Assembly: GCA_025350865.1 (NCBI GenBank)
Contig: JANXWZ010000238.1
Span: 1-64,000 of the forward strand
Length of the DNA: 64,000 nucleotides
From: Rhodanobacteraceae bacterium
GTDB lineage: Bacteria > Acidobacteriota > Terriglobia > Terriglobales > Acidobacteriaceae
Direction: 5' to 3'
The translations under genes were made by a program, and so were the position numbers. This document shows positions 1 to 64,000 of the stretch, in pieces. Numbering within the stretch: position 1 is the first letter of the stretch; every line of letters begins with the position of its first letter. Below the pieces are notes generated by a model. It made no database searches. It was not told where the DNA came from and saw only the letters and a list, made by a program, of their open reading frames with translations.

Positions 1-874
1 TCATGCGGTGGTGCTCGCGGCGCTTGTGGAGGTAGTTGGTGACGTCGGGGGAGAACTCGAAGAGCTGTCCGCCGAGCATGCCTTCCAATGTGACCACAAT
101 TCCGTTTTCGAGAGTGAGGCCCACTCCGCGCTCATCGGCGGGGTAGTAAGCGTTGGAGATGGCGCCTGAGATAAAGTTGCCGGCTACGTTCGAAACGTTG
201 AACTGAGTCTTACCGTTGTCGCCCTTGCAGATGAAAGTGCTGCGGGCGGAGTAGATGACGCGGGACACGATCGATCCCTTGCCCTTGCGAAAGTAGCGTG
301 GGTCTTGGTGGAGAATGACCGGGAGCAGGAAGTTGCCAATCAGGTTGCCGTCGACGTTGTCCAGATAGCTGGCGCCGCTGCGTTTGAAGTAACCGGCTGG
401 CCCCCAGTTATATCCGCGATGATCGTCTTCAATTTCACCAAGTCCGCCGCCTATGACAAAGGCGAGTGCGAAGGTGTAGGGGTCGATGATGGTGTGCCAG
501 GAGAGACTCCATTTCTGGCCGGGCGTCAGGGGGACAAATGCGCCGCCCATACTGACGTTGAAGTTGGGCATGATGCCGCCGATGCGTTGCTTCTCTTCGG
601 CTTTGATCTGGCGCTCGGCCTCTTCGCGCTCGCGAGCCTTGCGCTGCTCGGGGGTCTCCTGCGGAGAGGAGCTGGCGGGGGATGGAGTTGCCTGAGCCTG
701 AGTTTGGTCTTCCGAACTTGAGAAAGACGGGGAGTTGGGGAGACTTGTGGCATCACTGGAACTTGCCTCGAAAGTCGGGGAGGTAAAAGACGATTGGGCA
801 AACGACCGGGGAGTGCACACCAAGGCAAATAGAAGGATTGCGCTGGGGACAACGCGCGGTAGGGAAAAGATCAC
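1..874 (-). CDS. exported protein of unknown function (3' end outside window)
   Basis: An open frame runs from a GTG at 874-872 to the window edge without a stop, so the C-terminus is missing and at least 291 codons are present. An in-frame stop at 886-884 leaves this GTG as the first start. The N-terminus is a clear signal peptide (MIFSLPRVVPSAILLFALVC, then SFAQ), followed by a Ser/Thr/Pro-rich stretch and a charged helix of about 30 residues. After that come GGIMPNFNVSMGG and a region with LPVILHQDPRYFRKGKGS and FNVSNVAGNFISGAISNAYY. This layout resembles uncharacterised envelope proteins I associate with Acidobacteriota (memory, not a search). No enzyme motif is visible. Confidence 0.7.
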   Translation of the reverse strand, partial: MIFSLPRVVPSAILLFALVCTPRSFAQSSFTSPTFEASSSDATSLPNSPSFSSSEDQTQAQATPSPASSSPQETPEQRKAREREEAERQIKAEEKQRIGGIMPNFNVSMGGAFVPLTPGQKWSLSWHTIIDPYTFALAFVIGGGLGEIEDDHRGYNWGPAGYFKRSGASYLDNVDGNLIGNFLLPVILHQDPRYFRKGKGSIVSRVIYSARSTFICKGDNGKTQFNVSNVAGNFISGAISNAYYPADERGVGLTLENGIVVTLEGMLGGQLFEFSPDVTNYLHKRREHHRM

Positions 875-1066
875 GATGTAAGTTTATCCGGGATACGGTC
901 TTGGTTTAGGTGTTCACAAATTAGACGCTGCAAAGGGATCTCCGGACTCAAGTTGGTGATGAAATGCGAAATTCGCGCGTGACGACTGGCGTTAACTGCG
1001 GCATCAGAAGATTGCAACGGCCAAGGCTCCATTTGGCTTTACAGAGTGGCTGCATTTGCTTACCGT

Positions 1067-1297
1067 ATGGGGATGGACTACTCGCGGATCATCACGATTG
1101 AACCCGGAAGGCGGAGCGGCAAACCATGCATTCGCGGCACCAGGATCACAGTCATTGACGTGTTGGAATATCTTGCGTCCGGCATGACGCATGCGGAGAT
1201 ATTGGCCGATTTCCCGCAATTGAGTGTAGGCGACATCTTCGCTTGTCTGGCGTTCGCAGCAGACCGCGAGCGCAAGATGGAGATTGTGGCGGCGTGA
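1067..1297 (+). CDS. DUF433 family antitoxin
   Basis: This small protein of about 76 residues has the DUF433 signature RSGKPCIRGTRITVIDVLEYL followed by FPQLSVGDIFACLAFAADRE, a short helical domain related to winged-helix antitoxins. Starts at 1046 (GTG), 1067 and 1073 (both ATG) are in frame; family members usually begin just before the DYSRIITIEPG segment, so 1067 or 1073 is favoured. The stop overlaps the start of the next gene in a GTGA junction, so the two are almost certainly co-translated. With a DUF5615 partner this is a type II toxin-antitoxin arrangement, in which the antitoxin would bind the toxin and probably its own promoter. Confidence 0.85.
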   Translation: MGMDYSRIITIEPGRRSGKPCIRGTRITVIDVLEYLASGMTHAEILADFPQLSVGDIFACLAFAADRERKMEIVAA

Positions 1298-1632
1298 AGC
1301 TGCTGCTGGATGAACACTTGTCAGGGCGTTTAGTTGAGGCCTTGACTGATCTCTATCCAGAATCAGAGCAAGTTTTGCTTTTGGGGCTGGGCGGGGCAGC
1401 GGACGGCGCAGTGTGGGAGCATGCGAGAGTGCACGGCTTGGACATCGTGTCGAAGGATTCGGACTTCCGTGATCGAAGCATTCTATTGGGTTCTCCGCCG
1501 AAAGTAATCTGGCTACGCGTGGGGAATTGCTCGACAAGCGGAGTGGAGAAAGTGCTCCGTGCGCGATATGAGTCGATTCGCAGGTTTTGCGAAGAAGATT
1601 TAGGGAATTGTTTGGTTTTAGGCCCCGAATAA
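1294..1632 (+). CDS. DUF5615 PIN-like toxin
   Basis: The GTG at 1294 sits in the GTGA overlap with the antitoxin stop and gives a 112-residue protein starting VKLLLDEHLSGRLVEAL. DUF5615 proteins are compact PIN-like nucleases. The expected acidic residues are visible: D and E in LLDEHLS, and the D-x-D pattern in DIVSKDSDFRDRS, which is the likely metal-binding centre. The conserved PPKVIWLRVGN follows. Known family members sit next to DUF433 antitoxins and are presumed RNases; the target RNA cannot be told from sequence. A longer in-frame start at 1243 would lie inside the antitoxin and is unlikely. Confidence 0.82.
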   Translation: MKLLLDEHLSGRLVEALTDLYPESEQVLLLGLGGAADGAVWEHARVHGLDIVSKDSDFRDRSILLGSPPKVIWLRVGNCSTSGVEKVLRARYESIRRFCEEDLGNCLVLGPE

Positions 1633-1651
1633 TTCCGTGAACGTTTTGCAA

Positions 1652-1683
1652 CCACGTCTAAAAGACGAGACGTGGGCCACCCG
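1652..1683. repeat. intergenic hairpin, family A copy 1
   Basis: A perfect 8-base stem (CCACGTCT at 1652-1659, AGACGTGG at 1668-1675) is followed by GCCACCCG. Two other copies with the same 3' tail (TGGGGCACCCG or close) lie at 34079-34122 and 63391-63430, all between genes. It has no T-run, so it is a repeat rather than a standard terminator. Confidence 0.6.
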
Positions 1684-1760
1684 CTCTTCTGCCGATAACT
1701 GCTCCACATGTCCTTAGAACGAACGTGTTATGCTTCTCGCGACTACTAAGGAGAATCCCA

Positions 1761-2417
1761 TTGAGACTTCGTGCGTTCTGCGCGCTCTTTCTGTTTTCGT
1801 TCGTATTAAAGGCCATTTTTGCAAGCGACAAAAAAGCCTATAAGCATGCATCTGGATATCAGGTTGCCGTTCTTGATCAAACCATTCGTATACACACGGG
1901 AGGCGATACTACCCTTGGACGCACGTCAACCGACGCGAAACTTGATCAGGGTGGGCAAGGAGTCCACTTCCTGCATACGGATGCCGGCGACTACAGGGTT
2001 GAAGCGCCTGTAAATTCTGGCGCAAGCATCTTGGCAGCGATGGCCACACCGCAGTATCAGAGAGCACCCATAATCCACAACAAATGGTTCTTGGATAAAG
2101 TCCAGCCGAACACCAATGTGCTTTTTGCAGTGAAATGCGCCACGGCGAACAAGAAGCATCCTAACGAAACCGTTCGGTGCAGTTTCTGGTTCCCAGACCC
2201 TGACAGCGATAGCCACGAGTACTTGACCCTCGGGGACTTTACTCCGCTTATCGGGGGCGACGGTGCAAATACCACCAAGGTCGCAAACGCACTTTGCGGT
2301 ACTGGGAAGCTGAACCCAGATACGGAGGCTAAGCTATGCACTACGCCTCCATCTACTGTAACTATGCCGCCCGCGAGTGTGCCATCTTCTCCAGTTGAAC
2401 CGAAGCCACCTCAATAG
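1761..2417 (+). CDS. exported hypothetical protein with proline-rich tail
   Basis: The chosen start is TTG at 1761 because AAGGAG lies at 1748-1753, seven bases upstream; an upstream in-frame start at 1725 has no such site. The 218-residue product begins MRLRAFCALFLFSFVLKAIF, a signal peptide or N-terminal anchor. The mature part contains short aromatic and charged segments (NKWFLDKVQPNTNVLFAVK, RCSFWFPDPDSDSHEY), four cysteines that could pair, and a C-terminal Pro/Ser/Thr-rich tail. I do not recognise the family. It stands alone downstream of the toxin-antitoxin pair. Confidence 0.6.
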   Translation: MRLRAFCALFLFSFVLKAIFASDKKAYKHASGYQVAVLDQTIRIHTGGDTTLGRTSTDAKLDQGGQGVHFLHTDAGDYRVEAPVNSGASILAAMATPQYQRAPIIHNKWFLDKVQPNTNVLFAVKCATANKKHPNETVRCSFWFPDPDSDSHEYLTLGDFTPLIGGDGANTTKVANALCGTGKLNPDTEAKLCTTPPSTVTMPPASVPSSPVEPKPPQ

Positions 2418-2553
2418 CGCTAAATAGAGTGGTCGGAGAGCGTCGGATCGCAATGCTATGAAAATGTACCGCTGAGCGTGCCATTCCCTGATGGCAAATC
2501 AAACTTTCCTTCACCGGTATCAGGTCTTCGCACAATTCACAATCAGCCCGATA

Positions 2554-4542
2554 TTAGCTAAATAAAAACTCTTTGGTGCGAAGCTCCTTCACGGTGTCAC
2601 GAAGTTTGGCGGCTTTTTCGAATTCGAACTTCTTGGCGGCTTCGCGCATGTCGGATTCGAGTTTGGAGATGTAAACGTCGAGTTCGGCCTGCGTGGCGAA
2701 CTCGGGCATGCCTTCTGCTTCATCGATGAGGTCGGCGTAGTCGGCTTTGAGGATTCCGGCGAGGCCCATATCGATGTTGCTGATGATGGAGGCGGGTGTG
2801 ATGCCGTGCTCTTCGTTGTAGGCCTCCTGCTTTTCGCGGCGGCGGTTGGTTTCGTCGATAGCGCGCTGCATGGAGTCGGTCATTTTATCGGCGTATAAGA
2901 TCGCACGCCCTTCCAAATGGCGGGCGGCGCGACCGATCGTCTGGATCAGCGAACCCTGCGAACGCAGAAAGCCTTCCTTGTCGGCGTCGAGGATGGCTAC
3001 CAACGATACTTCGGGTAAGTCGAGACCCTCGCGGAGCAGGTTGATGCCGATAAGAACGTCGTACTCACCTTTACGCAGGTCTCGGAGTAGTTTGATGCGC
3101 TCAAGGGTTTCTATCTCGGAGTGCATGTAGCGGCAGCGAACGCCTACCTCGGTGTAGTAGTTGGCTAAGTCCTCTGACATGCGCTTTGTAAGAGTAGTAA
3201 CTAAGACGCGCTGGTTCAGGCGGACTCGTTCGCGAATTTCCGCGAGTAGGTCGTCGATCTGTCCTTTGACGGGACGAATTTCAAGCTGTGGGTCGACGAG
3301 TCCGGTCGGGCGGATGATCTGCTCGACGACGACTCCGGCGGCCTTGGTCAATTCATATGGGCCGGGGGTTGCAGAGACATAGATAATCTGACCGGTACGG
3401 CCTTCGAATTCGTCGAATTTCAAAGGCCGATTGTCCATCGCGCTGGGCAGGCGAAAGCCGTAGTCGACCAGGTTCTGCTTGCGGGAACGGTCGCCGTGCC
3501 ACATGCCGTGAAGCTGCGGAACGGTGACGTGGGACTCGTCGATGAAGAGGAGATAGTCGCGCGGGAAGTAGTCGAGCAGCGTGGGTGGAGGCTCGCCGGG
3601 AAGACGGCCAGAGAAGTGGCGTGAGTAATTTTCGATACCGTGGCAGTAGCCTACGGATTTAATCATTTCGAGATCGAATCTAGTGCGCTGGTGAATTCTT
3701 TGAGACTCGACTAATCTCCCTTGCGACTCTAACTCCTTTTCCCACCATTCCATTTCGAGCAGGATCGAATCGCTTGCGGCCTTCTTGCGTTCCGGCTGGA
3801 CGACATAGTGAGATTTCGGATAGATAGGCAGGCGCGAGTATTTCTGCTTGACTGTGCCGAAGAGCGGGTCGATCTGCGACAGCCCGTCAATCTCGTCGCC
3901 GAAGAGTTCGATGCGGTAGCCGTTCTCGTCGTAGGTTGGGTAGACCTCGATGATGTCGCCGCGGACGCGGAAGGTGCCGCGACGGAAGTCGACGTCATTG
4001 CGGTCGTATAGGATTTCGACGAGCCGCTTGGTGATGTCTTCGCGGCGGATCTTCTGGCCCTTTTCGAGCATCATCAGCATGCCGTAGTAGGCCTCCGGCG
4101 AGCCGAGACCGTAGATGCAGGAGACCGAGCTGACGATGATGGCGTCGCGCCGCTCGAACAGGGAGCGCGTCGCGGCGAGGCGGAGCTTGTCGAGCTCCTC
4201 GTTGATGGTCGATTCTTTTTCGATGAAGAGGTCGCCGGAGGGGATGTAGGCCTCGGGCTGGTAGTAGTCGTAGTAGGAGACGAAGTACTCGACCGCGTTG
4301 TTGGGGAAGAACTGCTTGAACTCGTGGTAAAGCTGTGCGGCGAGGGTCTTGTTGTGCGCGAGGATGAGCGCTGGCCGCTGGACGGTCTCGATGACCTTTG
4401 CCATGGTGAAGGTCTTGCCGGAGCCGGTGACGCCAAGGAGGACCTGATCCTTTTCGCCGGCGGCCAGACCAGAGACGAGTTCGGCGATGGCGCGGGGCTG
4501 GTCGCCCTGGGGTTTGTACGGGGTGTTGAGCTGAAACTCCAT
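2554..4542 (-). CDS. uvrB: excinuclease ABC subunit B
   Basis: This 662-residue protein is the damage-verification helicase of nucleotide excision repair, acting with UvrA and UvrC on the nucleoid. Walker A is GVTGSGKT (K43). The beta-hairpin region [11 protein letters not shown], the DEAH-like IDESHVT box, the helicase motif VSATPGPYE and QTIGRAARH are all present. The UVR domain that binds UvrC closes the protein ([20 protein letters not shown]). Length is normal for the family. It is divergent from the phosphatase gene with only 44 bases between them, so the two promoters must overlap. I saw no obvious SOS box there. Confidence 0.98.
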
Positions 4543-4586
4543 CTCTGTAGGATAAAGGAATACACGAATAGAGAGGGGGAGCCGTA

Positions 4587-5177
4587 ATGGGTGTGGAGCT
4601 TTGGTTGATTAGACATGGGGAGACGGCGTGGAGTCTTAGCGGCGCGCATACGAGCCGAACGGACCTTCCGCTAACCGAGCAGGGCCGGGAGCGGGCCGTG
4701 AAGCTAGGCGAATACCTGGAGACTACGGCGTTTGCGAAGGTGCTGGTGAGCCCGATGTCGAGAGCACGGGATACCTGCGAGATCGCTGGGTTTGGGGCGC
4801 GGGCGGTGGTCGATCAGGGGCTGATGGAGTGGGATTACGGTGAGGCTGAAGGGAAGACCACACCGGAGCTGCGGACGATGTACAACGATCCGGATTGGGG
4901 CGTCTGGAATCGCGAGCTGGTGGGCGGCGAGCGAGTGGAACATGTGGGCGAGCGGGCTGACGGCGTGATAGCTCGGGCCTTGGACGGAGCTCCCGAACAT
5001 GGCAAGGTTGCAATGTTTGCTCATGCGCATATTCTGCGGATCCTGACGGCTCGCTGGATTGGGCTGGGGGCGCGCGGCGGAAGCCATTTTGTGCTGGGCA
5101 CGGGGAGCGTTAGCGTGCTGAGTTGGGAGCGGGAGACGCGGGTGGTCCAGAAGTGGAATCGAACGTTTGATGAGTAG
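4587..5177 (+). CDS. histidine phosphatase family protein
   Basis: This 196-residue branch-1 histidine phosphatase carries [10 protein letters not shown] (H10 as the phospho-accepting histidine), [14 protein letters not shown], the acid/base region [12 protein letters not shown] and the second histidine in [11 protein letters not shown]. Such enzymes hydrolyse small phosphoesters through a phosphohistidine intermediate; the substrate cannot be read from the sequence. The start ATG follows AGGGGGAG. The stop overlaps the start region of the cellulase gene, suggesting translational coupling into the next two genes. Confidence 0.9.
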
Positions 5178-6336
5178 CTGCGATGATGGTCGAATGGGAT
5201 CGATACAGGGCGGAAGAGTGAATAGTTGGGTGCGACTCGCGTTGGGTGCGTTGTTGCTTGTGGGGCCGGCAGCAGCGCAGCATGGGAAAAGCCTTGCGTT
5301 CCAGCGTGCGGAGCACCTGCGCAAAGGCATCAACCTGAGCGCGTGGTATGCCCAGACACGCGACTTTACGCCGCAGCGGATGGATAGCTATACGACTCCA
5401 GCGGATTTCCAGACGATCAAGAGCCTGGGCTTTGACCATGTTCGACTGAGCATCGATCCGGAGCCGCTGATCGCCGATTCGCAGCTTGGGTCCTTGAAGA
5501 TTGAACCGATGGCTCGGCTGGACAGGACGGTGAAGCAGTTGACCGACGCGGGGCTGAATGTCGTGTTGGATATTCATCCTGAAGAGAGTTGGAAGGGCCA
5601 GTTGACGCAGGGAGATGACGCAGTCGAACGGTTCTGCGCGTTTTGGACGACGTTTGCGGAGCACTTTGCGGCGCTTGATCCGGAGAAGGTTTTCTTTGAG
5701 GTGATGAACGAGCCAACGCTGGCTGATCTGTATCGGTGGCAGGGCATTCAGGCGCGGACGATTGCGCGGATTCGTGCGGTTGCTCCCCGCCATACGCTCA
5801 TTGCCACGGCGTCGATGTACAGCGGCATTGACAACCTGCTGGCCATGGAACCGGTGCGCGACGAGAACGTGATCTACACGTTCCACGACTACAACCCGAT
5901 GTGGTTTACGCATCAGGGCGCGACGTGGGGATCGCAGGGCTGGGTGTTTGTGCGCGGGGTGCCGTATCCTTCGACGCCGGAAAATGTGCAAGCAATTCTT
6001 GGCCAGCAACAGGACGAGCGGGAACGGATTTGGTTGCAGCGCTATGGCTGGGAGCGGTGGGATGCGGCACGTGTCGGGGCGGAGGTCGCAACGATGTTTG
6101 AGTGGGCGCAGAAGCGCGGGGTCCCGCTGTATTGCGGCGAGTTTGGCGTTTACAAGCAGTATGCCGACGCGAAGGCGCGGGCGATGTGGATCAGCGACAT
6201 GCGGAATGCGCTGGAAGCAAAGCATATCGGATGGGCGATGTGGGACTACCAGGGCGGATTTGGAATTGTGACCAAAGGCAGCGGCGGGACGGTGGTAGAC
6301 CAGTCGGTAGTGACGGCGCTGGGGTTGAAGAAGTGA
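5170..6336 (+). CDS. glycoside hydrolase family 5 (cellulase-like), secreted
   Basis: The product has the GH5 pattern: GINLSAW near the N-terminus, FDHVRLSIDPEP on an early strand, the catalytic acid in FFEVMNEP (E181 from the 5170 start), YTFHDYNPMWFTHQG, and the nucleophile in YCGEFGVYKQ (E324). It should cleave beta-1,4-linked glucan or mannan outside the cytoplasm. A signal peptide is visible (WVRLALGALLLVGPAAAQ). The start is uncertain: ATG at 5170 overlaps the upstream stop, while ATG 5194 and GTG 5218 would also keep the signal peptide. Its stop overlaps the next gene by four bases. Confidence 0.9.
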   Translation: MSSCDDGRMGSIQGGRVNSWVRLALGALLLVGPAAAQHGKSLAFQRAEHLRKGINLSAWYAQTRDFTPQRMDSYTTPADFQTIKSLGFDHVRLSIDPEPLIADSQLGSLKIEPMARLDRTVKQLTDAGLNVVLDIHPEESWKGQLTQGDDAVERFCAFWTTFAEHFAALDPEKVFFEVMNEPTLADLYRWQGIQARTIARIRAVAPRHTLIATASMYSGIDNLLAMEPVRDENVIYTFHDYNPMWFTHQGATWGSQGWVFVRGVPYPSTPENVQAILGQQQDERERIWLQRYGWERWDAARVGAEVATMFEWAQKRGVPLYCGEFGVYKQYADAKARAMWISDMRNALEAKHIGWAMWDYQGGFGIVTKGSGGTVVDQSVVTALGLKK

Positions 6337-7031
6337 GCTTAAGATTCATCCCCAAGCTGTTGGTGTTCGATCTGGATGGCACGCTGATCGACTCGCGCCA
6401 GGACCTGGTCAACTCGGTGAATGCGATGCTAGCCCACTATGGGAAGGCGGAGCTCAGCGACGGGACTGTGACTTCATACATTGGGGATGGGGCGGGTGTG
6501 CTGGTGCGGCGCGCTCTGGCGCACGCCCACATTATCGCGGATGAACCGGACCCGCACGACGATGCGTTTGTCGAGGAGGCGCTGGACTGGTTCATCGAGT
6601 ATTACAAGATGCACAAGGTGGATTGCACGACCGTTTATCCAGGGGTAGTGGAATCGCTGCAGACGATTCGCCACGGGCATCCCGCGTTGCCGATGGCCGT
6701 GCTGACCAATAAGCCGGTGTATCCGTCGCGGGAAATCTGCCGGGTGCTTGGGTTGTCGCGATTCTTCTTTGCCAATTACGGCGGGAACTCATTTGCGACG
6801 AAGAAACCCGATCCGGAGGGGTTGCTGACGCTGATCGCCGAAGCCGGTGTAACGGCAGGCGAGACGGTGATGGTGGGCGACACCCATGTGGACGTGGAGA
6901 CTGCCCGGGCGTGCGGCGCGATTTCGCTGGGATGTACCTTTGGCTTGTCGCCGGAGACGCTTAAAGCGGCGAGGCCAGACTTCAGCGTAGATCACGCTTC
7001 GGACTGGCCTCGAGTGCTGGGGCTGGGTTGA
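6333..7031 (+). CDS. HAD-family hydrolase, phosphoglycolate phosphatase-like
   Basis: The start GTG at 6333 forms a GTGA overlap with the cellulase stop, giving 232 residues. HAD motif I is VFDLDGTLID (D13 nucleophile, D15), motif II lies in MAVLTNKP, motif III is the lysine in TKKPDPEG, and motif IV is VMVGDTHVDVETA. A helical cap lies between motifs I and II, as in phosphoglycolate phosphatase (Gph) and pyrophosphatase (PpaX) types. The exact phosphoester is not decided by sequence. An upstream in-frame extension to 6102 would lie wholly inside the cellulase gene and is rejected. Confidence 0.88.
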   Translation: MSLRFIPKLLVFDLDGTLIDSRQDLVNSVNAMLAHYGKAELSDGTVTSYIGDGAGVLVRRALAHAHIIADEPDPHDDAFVEEALDWFIEYYKMHKVDCTTVYPGVVESLQTIRHGHPALPMAVLTNKPVYPSREICRVLGLSRFFFANYGGNSFATKKPDPEGLLTLIAEAGVTAGETVMVGDTHVDVETARACGAISLGCTFGLSPETLKAARPDFSVDHASDWPRVLGLG

Positions 7032-7034
7032 GGG

Positions 7035-7877
7035 CTAGTTGATTTCGATGTCGCCGGAACCGGTGTGGGCTTCGAGCGCGGCACCTCCACCATTCAGCGG
7101 GGCGGAGAGGTGATGGTGTTCGCTGGAATTGCCTGCAATGCGGATGGTGCCGGAGCCGGTGGTGGCATTAACGCTGAGGTGTGAGTCTTTGCCGACGTGG
7201 GCGCGGATGGAACCGGAGCCGGACTGCAGTTTGGAGGGGCCGGTGAGGGCGCCGTTGGCTTCGATGTCGCCGGAACCAGTGCGTGCGGTCAGCGGGCCGT
7301 TGAGGCCGTTGATGCGGATGGAACCGGAGCCGGTGGAAGCCTTGACCTCGCCGCTGGCCTGCTGCTGCAGTTCAATGTCTCCCGAGCCGGAATGCAGGTC
7401 AGAGGGACCGCCGATGCCGTGGGCGCGGATGGAACCTGAGCCGGTCGAGCCCTTGAGGAAGCGCCCCACATTGTCGACTTCCACATCGCCTGAGCCGGAG
7501 CGGAGATCGAGCGCAACACCCTTCGGGGCAGAGATTTCGTAGTCGATGCTGATGTTGTTATAGCGACGACGGTCTTCGGCATCCACTTCGCCGATGCGGA
7601 TGTCCTTGCCGTTCTGGGTGATGGGGGGATTCGCGGAGATCTGCTTGATGCGCTCTTCGATGTCGCCACCAGCGTTCCAGCCGGCGTGGACGTGAGCCTT
7701 GATGTGGACCTCTGAGTCTGAACCGGGAAAGATATGAATGCCGCCTGAGCCGGTAGAGACGTAGACGTCGGTCGCACCGGACACGTGCAGTGTGCGCTCG
7801 AAGTCGCCAGCATGTGCGGCGACGGTGAGCAAGACGGTTGCGAACAGGGCGGGGAGAATCTGGCTGCGCAGGTGCAT
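7035..7877 (-). CDS. DUF4097-type beta-strand repeat protein, exported
   Basis: The ATG at 7877 follows AAGGAG and begins a signal peptide (MHLRSQILPALFATVLLTV, then AAHAGDF), giving 280 residues. From about residue 115 onward the protein is built of a two-beat repeat in which a TGSGSIR unit alternates with a SGSGDIE unit, each about 20 residues, ending GSGDIEIN. This is the regular parallel beta-solenoid expected of the DUF4097 adhesin-like fold. Function is unknown; the location is periplasm or cell surface. It is convergent with the HAD gene, with three bases between stops. Confidence 0.82.
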   Translation of the reverse strand: MHLRSQILPALFATVLLTVAAHAGDFERTLHVSGATDVYVSTGSGGIHIFPGSDSEVHIKAHVHAGWNAGGDIEERIKQISANPPITQNGKDIRIGEVDAEDRRRYNNISIDYEISAPKGVALDLRSGSGDVEVDNVGRFLKGSTGSGSIRAHGIGGPSDLHSGSGDIELQQQASGEVKASTGSGSIRINGLNGPLTARTGSGDIEANGALTGPSKLQSGSGSIRAHVGKDSHLSVNATTGSGTIRIAGNSSEHHHLSAPLNGGGAALEAHTGSGDIEIN

Positions 7878-7979
7878 GGCTACTCCTTTGATCGGGGCTT
7901 CAATTGGCGGAAACACAAACCCGTCAAATAGTACGCGGTGAGAATCGGTTTGGTTCCCTAGATTCGAAGTCTACTGAAA

Positions 7980-8585
7980 TCAGGAGTATTTCCGCAGGAT
8001 CCCGAGAACCTTGCCCTGGATCGTGACGTTGGCGGCGGGCGCGTAAATGGGCGCCATCTCTGCGTTCGAAGGCTGAAGGCGAATCATGCTGCCCTCGCGG
8101 TAGAAGCGTTTGAGGGTCGCGTCGGCTCCGTCGATCAGGGCGACCACGATCTCGCCTTCGCGGGCAGTACGGGTCCTTTCCACTAGCACGTAATCTCCGG
8201 AAACGATGTGCTCGTCGCGCATGGAGTCGCCGCGGACCTCCAAGGCGAAAACCTCGCGGTTGCCGATGATGTCTCCGAGCGAGATGGATTCGGCCGTCTC
8301 AATTGCCTCGACGGGTTGGCCGGCGGCGATGCGTCCGAGGAGCGGTAGACGCTCGAAACCTTTCTTGTTGGTACGCGGCGGGAGCACATCGATGGACCGA
8401 CTGCGGTTGTGCGCACGCTGCAGCAGGCCTTTGTTCTGGAGATTGGTGATGTGCTTGTGGACGGTTGCAAGGGAGTTGAGGCCCAGACCGGATGCAATCT
8501 CCTCATAGGAAGGGGAGTATCCGTTCTTAGTGGTGAAGCCGGAGAGGAAGTCGATTACTTCTTTTTGCCGCCGGGTGATAGCCAT
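7980..8585 (-). CDS. lexA: SOS transcriptional repressor LexA
   Basis: The 201-residue protein has the N-terminal winged helix (QKEVIDFLSGFTTKNGYSPS, then EEIASGLGLNSLATVHKHI) and the S24 peptidase domain. The self-cleavage site is A88-G89 in RIAAGQP. The catalytic serine is S121 in RGDSMRDEHI and the general-base lysine is K159 in ATLKRF. RecA filaments should trigger cleavage and de-repress SOS genes. The operator sequence used here is not evident; the upstream region holds the repeated hexamer GCGAAT but no clean palindrome that I would call a box. Confidence 0.97.
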   Translation of the reverse strand: MAITRRQKEVIDFLSGFTTKNGYSPSYEEIASGLGLNSLATVHKHITNLQNKGLLQRAHNRSRSIDVLPPRTNKKGFERLPLLGRIAAGQPVEAIETAESISLGDIIGNREVFALEVRGDSMRDEHIVSGDYVLVERTRTAREGEIVVALIDGADATLKRFYREGSMIRLQPSNAEMAPIYAPAANVTIQGKVLGILRKYS

Positions 8586-8898
8586 GGGGGAATTGTAGCG
8601 AATAAAAAGCGAATTGCAAGTGCTAATGCAGATTCCCGTGCACGGAAAGGGGGATGGGCTGGCGATGAACCACAGGTGGCACTGGAAATCAGGGGTGTTT
8701 CAAACTCATTTTGGGCATCGGTCCTGAATTGGAACTTTGCCAATCCATGTGATCGAGAAAACCATATGCGCTGCACTCAATCAAGGTGAAGGTAAGAAGG
8801 TAATGTTCCTTCGCATCCGAAAGTAATGTGCGGTCGCGATGGGTTGTTGCCAGAGAAACCTCTGATTCTGACAAGCATGACCACCGGAGATATAAGGG
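8586..8898. other. 313-base divergent intergenic region, lexA / response regulator
   Basis: No convincing gene is present. The lexA-proximal side is A/T-richer and contains two GCGAAT hexamers 13 bases apart (8598 and 8611). The distal end carries ATAAGGG, ten bases before the response-regulator ATG, as a ribosome-binding site. Promoters for both flanking genes must lie here, but I cannot place them with confidence. Confidence 0.5.
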
Positions 8899-9681
8899 AT
8901 GCGCGTTTTGATCGTGGAAGACGATGTTGCACTGGGCCTGTTTCTCGCCAAGGGTTTGAAGTTGGAGGGCCACGAAGTTGAGCTGGTGACGGATGGACAA
9001 ACCGGATTGCAGAAGGCGCTGGCCAGTCGGCCAGACCTGATGGTTCTCGACCTCGGACTACCGCAGAAGGATGGAATGCAGGTGCTGGAAGAGATGCAGG
9101 GCCATCTCGCTGAGACCTCGGTGCTGGTGCTCACCGGGCGGAATCTGGTTCAGGAGAGGGTGCGCTGCCTGAACCTAGGTGCGGACGATTGTCTTCTGAA
9201 GCCGTTCAGCTTCAGCGAACTTATCGCACGCTGCAGGGGGCTGCTGCGGCGTCGGATGCAGTACGCCGACCCGGTGTTGCGGGTGGGTGGAGTGGAATTG
9301 AACCGCATGGACCGGTCCGTGGCTCGCGACGGGCGGGCGGTCGAACTGACGGCCAAGGAGTTTGCGCTGCTCGAGTACCTGATGCAGGCGCGGGGCAAGA
9401 CGTGTCTGCGGAGTGATCTGCTTCGCGACGTATGGCAGGCTTCGCCGTCAGCCGGAACAAATGTAGTGGATGTGTATGTCAATTACCTGCGCAAGAAGCT
9501 GGGTGCGGCGCGGTATGGTGCGTCGGAGACGACGGCAAATGATCGCGTGATTGAAACGGTGCGCGGGGTTGGGTACATGATGTCGAAAGAGGGGATGGAT
9601 TCAGGAGTGTCGAAGCTGGTGGCGCGGACTCCATATCTTGACGGCGTGGCATGGACCGAGGGGAGGCAGGCCAGTGCATAA
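8899..9681 (+). CDS. OmpR/PhoB-type response regulator
   Basis: The receiver domain spans roughly residues 1-115 with the acidic pair in LIVEDDV, the phosphoacceptor D51 in MVLDLGLP and the switch lysine K101 in LLKPFS. A winged-helix Trans_Reg_C domain follows at about 125-225 (VELTAKEFALLEYLMQARGK, VVDVYVNYLRKKLG, RGVGYMM). About 35 residues extend past the DNA-binding domain with no recognisable motif. No full histidine kinase is adjacent; the next gene, overlapping its stop, encodes only a phosphoacceptor helix domain. It is likely a DNA-binding transcription factor, with targets unknown. Confidence 0.93.
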   Translation: MRVLIVEDDVALGLFLAKGLKLEGHEVELVTDGQTGLQKALASRPDLMVLDLGLPQKDGMQVLEEMQGHLAETSVLVLTGRNLVQERVRCLNLGADDCLLKPFSFSELIARCRGLLRRRMQYADPVLRVGGVELNRMDRSVARDGRAVELTAKEFALLEYLMQARGKTCLRSDLLRDVWQASPSAGTNVVDVYVNYLRKKLGAARYGASETTANDRVIETVRGVGYMMSKEGMDSGVSKLVARTPYLDGVAWTEGRQASA

Positions 9682-9919
9682 GACGGGAGCGATGGCCGAG
9701 ACGGACCTTGCGAGCTGGATGCGGACCGCGATCCATGACCTGTGTCAGCCGATGACGGCGTTGGAGTGTGGGCTGTTTATCGGGACCATGAGTCCGGACG
9801 GCGTCCGCAAGCCAACGGCGGAAGATTTGACGGTGACGATCATCGAGGCATTGGAGCAATGCGGGCGAGTGTCGGCGCAGCTGAAGGCAATGCAGGCGCG
9901 GTTACAAACGGAGTTCTAA
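9674..9919 (+). CDS. stand-alone histidine-kinase DHp (HisKA-like) domain protein
   Basis: GTG 9674 has GGGAGG seven bases upstream (9661-9666) and overlaps the response-regulator stop, so it is translationally coupled; ATG 9692 is an alternative. The 81-residue protein contains AIHDLCQPMTALECGL, which matches the H-box of histidine kinases (H21 would be the phosphoacceptor), followed by a second helix (TIIEALEQCGRVSAQLKAMQ) as in a DHp hairpin. There is no sensor region and no HATPase domain: the gene simply stops, and the sequence after it does not continue the frame. It could be a phosphotransfer protein or a dimerisation partner for a kinase encoded elsewhere. Confidence 0.7.
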   Translation: MHKTGAMAETDLASWMRTAIHDLCQPMTALECGLFIGTMSPDGVRKPTAEDLTVTIIEALEQCGRVSAQLKAMQARLQTEF

Positions 9920-9945
9920 CGATTCGGTAAGTCAGGGTGATTGGA

Positions 9946-11220
9946 ATGAGTGCAGCGCAAAGTTGGCGGATGGATCGAGGGTCGAGTCAGGCAATGCTTG
10001 CGATCGGCGAACCGGTACGGGCGGTTGCGGCTCGTGTGGTTGTGCTGGTGACGTCGGACAAGGCACTGCAACACCGTCTTCAGGAGGGCCTGGTGCAGCT
10101 GCGGTGGGCAGTCAGGGCCGCGAACGGCGGTGCCGAGGCGATGTCGATGATTGAGGTGGAGCAGCCGGAAGCGATGATTGTGGACGGCTGGCTGCCGGAC
10201 CTGGAAGTAGGCGAATTTGCGCAATATCTTGAGCATCATTATCCGGCGATGGACCTGCTTCGCGTTGACGGGACGGCATCGACGGGCAAGGCGCGCAGTC
10301 CGCGGCGGAATGAATTGCTGCACGTGATCCGGCTGGCGCAGGAGTTTGCTCCGGAGGAGCGGTTGCAGATGGCCGATAGCGTTCCGCTGACGGCTCCGGC
10401 GCTGTTTCGGGAGGAGGTGCCGGCTAACCTGCGGGTGATGCGGACGCCGGGGGTGGCGTTGCCGGAGTTGGTGGGCGAGACCGCAGCCATGCTGGAGCTG
10501 GCAAGGATGATCCGGCTGGTCGCGCCGCGCACGGCGACGGTGTTGATCGAGGGCGAGACTGGAACGGGCAAGGAGGTCGTCGCCAAGGCGCTGCATCGTC
10601 TGAGTTCGCGCGCGGGAAAGCCGTTCGTGGTGCTGAACTGCGCGGCGATTCCGGAGTCGCTGCTAGAGGCGGAGCTGTTTGGGCACACGCGCGGCGCCTT
10701 TACCGGGGCGGTAACGTCGCGGACGGGGCGGATTGAGGCGGCGCATGGCGGGACACTGTTTCTGGACGAGATCGGCGAGATGCCATTGGCGCTGCAGGCG
10801 AAGATGTTGCGGTTTTTAGAGTGCGGCGAGCTACAGAAGGTAGGCGAGAACGAGTCGGTGCGGGTGGATGTTCGGGTGATCGCAGCGACGCATCAGGAAC
10901 TGGAGCGGCGAGCCGAGGAGAAGACGTTTCGGCTGGATCTTTACCATCGGCTTGCGGTGTTTCCGCTTGGGGTTCCGGCGCTGCGGGAGCGGATGGAAGA
11001 TCTGCCGCTGCTGGTTCATTTCTTTCTGGAACAGATGGGTCGAGACGCTCCGCGGAAGGGGATTTCGGACGCCGCGATGGCGAAGCTGGCGGAATACAAC
11101 TGGCCGGGCAATGTGCGGGAGTTGATGCATGTGCTGGAGCGGGGGGCGATCCTGGCGGAGGATCGGGCGGTGATTCGGGAGGACGATGTTCGGCTGAGGG
11201 TGGGGCGGCGGCGGGGGTAA
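9946..11220 (+). CDS. sigma-54-dependent activator lacking a DNA-binding domain
   Basis: The 424-residue protein begins with a degenerate receiver (VVLVTSDKALQ instead of an acidic triad, but a possible phosphoacceptor Asp in MIVDGWLPD). The AAA+ domain is complete: Walker A GETGTGKE, the sigma-54-contacting GAFTGA loop, Walker B TLFLDEIGEMP, and the sensor/arginine region VIAATHQEL and LYHRL. After NWPGNVRELMHVLERGAILA it ends at RVGRRRG, so the C-terminal Fis-type helix-turn-helix is missing. Position directly before flgB suggests flagellar control, comparable to the HTH-less FlgR of Helicobacter pylori (established knowledge). Confidence 0.9.
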   Translation: MSAAQSWRMDRGSSQAMLAIGEPVRAVAARVVVLVTSDKALQHRLQEGLVQLRWAVRAANGGAEAMSMIEVEQPEAMIVDGWLPDLEVGEFAQYLEHHYPAMDLLRVDGTASTGKARSPRRNELLHVIRLAQEFAPEERLQMADSVPLTAPALFREEVPANLRVMRTPGVALPELVGETAAMLELARMIRLVAPRTATVLIEGETGTGKEVVAKALHRLSSRAGKPFVVLNCAAIPESLLEAELFGHTRGAFTGAVTSRTGRIEAAHGGTLFLDEIGEMPLALQAKMLRFLECGELQKVGENESVRVDVRVIAATHQELERRAEEKTFRLDLYHRLAVFPLGVPALRERMEDLPLLVHFFLEQMGRDAPRKGISDAAMAKLAEYNWPGNVRELMHVLERGAILAEDRAVIREDDVRLRVGRRRG

Positions 11221-11241
11221 GGGTTGGATTTCTCAAGGGCA

Positions 11242-11277
11242 GCCGCTTCCGGATCGTTTCGGGGGCGGCCTTTTTTT
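11242..11277 (+). terminator. rho-independent terminator after the sigma-54 activator
   Basis: GCCGCTTCC (11242-11250) can pair with GGGGGCGGC (11261-11269) including two G-U pairs, followed by a run of seven T. It separates the regulatory genes from the flagellar operon, which therefore should have its own promoter between about 11280 and 11345. Confidence 0.7.
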
Positions 11278-11357
11278 CCTTGGATTGGAGGGTTCTTATA
11301 TAGGTGGGGGCGGGTTTGGATATCGGGGTGCATTGAGGTTGGGTGGAGGATCTTTCC

Positions 11358-11738
11358 ATGCAGATTTCTACACCGATCGGCGATGCGCTGGGGAAGTATC
11401 TGGATTTGACGGCGGATCAGATGAAGTTGACGGCCGGGAATATGGCCAACGTCGATACGCCTGGGTATAAGACGCAGGGGTTCGACTTTGAGGCGGAGTT
11501 CGCGAGAGCCGTGGCCGGTCCCACTCATCGCGATGGGACTGCGATGAATGGGGCACAGTTTGGGCCGAGGATTGATGAGGTGGATGGGCTGGTGGCGCGG
11601 CCGGATGGGAATACGGTTTCGCTGGATCGAGAGAGTTTGCAGCTGGCCAAGTCGCAGCTGCAGTTTCGGACCGGGGTGGCGCTGCTGAAGAGCGAGTATG
11701 CCCGGATGATGAGCGCGATCCATGCGGAGGCGAAATGA
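11358..11738 (+). CDS. flgB: flagellar basal-body rod protein FlgB
   Basis: The ATG at 11358 has GGAGGA at 11345-11350 at good distance; the in-frame start at 11343 would overlap that site. The 126-residue protein shows the rod signature LTAGNMANVDTPGYKTQGFDF near the N-terminus and the coiled C-terminal helix LQFRTGVALLKSEYARMM. FlgB is the proximal rod component on the MS-ring. It opens a long co-directional operon; its stop overlaps flgC in ATGA. Confidence 0.96.
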   Translation: MQISTPIGDALGKYLDLTADQMKLTAGNMANVDTPGYKTQGFDFEAEFARAVAGPTHRDGTAMNGAQFGPRIDEVDGLVARPDGNTVSLDRESLQLAKSQLQFRTGVALLKSEYARMMSAIHAEAK

Positions 11739-12175
11739 ACCTCTTCGGGATGATGGATATCAGCGGGTCGGCGCTGAAGGCGGAGCGGGTTCGGGCTGAG
11801 GTGGTCGCGTCGAATATGGCGAACTCGGAGACTACCCGTACCGCGGATGGCGGACCGTACCGGCGGCACCACGTGGTGTTTTCGGCGATGGATTCAAACA
11901 GCTTTGGGGCTTCTTTGCTGGGGCATGCGGCCCGCGATGTGCCTCGCGGTGGCGTGGATGTCACAGGTGTAATTGAGGACCAGGGGGCACCGCTGATGCG
12001 GTTCGATCCGCAGCATCCGGATGCGGGGCCGGATGGCTATGTGGCTTATCCGGATATCAATCCGCTGACGGAGATGGTGGATTTGATGGGGGCTACCCGG
12101 AGTTATGGGCTGAACGCTTCGGCGGTGCAGGCGGAGAAGGGGATGCTGGCGAATTCTTTGGAGATTCTGAAGTAA
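11735..12175 (+). CDS. flgC: flagellar basal-body rod protein FlgC
   Basis: This 146-residue rod protein starts in an ATGA overlap with flgB. The N-terminal MDISGSALKAERVRAEVVASN and NSETTR replace the usual NIANANTT rod motif in slightly diverged form. The C-terminal YPDINPLTEMVDLMGATRSY, then EKGMLANSLEILK, is the standard FlgC ending. It stacks with FlgB, FlgF and FlgG to form the rod; flgF and flgG are not in this window. Confidence 0.96.
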   Translation: MNLFGMMDISGSALKAERVRAEVVASNMANSETTRTADGGPYRRHHVVFSAMDSNSFGASLLGHAARDVPRGGVDVTGVIEDQGAPLMRFDPQHPDAGPDGYVAYPDINPLTEMVDLMGATRSYGLNASAVQAEKGMLANSLEILK

Positions 12176-12303
12176 CGGCGAGAGCAACCGCAGATCCCTT
12201 GACGGTGACCGCAGTTTAGAACGGTCCGCTTCATTGGAGAATCAGACCCTAACGGGATGACAAACAAGGGTGCAACGGCACGGTGTTGCGGGAGGAGGTT
12301 TCG

Positions 12304-12597
12304 ATGGTTGGAGTCGGACAGGTTGGGGCGGCCGTTGCTGGGATAGCAGGGAATCCAAAGGCGCAGGGGCAGGCGAGTACGCCTTTTGGCGGGATGTTTC
12401 AATCGCTGGTCGGGCAGACGACGGCGCTGGATCAACAGGCGCAGACGGCGGTGACAGGTTTGCTGAACGGATCGGGTGTTGAGGTCCACGAGGCGATGAT
12501 CGCAACGCAGAAAGCGGACATGGCGTTCGAACTGGCGCTCCAGGTGAGGAACAAGGCGGTTGGAGCGTATCAGCAGATGATGGCGATGCAGTTCTAA
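12304..12597 (+). CDS. fliE: flagellar hook-basal body complex protein FliE
   Basis: The chosen ATG at 12304 follows GGGAGGAGG, giving 97 residues; the longer in-frame start at 12283 would place the ribosome-binding site inside the gene. The conserved C-terminal half is visible (VEVHEAMIATQKADMAFELA, then LQVRNKAVGAYQQMMAMQF). FliE links the MS-ring to the rod and is exported early by the flagellar type III apparatus. It follows flgC after 128 bases that hold no gene. Confidence 0.95.
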   Translation: MVGVGQVGAAVAGIAGNPKAQGQASTPFGGMFQSLVGQTTALDQQAQTAVTGLLNGSGVEVHEAMIATQKADMAFELALQVRNKAVGAYQQMMAMQF

Positions 12598-12637
12598 AGG
12601 TAGGGATCAGGGCCAGGGGCTCAGGGCTCAGGAGTTG

Positions 12638-14404
12638 ATGCGGATGGCGGACGAAGTTGCAGGGGCGGGGCAGAAGGCGCTGGCTGTAGTGGCGCAGGCT
12701 CGTGGACGGTTTGCGGCGATGCCCGCGCAGCGCCGGACTTGGTTGATGGGTGGTGGGGTGGCGCTGCTGGCGGCGGTTGCGGCGATGGTCTGGTATGCCG
12801 GACGGCCGGATTATCGCATACTGTATACAGGCTTGGATGGCAAAGACACCCAGCAGGTGGCGCAGGAGCTGGGGGCGGCCGGGATTCCGTTTGAGATGAC
12901 GGCGGATGGTAGCGGCGTGCAGGTGCCGGCCGAGTCGCTCGACAAGGCACGGATGGAGGTGGCGGCCAAGGGGATGCCGCAGAGCGGGCGGCTGGGCTTT
13001 GAGCTGTTCGACAAGCCGAATTGGGTGGGAAGCGAATTTGACGAGAGAGTGAACTACCAGCGCGCCCTGGAGGGTGAGCTTGAGCACACTATTGGGACGC
13101 TAGGAGTAGTCAGGTCGGCACGGGTCCATCTGGCGCTGCCGCAGGCGAGCTTGTTTACCAGCGAACAGAAGGTGGCGAAGGCGAGCGTGGTGTTGAAGCT
13201 GAAGCGCGCCACGCTGGATACGGAACAGACGGAGGCGATCCGCAACCTGGTGGCGGGTGCGGTGGAGAATCTGAATCCGGCGCAGGTAACCCTGGTGGAT
13301 GCGGATGGCCGGGTGAATCTACAGGCCAAGGGGCGCGGGGCGGGTGCCGCTGACGAAGAGCGCACCATGGAAAGCCGGCTGGTGGCGATGTTGGAACCGC
13401 TGGCAGGTTTGGGCAATGTGCGCGCGACGGTGAACATCAGCTATGCCGAAGGCACGGAGGAGCATACGGATGAGGTGTACGATCCGGCCCAGACGGCGAC
13501 GTTGAGTTCGCAGAAGACAGAGCAAATGAATGGCGGCGCGAGCGGAGGAGCCGGAGGCTCGCAGTCGGCTTCGGGAGTTCCGGGGACGGCGAGCAATACC
13601 CCGGCTGCAGCGGTACCTGGCGCGGTGCAGGGCAGCGCAAAGGCCGCCGCACCCGGGACACCGCCACTGCTACAGACTGCGACGAAGGAAGCGCTTCCGG
13701 TGTTTCCACGCAATGGAGGCGGAGGGCAGGGCATGAAGGAGGAGAGCGGGACCTTTGCGGTGTCTCGTCACCTGACTCACACCGAGCAGGGACCAGGGCA
13801 GGTGCGGCGGGTAACGGCTGCGGTGGTGGTGAACGACCGCATGTCGCAGGAGGGCGCGGCGAAGGCTCTGAAGACAGTGTGGAAGCCGAGGACCAGCGAT
13901 GAGATGCATCGCCTGGAGCAACTGGCGCGGGCCGCGGTGGGGTTCGATGAGGGGCGTGGGGACCAGGTGGTGATGGAGAATGTGAGCTTCAGCTCGAATG
14001 CGCCGGAGATCGAAGCGGCCGGCGTCGACAAGGTAATGGAGCAGGCGAAGGGCCTGCTGGGAACGCAGCCGGCAGTGCTTAAGACCGGTGTGACGGCGAT
14101 GCTTGGCGTGATGCTGGTGATGCTGGTGCTCAGGCCGGTCGCGGGGCAGATGGTCGCGACGATGAAGGAGCCGATGCTGCTCGGCGACGGGGGTAGCCAT
14201 GGAATGAGAGAACGCGGGGTGGCGGGGCGGTCTGAGTTGACTCCTGGTAGCGCAGGGGAGCTGGGGCAGCCGGGGCAGCCTGGTGCGGCGCAGCTCGAGG
14301 AAGGGCCATCGCTGATGGATCAAATTTCGGATCACATAAGGCGCGAGCCGACGCACAGCACGCGGCTGCTGGAGACCTGGATTTCAGAAGAAGGGAATAA
14401 CTAA
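12638..14404 (+). CDS. fliF: flagellar MS-ring protein FliF
   Basis: The 588-residue inner-membrane protein forms the MS-ring. Transmembrane helix 1 is at about residues 35-54 (WLMGGGVALLAAVAAMVWYA) and helix 2 at about 482-504. Between them are the YscJ/FliF ring-building domains (LYTGLDGKDTQQVAQEL, KPNWVGSEFDERVNYQRALE, VRSARVHLALP) and a Gly/Ala/Ser-rich linker near residues 295-345. The C-terminal tail LETWISEEGNN is the FliG-binding end. ATG 12638 or 12644 are both possible after AGGAG. The stop overlaps fliG by one base. Confidence 0.97.
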   Translation: MRMADEVAGAGQKALAVVAQARGRFAAMPAQRRTWLMGGGVALLAAVAAMVWYAGRPDYRILYTGLDGKDTQQVAQELGAAGIPFEMTADGSGVQVPAESLDKARMEVAAKGMPQSGRLGFELFDKPNWVGSEFDERVNYQRALEGELEHTIGTLGVVRSARVHLALPQASLFTSEQKVAKASVVLKLKRATLDTEQTEAIRNLVAGAVENLNPAQVTLVDADGRVNLQAKGRGAGAADEERTMESRLVAMLEPLAGLGNVRATVNISYAEGTEEHTDEVYDPAQTATLSSQKTEQMNGGASGGAGGSQSASGVPGTASNTPAAAVPGAVQGSAKAAAPGTPPLLQTATKEALPVFPRNGGGGQGMKEESGTFAVSRHLTHTEQGPGQVRRVTAAVVVNDRMSQEGAAKALKTVWKPRTSDEMHRLEQLARAAVGFDEGRGDQVVMENVSFSSNAPEIEAAGVDKVMEQAKGLLGTQPAVLKTGVTAMLGVMLVMLVLRPVAGQMVATMKEPMLLGDGGSHGMRERGVAGRSELTPGSAGELGQPGQPGAAQLEEGPSLMDQISDHIRREPTHSTRLLETWISEEGNN

Positions 14405-15459
14405 TGGCAGCGATCGATCGGAATTCGGGATTGCGGTACCGCGAAAAGGAACGGGTGGTGATTCCGGGGATTCGCAAGGCCGCGATCCTGATTATGGCGA
14501 TGGGGGACGATATCGCACGATCCCTCTTTCAGAGTTTGAACGAGGCCGATGTCCAGCGCGTCGCCGACGAAATTTCCAACATGGGCGATGTGGGGAGCGA
14601 ACAGCTCGAAGAAGTGATGGCCGAGTTTTATGGCATGGTGAAGTCGCAGGGTTATATGGTTCGCGGTGGCCATGAGTATGCGACGCGCCTGTTGACCGAG
14701 GCCTTCGGCGCAGTCCGGGCGGATGAGCTGCTGGCGCAGGTGAATACGGTTCGCGAACGGACTACGGGCGACCTGGCGATGCTGCAGAAGATGGAGCCGC
14801 AACAGTTGAGCAAGTTTCTGGAGAACGAGCATCCGCAAACCGTGGCGCTGGTGCTGGCACACCTTGATTCCAAGAGAGGGTCAAGCGTGCTGATGCACTT
14901 GAACTCGCAGATGCGAGTGGAGGCGCTGGGGCGGCTGGCTGGCATGAGACAGTTCTCGCCGGAGATGGCGCAGAAGGTCGCGCTGGTGCTTCATCGGCGG
15001 ATGGATTCGCTGGGATCAACTGGACGCAAGAACTACGCGGGCTATAAGGCGGTTGCGGATCTGCTGAATCGCCTGGAGCAGGATATGTGCAAGGGAATTC
15101 TGGAGGAGATCGAGAAGAAGGAGCCGAAGACGGCCACTGATATTCGCAGCCTGATGTTTACCTTCGAAGACTTGCTGACAGTTCCGCAGCAGGGGATTCG
15201 GGAGCTGGTGGCAGCAGCGGACAAGAAGTTGCTGGCGATGGCGCTGAAGGGCGGCAAAGAAAACATCAGGGCACACCTGTTCAAGGCGATGAGCTCAAGA
15301 GCGGCGGAGATGATGCGCGACGACATGGAGGCCATGGGACCGGTTCGGGGCAAGGATGTGAGCGCAGCGCAGCAGGAGTTGCTCGCACTGGCTCAGAAGC
15401 TGGACAGCGAAGGCAAGATTCAACTGAAGCTGGATACCGATAATGACATCACTCTTTGA
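14404..15459 (+). CDS. fliG: flagellar motor switch protein FliG
   Basis: The 351-residue protein has the N-terminal FliF-binding part (RKAAILIMAMGDDIARSLF), the middle-domain motif NEHPQTVALVLAHL that contacts FliM, and the C-terminal torque helix region (LMFTFEDLLTVPQQGIREL, then LLAMALKGG and SSRAAEMMRDDMEAMG). It transmits force from the stator to the rotor. It overlaps fliF by one base and the start of fliH by 17, consistent with one transcript. Confidence 0.97.
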   Translation: MAAIDRNSGLRYREKERVVIPGIRKAAILIMAMGDDIARSLFQSLNEADVQRVADEISNMGDVGSEQLEEVMAEFYGMVKSQGYMVRGGHEYATRLLTEAFGAVRADELLAQVNTVRERTTGDLAMLQKMEPQQLSKFLENEHPQTVALVLAHLDSKRGSSVLMHLNSQMRVEALGRLAGMRQFSPEMAQKVALVLHRRMDSLGSTGRKNYAGYKAVADLLNRLEQDMCKGILEEIEKKEPKTATDIRSLMFTFEDLLTVPQQGIRELVAAADKKLLAMALKGGKENIRAHLFKAMSSRAAEMMRDDMEAMGPVRGKDVSAAQQELLALAQKLDSEGKIQLKLDTDNDITL

Positions 15460-16144
15460 TCTTGGCGAACTGCCGCGCGGAATGGAGCTTCCGGTGGACT
15501 TGATCTCGGCTGGAGAGCGGTCGGTTTCGACGCTGGAGTTTTTTGCGGTGGAAGAGGAACGGCACCGCGAGGAGCAGGAACGGCTGGCGCGTGAGAACGA
15601 GGACGTGCCTGAGTCGGCGGCAAGCATTCGGGCGCGGCAGACGCAGGCGATGGTGGATGCCGCACGAGCCGAGGGTGCGGCGATTGCGCGGGAGGAGTTC
15701 GAAGCGGAACTGCAGGAGAGGCTTGCCGTGGAGCGGCAGCGCGTGGAGCGGGTGGTCGCGGAGTTCGCAATGGATCGTCAACGATACTTCGCGGCAGCCG
15801 AGGCGCAGGTCGTCAAGCTGGCCATTGCCATTGCTCGAAAGGTTTTGCATCGGGAGGTTGCAGCGGACACGATGCATTTGACCGCGACGGTGCGGGCAGC
15901 GCTGGCCCGGGTGCACGATGGTAGCGCGACGGTGCTCAGGGTTCCTATGGACGTGCGCGACCAGTGGGAGGCGCTGTTCGCAGGCGAACGTCTGGAGCAA
16001 TTATCGGTAGTTGGTGACGAGCAGTTAGAAGCGGGCGAGTGTGTGCTCAAAACGGATATCGGGCGCGTTGAGCTTGGGGTGAACGTGCAGGTTGCGGAGA
16101 TTGAGCGCGGTTTTAGCGATCTGCTGCGGCGGGAAGGGGAGTAG
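15443..16144 (+). CDS. fliH: flagellar export assembly protein FliH
   Basis: The 233-residue protein starts inside the fliG end. It has an acidic, charged N-terminal third rich in E, R and Q (coiled-coil), then the conserved C-terminal domain with VVKLAIAIARKVLHREVAAD and the closing segment ECVLKTDIGRVELGVNVQVA. FliH is the peripheral stalk that tethers the FliI ATPase to the export gate and C-ring. The family is poorly conserved, but position and the C-terminal domain make the call secure. Confidence 0.92.
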   Translation: MTSLFDLGELPRGMELPVDLISAGERSVSTLEFFAVEEERHREEQERLARENEDVPESAASIRARQTQAMVDAARAEGAAIAREEFEAELQERLAVERQRVERVVAEFAMDRQRYFAAAEAQVVKLAIAIARKVLHREVAADTMHLTATVRAALARVHDGSATVLRVPMDVRDQWEALFAGERLEQLSVVGDEQLEAGECVLKTDIGRVELGVNVQVAEIERGFSDLLRREGE

Positions 16145-16149
16145 GGCCG

Positions 16150-17481
16150 ATGGGGAATGTGCGGGAGGGACTGGGATCGGCCGGGCTCGAGCCCTACTTT
16201 GCCACGCTGGAGACGCGGCCGGCGTGGAGGTGGGTTGGGCGGGTGGTGCAGGCGACGGGCCAGACGGTGGAGTCGGAGGGGCCGCTGTGCTCGGTGGGCG
16301 AGGGCTGCGAGGTGGTGGATGAAAACGGGCGGCGGCATGCTGCGGAGGTGATTGGCTTCCGGGGACCGAATGTGGTGTCGATGCCACTGCATGCGACGCA
16401 GGGAATCCAGTATGGCGACGGGGTGCAGGCGCTGGGGTCGATGCCGTCGATTGCCGTGGGCGAGCAGATGCAGGGACGGATAATGAATGCGCTTGGCGAG
16501 CCGCTGGATGGACTTCCTGCACCGAGGGTGAGAGCGATGTGGCCATTGGACGGAGCGGCTCCGAAGCCGTTGGAACGCGAGCCGATTCGCGATCCACTGC
16601 AGACTGGAGTGCGTGCGATCGACGGCATGCTGACGGTGGGGCGCGGGCAGAGGGTGGGTGTTTTTGGCGGGTCAGGCGTGGGTAAGAGCACGCTGATCGG
16701 GATGATGACGCGGAACACAGCGGCCGACCTGACAGTGGTTGGCCTGGTGGGTGAACGCGGCCGCGAAGTGCGGGAGTTTGTGGAGGATGCGCTTGGCGAG
16801 GAGGGATTGAAGCGGGCCGTGGTGCTGGTCTCGACCAGCGACCAGAGCCCGCTGCTGCGGATGCGGGCGGCGATGGCGGCGACGGCGGTGGCAGAGTTTC
16901 ATGCGGCTCGCGGAAAGCATGTGCTGCTGGTGCTGGACTCGCTGACGCGGTATGCGATGGCGGCTCGCGAGGTCGGGCTGGCTGCGGGCGAGCCGCCGGC
17001 AAGCAAGGGCTACACGCCGAGCGTGTTTGTGCGGCTGGCGCAGTTGGTGGAGCGAGCCGGCAACTTCAGGCAGGGCAGCATTACGGCGTTCTACACGGTG
17101 TTGATGGAGGGTGACGATCAGCAGGATCCGATTGCGGATGCGACGCGGTCGTTGCTGGACGGACATATCGTATTGTCGCGATCGCTGGCGGGGGCGGGTC
17201 ACTATCCGCCAATCGATGTTCTGGATTCTTTGAGCCGTCTTATGCCTGCAGTGGCGGAGCGTGGGCACATGGATCGGGCCTTGACTGTGCGACGCCTGAT
17301 GGCGGCCTATGCGAAGAGCGAGGACCTGATCCGTATTGGCGCTTACAAGGCGGGGAACGATGAGGAGCTCGATCGTGCGTTGTCGGCAATGGGTGATATC
17401 AGGCAATTTCTGGAGCAGCGGCGCGAGGAACGAGTGACGCTGCGCGACACCGTGACACACCTGTACGGGTTGGCGATCTGA
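16150..17481 (+). CDS. fliI: flagellum-specific ATPase FliI
   Basis: The 443-residue ATPase energises and orders substrate unfolding for flagellar type III export. Walker A is GGSGVGKST (about residues 174-182), Walker B lies in HVLLVLDSLTRYAMAAREV, with GEPPASKGYTPSVF and ADATRSLLDGHIVLSRSLA typical of F1-beta-like export ATPases. GGAGTAGGG precedes the ATG. Its TGA overlaps the ATG of fliJ by one base. Confidence 0.97.
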   Translation: MGNVREGLGSAGLEPYFATLETRPAWRWVGRVVQATGQTVESEGPLCSVGEGCEVVDENGRRHAAEVIGFRGPNVVSMPLHATQGIQYGDGVQALGSMPSIAVGEQMQGRIMNALGEPLDGLPAPRVRAMWPLDGAAPKPLEREPIRDPLQTGVRAIDGMLTVGRGQRVGVFGGSGVGKSTLIGMMTRNTAADLTVVGLVGERGREVREFVEDALGEEGLKRAVVLVSTSDQSPLLRMRAAMAATAVAEFHAARGKHVLLVLDSLTRYAMAAREVGLAAGEPPASKGYTPSVFVRLAQLVERAGNFRQGSITAFYTVLMEGDDQQDPIADATRSLLDGHIVLSRSLAGAGHYPPIDVLDSLSRLMPAVAERGHMDRALTVRRLMAAYAKSEDLIRIGAYKAGNDEELDRALSAMGDIRQFLEQRREERVTLRDTVTHLYGLAI

Positions 17482-17930
17482 TGGCTGTGAAAAGTAGTGC
17501 GGTGCGGCTGGCAACGTTATACGCGACTATCGAGCGGATGCGATCGGTTGAACTTCGCATGGCTGAGAGCGCGGTAGACGAAGCGCTTTGTGCGGCTGCG
17601 ATTGCGGCCGCAGTTCGCGAAAGCCAGCAGGGAAACCTGCGGGATGCGCTAGCGTCAGGGCTGCGAGAGGAGTGGCGCATCGCAGAGACAGCTGGCGCGG
17701 CTAATGACATACGAATAGCGCGGCTTGCAGCTTTGCGAGCGACGCAGGAGACAGCCAGGGATGAGGCTGTGATGCGGCATCGTTTGAGCAGAGTGGAGTT
17801 GGAACAGATGGATTCCGTTGTGGAGCGAAGGCGCAAAGGTGAGACGACGCAACAGGCACGGAAGGAGCAGGCGTCGTCGGATGATCGCTTCGCCTCGCGA
17901 CGTGCGTGGGAGCGCATGAAGAGTCGCTAA
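17481..17930 (+). CDS. fliJ: FliJ-like flagellar export chaperone
   Basis: This 149-residue, almost entirely helical and highly charged protein overlaps the fliI stop by one base, the classic fliJ position. FliJ is a coiled-coil stalk that inserts into the FliI hexamer and engages FlhA. Sequence conservation is weak in this family, so the call rests on length, predicted coiled coil (Ala, Glu and Arg heptads throughout, e.g. ELRMAESAVDEALCAAAIAA) and location. Confidence 0.75.
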   Translation: MAVKSSAVRLATLYATIERMRSVELRMAESAVDEALCAAAIAAAVRESQQGNLRDALASGLREEWRIAETAGAANDIRIARLAALRATQETARDEAVMRHRLSRVELEQMDSVVERRRKGETTQQARKEQASSDDRFASRRAWERMKSR

Positions 17931-17973
17931 TCTGCGGGCGGTTGAGTTTGGCGTATGAGATGCACTATCCCGG

Positions 17974-19269
17974 ATGCGAACGGAGATACAAGTGCATCCT
18001 GCGATACCTATCGGCGCGACTACGGTGAAGACGACGAGCTCGGCGAAGACGCAGGGGACTGTCGGGAAGGGTGAGGCTGAAGTGCCGTTTGTGGAAAGCC
18101 TGGCGGCATCGCTTGGAGTTGTCATGGTTCCGATTCAGAGCACGCCGAAGCAGGAGGTTGCCGGTAACGTCAACGTCGCGCAGCAGATGCAGAGTGTGGA
18201 AGTAGTGATGCCCGGTCAGGAGATTACAGAGAAACCGCGGGTCGTGCCTGTAGGCGTCGGCCCGGGTAAGGCTGTCACCGGGCTAGTGAAGGCTAGTGGC
18301 GACAGCAAGGCGAAGGCATCGGATTTCTCGAGCAAGATCGTCGCGAACGATGCTCCCGTACCTGCCCAGTCGCAAGCGCCGTGCATTGCCGAAGCTGTGG
18401 CTGCGATTCCGGGGCCAGTTATCAGTGACCCCCATGCGGCACAACCGGTGACTGTTGACGTTCCGGTCGCGCCGGTTGACTCTATGAACAAAACGCGCAA
18501 TCAGGCCGCGGCTCCTATCCTCGCGAAAGGACACAAGGTGGAGGCGAAGAAGGTCGAGTCTGCTACACCCGCCGCTGGAGCCGACGAGGTACCAAGTGCG
18601 GGAATTGTGGCGGTGGTCGAGCCCGTGGCGCGGCATGAAGCGGGCCATGGAACGATTGCTTCAGGCGCGGTAGGAGTGTCCGTCGCGAGCGCCCCGACCG
18701 GCTCTAATCATGCGCCGACACCGCCGTCATCGGCTTCAAATGAGAAGCACGTGGAGGTATCAAGCACCAGACCCCTCGTGGATACTGCGCCTCAAAATAC
18801 TGATCTGCGGACGATGACCGCTACTCCGAATGTGCTGGAGATTGGATTGGAGAGCGGCTCGCATGGCTGGCTCCGGGTTCGGGCGGAGCTCGGGCCGGCG
18901 GGTGAGGTTGCGGCTTCTGTGGTTGCTTCGTCTACGAGTGCGGCGGAGGGTCTGCACAAGGAGTTACCTGCCATCTCGGCTTACCTTGCGGAGGAGCGAG
19001 TGGGCGTGGGCTCGCTGGTGGTGAATGCGACGGAGAAGGGCGCGGCAGCACAGGATTCGATGTTGAGTGGAGGGTCTGGTGCGGCCGGAGGGTCGCAGCC
19101 CGGGCAGAATCAACGAGGCAGGGAGTCGAATTTTCCTGTGCCGGACGGACGGCGTGGCAGCGCGCTTCTGGATAGCGACTTCAGTGTGAGTGTTGGGCCG
19201 ATGGCGATTGGTCAACCGTGGATGGCTCGCGGAAATGGCAGCGGCGGCTGGGTCAATGTGCGGGTCTGA
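17974..19269 (+). CDS. fliK: flagellar hook-length control protein FliK
   Basis: The 431-residue protein has a long low-complexity N-terminal part rich in Val, Ala, Pro and Lys (the ruler) and a compact C-terminal hook-length domain: NVLEIGLESGSHGWLRVRAE, then LGPAGEVAASV and LHKELPAISAYLAEERVGVG. FliK measures the hook and switches FlhB specificity. A GTG at 17992 preceded by CGGAG is an alternative start, removing six residues. It ends 41 bases before flgD. Confidence 0.88.
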   Translation: MRTEIQVHPAIPIGATTVKTTSSAKTQGTVGKGEAEVPFVESLAASLGVVMVPIQSTPKQEVAGNVNVAQQMQSVEVVMPGQEITEKPRVVPVGVGPGKAVTGLVKASGDSKAKASDFSSKIVANDAPVPAQSQAPCIAEAVAAIPGPVISDPHAAQPVTVDVPVAPVDSMNKTRNQAAAPILAKGHKVEAKKVESATPAAGADEVPSAGIVAVVEPVARHEAGHGTIASGAVGVSVASAPTGSNHAPTPPSSASNEKHVEVSSTRPLVDTAPQNTDLRTMTATPNVLEIGLESGSHGWLRVRAELGPAGEVAASVVASSTSAAEGLHKELPAISAYLAEERVGVGSLVVNATEKGAAAQDSMLSGGSGAAGGSQPGQNQRGRESNFPVPDGRRGSALLDSDFSVSVGPMAIGQPWMARGNGSGGWVNVRV

Positions 19270-19310
19270 AAACAATATGTTCGGTTACGGTTCCATATGA
19301 AAGGACGAGG

Positions 19311-19637
19311 ATGAATTTGAGTGCAGTTGATCCGAAGGCGAGTGCAACAGTGGCGCAGAGTCTGGTGAAGGCGCATGCAGCGGCAACCGGAACCTCAGGA
19401 ACCGTGGGCAGCACAGACAAGCAGGGGATATCGTCGAACGACTTTTTGACTCTGCTGGTGACTGAGATGAAAAACCAGGACCCGACTCAGCCGACCGATC
19501 CGAATGCCTACATCCAGCAGTTGGTTGGGGTGAACAGTCTGCAGCAGTTGATCCAGATCAACCAGGACCTGTCGGGACTTGGAACAGCGACGCCGCCGAC
19601 CGGCGGAGTCACGGCGCCGAGCCTGATTGGAAGCTGA
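19311..19637 (+). CDS. flgD: flagellar hook-capping protein FlgD (short form)
   Basis: The ATG at 19311 follows AAAGGACGAGG and yields 108 residues. The conserved FlgD N-terminal core is clear (SSNDFLTLLVTEMKNQDPTQ, then PTDPNAYIQQLVGVNSLQQL). The usual C-terminal tudor/Ig-like domains, about 100 more residues in enteric FlgD, are missing; the protein ends in a Gly/Thr/Pro-rich tail. It caps the growing hook and should act on FlgE, the next gene. An in-frame extension to 19218 overlaps fliK and lacks a ribosome-binding site. Confidence 0.93.
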   Translation: MNLSAVDPKASATVAQSLVKAHAAATGTSGTVGSTDKQGISSNDFLTLLVTEMKNQDPTQPTDPNAYIQQLVGVNSLQQLIQINQDLSGLGTATPPTGGVTAPSLIGS

Positions 19638-19693
19638 AGTTCATTATGTAACAGTCACAGTACCAAATTGAACGATGATTTTGAGGAGATGCA

Positions 19694-20923
19694 ATGCCTA
19701 ACTTTTCGATCGCTCTAACCGGCCTGCAGGCCGATACAGTTGCACTCAACACGATCGGTAACAACCTTGCGAATCTGAACACGGCGGCTTTCAAGAAGCA
19801 GTCGACCACCTTTTCGGATCTCTTCTATCAGCACATCGGTGCGGCGGGCTCGGGGGATGCGTTGCAGGTCGGGGTTGGGACCAGAGTCTCGGGGACTACG
19901 TCCGACTTCAGCCAAGGGAGTTTGACGACCACGCAAAGCTCGACTGACATGGCGCTGAGCGGCAATGGGTTCTTCATGGTGCAGCAGGGGTCTAACCTGT
20001 CGCTGACCCGCGCGGGGAATTTTCAAGTCGATCTCAAGGGGAATTTGATCACCGCCAACGGCGAAAATGTAATGGGCTACGGAGCGACCAATGGAGTTGT
20101 GAATCTTAGTGGTGGTCTGATTCCACTCCAGATTCCGATTACGACGAATCAACCGGCGCAGAGTACACAGAATGTAGCGATGACGACGACTCTCGACTCC
20201 ACTGCCGCAACGGGAGCTACGTTTTCTTCTCCGGTGACGCTGTATGATTCGCTGGGCAAGGCTCAACCGGCAACTGTGACGTACACCAAGACGAGTGCGA
20301 CGACGTGGACCTACGGGATCACGTTGCCGGCGGGCGCGGCGACCGGAACGCCGGTGAACAATACGGGGACGCTCACCTTCAATGGCTCGGGGACGCTGGT
20401 TACCCCGGCGGCGAATGTGGCAGGCGTATCGTTCCCGGGCTTGACGGATGGAGCCCAGCCCCTGACGTTTAACTTCAATTTGTACAGCGGTGCCGGTGTG
20501 GCGACGATCGTGCAGACGGCGGCCGCATCGAATACCACAGCTACGACGCAGGATGGATTTGCTGCTGGCGCCTACAAGGGATTTACCGTCAGCTCGGACG
20601 GTGTGATCTCGGCGACCTTCAGCAACGGACAGACGACCGACGTGGGCCAGGTAGCCGTGGGTATGGTGGCGAACCAGGCGGGCCTGGTCCGGGCTGGGTC
20701 CAATGATTACGTGGCGACGAACGTGTCGGGAACGGTGTCGATTGGCGTGGCGAATGTGGGCGGGCGCGGGACGATTGATGGGGATGCGCTGGAGCAATCT
20801 AACGTAGATATTTCGGCAGAGTTTTCTAATCTCATCGTGGCACAGCGCGCGTTTGAGGCGAACTCGAAGACGGTAACGACGTTCGACTCGGTGACGCAGC
20901 AGGCCATCGCGATGATTCGGTAG
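19694..20923 (+). CDS. flgE: flagellar hook protein FlgE
   Basis: The 409-residue protein has the N-terminal rod/hook helix (MPNFSIALTGLQADTVALNT, then IGNNLANLNTAAFKKQSTTF), the FlgE motif DMALSGNGFFMVQQG, Thr/Ala-rich hook domains in the middle, and the C-terminal helix QSNVDISAEFSNLIVAQRAF, then EANSKTVTTFDSV. It polymerises into the universal joint between rod and filament. TGAGGAG lies seven bases before the ATG. A strong terminator follows. Confidence 0.97.
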   Translation: MPNFSIALTGLQADTVALNTIGNNLANLNTAAFKKQSTTFSDLFYQHIGAAGSGDALQVGVGTRVSGTTSDFSQGSLTTTQSSTDMALSGNGFFMVQQGSNLSLTRAGNFQVDLKGNLITANGENVMGYGATNGVVNLSGGLIPLQIPITTNQPAQSTQNVAMTTTLDSTAATGATFSSPVTLYDSLGKAQPATVTYTKTSATTWTYGITLPAGAATGTPVNNTGTLTFNGSGTLVTPAANVAGVSFPGLTDGAQPLTFNFNLYSGAGVATIVQTAAASNTTATTQDGFAAGAYKGFTVSSDGVISATFSNGQTTDVGQVAVGMVANQAGLVRAGSNDYVATNVSGTVSIGVANVGGRGTIDGDALEQSNVDISAEFSNLIVAQRAFEANSKTVTTFDSVTQQAIAMIR

Positions 20924-20947
20924 ATGGGTTCAAGTTTGGTTTGTCTT

Positions 20948-20981
20948 CGGTCGGCGAGTGACTTCGCCGGCCGCTTTTTTT
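20948..20981 (+). terminator. rho-independent terminator after flgE
   Basis: CGGTCGGCGAG pairs with TTCGCCGGCCG around a four-base loop, followed by eight T (20974-20981). It ends the flgB-flgE transcript, so the fliL-to-MshEN genes probably have their own promoter in 20985-21046. Confidence 0.88.
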
Positions 20982-21046
20982 GTATGAACCATCCCTAATG
21001 AAGCGGGCGCGGGATTGGACCCGCTCGTGCATTCTTCACCGTCACG

Positions 21047-21616
21047 ATGAGCGATGCGAGAGAAGCGAGCGAAGTAGCGAAGCCCGAGACTGCTGCGGCC
21101 AAAGGCGGAGTCGGGCTGATCACGCTGGTTGTGGTGATGCTGGTGACCGTGCTGCTGGTGCTGGGTGCCGTTGGCGGCGCGGTCTACTGGCTGTCTAAGA
21201 CGGGGCGGCTTGCCGTTCCGGGCGTCGCGGCGGCCCCCGTCGCGGCGGTGAAACCTGAACCGGTGAAGACGAAGATGGTGCTCTTTGAGCCACTGCTGGT
21301 GAACCTTGCGGATGGAGCGGGCGGGGGCTATCTGCGTGTCGTGATGGTGGTGCAGGTGGAGGATCCTCCGCCACCCAAGGACGCCAAGCCGAAGGAAGAG
21401 AAGCCGCCGGAGAAAGGCAAGGTTGTGGTGAACGAGGGCGAAGTGAAGATGCGCGATATTGCGCTCGGGGTGATGGGCCAGGAGACGAGCGAGCGGCTGC
21501 TATCGCCCGAGGGCAAGGAGCAGTTGAAGACTGAGTTGCGTCAAGCGCTGACAGCGCATGCTCCCGAGGTAAAGGTGATGGACGTGATGTTTACGGAATT
21601 TCTGGTGCAGAGGTAG
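21047..21616 (+). CDS. fliL: flagellar basal body-associated protein FliL
   Basis: The 189-residue protein has one transmembrane helix near residues 23-46 (VGLITLVVVMLVTVLLVLGA), a short periplasmic linker rich in Ala/Val/Pro/Lys, and the FliL domain (VLFEPLLVNLADGAGGGYLR, VVMVVQVED, then LTAHAPEVKVMDVMFTEFLV). FliL supports stator function and the basal body. It has no obvious Shine-Dalgarno; a small hairpin (AGCGGG/CCCGCT, 21002-21025) lies just upstream. The gene starts the second flagellar transcript. Confidence 0.92.
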   Translation: MSDAREASEVAKPETAAAKGGVGLITLVVVMLVTVLLVLGAVGGAVYWLSKTGRLAVPGVAAAPVAAVKPEPVKTKMVLFEPLLVNLADGAGGGYLRVVMVVQVEDPPPPKDAKPKEEKPPEKGKVVVNEGEVKMRDIALGVMGQETSERLLSPEGKEQLKTELRQALTAHAPEVKVMDVMFTEFLVQR

Positions 21617-21621
21617 ACGCG

Positions 21622-21951
21622 ATGGCAACGACCCTTCCCGATGTAGCCTCCACTGAACTTGCCACCACAACGCCCGAAAGAAGTGTGCCAGCTTCGTTTG
21701 GGATGGAGGCCATTGAGCACCATCCCGATTGGCCGCTTCTGGCCAGACTGCCGATGCGGCTGACGGCGGCGATTCCGCTGCCAGGGTTCAAGGTAAAGAA
21801 CCTGCTGGGGTTGCATCCGGGCCAGATTGTCGTCAGCGAGTGGCCCGGCTCTGAGGATGTGCCGTTGAAGATCGGCTCGATCCATCTGAGCTGGAGCGAG
21901 TTTGAAGTGGTGGAACAGCGGATGGCGATCCGACTGACCCGGTTGGCATAA
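21622..21951 (+). CDS. FliN-like SpoA-domain protein
   Basis: The 109-residue protein has an N-terminal acidic linker and a C-terminal SpoA fold: LPMRLTAAIPLPGFKVKNLL, then GLHPGQIVVSEWPGSEDVPL and MAIRLTRL. This is the domain shared by FliN, the FliM C-terminus and type III SctQ. A second, more canonical FliN is encoded at 29343. Here it occupies the slot after fliL where fliM/fliN normally sit. It could be an alternative C-ring subunit or a FliY-like switch part. AGAGG precedes the ATG. Confidence 0.82.
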   Translation: MATTLPDVASTELATTTPERSVPASFGMEAIEHHPDWPLLARLPMRLTAAIPLPGFKVKNLLGLHPGQIVVSEWPGSEDVPLKIGSIHLSWSEFEVVEQRMAIRLTRLA

Positions 21952-21953
21952 CG

Positions 21954-22286
21954 ATGCGAAATGAGGGTTCGAGCATGCACCTTGTACCGAATGGGAGATC
22001 GAAGGCGAAGGTGCAGTCCGGCCTGATAAGCCGCGCAATGGAGTGGATCGTTGACCTTGCGGGCGGTGCATGGCTTGGAGGCTCGCATGTGAAGGCGCGT
22101 CGCTTGCGTGTGGTCGAGACATTGCCGCTGGGCGCGAAGAAACAGCTGTTGCTGGTGACGTGTGACGGAGAGAAGTACCTGGTTGGGACCGGTGCCGAAA
22201 GCGTTCAGACGATCACGCGCGTAGAGCGTCGCGTAGTGCCTGGCGGGCCTGACCTCCAGGTGACTGAACAGGGAGAAGGCAAGTGA
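21954..22286 (+). CDS. fliO: flagellar biosynthetic protein FliO (diverged)
   Basis: The 110-residue product contains the FliO core LRVVETLPLGAKKQLLLVTC followed by DGEKYLVGTGAESVQTI, and lies immediately before fliP, its usual partner. FliO is normally a single-pass membrane protein that scaffolds FliP assembly. Here the N-terminal part (SGLISRAMEWIVDLAGGAWL) is at best amphipathic, with no convincing transmembrane helix. Start ATG 21954 lies two bases after the previous stop; ATG 21975 is an alternative. The stop overlaps the fliP GTG. Confidence 0.78.
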   Translation: MRNEGSSMHLVPNGRSKAKVQSGLISRAMEWIVDLAGGAWLGGSHVKARRLRVVETLPLGAKKQLLLVTCDGEKYLVGTGAESVQTITRVERRVVPGGPDLQVTEQGEGK

Positions 22287-23137
22287 GGCGGGCGGTAGCG
22301 CTGGCCGTGTTGCTGCTTGCGGGGTGTGCGTGGGCGGAGCCGGTGCGCATGAATCAGGCTGACGTTGAAGCGAGTGCGCGAAGGATGGTGGAGGTGCGGG
22401 CGCAGCGTGCGGAGGCTCGGAATCATCCAGTTGCGGCTAAGAAGAAGGTGATCGCAGAGCTGGCTCCAGCCCCGAAGGCGGGCACGGATTCAATTGCGTC
22501 GGCGCTGGAAAATGGTGGCAGTTCGCCGTGGGCGATCGTCGTGGGGTTGACGTTGCTGACGCTGCTGCCCGCGCTGCTGTTGGCAATGACGCCGATGGTG
22601 CGGCTACTGGTGGTGTTCCATTTTCTGCGGCAGGCACTAGGCACGCAGACCGCGCCAAGCAACCAGGTTCTGATGGGTCTGGCGTTGATGATGACGTGGT
22701 TTCTGATGGCGCCTGTGCTGACGGAAGTCGAGACGAAGGCTACCACGCCGTACCGGCAAGGGACGATTACGGGAGAGGTCGCCCTGGAACGCGGGATGGA
22801 GCCGGTAAAGACCTATATGCTGCGGTACGCGCGGGAGAAAGATCTTGCCGTGTTTGTTGCAGCGGGAATGGCGACGCGGCCCGCATCGAGAGCCGAACTG
22901 CCGATTCAAGTAGTGGTTCCGGCGTACATGCTCAGCGAGTTGAAGGCTGGCTTCCAGATTGGGGCGGTGCTGTTTCTTCCGTTTCTTCTGGTTGATCTGG
23001 TGGTCGCAAGCGTGACGACCTCGATCGGTATGTTGCAGCTGCCGCCAGTGGTGATCTCGACTCCGGTCAAGATTCTTCTGTTCGTCATGGTGGATGGTTG
23101 GAACTTGCTGGCGGACCGTTTGTTGAAGAGCTTCTAG
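22283..23137 (+). CDS. fliP: flagellar export gate protein FliP
   Basis: The 284-residue protein starts at a GTG overlapping the fliO stop and begins with a cleavable signal (MRRAVALAVLLLAGCAWAEP), as in other FliP. Gate motifs are present: MTPMVRLLVVFHFLRQALGT, then QTAPSNQVLMGLALMMTWFL, and VVVPAYMLSELKAGFQIGAV followed by SIGMLQLPPVVISTPVKILL. The roughly 60-residue linker after the signal peptide is longer than in enteric FliP. FliP forms the export gate with FliQ and FliR. Confidence 0.97.
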   Translation: MRRAVALAVLLLAGCAWAEPVRMNQADVEASARRMVEVRAQRAEARNHPVAAKKKVIAELAPAPKAGTDSIASALENGGSSPWAIVVGLTLLTLLPALLLAMTPMVRLLVVFHFLRQALGTQTAPSNQVLMGLALMMTWFLMAPVLTEVETKATTPYRQGTITGEVALERGMEPVKTYMLRYAREKDLAVFVAAGMATRPASRAELPIQVVVPAYMLSELKAGFQIGAVLFLPFLLVDLVVASVTTSIGMLQLPPVVISTPVKILLFVMVDGWNLLADRLLKSF

Positions 23138-23145
23138 GAGGGGTG

Positions 23146-23415
23146 ATGGGGTCGGATCAGACGGTGGAGTTGATGCGGCATTTGTTGACGGAGGCGATGC
23201 TGTTGAGCGCACCGCTGCTGATTTCGGCGGCTGCAGTTTCGTTGCTGGTGAGCCTGCTGCAAACGCTGACGAGTGTGCAGGAGCAGACGCTGACGGCGGT
23301 GCCTCGGCTGGCAGCTGTGTTTGTGGTGACGATGGTTACGATGCCGTGGACCATCCATCGGCTCGTGGCGTACACGCTGGGCTTGTTTTCGGACTTTCAC
23401 CGGTTCCTGGGATAG
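23146..23415 (+). CDS. fliQ: flagellar export gate protein FliQ
   Basis: ATG 23146 follows AGGAGGGG and gives 89 residues, the normal FliQ length; the in-frame start at 23098 would overlap fliP. Two transmembrane helices are visible (LISAAAVSLLVSLLQTLTSV and AVFVVTMVTMPWTIHRLVAY) with the connecting VQEQTLTAVPRL, the signature of the family. Gate component with FliP and FliR. Confidence 0.96.
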   Translation: MGSDQTVELMRHLLTEAMLLSAPLLISAAAVSLLVSLLQTLTSVQEQTLTAVPRLAAVFVVTMVTMPWTIHRLVAYTLGLFSDFHRFLG

Positions 23416-23422
23416 GGGTTCT

Positions 23423-24181
23423 GTGCGTGATTGGGAGCAGTTCCTGACAGCGGGAATGTTGGTGGCGATGCGGCTGAGCGGCCTGATGGTCTTTGCACCG
23501 GTCTTCAGTTCAGCTGCGATCGCCCCGAGGATCAAGGCTGGGTTCGTGTTCGCGCTTACCATCTTGCTGGCACCGGTTGTTGCGGCCGTGCCTGGAGCCC
23601 ACGCGGAGATTGGCTTGGCCAGCATTGCGGGGGAGCTTGGTGTCGGGCTGGTGTTTGGGTTGAGCCTGATGATGCTGTCGGAGGCGCTGGTCTTTGCGGG
23701 GACCTTGCTGGGTATGAGCTTCAGCTTCTCGCTCGTGAACCTGTTGGACCCTAACACCCATGTCGACACGCCGGTACTTGGGCAGATGCTGGGTTGGCTG
23801 GGTGTACTGGTGATCCTTGGGGCTGGGTTGGATCGTGTGCTGTTGGAAGCGATGGTAAGAAGCTTCGCGCTGGTGCCGGTGGGGAACGCCGTGATCCAGG
23901 CGAAGACAGGCGCTGCGCTGGCCGCGATGGCTGGCGGAATCTTCCTGGCCGGACTACAGCTTGCGGCTCCGGTGATGGCTGCGGCGCTGGTGGTGGAGAT
24001 GACGGTGAGCATGGTGAGCCGGCTGGCTCCAATGCTGCCCGCGCAGGTGGTGGGGATTCCGCTGAAGACGCTCTCGTCGTACGTGGTTTTGATTGGAAGC
24101 CTGGCCGTGTGGCCGGGCTGGATCGAACGACATTTCGCCGCGCTGTTGGACGCGGCAGGGAAGTTGCTGGTGAATGGCTGA
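23423..24181 (+). CDS. fliR: flagellar export gate protein FliR
   Basis: The 252-residue polytopic protein begins at GTG 23423, seven bases after the fliQ stop with AGGGG between. Family features are AMRLSGLMVFAPVFSSAAIA near the N-terminus, GLVFGLSLMMLSEALVFAGT in the centre and MLPAQVVGIPLKTLSSYVVL near the C-terminus. It completes the FliPQR channel and contacts FlhB. The stop overlaps flhB by eight bases. Confidence 0.96.
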   Translation: MRDWEQFLTAGMLVAMRLSGLMVFAPVFSSAAIAPRIKAGFVFALTILLAPVVAAVPGAHAEIGLASIAGELGVGLVFGLSLMMLSEALVFAGTLLGMSFSFSLVNLLDPNTHVDTPVLGQMLGWLGVLVILGAGLDRVLLEAMVRSFALVPVGNAVIQAKTGAALAAMAGGIFLAGLQLAAPVMAAALVVEMTVSMVSRLAPMLPAQVVGIPLKTLSSYVVLIGSLAVWPGWIERHFAALLDAAGKLLVNG

Positions 24182-25250
24182 AAAAGGGACAGAAGCCGGA
24201 TCAGCGCAACACAAAGACAAAGCCCGCAAGCAGGGTGATCGCGTGCATAGCCGCGAGCTGCTGAGTGCGGTCGCGATGATGGCGGGTGTGCTTGCGGTGG
24301 GCGCGGTAGCCAAGAGTTTTGTAGGGGATTGGCGGGCTGCCTTTGAGCAGAGTCTGGATGCAGCGGCGGTAAGGGTCGATGTCGGCGAAATGCAGTGGGT
24401 GATGGCGTTTCGCCAGATGATGGCGCCCGCGGTTCTACCGTTGGGGATGGTGATGGCGGCGAGCTTTGCGGGTGCGCTGGGAGTCGGACTCGCGCAGGGT
24501 GGTGGATTTCAGATCCATCCAAATGCGATTGGGATGAAGTTCTCGAAGCTGAACCCGATGGCGAACCTGGGCAATATGTTCAGTCTGAAAAGCCTGACGA
24601 GGGTGGTGAAGTCGTTGGTTCCGGCTGCGGCGATGGTGGTGTTTGGGTGGGTTGCGTTGAAGGCGCTGATGGTCCCGATGCCGGTGATGAGCACCGCACG
24701 GCTGCCGGCTGCATTCAGTGCGGCGTATGGGCTTGCGCTCGATGCAGCCTGGGTGACGCTTGGGTGGAGCGGGCTGGACTACGCCGTGGAATGGATCGCG
24801 TGGAACAAGCGCATGAAGATGACCAAGCAGCAGCAGAAGGATGAAGTAAAGGAGGCGATGGGTAATCCGCAGGTGAAGGGCCGCATCCGGCAGGCGCAGA
24901 ACGCGATGCGACGGCGGAAGGTGAAGGCCGACATCTCGCGGGCGAGCGTGGTGATCACCAACCCGACCCACTATGCGGTGGCGCTGGAGTTTAGCTTCGA
25001 GACGATGAACGCCCCGACGGTGCTGGCGAAGGGGCGCGACCTGCATGCGGCAGCGATTCGCGAAGAGGCGCGCTGGGCGGGGATTCCGATGATCGAGAAC
25101 CCGCCCCTGGCGCGGAGTTTGTACAGAGCTGTCGAGCCGGGGCAGTCGATTCCGTTTGAGCTGTACGCGGCGGTAGCGGGAATTCTGGCCTATCTGTATC
25201 GGCAGAAGGTGGAAGAGAAGGCGCGGGAAGAGCGGATGCGTGGACGGTAA
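24174..25250 (+). CDS. flhB: flagellar export switch protein FlhB
   Basis: The 358-residue protein has four transmembrane helices in its first 210 residues and the cytoplasmic autocleavage motif NPTH at 263-266 within ASVVITNPTHYAVALEFSFE. Autocleavage between Asn and Pro permits the switch from rod/hook to filament substrates in response to FliK. The first residues are charged (AEKGTEAGSAQHKDKARKQG). It overlaps the fliR end, indicating coupled translation. Confidence 0.97.
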   Translation: MAEKGTEAGSAQHKDKARKQGDRVHSRELLSAVAMMAGVLAVGAVAKSFVGDWRAAFEQSLDAAAVRVDVGEMQWVMAFRQMMAPAVLPLGMVMAASFAGALGVGLAQGGGFQIHPNAIGMKFSKLNPMANLGNMFSLKSLTRVVKSLVPAAAMVVFGWVALKALMVPMPVMSTARLPAAFSAAYGLALDAAWVTLGWSGLDYAVEWIAWNKRMKMTKQQQKDEVKEAMGNPQVKGRIRQAQNAMRRRKVKADISRASVVITNPTHYAVALEFSFETMNAPTVLAKGRDLHAAAIREEARWAGIPMIENPPLARSLYRAVEPGQSIPFELYAAVAGILAYLYRQKVEEKAREERMRGR

Positions 25251-25303
25251 GGCAAGACGAACACAGTGGGCGCAGAGGTTCACAGAGAGAGGCGGAGGAA
25301 GAC

Positions 25304-27382
25304 TTGAACAGGTTTAGGGGTGTGTTGCTGCCGGGTGTCGCGATCAGCATGGTGTTTGTCATGTTGGTGCCGATTCCAGGCTTTGTGCTGGATGTCTTGC
25401 TGGCCGCGTCGATTACTGCGGCGGTGATCGTGTTTTTGACGGCAATTCAGGTGCGCAAGGCCGTCGACTTCTCCGTTTTTCCGACGCTGCTCTTATTGCT
25501 GACGTTGTTTCGACTAAGCCTGAACATTGCGTCCAGCCGGCGGATTCTTCTGCACGGTCATGAGGGGACACACGCGGCTGGTGGCGTGATCGAAGCGTTT
25601 GGTCAGTTCGTGGTCGGTGGGAATTATGTCGTCGGGTTTGTGCTGTTTCTGGCGCTGGTGGCGATTCAGTTTCTGGTGATCACGCACGGCGCGGTCAGGA
25701 CGGCCGAGGTAACCGCCAGGTTCACACTCGATGCGCTGCCGGGCAAACAGATGGCGATCGACGCGGACATGAACGCCGGGTTGATCGACGAGCAGGGCGC
25801 ACGCAAGCGGCGCGAGGTGATCGCGCGGGAGGCCGAGTTCTACGGCTCGATGGACGGTGCGGCGAAGTTCAACCAGCGCGATGCGATGGCGACAATATTG
25901 ATTACGGCGATCAACATCGTTGCAGGGATCGTAATTGGAACGCTGCAGCAAGGCGTTGACCTGGCGACGGCGGTGAAGACTTATACGGTTCTAACCGTTG
26001 GCGATGGCCTGGTGACGCTGATACCGAGCCTGCTGGTTTCGATCGCAGGCGGCATGATTCTCACGCGGGCTTCAAGCTCCGGCCAACTGGATGCCGAGCT
26101 TGGCACGCAGTTGTTGAAGCGGCGCAATACGTTGTGGATTGCCTGCGGTGTCATGCTGCTGCTGGCGCTGATTCCCGGCCTGCCGAAGATGGCGTTTCTC
26201 CTGATGGCGGCGAGCGTGGCAATGGTGGCCCGGAGCCTTCCGGCTACAGAGGTTGAGGAAGACGCAGATTCTTTTGCTGCGCAGACAACAGACAAGCAAA
26301 AAGGTAAGGAGGCGGATGCGGCTGCGGGCGGGGAAAACCTCGCAAGCCTGCTGAAGATGGACGAGCTGACACTGGAGATTGGGTTCCAACTCATCCCGCT
26401 GGTGGAGGAGGGGCAGGGCGGCCAGATGCTGAACCGAGTGCGTTCGCTGCGGCGGCATCTGGCTACGGAACTGGGGTTTGTGGTGCCGCCGGTACACATT
26501 ACCGATAATCTGCGGTTGAAGCCGAGGGAGTACACGGTCAGTCTGCGAGGGATCGAGATTGCCCGGTGGCAGACGGAGCCGAACTGCATGCTGGCGGTGA
26601 ACTCCGACCCCAGGGCGAGGGCGTTGCCGGGGTTAGAGGTCCGGGAACCAGCGTTTGGCGTGCAGGCGCGCTGGATCCAGCGTGGACTGGAGGAGCAGGC
26701 ATTGGCGGCGGGATACAGCGTGGTCGACCAGACGACGGTGATCGGCACGCACCTTGGGGAGCTGATCCGCCGACACGCCCACGAGCTGCTTGGGCGGCAG
26801 GAGGTGAAGCGGCTGCTGGACACGATGAACGAGAGCCATCCGAAGCTGGTGGAGGAACTGGTGCCCAAGCTTTTGACGCTGGGCGAGGTGCAGAAAGTGC
26901 TGCAACAGTTGCTGCGGGAGCAGGTGTCCATCCGCGACCTGGGGGCGATCCTGGAGGTCCTGGTGGAAGCTGCGCAGCAATCGAAGAACGTCGTTCATTT
27001 AGTGGAGAGCGTTCGACAGTCGCTGGGGCGTGGGCTGGTGCATCCGCTCCTAGACGCCGAAGGTGGCTTGCGGGTGCTGATGATCGAGCAGAATCTGGAA
27101 GCCGAGTTGGTGGCCACGTTCGACCCGCAGGCCGCCGCGCGGCTTGGCGACGGCTCGCCCAGGGCCGGCGGTCAGGGTGAGTATCTGCGCAAGCTGCTGG
27201 AGTCTGTGAAACGCCTAACCGGCGGCGGCTCGTCGATGGCAATCCCCGTGCTTCTCTGTCCTTCACCGGCCCGCTATCACGTACGCCGGTGGCTGGAACC
27301 GTTTGTCCCGAAGATCACTGTTCTTGCGCCGGTGGAGATTCCGCCGGAAGTACGGGTTCGGAGCGTCGGGACGCTGGGTTAA
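25304..27382 (+). CDS. flhA: flagellar export protein FlhA
   Basis: The 692-residue export-gate protein starts at TTG 25304, with GGAGGAAG just upstream. The N-terminal half has eight predicted membrane helices and the FHIPEP-type region (FPTLLLLLTLFRLSLNIASS, RFTLDALPGKQMAIDADMNA, then AKFNQRDAMATILITAINIV). The C-terminal half is the nonameric cytoplasmic ring that docks chaperone-substrate complexes (YSVVDQTTVIGTHLGELIRR). The gene is the last of the export block; flhF and flhG, which usually follow, are absent. Confidence 0.97.
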   Translation: MNRFRGVLLPGVAISMVFVMLVPIPGFVLDVLLAASITAAVIVFLTAIQVRKAVDFSVFPTLLLLLTLFRLSLNIASSRRILLHGHEGTHAAGGVIEAFGQFVVGGNYVVGFVLFLALVAIQFLVITHGAVRTAEVTARFTLDALPGKQMAIDADMNAGLIDEQGARKRREVIAREAEFYGSMDGAAKFNQRDAMATILITAINIVAGIVIGTLQQGVDLATAVKTYTVLTVGDGLVTLIPSLLVSIAGGMILTRASSSGQLDAELGTQLLKRRNTLWIACGVMLLLALIPGLPKMAFLLMAASVAMVARSLPATEVEEDADSFAAQTTDKQKGKEADAAAGGENLASLLKMDELTLEIGFQLIPLVEEGQGGQMLNRVRSLRRHLATELGFVVPPVHITDNLRLKPREYTVSLRGIEIARWQTEPNCMLAVNSDPRARALPGLEVREPAFGVQARWIQRGLEEQALAAGYSVVDQTTVIGTHLGELIRRHAHELLGRQEVKRLLDTMNESHPKLVEELVPKLLTLGEVQKVLQQLLREQVSIRDLGAILEVLVEAAQQSKNVVHLVESVRQSLGRGLVHPLLDAEGGLRVLMIEQNLEAELVATFDPQAAARLGDGSPRAGGQGEYLRKLLESVKRLTGGGSSMAIPVLLCPSPARYHVRRWLEPFVPKITVLAPVEIPPEVRVRSVGTLG

Positions 27383-27422
27383 GGCAGGGGTTTGAGCATC
27401 AGGAATCAGGACGGGAGCTGCA

Positions 27423-28325
27423 ATGGGAAACACGATGCCGGTTGGTTTACTGGGCGGATTCAAAGGCGAGGCGGCAATGAGCAATGGGCTGATGGATGGG
27501 GTGTTGACGGAGCTTCCGGCGGTGTCGGGTTACGGGCCGGCCCAGGGTGCGCGGAGCAGTGCCGGCGGTACGGGTTTGGACGCAATGCCGGCTTCCGAGC
27601 GCGAGACCTTGCTGATGGAACATCTGCCGACGGTGCGATTCCTGGCGCGCAGAATCCACGAACGGCTACCGCAGCATGTCGAACTGGATGACCTTGTATC
27701 GGCGGGCGTGGTCGGGTTGATCGATGCGTTCTCCAAATTCGACCATAACAAGAAGGTTCAGTTTAAGAGTTACGCGCAGTTCCGGATTCGCGGCGCGATT
27801 CTGGACTCGCTGCGCACGCTGGACTGGAGCCCGCGCGAATTGCGGCGCAAAGGTCGAGCGGTGGAAGAGGCGATTCGCGCGAGCACGCAGCGGCTGGGAC
27901 GAGCGCCGACCGAGCCCGAAATCGCCGACGAGATGAAAGTCTCGCTGTCGGATTTTCAGACTCTGCTGGGAGACCTGAAGGGCCTGGAGATCGGCAGCCT
28001 CCACATGGAGCGGACTGAAGACTCGGGCGATGAAGAGCTTTCGTATGTGCCGGGTGCGCCGGAGGATGATCCGCTCTTCCGCTGTCTGAAGGGCGAGATG
28101 AAGCAGCGGCTGGCGGATGCGATCGAAGATCTGCCGGAGAAGGAGCGGATGGTGCTGACGCTTTACTACTACGAGGAACTAACGATGAAAGAGATCGGCC
28201 TGACCCTTGGCGTCGTGGAGTCGCGGGTCTCGCAGATTCATTCGGCGGCGGTGGTTCGGCTGCGCGCCGCATTGGCGAGTCTGAAGCCTCAAGGCACGGT
28301 CGACTTGAAGCGTAAGAAACGGTAA
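27423..28325 (+). CDS. fliA: RNA polymerase sigma factor FliA (sigma-28)
   Basis: The 300-residue sigma factor has region 2 (HVELDDLVSAGVVGLIDAFS, then FKSYAQFRIRGAILDSLRTL), region 3 (TQRLGRAPTEPEIADEMKVS) and region 4 (LPEKERMVLTLYYYEELTMK, then VESRVSQIHSAAVVRLRAAL). It should transcribe late flagellar genes such as flagellin and motor genes, which are outside this window. About 50 extra residues at the N-terminus precede region 2; a start at the internal Met (27477) is also possible. No flgM anti-sigma gene is nearby. Confidence 0.95.
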   Translation: MGNTMPVGLLGGFKGEAAMSNGLMDGVLTELPAVSGYGPAQGARSSAGGTGLDAMPASERETLLMEHLPTVRFLARRIHERLPQHVELDDLVSAGVVGLIDAFSKFDHNKKVQFKSYAQFRIRGAILDSLRTLDWSPRELRRKGRAVEEAIRASTQRLGRAPTEPEIADEMKVSLSDFQTLLGDLKGLEIGSLHMERTEDSGDEELSYVPGAPEDDPLFRCLKGEMKQRLADAIEDLPEKERMVLTLYYYEELTMKEIGLTLGVVESRVSQIHSAAVVRLRAALASLKPQGTVDLKRKKR

Positions 28326-28342
28326 GAGGCAAGGGGCCAGCG

Positions 28343-29332
28343 ATGGAGAAGGTGCTTGGGCAAAAGGCGATCGACGAGTTGTTTGCGTCGGCTATGGTTG
28401 ATGTGGACGAATTTGCAATACCGCCGGTCATGAAGAATGAGGTAGAGGTTTATAACTTTAGCCGCGCCGGTCAGATTTCCACCGACCAGATGCGGGCGAT
28501 CGGGACGGTGAACGATCTGTTTGCGCGCAACCTGATGCATACGGTGGGTGCGTGGTTGCGGACTGAGTTTCAGGTGGACCTGGCCTCGGCGGAGCAGATG
28601 CCGTACAGCGAGTATGTCGATCGCATTCCTGAAAAAGCCTACGTCTCGTCCGTTCGACTGGAGCCTTTGGGCGCTCCGGGGATGCTGGAAGTGGAACTGG
28701 CTCTGGCGTCGCCCATCGTGGATCTGCTGTTGGGCGGCACCGGCAAAGCCGAGCAGGAGAGACCGCTCACCGATATCGAAGACCTGATCATGGTTTCGGT
28801 GCTGCAGATGATCGTGAAGGAGCTGAACGTAGCCTGGACGCCGGTGGGACTGACGATGCAATTTGAGCGTCGCGAATCGTCCGCGCAGGTGGCTCGCATA
28901 ATGCCAGCCGGAGAGAAGACCTTGTGCGTGTGCTTCGAGGTGACCATGCCGGAGGCGCGCGGTGTCATCAACCTCTGTTTGCCCTCAGTGGTGCTCAATA
29001 CAATCCTGCGGCAACTGATTGCGGAAACATCGAGGCCGAGGCGCAGGTCGGCGGAGATGAAGACGAGAGTTCTGGAATTGATGGGCGAGGCGGCCGTCGG
29101 TGCGGTCCTGCAATTTCCCCCCGTGCGGTTACGGGCACAGGAACTATCCGCTTTGGCTGTCGGGCAAGTGTTGCGTCTCCCAATACCACGGCACGCGGCG
29201 GCTGAGTTGCGCATAGGCGGGCTGGCACTTGGCAGGGCCCGGCCTGTGCGGATGGGCGAGCATCGCGGGGCGCGCATGGAACCGATGATGCGTCCGGACC
29301 GCGGAGCCGAGAACCCAGAGATGACGCAATGA
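28343..29332 (+). CDS. fliM: flagellar motor switch protein FliM
   Basis: The 329-residue protein has the N-terminal LGQKAIDELFASA (where the CheY-binding peptide usually lies), the middle domain (ISTDQMRAIGTVNDLFARNL, then YSEYVDRIPEKAYVSSVRLE and GGTGKAEQERPLTDIEDLIM) and a C-terminal SpoA domain (LPIPRHAAAELRIGGLALGR). It lies after fliA instead of after fliL. It begins after AAGGGG, 17 bases past the fliA stop. Confidence 0.95.
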   Translation: MEKVLGQKAIDELFASAMVDVDEFAIPPVMKNEVEVYNFSRAGQISTDQMRAIGTVNDLFARNLMHTVGAWLRTEFQVDLASAEQMPYSEYVDRIPEKAYVSSVRLEPLGAPGMLEVELALASPIVDLLLGGTGKAEQERPLTDIEDLIMVSVLQMIVKELNVAWTPVGLTMQFERRESSAQVARIMPAGEKTLCVCFEVTMPEARGVINLCLPSVVLNTILRQLIAETSRPRRRSAEMKTRVLELMGEAAVGAVLQFPPVRLRAQELSALAVGQVLRLPIPRHAAAELRIGGLALGRARPVRMGEHRGARMEPMMRPDRGAENPEMTQ

Positions 29333-29342
29333 GGCGGGCGCT

Positions 29343-29696
29343 ATGACGATTGACGGAGCGGCGGAAGACCCAGAAGCGGCGCATGACCCGACACCGGGAT
29401 TTGATGAAGAGCCGGAGCCCGCAGGCGAGCCCGCAATCGGGCTGCTGAACGACATTGAGCTTGAAGCGACGCTGCAGTTCGGATCGCGGGAAATGCAGCT
29501 CCGCGAGGTTCTGCAACTTGGGCCGGGGGACGTGGTGGAGCTGGACCGGCATGTATCGGAGCCGGTCGACCTGGTTGTCGGCGACCGCATCGTCGCCCGG
29601 GGCGAAGTCGTGGTTGCCAGCGGCAACTTCGCCTTGCGCATTACGGAAGTAGCAACGCCGCAACTGCGGTTGGAGAGCATTCGATGCCTATTCTAG
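29343..29696 (+). CDS. fliN: flagellar motor switch protein FliN
   Basis: The 117-residue protein has an acidic N-terminal region of about 45 residues and a canonical SpoA domain: IELEATLQFGSREMQLREVL, then QLGPGDVVELDRHVSEPVDL and VGDRIVARGEVVVASGNFAL. It forms the C-ring base with FliM. Its last 13 bases overlap the start of the MshEN protein gene, so the two are probably coupled. Confidence 0.95.
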   Translation: MTIDGAAEDPEAAHDPTPGFDEEPEPAGEPAIGLLNDIELEATLQFGSREMQLREVLQLGPGDVVELDRHVSEPVDLVVGDRIVARGEVVVASGNFALRITEVATPQLRLESIRCLF

Positions 29697-30637
29697 GAAA
29701 GATCGGCGGGACCGTGGAGAGGGAACAGGCGGACGCGGCGCTCTTTGGCCGGGATCGCTATCTGCCGACTTCGGGAAAACGAGTTCCGAACGAGGCGGAT
29801 CGCATGTGCGGGGCTCCCGGCTGCGGCGGCGGTTGGACGATGCCATGGAAAAGTCGGCGGCGTCCGATCTTGGAGCGAGAGTGGGCTTGCAGCCAGAAGT
29901 GCTTGAAGGCACTGGTGAATTCTGTGGTCCGTCGTGAGACCGGCGAAGGGATCGTGGCTGATGAAACGACGTCGCACCGGCATCGTGTGCCATTGGGCCT
30001 GGTGTTGCTGGCGCAGGGATGGATCTCGCATCCGCAGCTGCGGTCTGCACTGGACGCCCAGCGTGCAAGCGGGCGGGGGCGTATCGGGGATTGGCTGACC
30101 CAGAGCTGCGGGTTGCCGGAAGATCGAATTGCCCGTGGGTTGGGCGTGCAATGGAGCTGCCCGGTCCTTGGCATGGATGGATTTTCCGCAGCGTCTATGG
30201 CGCTCGTCATGCCGAAGCGGATGGTGGCGGAGTTTGGGATGGTGCCGCTGCGGGTGGCCGGTTCGAGGCTGCTTTATCTGGCGTTTGAAGAGCGGCCGAA
30301 CGCAGCGGTGGCGTTGGGTGTGGAGCAAATGTCCGGGCTGAAGGTGGAGAGCGGCCTGCTGCCGGGGACGAAGTTTGAAGCCGCTCGGTCAGCCGTATTG
30401 GCGGCGGAAGGAGTGCCGGTCCACATGAAGCTCGTAGCTGATCGCGATGGACTTGCCGATGGGATTGTTCGGGCGGTTGAACAGAGCCAGCCGCTCGCGA
30501 CCAGGCTGGTGCGGGTGCACCAGTATTATTGGCTGCGCATGTGGCTGGAGTCGGGGGCGACGCAGGGGATTGGGAACTTGCCGCCGGGGCCCGAGGACGT
30601 GGTGGACACACTGTTCTTGGTGGGTGGCCAACGCTAG
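29684..30637 (+). CDS. stand-alone MshEN-domain protein with Cys-rich N-terminus
   Basis: The 317-residue protein starts inside fliN after GGAGAG. Residues 103-126 and 133-156 match the two tandem 24-residue MshEN motifs (LGxxL..xG.I....L..AL..Q) known from type II secretion/pilus ATPases, where they bind cyclic di-GMP: PLGLVLLAQGWISHPQLRSA and RIGDWLTQSCGLPEDRIARG begin them. The spacer is six residues. No ATPase domain follows. The N-terminal part has C42, C47, C69 and C73, spaced like a metal-binding knuckle. The C-terminal 130 residues are unassigned. Context implies a c-di-GMP-dependent effector on the motor or flagellar genes (inference). Confidence 0.8.
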   Translation: MPILGKIGGTVEREQADAALFGRDRYLPTSGKRVPNEADRMCGAPGCGGGWTMPWKSRRRPILEREWACSQKCLKALVNSVVRRETGEGIVADETTSHRHRVPLGLVLLAQGWISHPQLRSALDAQRASGRGRIGDWLTQSCGLPEDRIARGLGVQWSCPVLGMDGFSAASMALVMPKRMVAEFGMVPLRVAGSRLLYLAFEERPNAAVALGVEQMSGLKVESGLLPGTKFEAARSAVLAAEGVPVHMKLVADRDGLADGIVRAVEQSQPLATRLVRVHQYYWLRMWLESGATQGIGNLPPGPEDVVDTLFLVGGQR

Positions 30638-30661
30638 GCCTGGTTTTTCCATTGAGGAAGC

Positions 30662-31093
30662 TTACTTGCTGGTCGGAATGGCGTTGGTTTCCGGCGTTGC
30701 CGGAGTTTCAACTTCATCGGAAGCCGGGTTCCCCAAGGCCATGGTGCTGGTCGTGCTTGAGCCCAGGCCGAGCTTGATGATGGCGCGAGAGTCAGGAACG
30801 AGCTTCGTCTGCCACTCGTTGTCCGACTGTAGCTTTTCCATGGCTGCCTGGGTCTGGGCATCCCATGCACCGGATGGTGTACCGGTCATATAACCAGCCT
30901 TGATCAGGGCCTGCTGAATCTGCGTGGCTCGCTCCGCGCCGATGCTCTGGGCGCTGGCTTTTGTCTTGGGTGAGGGCTTGAGCTTGGAAACGCGAGAGGC
31001 TGTTGGTCCACGTCGCACCCGGGGCATTGCAGCGGGCAGAGAAGTGGCGACGAGCAGAAGAGTGGCGATGGTGCCAGTATGAAGAATCCGCAT
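30662..31093 (-). CDS. exported peptidoglycan-binding-like protein
   Basis: From ATG 31093 the product is 143 residues with a signal peptide (MRILHTGTIATLLLVATSLP) and a PG_binding_1-type helical repeat: ATQIQQALIKAGYMTGTPSG followed by WDAQTQAAMEKLQ and a terminal Lys-Leu-Gly-Leu-Gly. The tail is Thr/Pro/Glu-rich. Such domains bind cell-wall peptide or glycan; no catalytic domain is present. Longer in-frame starts reach 31243 but run through the structured intergenic region. It is convergent with the MshEN gene. Confidence 0.75.
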   Translation of the reverse strand: MRILHTGTIATLLLVATSLPAAMPRVRRGPTASRVSKLKPSPKTKASAQSIGAERATQIQQALIKAGYMTGTPSGAWDAQTQAAMEKLQSDNEWQTKLVPDSRAIIKLGLGSSTTSTMALGNPASDEVETPATPETNAIPTSK

Positions 31094-31181
31094 GCCTGAG
31101 ATGGCCCTCGAACTAAAGTATCGATTAAGAGTCAACATTTTTTGTCGATTATCGAATTCAGAGTATCGCCTGAGTAATAGA

Positions 31182-31288
31182 AAGGCAAGGAGAAAGGTTG
31201 CCTTGCGAACAAAGTTTATTTCGCCTGTGGATAAAGTTCCCATAGGGAATGAGGGCTGCTCCGAGTTGCAGGGCAGCCCCCTTTATCC
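31182..31288. repeat. structured intergenic region with predicted three-way junction
   Basis: Two structures are visible. AAGGCAA (31182-31188) pairs with TTGCCTT (31198-31204). Then GGATAAAG (31229-31236) pairs with CTTTATCC (31281-31288), enclosing two hairpins: TTCCC/GGGAA (31237-31249) and GGGCTGC/GCAGCCC (31253-31279). It lies between htrA and the peptidoglycan-binding gene, both read leftward, so the minus-strand transcript would carry it. Confidence 0.55.
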
Positions 31289-31303
31289 GTCAGGGCAAGT
31301 CGG

Positions 31304-32944
31304 CTAGCGCAGGGTTCCTCCAACGAAGCTGTTGCCACCCTTGGTATTGCGCGGATCGCGTACGACAAAGACCACGTCATCACCGTTCTTGATCCGTGCG
31401 ATCGCTGCGCGGTAGCTGGCCTCATCGGTGACAGGTTGCCGGTTGATTTCGACGATGAGCGTACCTTTGCCCAGACCGATTTCATCCGCGAACGAGCCCG
31501 GGGTTACGGAGTCGACGCTGACCGCGCCCGTGATCCCCAGTTTCGACGCAATCGCTGCTGGCACCGCCCTGACCGTAATGCCCAGTTTGGATTGCCCAGC
31601 GTCGACCGACGCCGGAGTATCCGGTTCAGCGTCGGTTCCGGCGACTTCAGCGTAGACCTTGGCGCGGTCGCCGATGGTGACGTTGGCCGTCTTCTTGACG
31701 CCGTCGCGCAGGTAGCCGATCTCGACGGACGAGCCAACGGCCCGGGCGGAGATGTCGTTGACCAGGTCGTCGCCATCCTTGATCTGGTGCCCGTTGATGC
31801 TGACCAGAATATCCTGTGGCTTGATCCCGGCCTTAGCTGCGCCGCCATTCGGGGTCACCTGACCCACGATCACTCCGCCGTTTGCGAAGCCGTAGACACG
31901 GCTGACCGCCGATGCCGTGGAAGCCTGGAACTGGATACCGATGGAACCGCGAATGACCTTATGGGTCGCCCCGATCAGGTCGTTGTAGACCTTAGCCAGG
32001 ATGTTCGACGGCATGGCGAAACCGACGCCCTGCGAGCCCATGGACTGGGTGTAGATGGCGGTGTTCATGCCAACCACGTTGCCTGCCAGATCGACCAGCG
32101 GGCCACCGGAGTTGCCGGGATTGATGGCGGCGTCAGTCTGGATGAACTTCTGGAACTGCTTCAATAGCCCGGACTGAGGATCGCGGTCGTCGATGGAGCG
32201 ATTCTTGGCCGACACGATTCCTGCAGAGACGGTCTGCGATAGACCAAACGGGCTGCCGATCGCCAGCACCCAGTCACCCACTTCGGCGGAGTCCGAGTTG
32301 CCGAGTTTGATGGTGGGAAGCGGCGTCTTCGTGTCGATCTTGATGACGGCGATGTCGGTTTCCGGATCCACGCCGATAACGGTGGCCGGACGGCCCTGGA
32401 GGCGCTGACCGTCATCCGGGTCGCCAGCGAGCTTCACGAAAATCTTGTCGGCCTTGTCGACGACGTGGTTGTTGGTGATGATATAGCCGCGCGGGTCGAC
32501 GATAAAGCCGGAGCCGAGGGCCTGGCGCTCGCCACCCAGGGCGTCGGGATCGTCCTCACCGTCGCCGCCCTGGCCGCCGAAGAACTTGTTGAAGAAGTCC
32601 TGCATGTCGCCCTGGTCACCGTTGGGGTTCGCGCCCCGCGGCATGCGACGGGTTTTTGACGTTACGGCGGCTTTCTTGGCGATGGTCTCGGTGTTGATGT
32701 TTACCACGGCCGGACCAACCTGCTTGACGATCGTGGAGAAGCCATTCGAAAGGGTCTTGGGGTCAGGGATGACGAGCGGACGGGCGTCGGAGGTGTCGAC
32801 CTTCTGCTCCTTCGCGCCGACGTCGCGCGTGAGGACCGAACCGGCCAGAACGCCGACGGTCAGCGTCGTGAGCAGGGTGAAGGTGGAGGCAAGGCGGTTG
32901 GCCCGCGCGCGGCTGAGAAGAGTGGGGCTGGTGGACGTTTCCAT
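31304..32944 (-). CDS. Do/HtrA-family periplasmic serine protease
   Basis: The 546-residue protein has an N-terminal membrane anchor (about residues 20-38), a trypsin-like domain with catalytic triad H160 (ITNNHVVDKAD), D197 (TDIAVIKID) and S279 (INPGNSGGPLVDL), and two PDZ domains (around GGAAKAGIKPQDILVSINGH and DSVTPGSFADEIGLGKGTLI). A Gly/Asp/Glu-rich insertion near residues 105-140 precedes the protease core (LA-loop region). It should degrade or chaperone misfolded envelope proteins. The region upstream of 32944 holds 175 bases without a gene. Confidence 0.95.
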   Translation of the reverse strand: METSTSPTLLSRARANRLASTFTLLTTLTVGVLAGSVLTRDVGAKEQKVDTSDARPLVIPDPKTLSNGFSTIVKQVGPAVVNINTETIAKKAAVTSKTRRMPRGANPNGDQGDMQDFFNKFFGGQGGDGEDDPDALGGERQALGSGFIVDPRGYIITNNHVVDKADKIFVKLAGDPDDGQRLQGRPATVIGVDPETDIAVIKIDTKTPLPTIKLGNSDSAEVGDWVLAIGSPFGLSQTVSAGIVSAKNRSIDDRDPQSGLLKQFQKFIQTDAAINPGNSGGPLVDLAGNVVGMNTAIYTQSMGSQGVGFAMPSNILAKVYNDLIGATHKVIRGSIGIQFQASTASAVSRVYGFANGGVIVGQVTPNGGAAKAGIKPQDILVSINGHQIKDGDDLVNDISARAVGSSVEIGYLRDGVKKTANVTIGDRAKVYAEVAGTDAEPDTPASVDAGQSKLGITVRAVPAAIASKLGITGAVSVDSVTPGSFADEIGLGKGTLIVEINRQPVTDEASYRAAIARIKNGDDVVFVVRDPRNTKGGNSFVGGTLR

Positions 32945-33119
32945 GAGTGGATCAGACCTCGTAGTTGATTCTTTCGGTGATACTTCGGTGGTTCAACAGG
33001 ATTAACCCGGCAACATAAGTATAGATGCGTTGATCGATGCGTCAGACGCAGGCGAACTCGCAATTGAAGGTTGGACGGAGAAGTTTTGGAAAGGTCAACT
33101 AATAAATTAGGCGAAGTTT

Positions 33120-34028
33120 TTATGCCGGAATCTCTGTGGCGTTCGGTCCGGGTATCAACTCGACCAGGGCGATGCCAGCAAGGATGAGTCCGGCTCCCAA
33201 GAGTGCGCGAGCGCCCAGCGCTTCATGGAAGAAGATCAAAGATGTGAGCCAGGCGAAGACGGGTTCGAAGGTGAGAATCAGGACGGTGTGGGTGGGGGGT
33301 AGGACCTGCTGGGCAAAGCTCTGGATCGTAAAGGCGGCGACAGTGCCGAGCAAGCTACAGACGACGAGGGCGAGGATCACGGGCGGCGTGAAGGCGGCAT
33401 GCGCGTGCTCCAACGGAAGGGTGACGAGCATCGTGAGGGTGGCGAAGGAAACCTGGAGGGTCGCGAGCAAGCCTGCAGGCATGGAGCGGGAGGAGTGGGC
33501 GAGAGTAAGGAGATGGGCCGCGAAGGCGACCGCGCCGAGAAAGGCAATCAAGTCGCCGGGAGCGATACTCGCGACGAGGTTGTGAAGGACCGTCCCGGCA
33601 GGCGTCGTGATCAGCACAAGGCCTGCGAAGCCGAGTAGTGTGCCGAGCCCGGCAAGAACCGTAGGGCGGGGCGTTCCCGCAGGCCGCACTGCTGGGATCA
33701 GGGTGAAGACCGGGACCAGGACGACCAGCATTCCGGTGATGAAGGCGCATTTGGCAGGCGCCGTGTGGGCGAGGCCGAGAGTCTGGAACTGGTATCCGGC
33801 CCCGAGGAACAGACCGGCGAAGGCACCTGCGAGTAGCTGCGTTCGAGTGACTTGGCGGAGGTGGTGACGATTGATAACGACCAGAATGACGCTGGCAAGG
33901 ATCATCCGCAGAAGGTTGAAGAGCAGGGGGGACATGTCGGCGATTGCCGCTTTGACGAGCGAGAAGGTGGCTCCCCAGACGAGGGCTGTGGCGAGGAGCA
34001 GGAGATGGGCGAGGGTTCGCTTGGACAT
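33120..34028 (-). CDS. EamA/DMT-family transporter
   Basis: This 302-residue membrane protein has ten predicted helices arranged as two EamA repeats. The first opens with LLLATALVWGATFSLVKAAI and ends near FITGMLVVLVPVFTLIPAV. The second carries SFAQQVLPPTHTVLILTFEP, then VFAWLTSLIFFHEALGARAL, the family's terminal motif. Substrate unknown (drug/metabolite exporters). It lies downstream of the amidohydrolase gene in the same direction, separated by family A hairpin copy 2. Confidence 0.92.
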   Translation of the reverse strand: MSKRTLAHLLLLATALVWGATFSLVKAAIADMSPLLFNLLRMILASVILVVINRHHLRQVTRTQLLAGAFAGLFLGAGYQFQTLGLAHTAPAKCAFITGMLVVLVPVFTLIPAVRPAGTPRPTVLAGLGTLLGFAGLVLITTPAGTVLHNLVASIAPGDLIAFLGAVAFAAHLLTLAHSSRSMPAGLLATLQVSFATLTMLVTLPLEHAHAAFTPPVILALVVCSLLGTVAAFTIQSFAQQVLPPTHTVLILTFEPVFAWLTSLIFFHEALGARALLGAGLILAGIALVELIPGPNATEIPA

Positions 34029-34078
34029 GAGAGTTGGCGGGGCTACAGGCGGAAGACGGTCGAGCCGTGGGCTCGATA

Positions 34079-34122
34079 CCCCACCCTACGACGATAAAAC
34101 CGTCGTGAGGATGGGGCACCCG
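34079..34122. repeat. intergenic hairpin, family A copy 2
   Basis: CCCCACCCTACGACG (34079-34093) pairs with CGTCGTGAGGATGGGG (34101-34116) with a small bulge and loop ATAAAAC, then CACCCG. It shares the TGGGGCACCCG tail with copies at 1652 and 63391. It sits two bases beyond the amidohydrolase stop codon. Confidence 0.65.
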
Positions 34123-34123
34123 A

Positions 34124-35887
34124 TTACTTGGCGGCGTAGACGGTTTTGTTGCCGACGACGGTGCGCAGGACCTTGGTGTGCAGGATCTGTTCCGGCGTCG
34201 CTTCCATCAAGTCGTGGTCGAGGATGACGAAGTCGGCCAGGAAGCCGGGTTCGAGGCGGCCTTTACGCGTCTCGCGGAACTCGGCGAAGGCCGGGGCCTG
34301 GGTGTAGGCGTAAATCGCCTCAGCAACGGTCAACTTTTCTTCGGGAACGAAGCTCTTGGTTCCGGCTTCGTTCATCCGCGTAACGGCGGCGTAAAGACCA
34401 CGGAACGGGCTGATCGGTTCGACCGGGTAGTCCGTCCCGAAGGCCAGAGTGATGTGGTGGTCAACCATACTCCGCCAGGCGTAGGCGTAGTTGCTCCGCT
34501 CGGGACCCAGGCGGGCGCCGGCCCAGTTCATGTCGGTGAGCAGGTGCGAGGGTTGCATGGAGGCGATGACGCCGAGTTTCGACATGCGGTCGAAGTCGCC
34601 GGGGAGCAGGACCTGGGCGTGCTCGATCCGGAAGCGGAGGTCCTTGGTCGAAAACGCAGCCGCCGAAGCTACCACCATCAGAGGGTCACTGCTGGTCGCG
34701 GTCGCGGGATGTGTCGCCGGGACAGCGACCTGCTCGGCGGCTTCGAAGGCGTTGAGCGCAATGTGGTTGGCCTCGTCACCGATGGCGTGGAAGCCAAGTT
34801 GAAAGCCCGCCGCCGCGCGTTGCGTTGCCATGTCGTTGAGTTTGTCCTGCTCGTAACGCGGGATGCCGGAGTTGTTGGGGTCGTCGGCGTAACGTTCCGC
34901 AAGGGCGGCGGTCCGCGAGCCAAGCGACCCGTCCATGTAGCCCTTCAGCATGCCGATATGCAGCAGCGGGTCGTCAGGATCGTGACTGGCGCGACGGCTC
35001 TGCAGAGTCGGGAGCGGCGTTCCGAAGTCCAGCCAGCAGGAAATCCGGAGATCCAACTTTCCGTCTTTTTCCATGGCCTCGAGCGCGAGCCAGTCGTCCC
35101 AGGTGCTGAGGTTCTGGACGCTGGTGACGCCGTTGGCCTGCGCGTCGGCGATCGCGATGTTGAGAGCTTTACGCCGCGTGGCGGGGTCTGGCGGTGGAAC
35201 TTTGGCGAAGATCATCGACACGGCCGGGGTTTCGCGAACGATGCCCGTCGGGGTTCCGTTGGAATCCTTGTCAATCTTGCCCCCGTTGGGATCAGTCGTG
35301 GCCGAGGAGATACCGGCGGCGAGCAGCGCGGCCGAGTTTGCGACCACGATGTGGCCGTCAGTGCGGTAGAAGACGGCGGGGTGGCCAGCAGTCACTTTAT
35401 CGATATCGGCTCGATTCGGGAGCGTGTTGGACGCCCACTTGGTGTGATCCCATCCTGAGCCCTGAATCCACTGGCCGGGTCTGGTGGTCGCGACGTAGGC
35501 GGCGATGCGCTGCTGCATGTCCACGAGTGATGTGGTGCCGTCCAGGTCGACGGTCATCTTTTGCTGACCCGCGCCTGCCATGTGGGTGTGGGCGTCATTG
35601 AAGCCGGGCATGGTGAAGGCTCCGCCAAGGTCGACGACCTGCGTGCGGGAGCCGCGCAGCTTCATGATTTCTGCGTCAGTTCCGATCGCCGTAATGGTTG
35701 AATTGGTCACGGCCATTGCGGTTACGCGGGCCGGTGTCGTGGACGTATCCGACTCCACGAGGTGGGCACCGGTGAGGATATTCCCGTGAACGTAGATGGT
35801 ATTCGGGCTGATGTCCTGAGCTAAGGCAGCCTGCGGGGCGGCAGCAGCGACGGCAAGGAGAACGGGCAGAATGAGCTTGGTCTTCAC
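34124..35887 (-). CDS. amidohydrolase family 3 protein, exported
   Basis: GTG 35887 begins a signal peptide (VKTKLILPVLLAVAAAAPQA, then ALAQ), giving 587 residues; the longer frame to 36013 runs into the upstream gene. Features of the YtcJ-like amidohydrolase group are TIYVHGNILTGAHLVE at the start of the composite domain, the metal-binding PGFNDAHTHMAGAG, the later HAIGDEANHIALNAFE, FRIEHAQVLLPGDFDRM and LAFGTDYPVEPISPFRGLY. The likely reaction is hydrolysis of an N-substituted amide or cyclic imide in the periplasm; the substrate is not predictable. Confidence 0.92.
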   Translation of the reverse strand: MKTKLILPVLLAVAAAAPQAALAQDISPNTIYVHGNILTGAHLVESDTSTTPARVTAMAVTNSTITAIGTDAEIMKLRGSRTQVVDLGGAFTMPGFNDAHTHMAGAGQQKMTVDLDGTTSLVDMQQRIAAYVATTRPGQWIQGSGWDHTKWASNTLPNRADIDKVTAGHPAVFYRTDGHIVVANSAALLAAGISSATTDPNGGKIDKDSNGTPTGIVRETPAVSMIFAKVPPPDPATRRKALNIAIADAQANGVTSVQNLSTWDDWLALEAMEKDGKLDLRISCWLDFGTPLPTLQSRRASHDPDDPLLHIGMLKGYMDGSLGSRTAALAERYADDPNNSGIPRYEQDKLNDMATQRAAAGFQLGFHAIGDEANHIALNAFEAAEQVAVPATHPATATSSDPLMVVASAAAFSTKDLRFRIEHAQVLLPGDFDRMSKLGVIASMQPSHLLTDMNWAGARLGPERSNYAYAWRSMVDHHITLAFGTDYPVEPISPFRGLYAAVTRMNEAGTKSFVPEEKLTVAEAIYAYTQAPAFAEFRETRKGRLEPGFLADFVILDHDLMEATPEQILHTKVLRTVVGNKTVYAAK

Positions 35888-35888
35888 G

Positions 35889-36359
35889 CTACGAGTGTAC
35901 TTGAGGGAACCTTTTTTCGGGGTTGAAGCTCTTGGTAATCCCTGGGTGATAAACGAGGTAGATGTAGATGGCGAAGTCGAGCAGGATGAGGATGTAGAGG
36001 GTTTGGCGATCAAGAACGCTGGTCATATCCGACTCGCCGAACAGCCCAAGCCGCTGGAGCGAGAGCGCGATGGTGATGGCGGACGAGATCGCCAGATTTG
36101 TTCTGACGCTGGGGCGCAGCCGCACGAGGCCGAAGCCAATGTAGATCAGATAACAGGCGAAAATTGGGACGAGAATACCGCTTAGGTCCTTGCCATGCGC
36201 GGCGATGAAGAGTACCTGCGAGTATCCCTCGGAGTGGGGCAGGGCATCCGGAGCCAGCCAAAGAAATGCAGCGACAACCAGGAGAAAGGCGGCTTTGAGG
36301 AACTGGAACGCAGCAATCAGAGTAACAGCGCGCGGCCGGTCGACAGGGGAGCGTCGCAT
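35889..36359 (-). CDS. small integral membrane protein, unknown function
   Basis: This 156-residue protein has four predicted membrane helices: LIAAFQFLKAAFLLVVAAFL, LSGILVPIFACYLIYIGFGL, NLAISSAITIALSLQRLGLF and LYILILLDFAIYIYLVYHPG. The N-terminus RRSPVDRPRAV is positively charged, placing it inside. I do not recognise a functional motif. It ends one base before the amidohydrolase GTG, so the two genes are probably one transcript. Confidence 0.75.
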   Translation of the reverse strand: MRRSPVDRPRAVTLIAAFQFLKAAFLLVVAAFLWLAPDALPHSEGYSQVLFIAAHGKDLSGILVPIFACYLIYIGFGLVRLRPSVRTNLAISSAITIALSLQRLGLFGESDMTSVLDRQTLYILILLDFAIYIYLVYHPGITKSFNPEKRFPQVHS

Positions 36360-36392
36360 GGTATTGTGTCCGATCGGTTACATAATTCTGAC

Positions 36393-37622
36393 TCACCCTA
36401 TCAGACTTTGTGCGAGGTCGAGAATCACCAGAAGGAGGCGTCGGTGTGCAACTTCGCGTCCAGTTGGGTCGTACCACTCACCCAGCGTATGGATGCCGCC
36501 ACCGGTTCCGCCGCTGGCGAGCGCCGCAGACGGGATGCCAAGGGCGAGCGGAATATTGGCATCGGTTGAGCCGAGGCGAAGCTCGGTTCGGATGCCGAGG
36601 TGGCGGTCGACGGCTCGGAGTGTGTCCAGAAACGGAGACGGATCGGGCAGCGTGGCGGCGGGCCGGTCGCCGATCGGCTCCAGAGTGTACGTTGCAGGAG
36701 CTTGTAGAAGGCCGTTGAGAATGCCGGGCAATTGCAGCGCAATCGCTTCCAGCACAGTCTGCTGGGTGGCGCGGAAGTCAAACAGCGCCGAGGCGGATTC
36801 CGGGATGGAGTTCACCGATATGCCTCCGCCGATGATTCCGGGGCTAAAGCTACACGCATCGCCGGGGCAAACGTCGTTGAGGATCGGCAAATCGGCGATC
36901 TGGACAATCACCCGGCTGAGCAGGGTGATGGGGTTGGGGATTCCGGCGTCGGACCAGGAATGACCGCCTGGGCCGCTGATCGTCACGCGAAAACGCCGGC
37001 TCCCCAGCGCCTGGGTCACGGCCACGCCGGTTCCGGAACCTTCGAGTGCGATCGCGGCGGCGATCCGGCCCCTGTCCGCTCCTTGCTGGAAGATATGGCG
37101 CATTCCGCGCAGGTCGCCCTCGCCTTCCTCGCAGACGTTGGCGGCAAACAGAATCGGCATGGGCGGGGTGATCTTGGCGAACCGCATTGCTGCGATCAGA
37201 GCCAGTAACGCTGTCAGGCCAGCGGCGTTATCGCACGCCCCAGGGCCAAGAATTCGGGCGCCGTCTTCGCGGGGAACCGTATCCGTGCCGACGGGAAACA
37301 CGGTATCCAGATGCGCCGAGACGAGCAGGTATGGCCCAGGATTGGTGGATGGGAGTTCGCCGAGTGCGTTGCCGGCTTCGTCGAGGTGAACGTTGGCGAG
37401 GCCAAGGGCGCGAAACCGGTCCAGAAACCAGGCTGCGCGTGCGGACTCGTGAAACGTGGGTGCGGGGATCGCGAGCATTTCAAGCTGCCACTTTCGCAGT
37501 TGCGATTGGTGCAGATGCAACCAGTGGAAGGCGCGGTGAACCGGCAGGCAGGCTGCCAGGGCGGAAATCCGGTGCTGGGCCAGGGCGGTGTGGGCGGTCG
37601 CGAGGGGCGAGAGGCGGGGCAT
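36393..37622 (-). CDS. M20-family metallopeptidase
   Basis: The 409-residue enzyme has M20 metal-binding residues: H104 in VSAHLDTVFPVGTDTV, the bridging D131 in GPGACDNAAGLTALL, E165/E166 in NVCEEGEGDLRGM, and the C-terminal histidine in GTGGGIHTLGEWYD. The dimerisation domain insertion includes the ligand histidine in ISGPGGHSWSDAG. Members cleave N-acyl amino acids or di/tripeptides in the cytoplasm. The start ATG overlaps the truA stop by one base, implying an operon with truA. The 40 extra residues before the domain are unusual and a later start is possible. Confidence 0.92.
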   Translation of the reverse strand: MPRLSPLATAHTALAQHRISALAACLPVHRAFHWLHLHQSQLRKWQLEMLAIPAPTFHESARAAWFLDRFRALGLANVHLDEAGNALGELPSTNPGPYLLVSAHLDTVFPVGTDTVPREDGARILGPGACDNAAGLTALLALIAAMRFAKITPPMPILFAANVCEEGEGDLRGMRHIFQQGADRGRIAAAIALEGSGTGVAVTQALGSRRFRVTISGPGGHSWSDAGIPNPITLLSRVIVQIADLPILNDVCPGDACSFSPGIIGGGISVNSIPESASALFDFRATQQTVLEAIALQLPGILNGLLQAPATYTLEPIGDRPAATLPDPSPFLDTLRAVDRHLGIRTELRLGSTDANIPLALGIPSAALASGGTGGGIHTLGEWYDPTGREVAHRRLLLVILDLAQSLIG

Positions 37623-38425
37623 CAGAGCTGCGCCTGCGCCGGGTATTCGACCGATACCAAAAAGAGCCCGCGTGCCGGCGCCGTCTGTCCGGCGGCGGAG
37701 CGGTTGCGCGCCTGCAGAATTTCGGCGATGGAATTGGGAGGAATTCGAGCGGACGCGACGTCCACAAAGGTCCCGACCAAGTTGCGGACCATGTGGTGCA
37801 GAAATCCCGATCCGGTGACCCCGTAGGTGACGATGCCTGACTCAAAGTGCCACCGCGAGCGAAAGATGGTGCGGACGGCGGAGGTTGGATCGGCGCCCAG
37901 TCGGGTGGTGAGGTCGGGGTCGACGGCGGCAAAGCTGGTAAAGTCATGCTCGCCAACAATCTGGGCTGCGGCTCGCTGGGCCAGATCGAGGTCGATATGC
38001 CACGGACAGTCCCAGACGTAGGGTGCCACGTGTGGCGGGCAGATGCGATCCGGTTCGCTCCGGAGAACTGGGACGCGCGGGAAAATGCGGTATTCGTAGG
38101 ATTTCCGGATTGCGCTGTGGCGCGCGTGAAAGCCTTCGGGGGCGTGGGTCGCCGACAAAACACGAATGGCGGGCGGCAGTGCCTGGTTGAGTGCGCGCAC
38201 CATATTGGCGGGGGGAATGGTAGCGGCGAGCTTAAAAGTGGCCACCTGACCCAACGCATGGACCCCTGTATCGGTGCGTCCGGATCCCTGCGGCAGGACG
38301 CGTTCGCCGGTCATATGGTGGATTGCGTCGGCCAGTGTTCCCTGGATTGTGTTGAGCGAGGGCTGTACCTGCCAACCGTGAAAGTTGGTGCCGTCGTACG
38401 ACAGGATGAGTTTCCAGACTTGCAT
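37622..38425 (-). CDS. truA: tRNA pseudouridine(38-40) synthase TruA
   Basis: ATG 38425 gives 267 residues beginning WKLILSYDGTNFHGWQVQPS, the standard TruA start; the longer frame to 38527 is rejected. The catalytic aspartate is D52 in GSGRTDTGVHALGQVA. Further motifs are FHARHSAIRKSYEYRI and GSGFLHHMVRNLVGT. It isomerises uridines at positions 38-40 in the anticodon arm of tRNAs. It is the first gene of a pair with the M20 peptidase. Confidence 0.97.
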   Translation of the reverse strand: MQVWKLILSYDGTNFHGWQVQPSLNTIQGTLADAIHHMTGERVLPQGSGRTDTGVHALGQVATFKLAATIPPANMVRALNQALPPAIRVLSATHAPEGFHARHSAIRKSYEYRIFPRVPVLRSEPDRICPPHVAPYVWDCPWHIDLDLAQRAAAQIVGEHDFTSFAAVDPDLTTRLGADPTSAVRTIFRSRWHFESGIVTYGVTGSGFLHHMVRNLVGTFVDVASARIPPNSIAEILQARNRSAAGQTAPARGLFLVSVEYPAQAQL

Positions 38426-38527
38426 GGATGTTGGCAAAGTACCACGTCGCGGAGTGAATCGCTTATAGATAGTTAACTCGCAAGCCGGGATGGGGCGGCG
38501 GTTGGTATAGTTGAGTTCAACGCTCAA

Positions 38528-38782
38528 TCAGCGGTTCCATGCGATCAAGTTTCAGGGAACGAGTTTGCGTTGAGATGCGTAGGTTGCCGTACACGGGTTT
38601 TTGCGGACGGAGGCGAGTTCAGCGGGTCCGCCAAAGTCAAGTGGATTTTTAGAGTCTGGAGTTGGTCGGCGAACGTCTACTTATTGATCATCCTGAACGG
38701 TTTGAGCAGCGGTTCGTGAATCGCGGTGAACGATGTTGAGCACTGCTGGCGTGATGCAAGTGGAAAGCTGGAGATAACTTAC
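38528..38782. other. intergenic region upstream of the TolC-family gene
   Basis: No gene is supported in these 255 bases. A hairpin with GCGGAC/GTCCGC arms (around 38605-38635) is visible. The end contains GGAG at 38769-38774, the probable ribosome-binding site of the next gene. Divergent promoters for truA and the TolC-type gene must lie here. Confidence 0.45.
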
Positions 38783-40873
38783 GTGAGATTGAATGACTTG
38801 AAGGCGGGGGCGAGCGTCGCGTTGCTGCTCCTGAGCACGACCGGGCAGGTTTTTGCACAGCAAGCGGCAGCCCCCCAGCAGCAGGGTGCGACTCAAGCAG
38901 CCGCCCCGCAGGCAATCCAGAACGATACAACCGGACAGGCCGGCCTGCCGCAGGCTCCGCAACCTAAGGCGACTGAGCCGCTTTTCCTGCGCGACACTGC
39001 AAAGGACTATACACACCTGAATTCTTACTCATGGCGCAAGCCGTTTTTGCCTTACCAGCCGACGGACGTGCCGATGCCCCGGCTGAGCAATACGCCGAAG
39101 CTCGATGACCTCATGCGCGACGGAAAGCTCTATCTGAGCCTGTCGGACGCGGTGACTCTGGCGCTTGAAAATAACTACGATATCGCCATCGCGCGGATCA
39201 ACCTTGATATCGCCGACACGGACATCCTGCGCACCAGCGCGGGGTCATCCTTCCGCGGCGTGTCGACGGGTCTGGTCACCAACACACTCGGCGGAACTAC
39301 CTCGACCATCAGCGGCGGCGGTGGTCCCGGCGGCACTTCGAGCGCCTCGGGCGGTGCCGGAACCGGCGCTTCGGGCCTCGTCTTGAGCACGAACGGCGGC
39401 GGACCACAGCCTTACAACTTTGATCCGGTCGTCACGGGAACGTTGCAGTATGAGCGCGCCTCCACCCCACAGACCACCACTTTTATTACGGGAACGAACG
39501 AGCTCAACCAGAATATTTTGACGGGGAACGCCACCTATCAGCAAGGCTTCAGCACCGGAACGCTATTCAACCTGACCTTCAATAACTCGCGGATTACGAC
39601 CAACAGCCAGCGATCGAGCTTCTCGCCGTCGCTATCCTCTACCTTCCGGGCACAGGTAACCCAGCACCTGCTTCAGGGCTTTGGGCCGAAGCTGAACCGG
39701 CGCTTCATCATCGAAGCGACCAACAACCGCCGCATCACAGATGCCTCGTTCCGGCAGCAGATCATCTACACGATCACCCAGGTGGAGAGCATCTACTGGT
39801 CGCTCGTAAGTGCTTATGAAGATGAGCAATCCAAGGAACGCGCTTTGACTCAGTCAACGCAGCTGACGGCAGACAACCGGAAGCAGCTTGAGATCGGGAC
39901 ACTCGCCCCGCTCGACGTGATCACGTCGGACTCGGCTGTGGCGACGGATAAGCAGTCGTTGACGACCTCGAAGTCGAATCTGCAGTACCAGCAATTGCTG
40001 ATGAAGCAGGCAATCGCACGCAATCTGAACGATCCGCAACTGGCGAATGCGCCTGTTGTTCCGACCGACCGGGTGGGCCTTGATCGTATTCCGGAAGAGG
40101 ATATGACGACGGAGGATTTGGTGAAGGAGGCTTTCACCAACAATCCCCAGATCGAACAGGCCGTCCTCAACATGACCAATAACCAGATCACCATTCGTGG
40201 CGAGAAGAATGGTCTTCTGCCGATTATTGATGCCTTCAGTTTCTACGGTTCGAGCGGACTGGGCGGTAGTCTCAATTCGGCGGCAAGTTGCGTCCCTGCG
40301 GCGACCGTGCCATGCCCAACCGGCCAGGGTTACGGGAGCGTGATTGGGGATCTCTTCTCCAAGAATCCGGACTATGGGGTTGGTATCAACATCACGATTC
40401 CGATTCGCAACCGCACAGCCCAGGCCGATCAGGCGCGCTCGCAGATGGAATACCGTCAGACGCAGATGCGGCTCCAGCAGCTCTATACGCAGATTCGGAT
40501 TCAGGTGATCAACGGACTGTATGCGTTGACCAATGACCGGGCTAACGTTCTCGCGGCCCAGACATCTCGGGACTTCAATGCGCAGTCGCTGGACGCCGAA
40601 CAGAAGAAGTACAGGCTCGGCGCTTCCACTACGGCAAATGTGTTGCAGCAGGAGAGGACGCTCGCGACAGGCGAAAACAACCTGATCTCGGCGACCGCTG
40701 CCTATGCCAAAGATCGCGCGTCTCTGGCTCAGATACTTTCAAATACGCTGGATCGCTACGGCATTTCGCTGGTCGATGCCGCGGCGGGAACGGTGACGAC
40801 ACCTCCTTCGATCCCGGGGTTGACGGCTCCGAAGCCTCCCGCTCCACCCAAGCCGCTGACTGCTACTCCCTAG
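38783..40873 (+). CDS. TolC-family outer membrane channel protein
   Basis: GTG 38783, nine bases after GGAG, starts a 696-residue protein with a signal peptide (VALLLLSTTGQVFAQ). A Gln/Ala-rich segment follows, then the TolC-like coiled-coil barrel repeats (LSDAVTLALENNYDIAIARI; ITQVESIYWSLVSAYEDEQS; NRTAQADQARSQMEYRQTQM, then RLQQLYTQIRIQVINGLYAL). A Gly/Ser/Thr-rich insertion lies near residues 155-200. The C-terminus is Pro-rich. No inner-membrane pump or adaptor gene is adjacent, so substrate and partner are unknown. Confidence 0.9.
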   Translation: MRLNDLKAGASVALLLLSTTGQVFAQQAAAPQQQGATQAAAPQAIQNDTTGQAGLPQAPQPKATEPLFLRDTAKDYTHLNSYSWRKPFLPYQPTDVPMPRLSNTPKLDDLMRDGKLYLSLSDAVTLALENNYDIAIARINLDIADTDILRTSAGSSFRGVSTGLVTNTLGGTTSTISGGGGPGGTSSASGGAGTGASGLVLSTNGGGPQPYNFDPVVTGTLQYERASTPQTTTFITGTNELNQNILTGNATYQQGFSTGTLFNLTFNNSRITTNSQRSSFSPSLSSTFRAQVTQHLLQGFGPKLNRRFIIEATNNRRITDASFRQQIIYTITQVESIYWSLVSAYEDEQSKERALTQSTQLTADNRKQLEIGTLAPLDVITSDSAVATDKQSLTTSKSNLQYQQLLMKQAIARNLNDPQLANAPVVPTDRVGLDRIPEEDMTTEDLVKEAFTNNPQIEQAVLNMTNNQITIRGEKNGLLPIIDAFSFYGSSGLGGSLNSAASCVPAATVPCPTGQGYGSVIGDLFSKNPDYGVGINITIPIRNRTAQADQARSQMEYRQTQMRLQQLYTQIRIQVINGLYALTNDRANVLAAQTSRDFNAQSLDAEQKKYRLGASTTANVLQQERTLATGENNLISATAAYAKDRASLAQILSNTLDRYGISLVDAAAGTVTTPPSIPGLTAPKPPAPPKPLTATP

Positions 40874-40894
40874 GATCGCGGTTGTTAGATTGCG

Positions 40895-40930
40895 AACGGC
40901 CCGAACTTTGGTTCGGGCCGTTTTCTTTTC
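40895..40930 (+). terminator. rho-independent terminator after the TolC-family gene
   Basis: AACGGCCCGAAC (40895-40906) and GTTCGGGCCGTT (40911-40922) form a perfect 12-base stem with a four-base loop, followed by TTCTTTTC. Confidence 0.93.
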
Positions 40931-41024
40931 TGGAGTGCCAGGATTTGATTGACAAACGGAGAGTAGGCAGAAAACTACCGCACATGCAGACTTTCGGATT
41001 TTACCTTTCTAAAACGGGGCCAGC

Positions 41025-41468
41025 ATGAAGGCCTCCCGTTGGTTTCGTGCGGCCGCGGTTATTTTGCTCCTGTTCGCATTTGGGCACACCTACGGTTTTC
41101 TTGGCTTCCGTCCCGCATCGCCGGAAGGCTTGGCGGTTTGGAATTCCATGAACAAGGTCCGGTTTGCGGTGGGCCACGGCACAGCTAGCTATGGAGAGTT
41201 CTATGTAGGCTTTGGAATGTTCATCACCGCGTTCTACCTGTTCTGTTCCTGGCTGGCGTGGATCTTGGCGTCGATGGCTCGACGGGCCAGTCAAGAGACG
41301 AAAGGTATCGCCATCGGACTGGCTGTCCTGCAAACCGTTGGACTGGGGCTGGCAATCGCGTATGAGTTCGGCCCCCCGCCGACCTTTCTGTCACTCGCAA
41401 CAACCGTGTGCCTGATATTCGGCTTACGTGCGTTCGGGAAGTCTGCCGGCGCCACTAAGCCCGAATAA
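41025..41468 (+). CDS. small integral membrane protein
   Basis: This 147-residue protein has four hydrophobic helices: AAAVILLLFAFGHTYGFLGF, GMFITAFYLFCSWLAWILAS, GIAIGLAVLQTVGLGLAIAY and FLSLATTVCLIFGLRAFGKS. The first carries a conserved-looking histidine in FGHTYGFLGF. I recall similar four-helix proteins (LIC_13387-like) of unknown function in many soil bacteria. Its last 14 bases overlap the end of the convergent SnoaL-like gene. Confidence 0.75.
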   Translation: MKASRWFRAAAVILLLFAFGHTYGFLGFRPASPEGLAVWNSMNKVRFAVGHGTASYGEFYVGFGMFITAFYLFCSWLAWILASMARRASQETKGIAIGLAVLQTVGLGLAIAYEFGPPPTFLSLATTVCLIFGLRAFGKSAGATKPE

Positions 41469-41856
41469 CCTGCTGTGCCTGGGCGGTGTCGGCGTACTGC
41501 TGGAACCGAGTAACCTTGCCGTCGGCCAGGCGAAAGACGTGGACGAATTGCGCGTCGATCGCCTTGCCGGTGGCCTTGTAGGTGCCGGTATAACGACCGA
41601 GCGAGACGATGGTGTCGCCGCCGTCGATCAACTCCGCCGGGACCGCCTGGAAGTTGTCCCATTCGGTCGCGAGGCGAAAGAAGACGCCCTCGCCAATCGC
41701 GCCGGGCCCGATGTACGGGTTGCGGTCTGCATACGGAAAGTTCTCGGCTTCGTTCCAGACGATTGCGGGATTCATGTGCGAGAAAGCGCCGGGGCCATCG
41801 CCCACAGCGAAGGCAGCGTAGACAGCCTTGATGATTTCAACATTTGTGCTTGGCAT
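41455..41856 (-). CDS. SnoaL-like / nuclear transport factor 2 fold protein
   Basis: The 133-residue protein begins MPSTNVEIIKAVYAAFAVGD and contains NPAIVWNEAENFPYADRNPY, GEGVFFRLATEWDNFQ and FVHVFRLADGKVTRFQQY, the alpha+beta cone-fold pattern of SnoaL/DUF4440-type proteins. These include isomerases, cyclases and non-catalytic ligand binders; the substrate cannot be inferred. Its 3' end overlaps the convergent membrane-protein gene. Confidence 0.88.
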   Translation of the reverse strand: MPSTNVEIIKAVYAAFAVGDGPGAFSHMNPAIVWNEAENFPYADRNPYIGPGAIGEGVFFRLATEWDNFQAVPAELIDGGDTIVSLGRYTGTYKATGKAIDAQFVHVFRLADGKVTRFQQYADTAQAQQVIRA

Positions 41857-41951
41857 TGTGTCCTGACTGGTTCAGAGAATGGCAACTCCCGAACTGTATA
41901 GGCGATGCGGGAAGAGGTCAACATGCCGTGCTCAGACGATAGACTGAAGGC

Positions 41952-44036
41952 ATGAGTGAAAGCGGTAAGAATGGCTTGGCAGGGGCGCGTTCCGCGTACC
42001 TGCGGACGGCGATGCACCAGCCGGTTGATTGGAACGAGTGGGGACCCGAGGCGTTTGCGAAGGCGCAGTCCGAAGATAAGCCGATGCTGCTCGATATCGG
42101 TGCGGTGTGGTGCCACTGGTGCCATGTCATGGATCGCGAAAGCTACGAGAATGCGGAGACCGCGGAGATCATCAACAAGCTGTTCGTGCCGGTGAAGGTC
42201 GATCGCGACGAACGGCCAGACGTCGATTCGCGCTACCAGGCGGCGGCGGCGGCTGTAAGCGGACAGGGTGGGTGGCCGCTCACCGCGTTCCTGACCCCGG
42301 AGGGCAAGCCTTACTTTGCCGGCACGTATTTCCCTCCGGTTGATGCGCATGGGCGGCCCAGCTTTCGGCGTGTGCTGTTCACCATGGCCGAGGCATTCCA
42401 GAAGCAACGGGGCGATGTACTTGATTCAGCGGAGAGCGTGATGGCCGCGATCAAGGAGAACGAATCGTTCGACGGAAGCGCAAAGGATCCGGGCGAGGCC
42501 TTGGTCGGCAAGATTATCGATGCGGCGCTCAAGCAGTTCGATCCGCGCAACGGCGGGTTTGGATCGCAGCCAAAGTTTCCCAACTCAGGTGCTTTGGATC
42601 TGTTGCTGGATGAGGCAGGACGGACCTCCACCCAGTCGAAACGCTGTCTTCAGGCGGCGATGTTCACTTTGGAGAAGATGGCGAAGGGTGGGGTTTACGA
42701 CCACCTGGCGGGCGGATTTCATCGCTACTCGGTGGATGAACGATGGGTGGTGCCGCACTTCGAGAAGATGTCGTACGACAACTCCGAGCTGCTGAAGAAT
42801 TATGTTCACGCCTACCAGACGACCGGCGCAGCAGAGTGTGCGCGTGTGGCGCGGGAGATGATTGCGTGGATCGACGAGTCGATGAGCGACCGCGAACTGG
42901 GCGGGTTCTACGCGTCGCAGGATGCGGACTACTCGTTGGATGACGACGGCGACTACTTCACCTGGACACGAGCCGAGGCTGCGGCTGTCGTGACCGCCGA
43001 GGAGTTGGCGATTGCGGAGCCATACTTCGACATCGGGCCAATCGGCGACATGCACCACAACTTCGAGAAAAACACGTTGCATATCGAGGTGACACTGCCT
43101 GAAGTGGCAAAGGCTGCCGCGATCTCTCTTCCGCAGGCCTTTTCGCTGTTGCAATCCGCGAAGGCAAAGCTGGCTGCCGTGCGCAAGCTGCGGCCCACGC
43201 CGCGGATCGACAAGACAATCTACACGAGTTGGAACGCGATGATGGTCTCGGCCTACCTGGCGGGCGGACGGGCGCTTGGCGATACACGAGCGGTGGCGTT
43301 CGCGTTGAAGACGCTGGATCGTTTACTTGCGGCGGGCTTGGGCCATGTTGCGGCTTACGGGGACGGCGCAGGCGAGGGCGAGCCGGTTGCCGGGGTTCTG
43401 GAGGACTACGTATTTACAGGCCATGCGGCTCTGGACGCCTGGGAGAGCACCGGCGAGATGCGATATTTCGACGCGGCACTTGAGATTGGGCTAGCGGCAG
43501 TTGCAAAGTTCTACGACGATGCCAAGGGTGGGTTCTTCGATACCGAAGCTGCGGCTGCTGGCGAGGCTCATCTGGGCGCCTTGGGAACGAAGCGCAAACC
43601 ATTACAGGACTCGCCTTCGCCGGGAGGGAATGCGGTCGCGACCGCCTTGCTGGTGCGACTCTCCGAGTTGACCGGCGATGATGAACTGCGCGCCAAAGCC
43701 AAGGCCACCCTCGAATGTTTTGCCGGAGTGGTCGAGCACTTCGGGCTTCATTGCGCGAGCTACGGTTTGGCCTTGCGACGGTTAGCCACACCGCCCGTCC
43801 AGGTAGTTGTTGTTGGGGCGGATGATGCGGCGGATGAGATAGAGAACGCCGCACTGAAGGGTTATGCGGTGAACAGAAGTGTCGTGCGTTTGCGACAGAT
43901 TGGTGAGTTGCCGGCGTCGCTCGCGCAGACGATTCCCAATGTACCGCCCCAACCGGGGAGCTTCGCTGTCGTGTGCAGCGGCTTCTCCTGCCAGCAGCCG
44001 GTGGCGTCTGTTGAAGAGTTGGTCGCGATCCTGTAA
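41952..44036 (+). CDS. DUF255 thioredoxin-domain protein (YyaL/SPATA20-like)
   Basis: The 694-residue protein starts with a thioredoxin-fold DUF255 domain (LLDIGAVWCHWCHVMDRESY, then VKVDRDERPDVDSRYQ, with CxxC in WCHWCHVM) and continues with an (alpha/alpha)6-barrel resembling N-acylglucosamine epimerase/cellobiose epimerase folds (GGFHRYSVDERWVVPHFEKM, DNSELLKNYVHAYQTTG, TSWNAMMVSAYLAGGRAL). It is conserved from bacteria to mammals, but the biochemical role remains unsettled. It should be cytoplasmic, as there is no signal peptide. Confidence 0.94.
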   Translation: MSESGKNGLAGARSAYLRTAMHQPVDWNEWGPEAFAKAQSEDKPMLLDIGAVWCHWCHVMDRESYENAETAEIINKLFVPVKVDRDERPDVDSRYQAAAAAVSGQGGWPLTAFLTPEGKPYFAGTYFPPVDAHGRPSFRRVLFTMAEAFQKQRGDVLDSAESVMAAIKENESFDGSAKDPGEALVGKIIDAALKQFDPRNGGFGSQPKFPNSGALDLLLDEAGRTSTQSKRCLQAAMFTLEKMAKGGVYDHLAGGFHRYSVDERWVVPHFEKMSYDNSELLKNYVHAYQTTGAAECARVAREMIAWIDESMSDRELGGFYASQDADYSLDDDGDYFTWTRAEAAAVVTAEELAIAEPYFDIGPIGDMHHNFEKNTLHIEVTLPEVAKAAAISLPQAFSLLQSAKAKLAAVRKLRPTPRIDKTIYTSWNAMMVSAYLAGGRALGDTRAVAFALKTLDRLLAAGLGHVAAYGDGAGEGEPVAGVLEDYVFTGHAALDAWESTGEMRYFDAALEIGLAAVAKFYDDAKGGFFDTEAAAAGEAHLGALGTKRKPLQDSPSPGGNAVATALLVRLSELTGDDELRAKAKATLECFAGVVEHFGLHCASYGLALRRLATPPVQVVVVGADDAADEIENAALKGYAVNRSVVRLRQIGELPASLAQTIPNVPPQPGSFAVVCSGFSCQQPVASVEELVAIL

Positions 44037-44146
44037 AGCAAAGCGTAACGGGGACCGGTGGGATGTAAGCGGGATAAGAACAAGTCAATTGCCTCGTCTC
44101 AAATCCTGTTCTTAATCGTTTTGTTCCGCGTTACGCCTTGCTCTTG
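44037..44146. repeat. long imperfect inverted repeat between convergent genes
   Basis: AGCAAAGCGTAACG (44037-44050) is inverted at 44129-44142 (CGTTACGCCTTGCT, one G-U pair). A nested pair, GATAAGAACA (44073-44082) and TGTTCTTAATC (44107-44117), lies inside. The structure separates the DUF255 and mscS stops and could serve as a bidirectional terminator. Confidence 0.55.
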
Positions 44147-44148
44147 TT

Positions 44149-45084
44149 TCATGCCGATATCAGAGGGTGTTGCGGCGGTGGCGCCGTCGGATCGGGTGCG
44201 ACAGCCTTCTCCAGCAGCATGTTTGCCGGGTCGATGCCCAGTGGAATACGTTCTCGCTTGAATGTGTCGATGATTCGGGTGCGCAAGGCGCGGAGGACTT
44301 CGTCTTTCTGTGCGATCGCGACCCGTGCGCTGATGGAATAGGTGAGTGCGCGTCCGTTGATGTTATCGATGCCGGCAACGGAAGGGTCGGTCATCACAGC
44401 ATGTTTGAGGGCCTCTTCCGTGGCCACATCTTGTGCGATCTTCTTCAGCAGTTTGAGGACGCGGGCGGTGTCGGCGCTGGCGTCAACCACGATGCTGAGG
44501 GATGCGACCGCGAAGTCGCGCGATAGGTTCGAGACGGTGGCAACCTGCGAGTTGGGGATGATGTAGAGAGTGCCGTCGGCGTCGCGTAGACGCGTGAGCC
44601 GCAGGGTGAGGTCTTCGACCGTGCCGGTGACCGAGGCGATTTTGATCGTTTCGCCAACGTTGTACTGGTCCTCGATGAAGATGAAGACGCCGTTGATGAT
44701 GTCTTTGAAAAGCGACTGCGCACCGATGCCGATGCCGACGCCAAGGATTCCGGCTGAAGCCAGCAGAGGGCCGTAGTTGAAATTGAGCAGGTTAAGAATC
44801 TGCAGGAAGGCCAGGAAACCGAGGATGCTGTACACCGTTCCGCGGATGATGGTCGCCATGGTTCGGAGCTGGGCTGCTCGGGCGACGTGCGTGGTGCTGT
44901 CCTTTGCCACGCGTTCCATACGGCCGATGAAAAATTTGATAATGCGCTGCAAAATGAAGAGAAAGAGCAGGACGACTGCGACCTTCGGGAGACGGTCGCG
45001 GACCATGATGACGACGTCGTTGTGCCAGCTCGTTTCCAGCTGCCGGAGAATTGGCTGCTGAATTTGTACGGCGGCATTTGGCAT
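44149..45084 (-). CDS. small-conductance mechanosensitive channel family protein (MscS)
   Basis: The 311-residue protein has membrane helices at about residues 25-45 and in ILGFLAFLQILNLLNFNYGP, then the MscS core: SAGILGVGIGIGAQSLFKDI (pore helix), FIFIEDQYNVGETIKIASVT (upper beta domain) and TLYIIPNSQVATVSNLSRDF. The C-terminal alpha/beta domain ends in RERIPLGIDPANML. It releases osmolytes on hypo-osmotic shock in the inner membrane. It is divergent from the small exported protein at 45241. Confidence 0.94.
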   Translation of the reverse strand: MPNAAVQIQQPILRQLETSWHNDVVIMVRDRLPKVAVVLLFLFILQRIIKFFIGRMERVAKDSTTHVARAAQLRTMATIIRGTVYSILGFLAFLQILNLLNFNYGPLLASAGILGVGIGIGAQSLFKDIINGVFIFIEDQYNVGETIKIASVTGTVEDLTLRLTRLRDADGTLYIIPNSQVATVSNLSRDFAVASLSIVVDASADTARVLKLLKKIAQDVATEEALKHAVMTDPSVAGIDNINGRALTYSISARVAIAQKDEVLRALRTRIIDTFKRERIPLGIDPANMLLEKAVAPDPTAPPPQHPLISA

Positions 45085-45240
45085 GGATTCCGTTGCGAAG
45101 GTGTGGAGAAGATTCAGAATTTGTCCCGCTTTCCTGTAGCACTTGTTTTTTAAATGTCTTCCCGTTGCAAATCATCGGTGGGGAGGCTGAGAATGAGACG
45201 CATGAGCGGCGCTTGAGGAGGCCGAACCAAGGAGAATGCT

Positions 45241-45627
45241 ATGAGAATTCTGACAGGTTGGTCGCGAGTCGTGGCGGCAGGGATGACCTGGTTGGCCCTT
45301 TCCGGGACCGCAGCGCGTACGCAGCGCAACGGCCCACCGCAGTTGCCGAGTTCGACCCAGGCGACGGACCCCTTTGGGTCGGAGAATCAAAAAATGAAGG
45401 GTGGCGAGATGCCCGTTGGTCCCTCCACTGCCAAGTTGAACGAAATGCGGAACGTCGAGCGGCAGAAGCGCCTCGTGTCGGACACGGAACGACTGCTCAC
45501 GCTGGCGACCCAACTCCATCAGGATGTGGAAAAGACCGACCAGCACATCCTTTCGATGGATGTGGTAAAGCGGGCCGAAGAGATCGAAAAGCTCGCCCAC
45601 AGCGTGAAGGAGCGGATGAAGGGCTAG
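45241..45627 (+). CDS. exported hypothetical protein
   Basis: The 128-residue protein has an N-terminal signal-like segment (TGWSRVVAAGMTWLALSGTA) and a helical, charged C-terminal half (NVERQKRLVSDTERLLTLAT, then VEKTDQHILSMDVVKRAEEI, then KLAHSVKERMKG) suggesting a periplasmic coiled coil. AAGGAG is nine bases before the start. The last bases overlap the stop of the convergent subtilisin gene. I recognise no family; similar small proteins are seen in Acidobacteriota, from memory only. Confidence 0.65.
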   Translation: MRILTGWSRVVAAGMTWLALSGTAARTQRNGPPQLPSSTQATDPFGSENQKMKGGEMPVGPSTAKLNEMRNVERQKRLVSDTERLLTLATQLHQDVEKTDQHILSMDVVKRAEEIEKLAHSVKERMKG

Positions 45628-47144
45628 CGCTGCAGCAACGCATTGATGTGGCTGAGGTGGGGCGCGCTGGCACCGATCAGAGTCGCTACGTCAATCTGCG
45701 GGACTGGCAGGGCGGAGGACGCTACAGCCGAGGAATGCAGTGCGGCGATGACCATAGCGGCGCTCCATGTGGGGTAGGCGGCGCGAAGCAAAGCGGCGGC
45801 TCCTGCGGCGAGAGGCGCGGATGCACTGGTTCCCATCGCCTGCAGATAGGCCGTGTGTCCGAGGCCAAAGCACCCAAAGGATTGGCCGTGAACCGTAGGC
45901 AATCCAGAGGTGCTGGCCGGAAGTCCGGTGCTGCAGGCTCCCCATATCCAGCCGGATTGCAGGCTGGGGTCACTATCGGGACCAGCAGGGTAGCTGCCGC
46001 CTGGGGCAGCGAGGGCATTTAGCGGTGGGCCATAGTTGCTGTAGTACGGCATGGTCAGAGGCCCGGGGACGCAGGTGGCGCCGGAGATCAGGTTCTCGGC
46101 ACACGCCGGGTTTGTCGAAGCGGCGACTGCCAGCACATCGCGGGATTGTGCCGGGATTTCCACATAACGCTGATTGCCAAGGTTGAAGCCGTCGTTGCCG
46201 GCGGATGCGACCAGAATGAGTCCCGCGTTGGCTGCGGAGTGGGTGACGTGGTCAAACGTAGCCTTGAGGCCCGCGCCGTCGCCGGTGGAGATGTCCACCA
46301 AAGTACCGAGCGACATCGAGATGATGTCAGCTCGCTGATTGACGGCATCTTCGATTCCGGCCAGCACCCAACTCAGAAGCCCCGCCGCCTGCCCGGCGTT
46401 GCAGCCGGACGGGTCAGCGGCGGAGGTAGTGGGGGAGGGCATGCGCTGGAGAACTTTGATATTAAGAATGGTGGCATTGGGGGCGACCCCTGCGACCAGC
46501 CCGGTGTTCGGGCCTGCAGCCGCCGCAGCCAAGGAGGCGGTCCAGGTGCCGTGGCCCTGCTGGTCCTGCGGTGAGCCGTCGTCGCATGGGCTGGCGAGTG
46601 CGGTCTGGTCGACCTCGGAGAGGTTGAGGGCAAGGTTAGGCGCAATGTCGGGGTGCGCAGCGTCAACGCCGCTATCGAGGATCGCTATGCGAACTCCTTT
46701 GCCGGTTGTGACGTTCCATGGTCCGGGCTGGGAAGCGGTCCCGAAGCCTCCGACCTGGCGCACCGCCCAGCCTTGTGGGGAGTTGTAGAGGGCGTCGGGA
46801 GTACCGGTGGCGATGTTGGCAGCGCGCGTCTGGATTGCCTGCGCGGCGACCATTCTGTCGGCGACGACAGATTCGACTGCGGGATCGGCGGTAAGCTGGG
46901 CGCGGAGATTGGCGGCTGCCGACGCGTTGGCTTGAACGACGGTGATCCCAAGACGCTCATGCCGGGTGACCCCGGAGGCTCCGGCAATCCGCGCGCGGGA
47001 CTCGGCAGCGGGCGGGATTGCTCCGTTGCGGTAGGTGACGATGAAGCGGCCGGGAACGACTGCGCCGACGGGCGTCTGGCTGAGCGCGGAGGACGCCAGG
47101 AAGGTGAGAACGGTGAGGGTACGCGTCAGAAAGTATCGGATCAT
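45624..47144 (-). CDS. subtilisin-like S8 serine peptidase, exported
   Basis: The 506-residue protein has a signal peptide (MIRYFLTRTLTVLTFLASSA), an inhibitor-I9-like propeptide (PGRFIVTYRNGAIPPAAESR to about residue 100), and the S8 catalytic domain. The triad is Asp in RIAILDSGVDAAHPDIA, His in QGHGTWTASLA and Ser in GTSASAPLAAGAAALLRAAY; the oxyanion Asn lies in LVASAGNDGFNLG. Most subtilases have GTSMA/SxP at the serine, and this one reads GTSASAP. It is probably a secreted protease. Confidence 0.93.
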   Translation of the reverse strand: MIRYFLTRTLTVLTFLASSALSQTPVGAVVPGRFIVTYRNGAIPPAAESRARIAGASGVTRHERLGITVVQANASAAANLRAQLTADPAVESVVADRMVAAQAIQTRAANIATGTPDALYNSPQGWAVRQVGGFGTASQPGPWNVTTGKGVRIAILDSGVDAAHPDIAPNLALNLSEVDQTALASPCDDGSPQDQQGHGTWTASLAAAAAGPNTGLVAGVAPNATILNIKVLQRMPSPTTSAADPSGCNAGQAAGLLSWVLAGIEDAVNQRADIISMSLGTLVDISTGDGAGLKATFDHVTHSAANAGLILVASAGNDGFNLGNQRYVEIPAQSRDVLAVAASTNPACAENLISGATCVPGPLTMPYYSNYGPPLNALAAPGGSYPAGPDSDPSLQSGWIWGACSTGLPASTSGLPTVHGQSFGCFGLGHTAYLQAMGTSASAPLAAGAAALLRAAYPTWSAAMVIAALHSSAVASSALPVPQIDVATLIGASAPHLSHINALLQR

Positions 47145-47346
47145 GCGGTTTGCGCCTCGCGGGTTTCTTAAGCTAAAGGCTGCATCGGCGGCGTATTCGG
47201 AGGCTCGGATGGCGCACGAAGACGCGGCTGGTACGAACGTCAGGTGACGTTCGAGTGTGAGTGCGGCTTTTGTGGGATGGAGTACGCGACAGGGGGAGTC
47301 TGACAGGTGTAGGTTGAAGGTGATAAAAACGGGAAGAGGATTCTGC

Positions 47347-49545
47347 GTGGCGCGTCATGGAAATACCGAAGTTTCAATCAGGAAGGGCAGCGCGACGGGC
47401 GTGGCGGTGGAGCCGCACGCGGGAGCGTTGTCGAAGGCGCAGCTGATCGAGTTTTACCGGTTGATGTATCTGTCGCGCCGGACCGACGACCGAGAAATCG
47501 TGTTGAAGCGGCAGCAGAAGATTTTCTTTCAGATTTCGTGCGCCGGACATGAAGCTCTGCTCGTGGCCGCCGGGATGGCGATGAAGCCCGGATACGACTG
47601 GTTCTTTCCGTATTACCGGGATCGCGCGATCTGCCTTGCGCTGGGAAATACCCCGGAAGAGCAGCTCCTTCAATCAGTTGGCGCGGCCAGCGACACGGCG
47701 AGCGGCGGGCGGCAGATGCCGTCGCACTGGTCCAGCAGCAAGCTGAACATTGTGACGCCGTCAAGCTCGACAGCGACCCAATGCCTGCACGCGGTGGGCT
47801 GCGCAGAGGCGGGACGTTACTTCGCGAATCATCCGGATGCGGCGAAGCGGGTTTCGGGCGACTATCGCGAGTTCAAGAATGTGAAGTTCCACGGCGATGA
47901 GGTGGTCTATGTCTCCATCGGCGAGGGTTCTACGAGTCAGGGCGAGTTCTGGGAGTCGCTGAACACCGCTTCTAATGGAAAGCTGCCGGTCTTGTATGTC
48001 GTTGAGGACAATGGGTACGCGATTTCCACACCCGTCGAGGCAAATACTCCGGGCGGCAACATCTCGCGCCTGATTGCAAACTTCCCGAACTTCCATTTCG
48101 CCGAGGTCGATGGAACCGATCCGATTGCAAGCTACGCGGCGATGGTGGAGGCGGTCGCTTACTGCCGTTCGGGTAAGGGGCCGGCGCTGGTGCATGGCCA
48201 TGTGATTCGGCCGTACTCGCACTCGATGAGCGAGGATGAGCGGGATTATCGGTCGCGCGCTGAACTCGAAGCCGACGCGCTGCGGGACCCGATTTCGAAG
48301 ATGCAGGTGTGGCTTCTGCGTGAAGGCATCCTGGATGCCGAGGGCATTGACGCGCTGGAGCGGAAGGTAGACAGGGAAGTCCAGGAGGCCGCCGACCGGG
48401 CGGTGCAGGCTGCCTTTCCGACCGTCGACTCGATTCTGCGCCACCAGTACTCCGAAGATCTGAAGCCCACCGACGCGCGGTTCGATGTTGCGGCGCAGCC
48501 GACGGGCGAGACCAACGAGCGCACCATGGCCGACCTGATCAACACCTGCCTGCGCGATGAGATGCGGCGTGATGAACGCATCGTCGTCTTCGGCGAGGAT
48601 GTGGCTGATGCGACGCGGACCGAAGCGTTGAAGGACGCGAGGGTGAAGGGCAAGGGCGGCGTCTTCAAACTGACGGCCGGGCTCCAGACGGAGTTTGGGA
48701 GCGACCGGGTGTGGAACTCGCCGCTGGCCGAGGCGAACATTGTTGGCCGGGCAATTGGCATGGCGGTGCGCGGGCTGAAGCCGGTGGTCGAGATTCAGTT
48801 CTTCGACTACATCTGGCCGGCGATGCACCAGATGCGCAATGAGCTGTCGGTGATCCGGTGGCGGTCGAACGGCGACTTCAGCTGCCCGCTGGTGATGCGG
48901 GTGCCGATTGGCGGCTATCTCACCGGCGGCTCAATCTATCATTCGCAGTCGGGCGAGAGCATCTTCACGCACACGCCGGGAGTTCGTGTGGTGATGCCGT
49001 CGAACGCGCTGGATGCGCTGGGGCTACTGCGGACTGCGATCCGCTGCGACGACCCGGTGCTGTTTCTGGAGCACAAGCGGCTGTATCGCGAGACGTTTGG
49101 GCGGGCGATTTATCCGGGTCCGGAGTTTGCGATTCCGTTTGGCAAAGCGAAGATCGTCAAAAAAGGCAAAGACCTGACGGTTGTGACGTATGGCGCGGTG
49201 GTGCCGCGGGCGTTGCAGGCGGCGGCGAAGATCGAGCGCGAGAAGGGAATCAGTGTTGAGTTGATCGACCTGCGCTCGCTGGCTCCGTACGACTGGGAGA
49301 CGATTGCGGAGTCGGTGCGCAAGACCAGCAAGGTGATCGTGGCGCACGAGGATATGAAGAGCTGGGGCTACGGCGCGGAGATCGCAGCGCGTATTGGCGA
49401 GGAACTTTTCCACGACCTGGATGCGCCGGTGCGGCGGGTGGCGGCGATGGACACGTTTGTGGCGTATCAGCCGCTGCTGGAGGATGCGATTCTGCCGCAG
49501 CCGGAGGATTTGATGAGGGCGATGGCGGAGTTGGCGGCGTACTAG
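47347..49545 (+). CDS. 2-oxoacid dehydrogenase E1, fused alpha-beta subunits
   Basis: GTG 47347 follows AGAGGA and gives 732 residues; the in-frame start at 47257 is less likely. The N-terminal half is an E1 alpha subunit ([20 protein letters not shown], the TPP motif [18 protein letters not shown] with DNGYAIST, and [18 protein letters not shown]). The C-terminal half is an E1 beta subunit ([40 protein letters not shown], and the transketolase C-domain [18 protein letters not shown]). It is typical of branched-chain 2-oxoacid dehydrogenase E1; pyruvate is not excluded. E2 and E3 genes are not nearby. Confidence 0.93.
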
Positions 49546-49819
49546 TACGCCCTCCCGTTCTTGCTGAGGAATTTCAAAGGATGCTTACACTGATGTCTCG
49601 CACTTGACTGCGCCCACTCGCAAGGCGTGGTCTCCGAGCTGATAGTCGAGAGTGGCGGTGTCCGCGACGTTGCTGAATGTCCGGCCGCGATTCGAGCTAA
49701 TTTGTAGCTTCCGCGCAACTTTGGGCTTGCATCGCGGGTTCCTTGCGGTGGGTGTGATTTTCGTTTCGATATTCGCCCATTGGCCAGTAAGCTGATTTGC
49801 GACACCGGAGGCAAGTGCG
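49546..49819. other. intergenic region with a possible gene remnant on the minus strand
   Basis: No plus-strand gene lies here. On the minus strand a frame from about 49800 to 49585 reads protein-like (KLQISSNRGRTFSNV resembling an Asp-box, then DYQLGDHALRVGAVKCETSV) but has no start codon that does not overlap the next gene's start. It may be the 3' remnant of a gene or chance. Confidence 0.3.
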
Positions 49820-52075
49820 ATGAAGTCTTTGATATTCAGTGACATACGGTTGGCAGGCTGCGGACGGGCCGCGGTGACCGGGACGCTGGTTGCGCTGATG
49901 GCGGGGCAGCCTTTGTTGGCTGAGGCTCCCAAACCTGCTCCGGTGATAAAGACGCAGGAGGTTCAGGGGCAGGAGCGGGTGCTGCATGCGCTGAACCGGC
50001 TTACGTTTGGGCCGCGGCCGGGCGATGTTGCCGCCGTGCAGGCGATCGGGTTGAACAAGTGGTTTGAGCAGCAGTTGGCTCCCGCTTCGATTCCGGACGT
50101 AGTGCTGGAGGAGAAGCTGGCTGAGTATCCGGCGATGAAGATGTCGCTGGCGGAGTTGCAGCTCAAGTTTCCGGGGCCGCAGATGATCAAGGCGATCATT
50201 GCTGGCAAGGCTCCGATGCCGACCGATCCTACGATGCGTGCGATGGTCGAGGACCAGAAGGAGTTCTACAAGCTGCAGCAGAAGGCACAGGCCAAGGCTG
50301 CTCCGCAGGCGGGGGCTGCGGCTGCTGATGGTGAAATGGCGATGACTGGCACGGCTCCTGCGGCATCGGCGGACGGACCGATGGTCGCCGCGATCCGCAA
50401 GGCGAAGCAAAAGCAGGCTGCGGTAAATGCGGGGATGGCTGCGATTGCGGCCGATGCGCCCATGGATCAGGAGAAGCCGATTCCGGCGGCGGAGGTTACG
50501 GCGGAACCGATGACCCCAGACCAAGGAGGGCCCGCGCGTGAGCAGATTCAGAGGCTTGCCGCGATGGCTCCGGCAGAACGATTTAAGGCGATCATGGCGC
50601 TCTCTCCAAATGAGCTGCAGCGTTTGCGTCCGGCGGCGGGTCCGATGCTGACGGCTGGGTTTACGGCGGAGCAGAAGGAGATTTTGGTTGCGTTGCCGGG
50701 TTCAGTGCGGATGATCGCGCTGGAGGCGATGGAGTCGCGGCTGATGCGCGATATCTATAGCGAGCGCCAGCTTGAAGCGGTGATGACCGACTTCTGGCTA
50801 AACCACTTCAACGTGTATGTCCGCAAGAATCAGAATGAGCCTTACCTCATTCCGCAGTATGAGCGTGAGACGATTCGTCCGAATGCGCTGGGGAATTTTG
50901 AGACGCTACTGGTTGCGACGGCGAAGAGTCCCGCGATGCTGGAGTATCTGGACAACTTCCGCAGCGTTGGCCCGGATTCGCAACAGGCAACGCGCATCAA
51001 ACGAGCGAGAGAGTTCAATCCGAATGGGAAGATTCCGAAGCAGGTAAGCGCGGGGCTGAACGAGAACTATGGTCGCGAACTGATGGAGCTGCATACCCTG
51101 GGCGTCAACGGTGGGTATACGCAGGCGGACGTGACGCAGGTGGCGAAGGTATTTACCGGGTGGGGAATCGACCGGCCGTATCAGGGTGGGGACTTCGCGT
51201 TTGAAGAGCGGCGCCATGAGCCGGGGTCGAAGACCGTGTTGGCCAGGACGATCAAGGCGGGCGGCGAGAAAGAAGGGCTGGAGGTGCTGCACATGCTGGC
51301 GACCAGCCCGGCTACGGCGCACTTTATTTCGACGAAGCTGGCGGTCCGGTTTGTGAGCGATGCGCCTCCGTCGGAACTGGTGGAGCGGATGGCGCAGAGC
51401 TTCCTGAAGTCGAACGGTGACATCAAGACGGTATTGCGTACTATGTACAATTCGCCGGAGTTCTGGGCTACGGATGCGGTCCATGCGAAGGTGAAGACGC
51501 CGGAGGAATTTGTCATCTCGGCGGTGCGGGCGAGCGGGGCGAAGGTGAACAATCCGCAGGCGCTGGTGCAGGCTTTGGACAAGCTGGGGATGCCGCTGTA
51601 CGGGATGCAGACGCCGAACGGCTACAGCTGGACAAAGGACGGCTGGGTGAGCACCGGAGCGCTGGTGAGCCGGATGAACTTTGCTCTGGTTCTTACCGCC
51701 GACCGGTTGCCTGGAATTCGGGTGGACTGGATTGGATTGATGGGTGACCGACCGGAGGTGGTTCCGGCGGTTTATACGCCTGGTGCTCCGGTAGATCCGA
51801 TTGCTGTGAAGGAGAAACGGCTGGAGATGCTGTTGCTGGGTCAGCCGGTGAGCGAGCGGACGCGAGCGACAGTGATCGGGCAGTCGAGCGACGCCAGCGT
51901 GACGGATCAGGCGCTGACGGATTTCGATCTGACTCCGGGTAATGGCAAGGGTGCGGGGCGGTATATGCCGAAGGGAATGCGCGCGGGGAATGGGCCGGAT
52001 GCGTTGCCCACGGATGCCCAGGCCGGGGTGATGGCGGGCCTGCTGCTGGGGTCGCCGGACTTCCAGCGGCGGTAG
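49820..52075 (+). CDS. DUF1800 family protein, exported
   Basis: The 751-residue protein has a probable signal sequence (about residues 15-35), then LHALNRLTFGPRPGDVAAVQ, the opening motif of DUF1800. An Ala/Met/Pro/Gln-rich insertion occupies about residues 145-260. The core resumes with LEAVMTDFWLNHFNVYVRKN, NYGRELMELHTLGVNGGYTQ, ADVTQVAKVFTGWGI and LAVRFVSDAPPSELVERMAQ. DUF1800 proteins are exported proteins of unknown activity that pair with DUF1501 proteins. The next gene, 73 bases downstream, is that partner. Confidence 0.93.
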   Translation: MKSLIFSDIRLAGCGRAAVTGTLVALMAGQPLLAEAPKPAPVIKTQEVQGQERVLHALNRLTFGPRPGDVAAVQAIGLNKWFEQQLAPASIPDVVLEEKLAEYPAMKMSLAELQLKFPGPQMIKAIIAGKAPMPTDPTMRAMVEDQKEFYKLQQKAQAKAAPQAGAAAADGEMAMTGTAPAASADGPMVAAIRKAKQKQAAVNAGMAAIAADAPMDQEKPIPAAEVTAEPMTPDQGGPAREQIQRLAAMAPAERFKAIMALSPNELQRLRPAAGPMLTAGFTAEQKEILVALPGSVRMIALEAMESRLMRDIYSERQLEAVMTDFWLNHFNVYVRKNQNEPYLIPQYERETIRPNALGNFETLLVATAKSPAMLEYLDNFRSVGPDSQQATRIKRAREFNPNGKIPKQVSAGLNENYGRELMELHTLGVNGGYTQADVTQVAKVFTGWGIDRPYQGGDFAFEERRHEPGSKTVLARTIKAGGEKEGLEVLHMLATSPATAHFISTKLAVRFVSDAPPSELVERMAQSFLKSNGDIKTVLRTMYNSPEFWATDAVHAKVKTPEEFVISAVRASGAKVNNPQALVQALDKLGMPLYGMQTPNGYSWTKDGWVSTGALVSRMNFALVLTADRLPGIRVDWIGLMGDRPEVVPAVYTPGAPVDPIAVKEKRLEMLLLGQPVSERTRATVIGQSSDASVTDQALTDFDLTPGNGKGAGRYMPKGMRAGNGPDALPTDAQAGVMAGLLLGSPDFQRR

Positions 52076-52148
52076 GTTGGGCAACTTACCGGGCAGGCAG
52101 GGGTTTAGGAAGTAGGGCGGAACAGCTACGCGGGTCAGGAGAATCACT

Positions 52149-53483
52149 ATGAACAGCATGAGACAAGCACTGGTAGACACGAGCGATTGGGGTTGCGATA
52201 TGGGCGGGCGTGATCTCGCCAGGCGCAGCGGTGCATCGCGGCGTGGATTCCTCAAGGGTGGAGCGCTAGCTCTGGTCGGGACGTCGGTGATACCGAGTTT
52301 TCTGCTGCGGAGCGTGATGGCTGAGGCCACGACGGCGGCGGCGAACAACAAGCGGCTGGTGGTGCTGTTTCAGCGAGGGGCTGCGGACGGATTGAATATA
52401 GTAGTGCCGTATACGGAGAAGAATTACTACGCGCTGCGGCCTTCGATTGCGATCAAGCAGCAGGACGTGCTGGATCTGGATGGACGTTTTGGGTTGCACC
52501 CGGCGATAGCGGCTTTCAAACCGCTATATGACCAGGGGCACCTGGCGATCATTCATGCGGCTGGATCGACGGATTCGTCGCGGTCACACTTCGATGCGCA
52601 GGATTATATGGAGAGCGGCACGCCGGGGTTGAAGTCGACGCAGGATGGCTGGCTCAACCGCGCGCTGTTGAATGGCCCGGCTCCGGATGGGCCGGGCGGT
52701 AAGCCGTCGGCATTCCGCGCGGTGGCACTGGGGACGCAGGTTCCGCGCACGCTGCAGGGTAAGGTTCCGGCGATCGCGGTGTCGAACCTGGCTGATTTTT
52801 CGGTTGGGGGTAAGGGGCCGCAGACGTCCTCGATTTCGAACGCCTTTCAGGCGATGTATGACGAGAGCTCGGACGCGGTGCTGCATGGCACGGGGCAGGA
52901 GACGTTTGAGGCAGTAAAGATGTTGAAGTCGGCTGATCCGGCGAAGTATTTGGCTGCGGCGGGGGTTACCTATCCGAATACCCCGTTTGGCAACAGCCTG
53001 AAGCAGATCGCGCAGTTGATGAAGGCGAACCTGGGCGTCGAAGCTGCATTCTCGGATATTGGTGGATGGGATACGCACCAGAACCAGGGCGCAGCTACGG
53101 GTCAGCTGGCGAATCGGCTCACGGAGTTCGCGAACGGCATTGCGGCGTTCTGGAAGGACATGGGCGATGACGCGGAGAGCATCACGTTGGTGACGATGTC
53201 GGAGTTTGGCCGGACGGCTCGGCAGAACGGTACGGGTGGCACGGATCATGGCCACGCCAACGTTATGTTTGTGCTGGGCGGACAGGTGAAGGGCGGCAAG
53301 GTTTACGGTAAGTGGCCCGGTTTGGATAACGGTCAATTGAATGAAGGACGCGACCTTGCGGTGACTACAGACTTCCGTCGGGTACTGGGTGAGGCAGCTT
53401 ATAAAACACTCGGTGCAAAAAACATGGAAGTGGTGTTTCCGGGCGCCAGGGTAAGTCCGGCGGACTTCTTGAATTTTGTGTAA
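52149..53483 (+). CDS. DUF1501 family protein, probable Tat substrate
   Basis: The 444-residue protein has a twin-arginine signal (SRRGFLKGGALALVGTSVIP) and the DUF1501 pattern: KRLVVLFQRGAADGLNIVVP, LHPAIAAFKPLYDQGHLAII, HAAGSTDSSRSHFDAQDYME, DIGGWDTHQNQG and MSEFGRTARQNGTGGTDHGH. The histidines and aspartates resemble an alkaline-phosphatase/sulfatase-like metal site, which is the known structural relationship of the family. AGGAG precedes the ATG. It is expected to be folded before export and to act with the DUF1800 product. Confidence 0.93.
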   Translation: MNSMRQALVDTSDWGCDMGGRDLARRSGASRRGFLKGGALALVGTSVIPSFLLRSVMAEATTAAANNKRLVVLFQRGAADGLNIVVPYTEKNYYALRPSIAIKQQDVLDLDGRFGLHPAIAAFKPLYDQGHLAIIHAAGSTDSSRSHFDAQDYMESGTPGLKSTQDGWLNRALLNGPAPDGPGGKPSAFRAVALGTQVPRTLQGKVPAIAVSNLADFSVGGKGPQTSSISNAFQAMYDESSDAVLHGTGQETFEAVKMLKSADPAKYLAAAGVTYPNTPFGNSLKQIAQLMKANLGVEAAFSDIGGWDTHQNQGAATGQLANRLTEFANGIAAFWKDMGDDAESITLVTMSEFGRTARQNGTGGTDHGHANVMFVLGGQVKGGKVYGKWPGLDNGQLNEGRDLAVTTDFRRVLGEAAYKTLGAKNMEVVFPGARVSPADFLNFV

Positions 53484-53514
53484 AAGCCGAATGTTTCGAA
53501 ATAGCTACGATACT

Positions 53515-53555
53515 GAGTCGCATGTGCCTCTTTTGGGGCATGCGGCTCATTTTTC
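53515..53555 (+). terminator. rho-independent terminator after the DUF1501 gene
   Basis: GAGTCGCATGTGCC and GGCATGCGGCTC form a stem with one mismatch and one bulged base, followed by ATTTTTC. Confidence 0.8.
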
Positions 53556-53715
53556 TGTGGAATAGTGTCGCAGGGGTGGTGCATCGATACATAAAACTGG
53601 TACAACTATTTGCGAGCTTTTGCGTCTTAATAGATGTAACAAGCAAGTGCCGGACTTTCAATTCCCTCGGTCCCGGCTTCCCCTATCCGCACTAAAACAT
53701 CCCCACCTATTATGT

Positions 53716-53741
53716 AAGGCGCCCTGAATACCGGGCGCCTT
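53716..53741. terminator. perfect hairpin between convergent units
   Basis: AAGGCGCCC (53716-53724) pairs perfectly with GGGCGCCTT (53733-53741). Only TTCACTTCTCT follows, so it is a weak terminator in the plus direction; read leftward it lies just beyond the doxX remnant. Confidence 0.65.
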
Positions 53742-53765
53742 CACTTCTCTAATCTTCCAGAGTAT

Positions 53766-54163
53766 TTACGAGATTCCAAAGCGGCGGTCGAGCGACAGTA
53801 TTCCTGAGCCACAGAAGACCAGCATGGTGGCGATTGCGGCAAGCGCGAGGATGTAGTTGTAGATTCCGAATCCCTGGTGGATGCCGACGGTAATAAACGC
53901 GACGTACATGTTGATCGCGACGAGAAACGCCGAGAATCGGGTGAGAAGGCCAAGGATGAGCAGGATGCCTCCCGCGAATTCAGTCCACGCCGAGACTTAC
54001 CCCAGCCAATGATGCATGTGGAGCGACGTCACATAATGGACGAACTGGAGCAATGCGCCGTGCGGAATCACCTTATTGTAGCCGTGGACGGTCATCGATA
54101 CCCGAGTGCGAGCCGGATCAGGAGGACGCCCCAGGGCTGGAGCTTGTTGAGAAAACGGATCAT
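53766..54163 (-). pseudogene. DoxX-family membrane protein, disrupted
   Basis: Read on the minus strand from ATG 54163, the frame gives IRFLNKLQPWGVLLIRLALGY and then breaks. Shifting frame by one base near 54097 continues as SMTVHGYNKVIPHGALLQFV, reaches an in-frame TAA at 53999-53997 (after HHWLG), and then continues as VSAWTEFAGGILLILGLLTR, FSAFLVAINMYVAFITVGIH, to a stop at 53768-53766. Together these make a complete DoxX-type four-helix protein. One frameshift and one nonsense codon disable it, unless they are sequencing errors. Confidence 0.85.
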
Positions 54164-54218
54164 AGATGGGCATAGCTTATCAAAGCTGGACTACGGTGAT
54201 ACTCCAGACTGAAATACT

Positions 54219-54247
54219 GAGATTCTTCGCTTTGCTCAGAATAACCT
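54219..54247. repeat. dispersed palindrome, family B copy 1
   Basis: The 28-base string beginning TGAGATTCTTCGCTTTGCTC and ending AGAATAAC closely resembles the palindrome at 63469-63493 (GAGATTCTGGCTTTGCCAGA, ATGAC). It lies just past the stop of the alpha/beta-hydrolase gene. Confidence 0.5.
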
Positions 54248-54255
54248 CGAAGGGG

Positions 54256-55152
54256 CTAGCGAGGGTAATCATCGAGGAAGCGTTGGATTGTTTGGACGTA
54301 GGCCTGGCTTAGATCGGGAGCGTGGGGCAGGGTACGCAAGTCGGCGTCGAGTGTGACGGACATTTTGGGGTCTGGGGCCGATCGAAAGAGCTTCTGGTTG
54401 GCGGAGATATGGGTGCGCGCAGAGGCGTCCAATCCGCCGGCGAGCAAAAGCTTCGGGATTTTGAGGGTTGATAGCGGGGACGCTATGTCGAAGTGCTCCT
54501 GCGCGAGGAGTCGCATGGGGAGGAGGCTGGACTTTCCGCCAGTGGTGGCCCGGCGGTAGGCATCGGGGTCTGGGCTATCGAGGATCACAGCGGAGATGTC
54601 GTGATGGCTTGCAGCGAGGTTGGCGGCGAGGACCGCGCCAAGACCTTCGCCGTAGGGAATGATCTGGGACGATGGGATGTGGCGGGTTTCGACGAGGTAG
54701 TTGAACGCGGCAGCGGAATCTTCCGTCATGCGGGATTCTGTGGGGTGCGGGCCGTCGCTCTGGCCGAAGCCGCGATAGTCGAAGGCCAGTATGTTGACGC
54801 CGGTGGTGTGGAGCAGGTCGAGTTTGGGTGCGGTCGTCGAGAGCGAGCCCGAGCCATCGTGGAGAAAGAGGATGGTGCGGGCTGACGGAGATTCAGCCGG
54901 AATCCACCACCCGCTCAGGCGCGGTGCGCCAGTGGTGGCGGCGTCGAATCGGAAGGCCTGGAAGGGGACGTGGGGGGTCGCGTCGACCTTGGCGGAAGGG
55001 TGCAGGAACAGCTGCCAGCTGCCCTGGTAGATCAGCAGGCACAGTGCGAGGTAGGAGAGTACTGCGGCAGCCCCGATGGTGACGCCGAGAGCCTTCAGCA
55101 GCCATCGTGGGTCTACGACTTCGAGTTGATCTTTTGCGGAGGTGGTTGCCAT
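54256..55152 (-). CDS. alpha/beta-hydrolase fold protein without nucleophile serine
   Basis: ATG 55152 gives 298 residues with one membrane helix at about 20-43 (TIGAAAVLSYLALCLLIYQG). The fold resembles the BEM46/ABHD13 group: TILFLHDGSGSLSTT (oxyanion loop), NILAFDYRGFGQSDGPHPTE and the elbow region IIPYGEGLGAVLAANLA. In active members the elbow reads GxSxG; here it is G168-E-G-L-G172, so the nucleophile serine is glycine (G170). The acid (LAGGLDASARTHIS) and a possible histidine (TLPHAPDLSQAY) remain. It is probably a pseudo-enzyme anchored in the membrane. Confidence 0.83.
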   Translation of the reverse strand: MATTSAKDQLEVVDPRWLLKALGVTIGAAAVLSYLALCLLIYQGSWQLFLHPSAKVDATPHVPFQAFRFDAATTGAPRLSGWWIPAESPSARTILFLHDGSGSLSTTAPKLDLLHTTGVNILAFDYRGFGQSDGPHPTESRMTEDSAAAFNYLVETRHIPSSQIIPYGEGLGAVLAANLAASHHDISAVILDSPDPDAYRRATTGGKSSLLPMRLLAQEHFDIASPLSTLKIPKLLLAGGLDASARTHISANQKLFRSAPDPKMSVTLDADLRTLPHAPDLSQAYVQTIQRFLDDYPR

Positions 55153-55224
55153 CGAGGGTTCCCTTCGAGCGTAGCATCGTGGGCCACTGCCGGACGCAGT
55201 TACGATGGTGAAGAGGTGTCGTGG

Positions 55225-55563
55225 ATGTCCGAATGGGTGCGGTTTTGCAGTGTTACGGAAGCTCCGGCGGAGGGGAATGTCGCGGAGATGGAAGCGGGGG
55301 GAGTGGCCGTGTGTCTGGCGCGGATCCAAGGGAAGCTTTCCGCGATGGACAACTGGTGCCCGCACCGTCACGGCCCGATGGGGCAGGGCTGGGTGGAGGG
55401 CAATTCGGTGGTGTGTCCGTGGCACTCCTGGACGTTTGATGTGACTACCGGCGAGGCGGAGTGGCCGGTAAAGGATCGCATCGCGGTATTTCCGGTTCGG
55501 GTGGAGGGGGCGGACGTTCTGGTGGATATCGCGTCAGCGACCAAGCCGGTGGAACCGAGGTAG
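55225..55563 (+). CDS. Rieske [2Fe-2S] domain protein
   Basis: The 112-residue protein from ATG 55225 is a single Rieske domain: box 1 CPHRHGPMGQGW and box 2 CPWHSWTFDVTTGE give two Cys and two His ligands for the cluster. It resembles NirD-type or dioxygenase ferredoxin components. No oxygenase or reductase gene is adjacent, so the electron acceptor is unknown. It is divergent from the hydrolase gene (72 bases between starts). Confidence 0.92.
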   Translation: MSEWVRFCSVTEAPAEGNVAEMEAGGVAVCLARIQGKLSAMDNWCPHRHGPMGQGWVEGNSVVCPWHSWTFDVTTGEAEWPVKDRIAVFPVRVEGADVLVDIASATKPVEPR

Positions 55564-55667
55564 ATTCCCGCCGATGAATTTTGTGGCGGGTGTCGGTGTT
55601 TGACGTACTATCCGATCAAGGTTGCACCGGCAAGGTATCGACTGGTGGACGATTCAGGGAGACGGCA

Positions 55668-55787
55668 ATGAAATTTCGCAAGTTGATGATCGCAGTTCTC
55701 GGGCTGGCTGTTGTTGCAGGCATGACGGTTCCGGCAAACGCTATGGCGCTTAAACACCACAAGAAACACCACCACCGCAAGGCTTAG
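55668..55787 (+). CDS. 39-residue exported histidine-rich peptide
   Basis: ATG 55668 follows AGGGAGACGGCA and encodes a complete signal peptide (MKFRKLMIAVLGLAVVAGMT, then VPANA) and a mature tail of about 14-15 residues with five His, four Lys and one Arg (ALKHHKKHHHRKA). The gene has a good ribosome-binding site, its own start and stop, and is followed by a hairpin. The mature peptide could bind metal or nucleic acid/cell wall. I know of similar small His/Lys tails only as unnamed proteins. Confidence 0.75.
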   Translation: MKFRKLMIAVLGLAVVAGMTVPANAMALKHHKKHHHRKA

Positions 55788-55808
55788 TTGCAGTAAGGTG
55801 TGGGACGG

Positions 55809-55832
55809 ACCCGGCTGTTGAGGCCGGGTTTT
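55809..55832 (+). terminator. probable terminator after the His-rich peptide gene
   Basis: ACCCGGC (55809-55815) pairs with GCCGGGT (55823-55829), followed by TTT and then CCTCG; the T-run is short. Confidence 0.65.
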
Positions 55833-55930
55833 CCTCGTTCGGAAGGTGCTGCGGCAAGCCCTCAGTCCTGATACACTAGATTGATTCCGCCTATGCAAGC
55901 AGAGTCATAGAACTACTCTCAGGAGAGACA

Positions 55931-57073
55931 ATGCAGGCTATGCGGGCGCTCCTTGCGTTGGAAGACGGGCGCATCTTTCGCGGACTTGGATTTGGCGCGA
56001 AGACAGAATGCGCGGGCGAGGTGGTTTTCAACACTTCGTTGTCCGGCTACCAGGAGATCTTCACCGATCCCTCTTATGCGGGGCAGATCGTCGTACTGAC
56101 GAATCCTCACATTGGAAACTACGGGACGACTCCCAGCGATGCTGAATCGGCTCGTCCGATGATCGAAGGGCTCGTTACACGCGAATTCTCGGCGATGAGC
56201 AGCAACTGGCGCTCCACCGAGGTCGCTGACGAGTACCTGGAGCGCAACGGCATTCCGGTGATCGCTGAAGTAGACACGCGGGCCGTCGTTCGGCACCTGC
56301 GGGCGAATGGTGTGATGCGGGGCGTGATTGCCTCAGGTCCGGATCTTGATGAGGCGGCGCTGGTTGCGAAGGCTCGGGCTATCCGCAAGATGGACGGGAC
56401 GGATCTGGCGTCGGTGGTGTCGACCAAGGTTGTGTATGAGTGGTCGGATGCGGAGCCGAAAAATCAGACGGGTGACAAGTTCCTTCCGCAGACCGAAGGC
56501 GGCGATCCGCTGCATGTGGTCGCGTACGACTTCGGGATCAAGGAAAACATTTTGCGCATGCTGGCGCGCGAGAACTGCCGCGTGACGGTGGTACCCGCCA
56601 AGACTCCTGCGGCGGATGTGCTGTCGATGAACCCGGATGGGGTGTTCTTCTCGAACGGGCCGGGCGATCCGGAACCGCTAGATTACGCAATCTCGAATGT
56701 GCAGGCATTGCAGGGGAAGGCTCCGCTGTTTGGAATTTGCCTGGGACATCAGATCTTTGGGCTGGCACTGGGCGGCAAGACCTACAAGCTGAAGTTTGGG
56801 CACCACGGCGGGAACCACCCGATCCTGAACCACCAGACGGGCAAGGTGGAGATCACGGCGCAGAACCATAATTACAACGTCGATCCGGCATCGCTTCCGG
56901 CGGATGTGAAGCAGACTCACACGAATCTGAACGACCAGACGCTGGCGGGGTTGAAGCACGCGACGGACCCGATGTTCAGCGTGCAGTACCACCCGGAGGC
57001 AAGCCCCGGCCCGCATGACTCGCATTATCTGTTCCGGGATTTCCGGAAGATGATGGAAGAGTGGAAGAAGTGA
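55931..57073 (+). CDS. carA: carbamoyl-phosphate synthase small subunit
   Basis: The 380-residue glutaminase subunit has the N-terminal CPSase domain ([40 protein letters not shown]) and a class I glutamine amidotransferase with the nucleophile C270 in [15 protein letters not shown] and the His/Glu pair in [14 protein letters not shown]. It supplies ammonia to CarB for carbamoyl phosphate, feeding arginine and pyrimidine synthesis. GGAGAGACA precedes the ATG. The stop overlaps a membrane-protein gene placed before carB. Confidence 0.98.
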
Positions 57074-58308
57074 AGGCCTCGATCCAGACGCCCACGATGA
57101 ACTGGGCGGCACGACTGTTTTCGGAGGATCGCCGTTTTTGGTTGTCTGCATCGATTTTGCTTGGTGCTGTGAGTCTTCTGAAAGGGATTCGGCTCCCCAG
57201 TCGCTGGGCCGCGACGCAGGCACTCGTCAACTATGACCACGGGCTGATGAAGCGCGGGCTGTTTGGCGCGGCGACCGGCGGTTGGCTCCACGGGGAGCGG
57301 TATTCGAACTTCGCCATTTTCTCGTTCGCGCTGCTGCTGGCGCTGGTGGGCATGATTGCTTTGCTGATCTTGCGCAGCGGAATGGGCCGCCAGATCGGTA
57401 ACGGGGAACCTGTCGCAGTGTTTTGTGCGAGCTTTGCGGTGACGTACCTCGCGCACCTGGTGGGGTACATGGATGTGTTGGTTGCGATTCTGGCAATCGC
57501 GGTCCTGTTGATTCGAAATGCAAGCCTGCGGTTTGCGATTGCGATCCCTCTTTGTATCGCCGGTATCCTGCTTCACGAGCTATTCTTCGTGGTCTTTCTG
57601 CCGGTCTTGCTGTTGAGCTGGATGGTGGACGCCGTCCGCGCACCTAAACAGCGGAGGCTCTATTGGACGATGGCGGCGGCGCTGCTGCTGCTTTGCGCTG
57701 GCCTGACCGGGAAGCTTTCGCTCAAGCGGGCTCGGACGGTGCAGGAGGTTTCCGTAATGCAGGCGGGGCTGGCGCGGCGGGCGGACTTCCCCGTGCGGGA
57801 GGATTTTTTTCCTGTCCTGTCGCGGTCGATGAAGGACAACCTCAGGATTGTTCGCGATGAGTTTACGTATCGGGTTCACTTCCAGTGGTTTGCGATCGGG
57901 CTGGTGGAGTTGCTGCCGACGATTGGATTGCTGCTGTATGTGGTGCGGCTTGCTGTTGTGCAACTGGTGCGAGATCAGGCGCGGACGGTTTTGACGATGG
58001 CTGCATTTGCTGCAGCGGTTGCGCCATTTGCGATGCACCTGCAGGGGTTTGATGTGGGGCGATTCAATGCACTGATCGTGGTGGATTGCCTGCTGGTGCT
58101 GGCGGTTGTGGCTCCGCGGGGCAACGAAGGCCGGATCGTGTTGCCTTCGTGGTATCGCAACGCGACTGTGATGACGATTGCCCTGAGCATGGCTTCGGGC
58201 GAAGGGTTGATGGATTATCGCGGAGTGAATCAGTATCCGTTTTCGGCGGGGCTGGGTGGACATATTGGCGACCTGATCCATCACCGCTGGGTGCCTCCGC
58301 AGTACTAG
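57070..58308 (+). CDS. polytopic membrane protein of unknown function
   Basis: GTG 57070 sits in a GTGA overlap with the carA stop; GTG 57061 and ATG 57097 are alternatives. About 412 residues hold eight to ten membrane helices. The loop [20 protein letters not shown] after helix 1 resembles the N-terminal loop of bacterial glycan polymerase/EpsG-like proteins (a resemblance, not an assignment). Helices include [20 protein letters not shown] and [20 protein letters not shown]. It lies on the same strand between carA and carB, ending 39 bases before carB. Confidence 0.8.
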
Positions 58309-58347
58309 ATTTTTTACGAGATTTGAAGAGGAAGAGGACTTTCGAGA

Positions 58348-61300
58348 ATGCCACGCAGGAATGACATCGCGAAGATACTGGTGATCGGGTCTGGCCCGAT
58401 CGTGATTGGGCAGTCGGCCGAGTTTGATTACTCGGGGACGCAGGCTTGTAAGGCACTCAAGGCCGAGGGGTACGAGGTTGTGCTGGTGAACTCGAACCCG
58501 GCGTCGATCATGACGGACCCGGAGGTTGCCGACCGGACGTATATCGAGCCGTTGACGCCGGCGTATGTTGAAGAGATTCTGCGCGTCGAAGTGGAGATGC
58601 TGAAGGCTTCGGGAGCGACTGGTGTGTTTGCCGTGTTGCCGACGGTCGGTGGTCAGACGGCCCTGAATCTGGCGGTCGATCTGTCGGACTCTGGCGTGCT
58701 GGAGCGGTTTGGGGTCGAGTTGATCGGCGCGAAGCTGGATGCGATCAAGAAGGCGGAGGACCGGCTCCTCTTCAAAGACGCGATGAACCGCATCGGGTTG
58801 GACATGCCGCGGTCGCAGCTTGCGACAAATGTTGGTGACGGACTGGCGTTTGCGGCGAAGATCGGGTTTCCATGTGTGATTCGGCCGAGCTTTACGCTGG
58901 GTGGATCGGGCGGCGGCATTGCCTATAACCGCGAGGAGATGACGGATATTCTGTCGCGCGGCATCGATCTTTCGCCGGTCGGTGAGTGTTTGATCGAAGA
59001 GAGCGTGCTGGGCTGGAAGGAGTATGAGCTGGAGGTGGTGCGCGACCTGAACGACAACGTCATCATTGTCTGCTCGATTGAGAACTTCGATCCGATGGGC
59101 GTGCATACGGGCGACTCGATTACGGTGGCTCCGGCGCAGACGTTGACCGATCGTGAGTACCAGGCGATGCGCGATGCGGCGATTGCTGTGATTCGCGAGA
59201 TCGGCGTGGAGACGGGCGGATCGAACGTGCAGTTCGCGGTGAATCCGCAGACCGGGCGGATGACGGTGATCGAGATGAATCCGCGTGTGAGCCGGTCGTC
59301 TGCGCTGGCCTCCAAGGCGACGGGATTTCCGATTGCGAAGATCGCTGCGCGGCTGGCTGTGGGTTACACGCTGGATGAGTTGCAGAATGACATTACGAAG
59401 GCAACGCCGGCCTGCTTCGAGCCGACGATCGACTATGTGGTCGTCAAGATTCCGAAGTGGCAGTTTGAGAAGTTTCCGGGAGCGGATGAGAACCTTGGCC
59501 CGCAGATGAAGTCTGTCGGCGAAGTGATGGCGATTGGGCGAACCTTCAAGGAAGCCATGATGAAGGCCGTGCGGTCGCTGGAGACGGGCAAGAAAGCGAC
59601 GGCGGATGACATTGAGCCGCGACGGTTGACGCAGCGGCTGGTGACGCCGCATCCAGATCGGCTGAGCTACATCCGCTACGCGTTCGAGCGCGGCATGACC
59701 GTGCGCGAAGTTGCGCGGATGACTGGGATGGATCCGTGGTTCCTGAGCCAGATGAAGCAGATCACGGACGAGATCAAGGCGATTGGCGGCAAGTCGATCG
59801 AAGAGGTGACGGCAGAGGATTTGCGGATCGCCAAGCGGATGGGTATCTCGGATGAGCGGCTGGCCTCCGGCTGGGGCTTGACGGGAGCTGAAGGCACGGC
59901 GGCGGTTCGTGCGCTGCGCCAGAAGCTGAATGTGATGCCGGTCTACAAGATGGTCGACACCTGTGCGGGCGAGTTTGAGAGCTTTACACCCTACCTCTAT
60001 AGTTGCTACGACGAAGAGGACGAGGCGGCTCCGACGGCAAAGAAGAAGGTGCTGATTCTGGGCTCGGGGCCGAATCGGATTGGGCAGGGAATCGAGTTCG
60101 ACTACTGCTGCTGCCATGCGGCGTTTGCGCTGCGCGAAGACGGCTACGAGACGATCATGGTGAACTGCAATCCGGAGACGGTGTCGACCGATTACGACAC
60201 GAGCGACCGGTTGTACTTTGAGCCGCTGACGCTCGAAGACGTGCTGGGTGTCTATGAGCACGAGGCCTCGGGCGGCGCGGAGATTGGGATGATCGTGCAG
60301 TTCGGCGGGCAGACCCCGCTGAACCTCTCGCTGCCGTTGAAGAAGGCCGGCGTGCCGATCATCGGGACTTCGCCTGAGTCGATTGACCTGGCGGAGGATC
60401 GGAAGCGCTTCGGCAAGCTGATTACTGAGCTTGGGATTCCGCAGCCTGAAGGCGCGCTGGCGACCAGCGTGGAAGAAGCTGTTGCGGGTGCGGATCGCGT
60501 TGGGTATCCGGTGCTGGTGCGGCCGAGCTATGTGCTGGGCGGCCGCGCTATGGTGATTGCGTACGACAGGGATGCGGTGCTGAAGTACATGACCACCGCC
60601 ATCGAGTATTCGCAGGAGCGGCCGGTGTTGATCGACCACTTCCTGGAGGATGCGGTCGAGTGCGATGTGGATGCGCTTTGCGACGGCGATGACGTGGTGA
60701 TTGCGGGCATCATGCAGCATATCGAAGAGGCCGGAATTCACTCGGGTGATTCCTCATGCGTGCTGCCGCCGGTCGACCTGACAGACGAGGTGAAGGCGAC
60801 GATTCGCAAGTACACACGGGCGCTGGCGACCTCGCTGAATGTGATGGGGCTGGTGAATATTCAGTTCGCGATTCAGCGCGGGACAGTGTATGTGATCGAG
60901 GTAAATCCGCGGGCTTCGCGGACGGTGCCGTATGTGTCGAAAGCGACCGGGATTCCGCTGGCGAAGATTGCTTCGCGGATCATGGTTGGTCGCAAGTTGA
61001 AGGACTTGCTGCCGGAGTACACGCCAGGCGGCGAGCGGTTTGGGCAGGATCTGGACACAGGCTCCCATTTCTTTGTGAAGTCACCGGTCTTCCCGTGGGG
61101 CAAGTTCCCGGGCGTCGATACAGTGCTTGGCCCGGAGATGAAGTCGACGGGTGAAGTAATGGGTGTGGCGGACAACTTTGGTGAGGCGTTCGCCAAGGCG
61201 CAGATCGCAGCCGGACAGATGTTGCCCACGGAAGGCACGGTCTTTCTGAGCATCAACGACCACGACAAGGATGGGATCTTGACGCTGGCCCGGCAGTTCC

Positions 61301-61635
61301 AGGACATGGGATTCAACATCGTGGCGACGTCGGGAACGGCGGCGGTACTGGTGGCCGGCGGGATGCAGCCGGAACAGGTTTACAAGGTGAAGGAAGGGCG
61401 GCCGAACGTCGTCGACCTGATCAAGGGCGACCGAATTCAGCTGATCATCAATACTCCGCGCGGGCCGGACACGTTCTTCGACGAAAAGGCGATTCGACGG
61501 GCAGCGGTACTGGCTCGCATCCCGACGATCACCACGCTGGCTGCGGCTCGTGCGGCGGCTGAGGGAATGGCGGCGTTGCAGCAGGGTACGCTGAGCGTGG
61601 TCGCGCTGCAGACGCTCCATGCGGCTAGGGATTAA
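58348..61635 (+). CDS. carB: carbamoyl-phosphate synthase large subunit
   Basis: The 1095-residue protein has two homologous ATP-grasp halves: the first opens [20 protein letters not shown], the second [20 protein letters not shown]. Each has its ATP-binding motif ([20 protein letters not shown] and [20 protein letters not shown]). The C-terminal MGS-like allosteric domain follows ([20 protein letters not shown]). It makes carbamoyl phosphate from bicarbonate, two ATP and CarA-derived ammonia. Length is slightly above the usual 1,070-1,080. Confidence 0.98.
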
Positions 61636-61640
61636 GACAA

Positions 61641-61720
61641 CAGACTGACACGGATAAAAACGGAAAGAGGGATAAGGACCGATCCAGTCCTTATCCCTCT
61701 TTCTGCTTTTATCCCTGTCC
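61641..61720. terminator. long bidirectional hairpin between carB and the next gene
   Basis: AAAGAGGGATAAGGAC (61664-61679) pairs perfectly with GTCCTTATCCCTCTTT (61687-61702) around a seven-base loop. The stem extends imperfectly outward (GACACGGATAAAAACGG against CTGCTTTTATCCCTGTC), making over 30 paired positions. It lies between convergent genes and has T-rich flanks on the plus strand. Confidence 0.8.
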
Positions 61721-61727
61721 GGTATTT

Positions 61728-62210
61728 CTATTCGTCGAGGCCGAAGCTGGCGCCGATGGCGTAGCCGATCATGGAAAGGGGAATCCACGTGCCGACGAGG
61801 AGGCCGTCGCCGCCCATGAGGCCGGAGCCGTGATTGATGTCGAAGAAGGTCCGGTAGAGCTTTTCAACGGCGCCGCACTTCTCGCAGAGGCCGTTGCCGG
61901 TGGGCAGGTCTAGGACCCAAACGCAAACGATGGAGAAGGTGAGCAGGCCGGAGATCCAGATGTACTTGGCGGTGCGGTCCTGGCGGCGTTTGGTAATGAC
62001 GAAGCCGAAGATCATGGGGACAACAAACGCGAGGAAGGTGCCGAGAATTTTGGGGCCTGGCTGATCAATCTCAGGGTGCGAGAGCGAGATGCCAAAGACC
62101 ACGAGCGCAAGCACAAGCACAGCGAGCAGCGTGTGGATGGTGTACCACAGGGCTTCGCGGGTGAGATCGCCTGCGGTTTTACCTTGCGAGGCGTCGAAAT
62201 CGGTCGTCAT
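61728..62210 (-). CDS. membrane protein of unknown function
   Basis: ATG 62210 gives 160 residues with four or five hydrophobic helices (TIHTLLAVLVLALVVFGISL, ILGTFLAFVVPMIFGFVITK, YIWISGLLTFSIVCVWVLDL, and a C-terminal LSMIGYAIGASFG). Between helices 3 and 4 is a loop with GNGLCEKCGAVEKLYRTFFD, whose CxxC pair could bind metal or form a disulfide. I do not recognise the family. An in-frame start at 62252 would add 14 residues. Confidence 0.7.
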   Translation of the reverse strand: MTTDFDASQGKTAGDLTREALWYTIHTLLAVLVLALVVFGISLSHPEIDQPGPKILGTFLAFVVPMIFGFVITKRRQDRTAKYIWISGLLTFSIVCVWVLDLPTGNGLCEKCGAVEKLYRTFFDINHGSGLMGGDGLLVGTWIPLSMIGYAIGASFGLDE

Positions 62211-62338
62211 GCCTCGTTTATACGGGAGCCGGGTGGGATTTGGTATAGCCAAATCGGGTTAGTCGAATGACGTGCAGATTGAGTAACGGGAGAATCAAGA
62301 GTGGTTCTGGTAGCGAGAATTCCTCGTAGAATCGAAAG

Positions 62339-63376
62339 ATGCTGCTTGAAGGAATCTTTCTGCCCCTGACCACTCCGTTTCATGCGGATGGACGTCTGTT
62401 CTTACACAAATTGGCTTTGAATGTAGAACATTACTCACGCACGCAGGCGGCGGGCATGCTGGTGCTGGGCGGCTTGGGTGAGCCGGACTCGCTGACCGAT
62501 GAAGAGACGCGGGCAGTGTTGTCGACGGTGGCGGTGGCGGCGGCGCGGGAGAAAGTGCTGCTCGCGGGCGTCGGACGGGGCAGCGTTCGGGCGACGCTTG
62601 ATTTGGCGGAGTTTTCGGCTGCGGCGGGATATGACGCGATTGCCGTTCGGCCGCCGGAGTTTTGTCGCGACGGAACGCTGGCCGCTGAATTGATGACGTA
62701 TTTTCATGCGGTGGCAGACCGTTCCGCGCTACCGGTCGTGGTGCTGGCAGAGCAAGAACGCCCTATGACAATCAAGGTGATCGGATCGCTTGCACAGCAT
62801 CCGAACATCGTTGGAGCCATTGATTATGCGGCGACGGCGGAGCGTTCGAAAACGCTTTTGGAGATGGCGTCGGGCGTTTCAACCGAGGTCACTGTTACGG
62901 CGACCTTCGCCGCAGTAACCAAACGCATGTTGGTGGGAGATGAGACTGCTGGGAATATGATTTCTGCCGGCAGTCTGAGTGGCGGGGTTGCGCTAAGTGT
63001 GGCTCCGAAGTCTTCTGCGATCAAGACGAGGATGAAGCGGGTCGGGTTTCAGTATCTTCCGGGGTCGACCAGCACGCTGCTGGAGCCATGGCAGGCCGGG
63101 GCAGTAGGCGGTGCACCCAAGTTGGGTGCAGCGGCTCCGCAGGCCTGTTGCGAGGTGTGGCAAGCGTTCAAGGATGGAGACCCGGCGCTGGCGGAGGAGA
63201 AGCAGCACAGGATTCGAACTGCGGTGGCGGTGGTCGAGGGGCGAGGTGTCTCGGGGTTGAAGTACGGGTGCGATTTGAATTCGTACTTTGGGGGCGTGCC
63301 CAGATTGCCTCGGCTGCCGTTGAGCGCGGAGCAGCGATCTGAGGTTGAGCGGGTGCTGGCGGGGATGAAGAACTAG
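62339..63376 (+). CDS. dihydrodipicolinate synthase-like protein lacking catalytic residues
   Basis: The 345-residue protein has the DapA/NAL barrel outline: GIFLPLTTPFHADGRLFLHK, the GGxGE-like loop VLGGLGEPDSLTDEETRAVL, GYDAIAVRPPEFCRDG, and a strand that should carry the Schiff-base lysine. In active members that strand reads VGIKE; here it is IVGAIDYAATAER, with no lysine. The usual tyrosine motif (YNxP) is replaced by VLAEQERP. It therefore probably does not catalyse the aldol reaction of the family and may be a regulator or sugar/2-keto acid binding protein. Confidence 0.82.
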   Translation: MLLEGIFLPLTTPFHADGRLFLHKLALNVEHYSRTQAAGMLVLGGLGEPDSLTDEETRAVLSTVAVAAAREKVLLAGVGRGSVRATLDLAEFSAAAGYDAIAVRPPEFCRDGTLAAELMTYFHAVADRSALPVVVLAEQERPMTIKVIGSLAQHPNIVGAIDYAATAERSKTLLEMASGVSTEVTVTATFAAVTKRMLVGDETAGNMISAGSLSGGVALSVAPKSSAIKTRMKRVGFQYLPGSTSTLLEPWQAGAVGGAPKLGAAAPQACCEVWQAFKDGDPALAEEKQHRIRTAVAVVEGRGVSGLKYGCDLNSYFGGVPRLPRLPLSAEQRSEVERVLAGMKN

Positions 63377-63390
63377 GAGAGGTGCTGGCA

Positions 63391-63430
63391 CCACCCACTC
63401 ATCGCAATTGCGCGATGAATGGGGCACTCG
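63391..63430. repeat. intergenic hairpin, family A copy 3
   Basis: CCACCCACTCATCGC pairs with GCGCGATGAATGGGG around AATT with mismatches, followed by CACTCGG. It matches the TGGGGCACCCG tail of copies at 1652 and 34079 with one change. It lies between the convergent DHDPS-like and ABC genes. Confidence 0.6.
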
Positions 63431-63464
63431 GCTAGGCTCATCCAGGTTCTGCAGGTAACGACAA

Positions 63465-64000
63465 CTACAGAGATTCTGGCTTTGCCAGAATGACGGTGCC
63501 GTCGGGTCGGAGGCGCTGAATGAGACGGTCACGCTCTCCGGCAAGCACTTCGGCGGCTGGGCCTGAAGCGACGATGCGGCCCGACTTCATCTTGAGGACG
63601 TGAGCTTCTGCGGCGAAAACTTCACCTATATCGTGCGTGACGAGCAGGACCGGGGTGCCCCGTTCGGCGGTCCAGGTGCGGAGGTCGCGGATCAAATCGT
63701 CGCGGAGGTCGGACTCCAGGCCGGTAAAGGGCTCGTCCAGCAGAAGCAGGCGGCCGGTTCCGGCGGCCATAGTGCGCGCGAGCGCGACGCGCTGGCGTTC
63801 CCCACCGGAGAGTTGGGACGGCGTCGTGTTGGTGAGGTGGCTGACGCGGCAGAGTTCGAGGATGGCGTTGAGATGGCTGTCGCGGGAGTGAATCTCCTCG
63901 CCTTCGACGACGTTGGCGGGCATCCGGTAGACGATGTTTTCGAGCACGGACAGGTGGGGGAAGAGGGCCGGTCGCTGGGCTACCATGCGGACAGCCCGCT
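63465..64000 (-). CDS. ABC transporter ATP-binding protein (5' end outside window)
   Basis: The frame continues past the right edge, so the N-terminus with Walker A is missing. The visible part has the Q-loop region RMVAQRPALFPHLSVLENIV, the ABC signature LSGGERQRVALARTMA, Walker B RLLLLDEPFTGLESDLRDDL and the switch histidine in VLLVTHDIGEVFAAEAHVL. It resembles molybdate/sulfate/polyamine importer ATPases (ModC/CysA/PotA type), the choice among which is undecided. The last nine codons coincide with family B palindrome copy 2. Confidence 0.93.
   Translation of the reverse strand, partial: RAVRMVAQRPALFPHLSVLENIVYRMPANVVEGEEIHSRDSHLNAILELCRVSHLTNTTPSQLSGGERQRVALARTMAAGTGRLLLLDEPFTGLESDLRDDLIRDLRTWTAERGTPVLLVTHDIGEVFAAEAHVLKMKSGRIVASGPAAEVLAGERDRLIQRLRPDGTVILAKPESL
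63469..63493. repeat. dispersed palindrome, family B copy 2 (inside a coding end)
   Basis: GAGATTCTGGCTTTGCCAGA followed by ATGAC contains the perfect stem ATTCTGGC/GCCAGAAT around TTT. It resembles copy 1 at 54219-54247. Here it supplies the last codons of the ABC ATPase gene. Confidence 0.55.

Follow-up and report, generated by a model that had tools for sequence, protein, structure and literature searches.

Split kinases are exemplified by the HK1-HK2-TcrA system of M. tuberculosis, in which a protein carrying the ATPase domain phosphorylates a separate acceptor protein in trans and the gene for the ATPase partner is adjacent. Spo0B of Bacillus has a C-terminal domain. ChpT of Caulobacter is described (PMC3433190) as showing no autophosphorylation and no bound ATP and as relaying phosphate via His33, and PhyT of Sphingomonas is presented (PMC5898713) as a degenerate kinase that passes phosphate between receivers. 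For HisKA proteins, PMC3510030 reports that the acidic residue directly after the histidine (+1) is required for kinase activity and that a Thr or Asn is required for phosphatase activity. Our literature search was confined to open-access sources; within them we found no description of a DHp-only or stand-alone DHp family, nor of any such family in the literature on degenerate-kinase phosphotransferases and split kinases, and nothing relevant on flagellar signalling in the Acidobacteria.

We describe here, from a 64,000-nucleotide stretch of DNA analysed as a whole (the window), an 81-aa protein that is a DHp hairpin without a sensor or ATPase domain. A first-pass annotation had proposed a minimal phosphotransfer module, and this remains the best reading of a conserved DHp-only protein with an invariant histidine: with slightly better than even confidence we regard it as a CA-free, stand-alone histidine phosphotransferase, derived from a kinase and serving an OmpR-type regulator. 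On the sequence comparisons set out below the gene is probably intact and its product a functioning carrier of phosphate.

The gene is much as it had first been drawn, an 81-aa ORF with its own Shine-Dalgarno sequence and a GTG start, overlapping the stop of the upstream regulator (Table 1). The ORF and the response-regulator stop (9681) share 8 nt, and 17 nt separate the DHp stop from the GTG of the sigma-54 activator gene; with only these 17 nt between them, a kinase gene split by a frameshift in the window is ruled out. ORFs of at least 70 aa number 80 in 16 kb here, many of them mutually overlapping, such that length alone is common by chance; a chance ORF is ruled out by the homologues, the invariant motif and dN/dS. 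A search of the window's genome returned no second copy, the sole other match having an E of 0.6.

Table 1. Features of the locus, in window positions.
Feature	Position	Strand	Basis
Divergent gene, which we take to be lexA-like	7980..8585	-	neighbourhood
OmpR/PhoB-type response regulator, intact receiver residues and Trans_reg_C	8899..9681	+	Pfam, receiver residues
Shine-Dalgarno GGGGAGG, 7 nt 5' of the DHp GTG	9660..9666	+	sequence
DHp-only protein, 81 aa, GTG start (GTG at 9674, stop codon ending at 9919)	9674..9919	+	window sequence, homologues, dN/dS
Helix 1 (predicted), residues 4-37 of the DHp protein	9683..9784	+	AlphaFold2
H-box AIHDLCQPMTALECGL with invariant His21 (codon 9734-9736)	9728..9775	+	sequence and alignment
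Helix 2 (predicted), residues 49-80 of the DHp protein	9818..9913	+	AlphaFold2
Sigma-54 activator (GTG 9937 or ATG 9946), truncated receiver with acceptor-type Asp, AAA+	9937..11220	+	Pfam, residues
Flagellar genes, presumably flgB, flgC, fliE, fliF, fliG, fliH, fliI	11358..17481	+	resemblance and order

The AlphaFold2 monomer consists of the two helices of Table 1, with a mean pLDDT of 84.4, and no sensor domain or CA (HATPase_c) domain with N, G1 and G2 boxes was found in the 81-aa ORF, so that the H-box, the second helix and the missing sensor and ATPase domains of the first description are borne out by sequence, Pfam and AlphaFold2. The ORF has no match in Pfam, HisKA (PF00512) included. 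When E values up to 10 are allowed, HisKA is matched by 30 of 51 members of the family, with a best value of 1.9e-7; the window protein is not one of the 30. Seven short forms run singly against HisKA gave five matches, all below the 26.9-bit cut-off, and two without a match. In NCBIfam the window protein drew only a hybrid-kinase match (E 0.083, far under its cut-off). An Hpt domain (PF01627) is ruled out, the window protein having no Hpt profile match; three Hpt matches lie elsewhere in its genome. A fold search with the 81-aa model ranked HK853 first (Z 9.6), with no E-value below 0.001, and designed and unrelated helical hairpins score like HK853. A structure search is weak for any helical hairpin; the firm link to a DHp domain comes from the long-form relatives described below.

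Homologues were found in 50 of 59 other genomes of the genus by single-sequence search (E up to 0.1), and in one further genome (G037) by profile search; H21, Q25, P26, L30, C32 and L34 are invariant in a 51-row alignment. The wider locus set comprises the window, 50 same-genus loci and 60 places chosen among the family matches listed, 111 in all, and its division into 81 short forms (the window included) and 30 long forms reflects this choice of places and not frequency. With E limited to 0.01, the DHp profile matches at least 191 of 300 family genomes; many of the less significant matches sit in large frames, from about 480 aa upwards, and are presumably ordinary kinases. Excluded from the set were L081, which has no H-box, and L083 and L084, weak matches from other families without the neighbours. 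L144 and L145 belong to a single genome and probably represent one gene seen at two contig ends, L140 begins at a contig edge and L189 has no regulator beside the DHp gene. Family members were retrieved by searching with the H-box itself, which biases the set towards rows that have one; within it His, Gln at +4 and Pro at +5 are kept in 111/111 loci, short and long together, and every locus has, at the level of sequence, a putative phospho-accepting His in an H-box and then Pro.

The short forms run to 53-83 aa from His to stop. The first-pass annotation had looked to conservation of short length, histidine and position among orthologues, and had named a variable H21 as the finding that would tell against it; the short length recurs across the 81 short loci, H21 is present at every short and long locus, and the sampled stretches of the same-genus loci contain the regulator in 49/50 and the sigma-54 gene also in 49/50. 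A start codon allowing the same 8-nt overlap is available at 29 of the 49 same-genus loci with a regulator stop. A further 48 loci come from genomes that carry a name; most duplicate records already sampled and are not independent of them. Of these, 47 are assigned to an Acidobacteria group and one is labelled just 'bacterium', 26 belong to Granulicella, Edaphobacter or Terriglobus, and 46 have the short form.

Selection was gauged in 15 close pairs. In 13 of these dN/dS is at most 0.33 (one of them without any amino-acid change), which by this measure is purifying selection; of the remaining two, one gives 0.81 and the other has saturated synonymous sites. Judged by its sequence record, the 81-aa DHp protein is a real gene, neither a chance ORF nor a decaying one. 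That it is the decaying remnant of a kinase gene we regard as barely credible: sister genera do have longer forms in the corresponding place, one close pair has the dN/dS of 0.81, and the short form L189, with neither regulator nor sigma-54 gene alongside, may be a genuine remnant, but the low ratios of the 13 pairs, the invariance of the motif and the steadily short length all speak against decay.

The long forms, from sister genera, measure 189-235 aa from His to stop. Comparison of the short and long profiles gave a probability of 99.2 over the DHp, the one long protein that was modelled is predicted to be a DHp with a kinase-type C-terminal domain (pLDDT 89.3), and at profile level the long-form family matches kinases along its full length. 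The ATP-binding motifs are largely gone: G1 is found in 0/30 and G2 in 0/30, the N-box in 3/30 by a strict pattern and 13/30 by a looser one, and Pfam HATPase_c in 6/30 at E up to 1. The control, 25 ORFs of the window's own genome, has G1 in 25, G2 in 19 and N in 15, though as these ORFs were picked for having one of the motifs only the contrast with the long forms counts. By motif, then, the long forms are pseudokinases. The first-pass annotation had also held that full-length kinases at the same locus would make the window gene a truncated pseudogene; longer orthologues do exist in the sister genera, but they lack G1 and G2 and are by motif pseudokinases, and the short form is conserved in its own right, so that this conclusion does not follow.

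Fifteen outgroup loci from other families of the class, hand-picked from matches with open frames of 227-375 aa (larger ordinary kinases being left out), all show the regulator immediately before a protein with a degenerate ATPase domain, with a G1-like pattern in 1/15, the only one among the 45 long-type loci (30 sister-genus and 15 outgroup), and G2 in 0/15. One of them, L264, partly keeps the N-box and lid region by eye and is a possible kinase/pseudokinase intermediate. No frame below 215 aa occurs among the matches outside the family in the 121-genome class sample, and in a phylum sample of 247 genomes a single genome outside the class matches, with a 342-aa frame. Weak matches outside the family were also seen in G072, G091 and G094 (E 0.007 to 0.09), with candidate frames of 61-118 aa, two of them with internal stops.

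Since the 15 outgroup loci carry the long form and the class sample has no frame below 215 aa outside the family, the simplest reading is that the long form is ancestral and the bare DHp derived, a history that would run from kinase to pseudokinase to DHp alone. On a tree of the regulators 3 changes suffice to explain the short and long states, where shuffling gives 25.7; with 114 rows the figure is again 3. L185 is a short form within a long clade, and L150 and L153 (support 81) are long forms within a short clade; from these placements the C-terminal ATPase-like domain was probably lost more than once, on a tree whose support is SH-aLRT only, with many weak branches and with long branches meeting at L185.

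The residues around the histidine offer some indication of what the protein may do. In the family the +1 residue is acidic in 47/81 short and 6/30 long forms, and is thus lost in 34/81 short forms, and the Gln found at +4 throughout means that the usual Thr/Asn of the phosphatase motif (H-E/D-x-x-T/N) is absent from every locus. Kinases of the window's own genome, where 14 of 30 loci have a readable H-box, show Glu at +1 in 13/14 and Asn or Thr at +4 in 14/14. With the His kept, the kinase residue often lost and the usual phosphatase residue always absent, the protein looks like a pure phosphate carrier. The window copy has Asp at +1, so the argument from loss of the kinase residue holds for the family and not for this copy. 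In FixL-type kinases the box reads HELNQP; since Gln stands at +4 there too, its presence does not exclude phosphatase activity.

This bears on a dedicated phosphatase or phosphate drain, whose DHp would bind the phosphorylated regulator and hasten its dephosphorylation either directly or via back-transfer to His21 and hydrolysis. HisKA kinases dephosphorylate their own regulator through the DHp, and the constant neighbour here is an intact OmpR-type receiver. PMC8971529 refers to an original report of phosphatase activity in the isolated EnvZ DHp, and the +1 acid is dispensable for phosphatase activity (PMC3510030). On the other side, no such activity was apparent for the EnvZ DHp by itself in mammalian cells (PMC8971529), and the CrdS substitution N375Q, which puts Gln exactly where our family has it (+4), abolished phosphatase activity to the point that none was measurable (PMC3510030). 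The strict conservation of the His, moreover, suits transfer better than direct hydrolysis, and we consider a phosphatase unlikely.

The Asp at +1 of the window copy is also what would be expected of one half of a split kinase, with a separate ATPase-domain protein encoded elsewhere phosphorylating His21 in trans, and of the 33 HATPase_c matches in the window's genome a few are in short frames. Against this, the loci are filled by homologous regulator, DHp and sigma-54 genes, in the window the interval from the regulator to flgB contains no ATPase gene, the relatives are already without ATP-binding motifs, and the +1 acid has gone from many short forms, as counted above; a split kinase is very improbable.

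The most constant neighbour of the DHp gene is the regulator, which was read beside it in 105/111 loci. Six loci are without such a reading: L038, L140 and L145 lie at or near contig edges, L150 has a regulator outside the distance rule, and at L076 and L189 a regulator was looked for in the sampled stretch and none was found. Around the long forms the regulator is present in 30/30 sampled stretches, within 1.1 kb upstream in 29. Its receiver keeps the acceptor Asp in 104/105 and the first acidic Asp in 104/105 (one gap each), Thr/Ser in 105/105 and Lys in 105/105. The gene taken to be lexA-like is beside the regulator in 38/50 same-genus, 22/30 other short and 0/30 long loci.

The sigma-54 gene lies within 1.4 kb in 94/111 loci (78/81 short, 16/30 long). 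The DHp gene had been placed between two response regulators, and a sigma-54 activator does follow it, but with a receiver that is truncated by eye and, in the window, matches Response_reg only weakly (E = 0.0061, under the cut-off). This receiver keeps its Asp in 92/94. No Fis-like helix-turn-helix was found in any of the 87 activators, of the 94, that are readable to the end, and each of the 87 ends no more than 49 aa from the GNVREL-type motif; as read from these sequences the activator of the window and its relatives has no recognisable DNA-binding domain. At six long loci (L159, L167, L169, L179, L186, L190) an NtrC-type regulator with a Fis domain stands between the sigma-54 activator and flgB. 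Among seven long-form flagellar loci read by eye this NtrC-type Fis regulator is present in six and a full kinase before the regulator is visible in four; at the remaining one, L192, flgB directly follows the sigma-54 gene, as in the window. At three long loci (L155, L168, L182) the place of the sigma-54 gene is taken, by eye, by a gene for a sigma-70-type (FliA/WhiG-like) sigma factor.

The three genes can part company. Genome G009 divides them between two loci, one with regulator and DHp but no sigma-54 gene (L073) and one with regulator and sigma-54 gene but no DHp (L230). Regulator and sigma-54 gene without an intervening DHp also occur at L228, L229, L231, L237 and L238, and from the operons without DHp (L228-L231, L237, L238) it follows that the regulator can persist without it. 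When DHp and regulator were compared for covariation in 76 short pairs (Neff 30), the expected interface held 4 of the 25 highest-ranked pairs where 2.0 would be expected; with all 105 pairs it held 2, the expectation being 1.8. The best pair with the sigma-54 receiver was no weaker than that with the regulator (z 5.9 against 5.3), and covariation thus does not favour the regulator over the sigma-54 receiver as partner.

From the gene overlap the DHp protein and the regulator would be expected in similar amounts, which would suit a sequestering or titrating subunit that binds the unphosphorylated regulator, or the DHp of a full kinase, and moves no phosphate. PMC5898713 records both that PhyT sequesters PhyR besides transferring phosphate and that its His also mattered for PhyR binding. 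Mere binding, however, would hardly account for the retention of His, Gln and Pro at 111/111 loci, and a purely sequestering role seems to us decidedly unlikely.

The dedication to flagellar control suggested in the first-pass annotation stands only in part. A flgB gene is present in the sampled stretch of 40/50 same-genus, 14/30 other short and 10/30 long loci, but in a FliF survey of 27 hand-picked genomes (E up to 1e-10), the counts of which are not frequencies, six short-form genomes (G193, G281, G310, G346, G364, G374) gave no match, and a strict flagellar role is not sustained. Three long-form genomes of the same survey (G235, G270, G280) also gave none, and in G235 and G270 a sigma-70-type (FliA/WhiG-like) gene is again seen by eye. 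Within the window's genus DHp and FliF tend to co-occur: FliF was found in 6/6 tested genomes with DHp, and of five without DHp (G016, G022, G025, G034, G051) it is absent in 4/5 and present in 1/5. A flgB fragment remains at L161 (G193) and L178 (G310) though FliF is unmatched, and flagella may therefore have been lost there recently. The short loci L161, L178 and L181 have a short flgB match and no fliF in the stretch; their flagellar genes may be decaying with the DHp kept.

As a stand-alone phosphotransferase the protein would work as follows. Two copies would pair through the hairpin to form a four-helix bundle, in which His21 would receive phosphoryl groups from receiver aspartates and pass them on to others. 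Its constant partner would be the overlapping OmpR-type regulator, and because the genes overlap the two are probably made in step by translational coupling. The loss of motifs in the relatives suggests an ancestor that was already without ATP binding, and hence without autophosphorylation, and by comparison the dead ATPase domain was later dropped wholly in the window's lineage; phosphate probably comes from a kinase or hybrid kinase whose gene lies elsewhere. More specifically, and this we put forward only as an improbable extension, the DHp might shuttle phosphate between the OmpR-type regulator, which has a DNA-binding domain, and the Asp in the truncated receiver of the sigma-54 activator, which has no DNA-binding domain; one phosphate pool would then set both DNA targeting and sigma-54 promoter opening. 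On this extension the window protein would be the smallest kinase-derived relay protein. ChpT and PhyT illustrate that a kinase can degenerate into a carrier of phosphate. In the present family, pseudokinases that retain a dead ATPase domain and proteins reduced to the DHp stand next to one type of regulator, and comparing them makes both the role of the dead domain and the smallest protein needed for His-Asp relay directly testable.

Several known systems share features with this locus. HisKA domains of the FixL/EnvZ type have the same hairpin and H-box, the box being HELNQP-like as in FixL, but sit in full kinases. Like HK1-HK2-TcrA, the locus has a phospho-acceptor protein apart from an ATPase domain and beside a regulator, but the window gene has no adjoining ATPase partner and its relatives are pseudokinases. 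In Spo0B, according to PMC3433190, the helical hairpins of two subunits form a four-helix bundle, the architecture proposed for the window protein; Spo0B differs in having a known place in its relay. PhyT resembles the window protein, in the account of PMC5898713, as a degenerate histidine kinase at the locus of its regulator that is both phosphotransferase and sequestering partner. PhyT is, however, anchored in the membrane, has a sensor domain as well as a degenerate ATPase domain and carries an HRxxN motif, where the window protein is one small domain. ChpT (PMC3433190) shares the DHp hairpin, a phospho-His with Pro at +5 (His33, Pro38) and a kinase-like build. A degenerate C-terminal domain is common to ChpT and the long-form relatives; ChpT keeps its Bergerat-type C-terminal domain, whereas the window protein has none, and phosphotransfer is known for ChpT and predicted here. 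The ChpT/Spo0B-type combination of a DHp with a degenerate C-terminal ATPase-like domain is accordingly present in the 30 long and 15 outgroup forms and absent from the window form, the nearest characterised cases to which are ChpT and PhyT, both with a degenerate ATPase-like domain.
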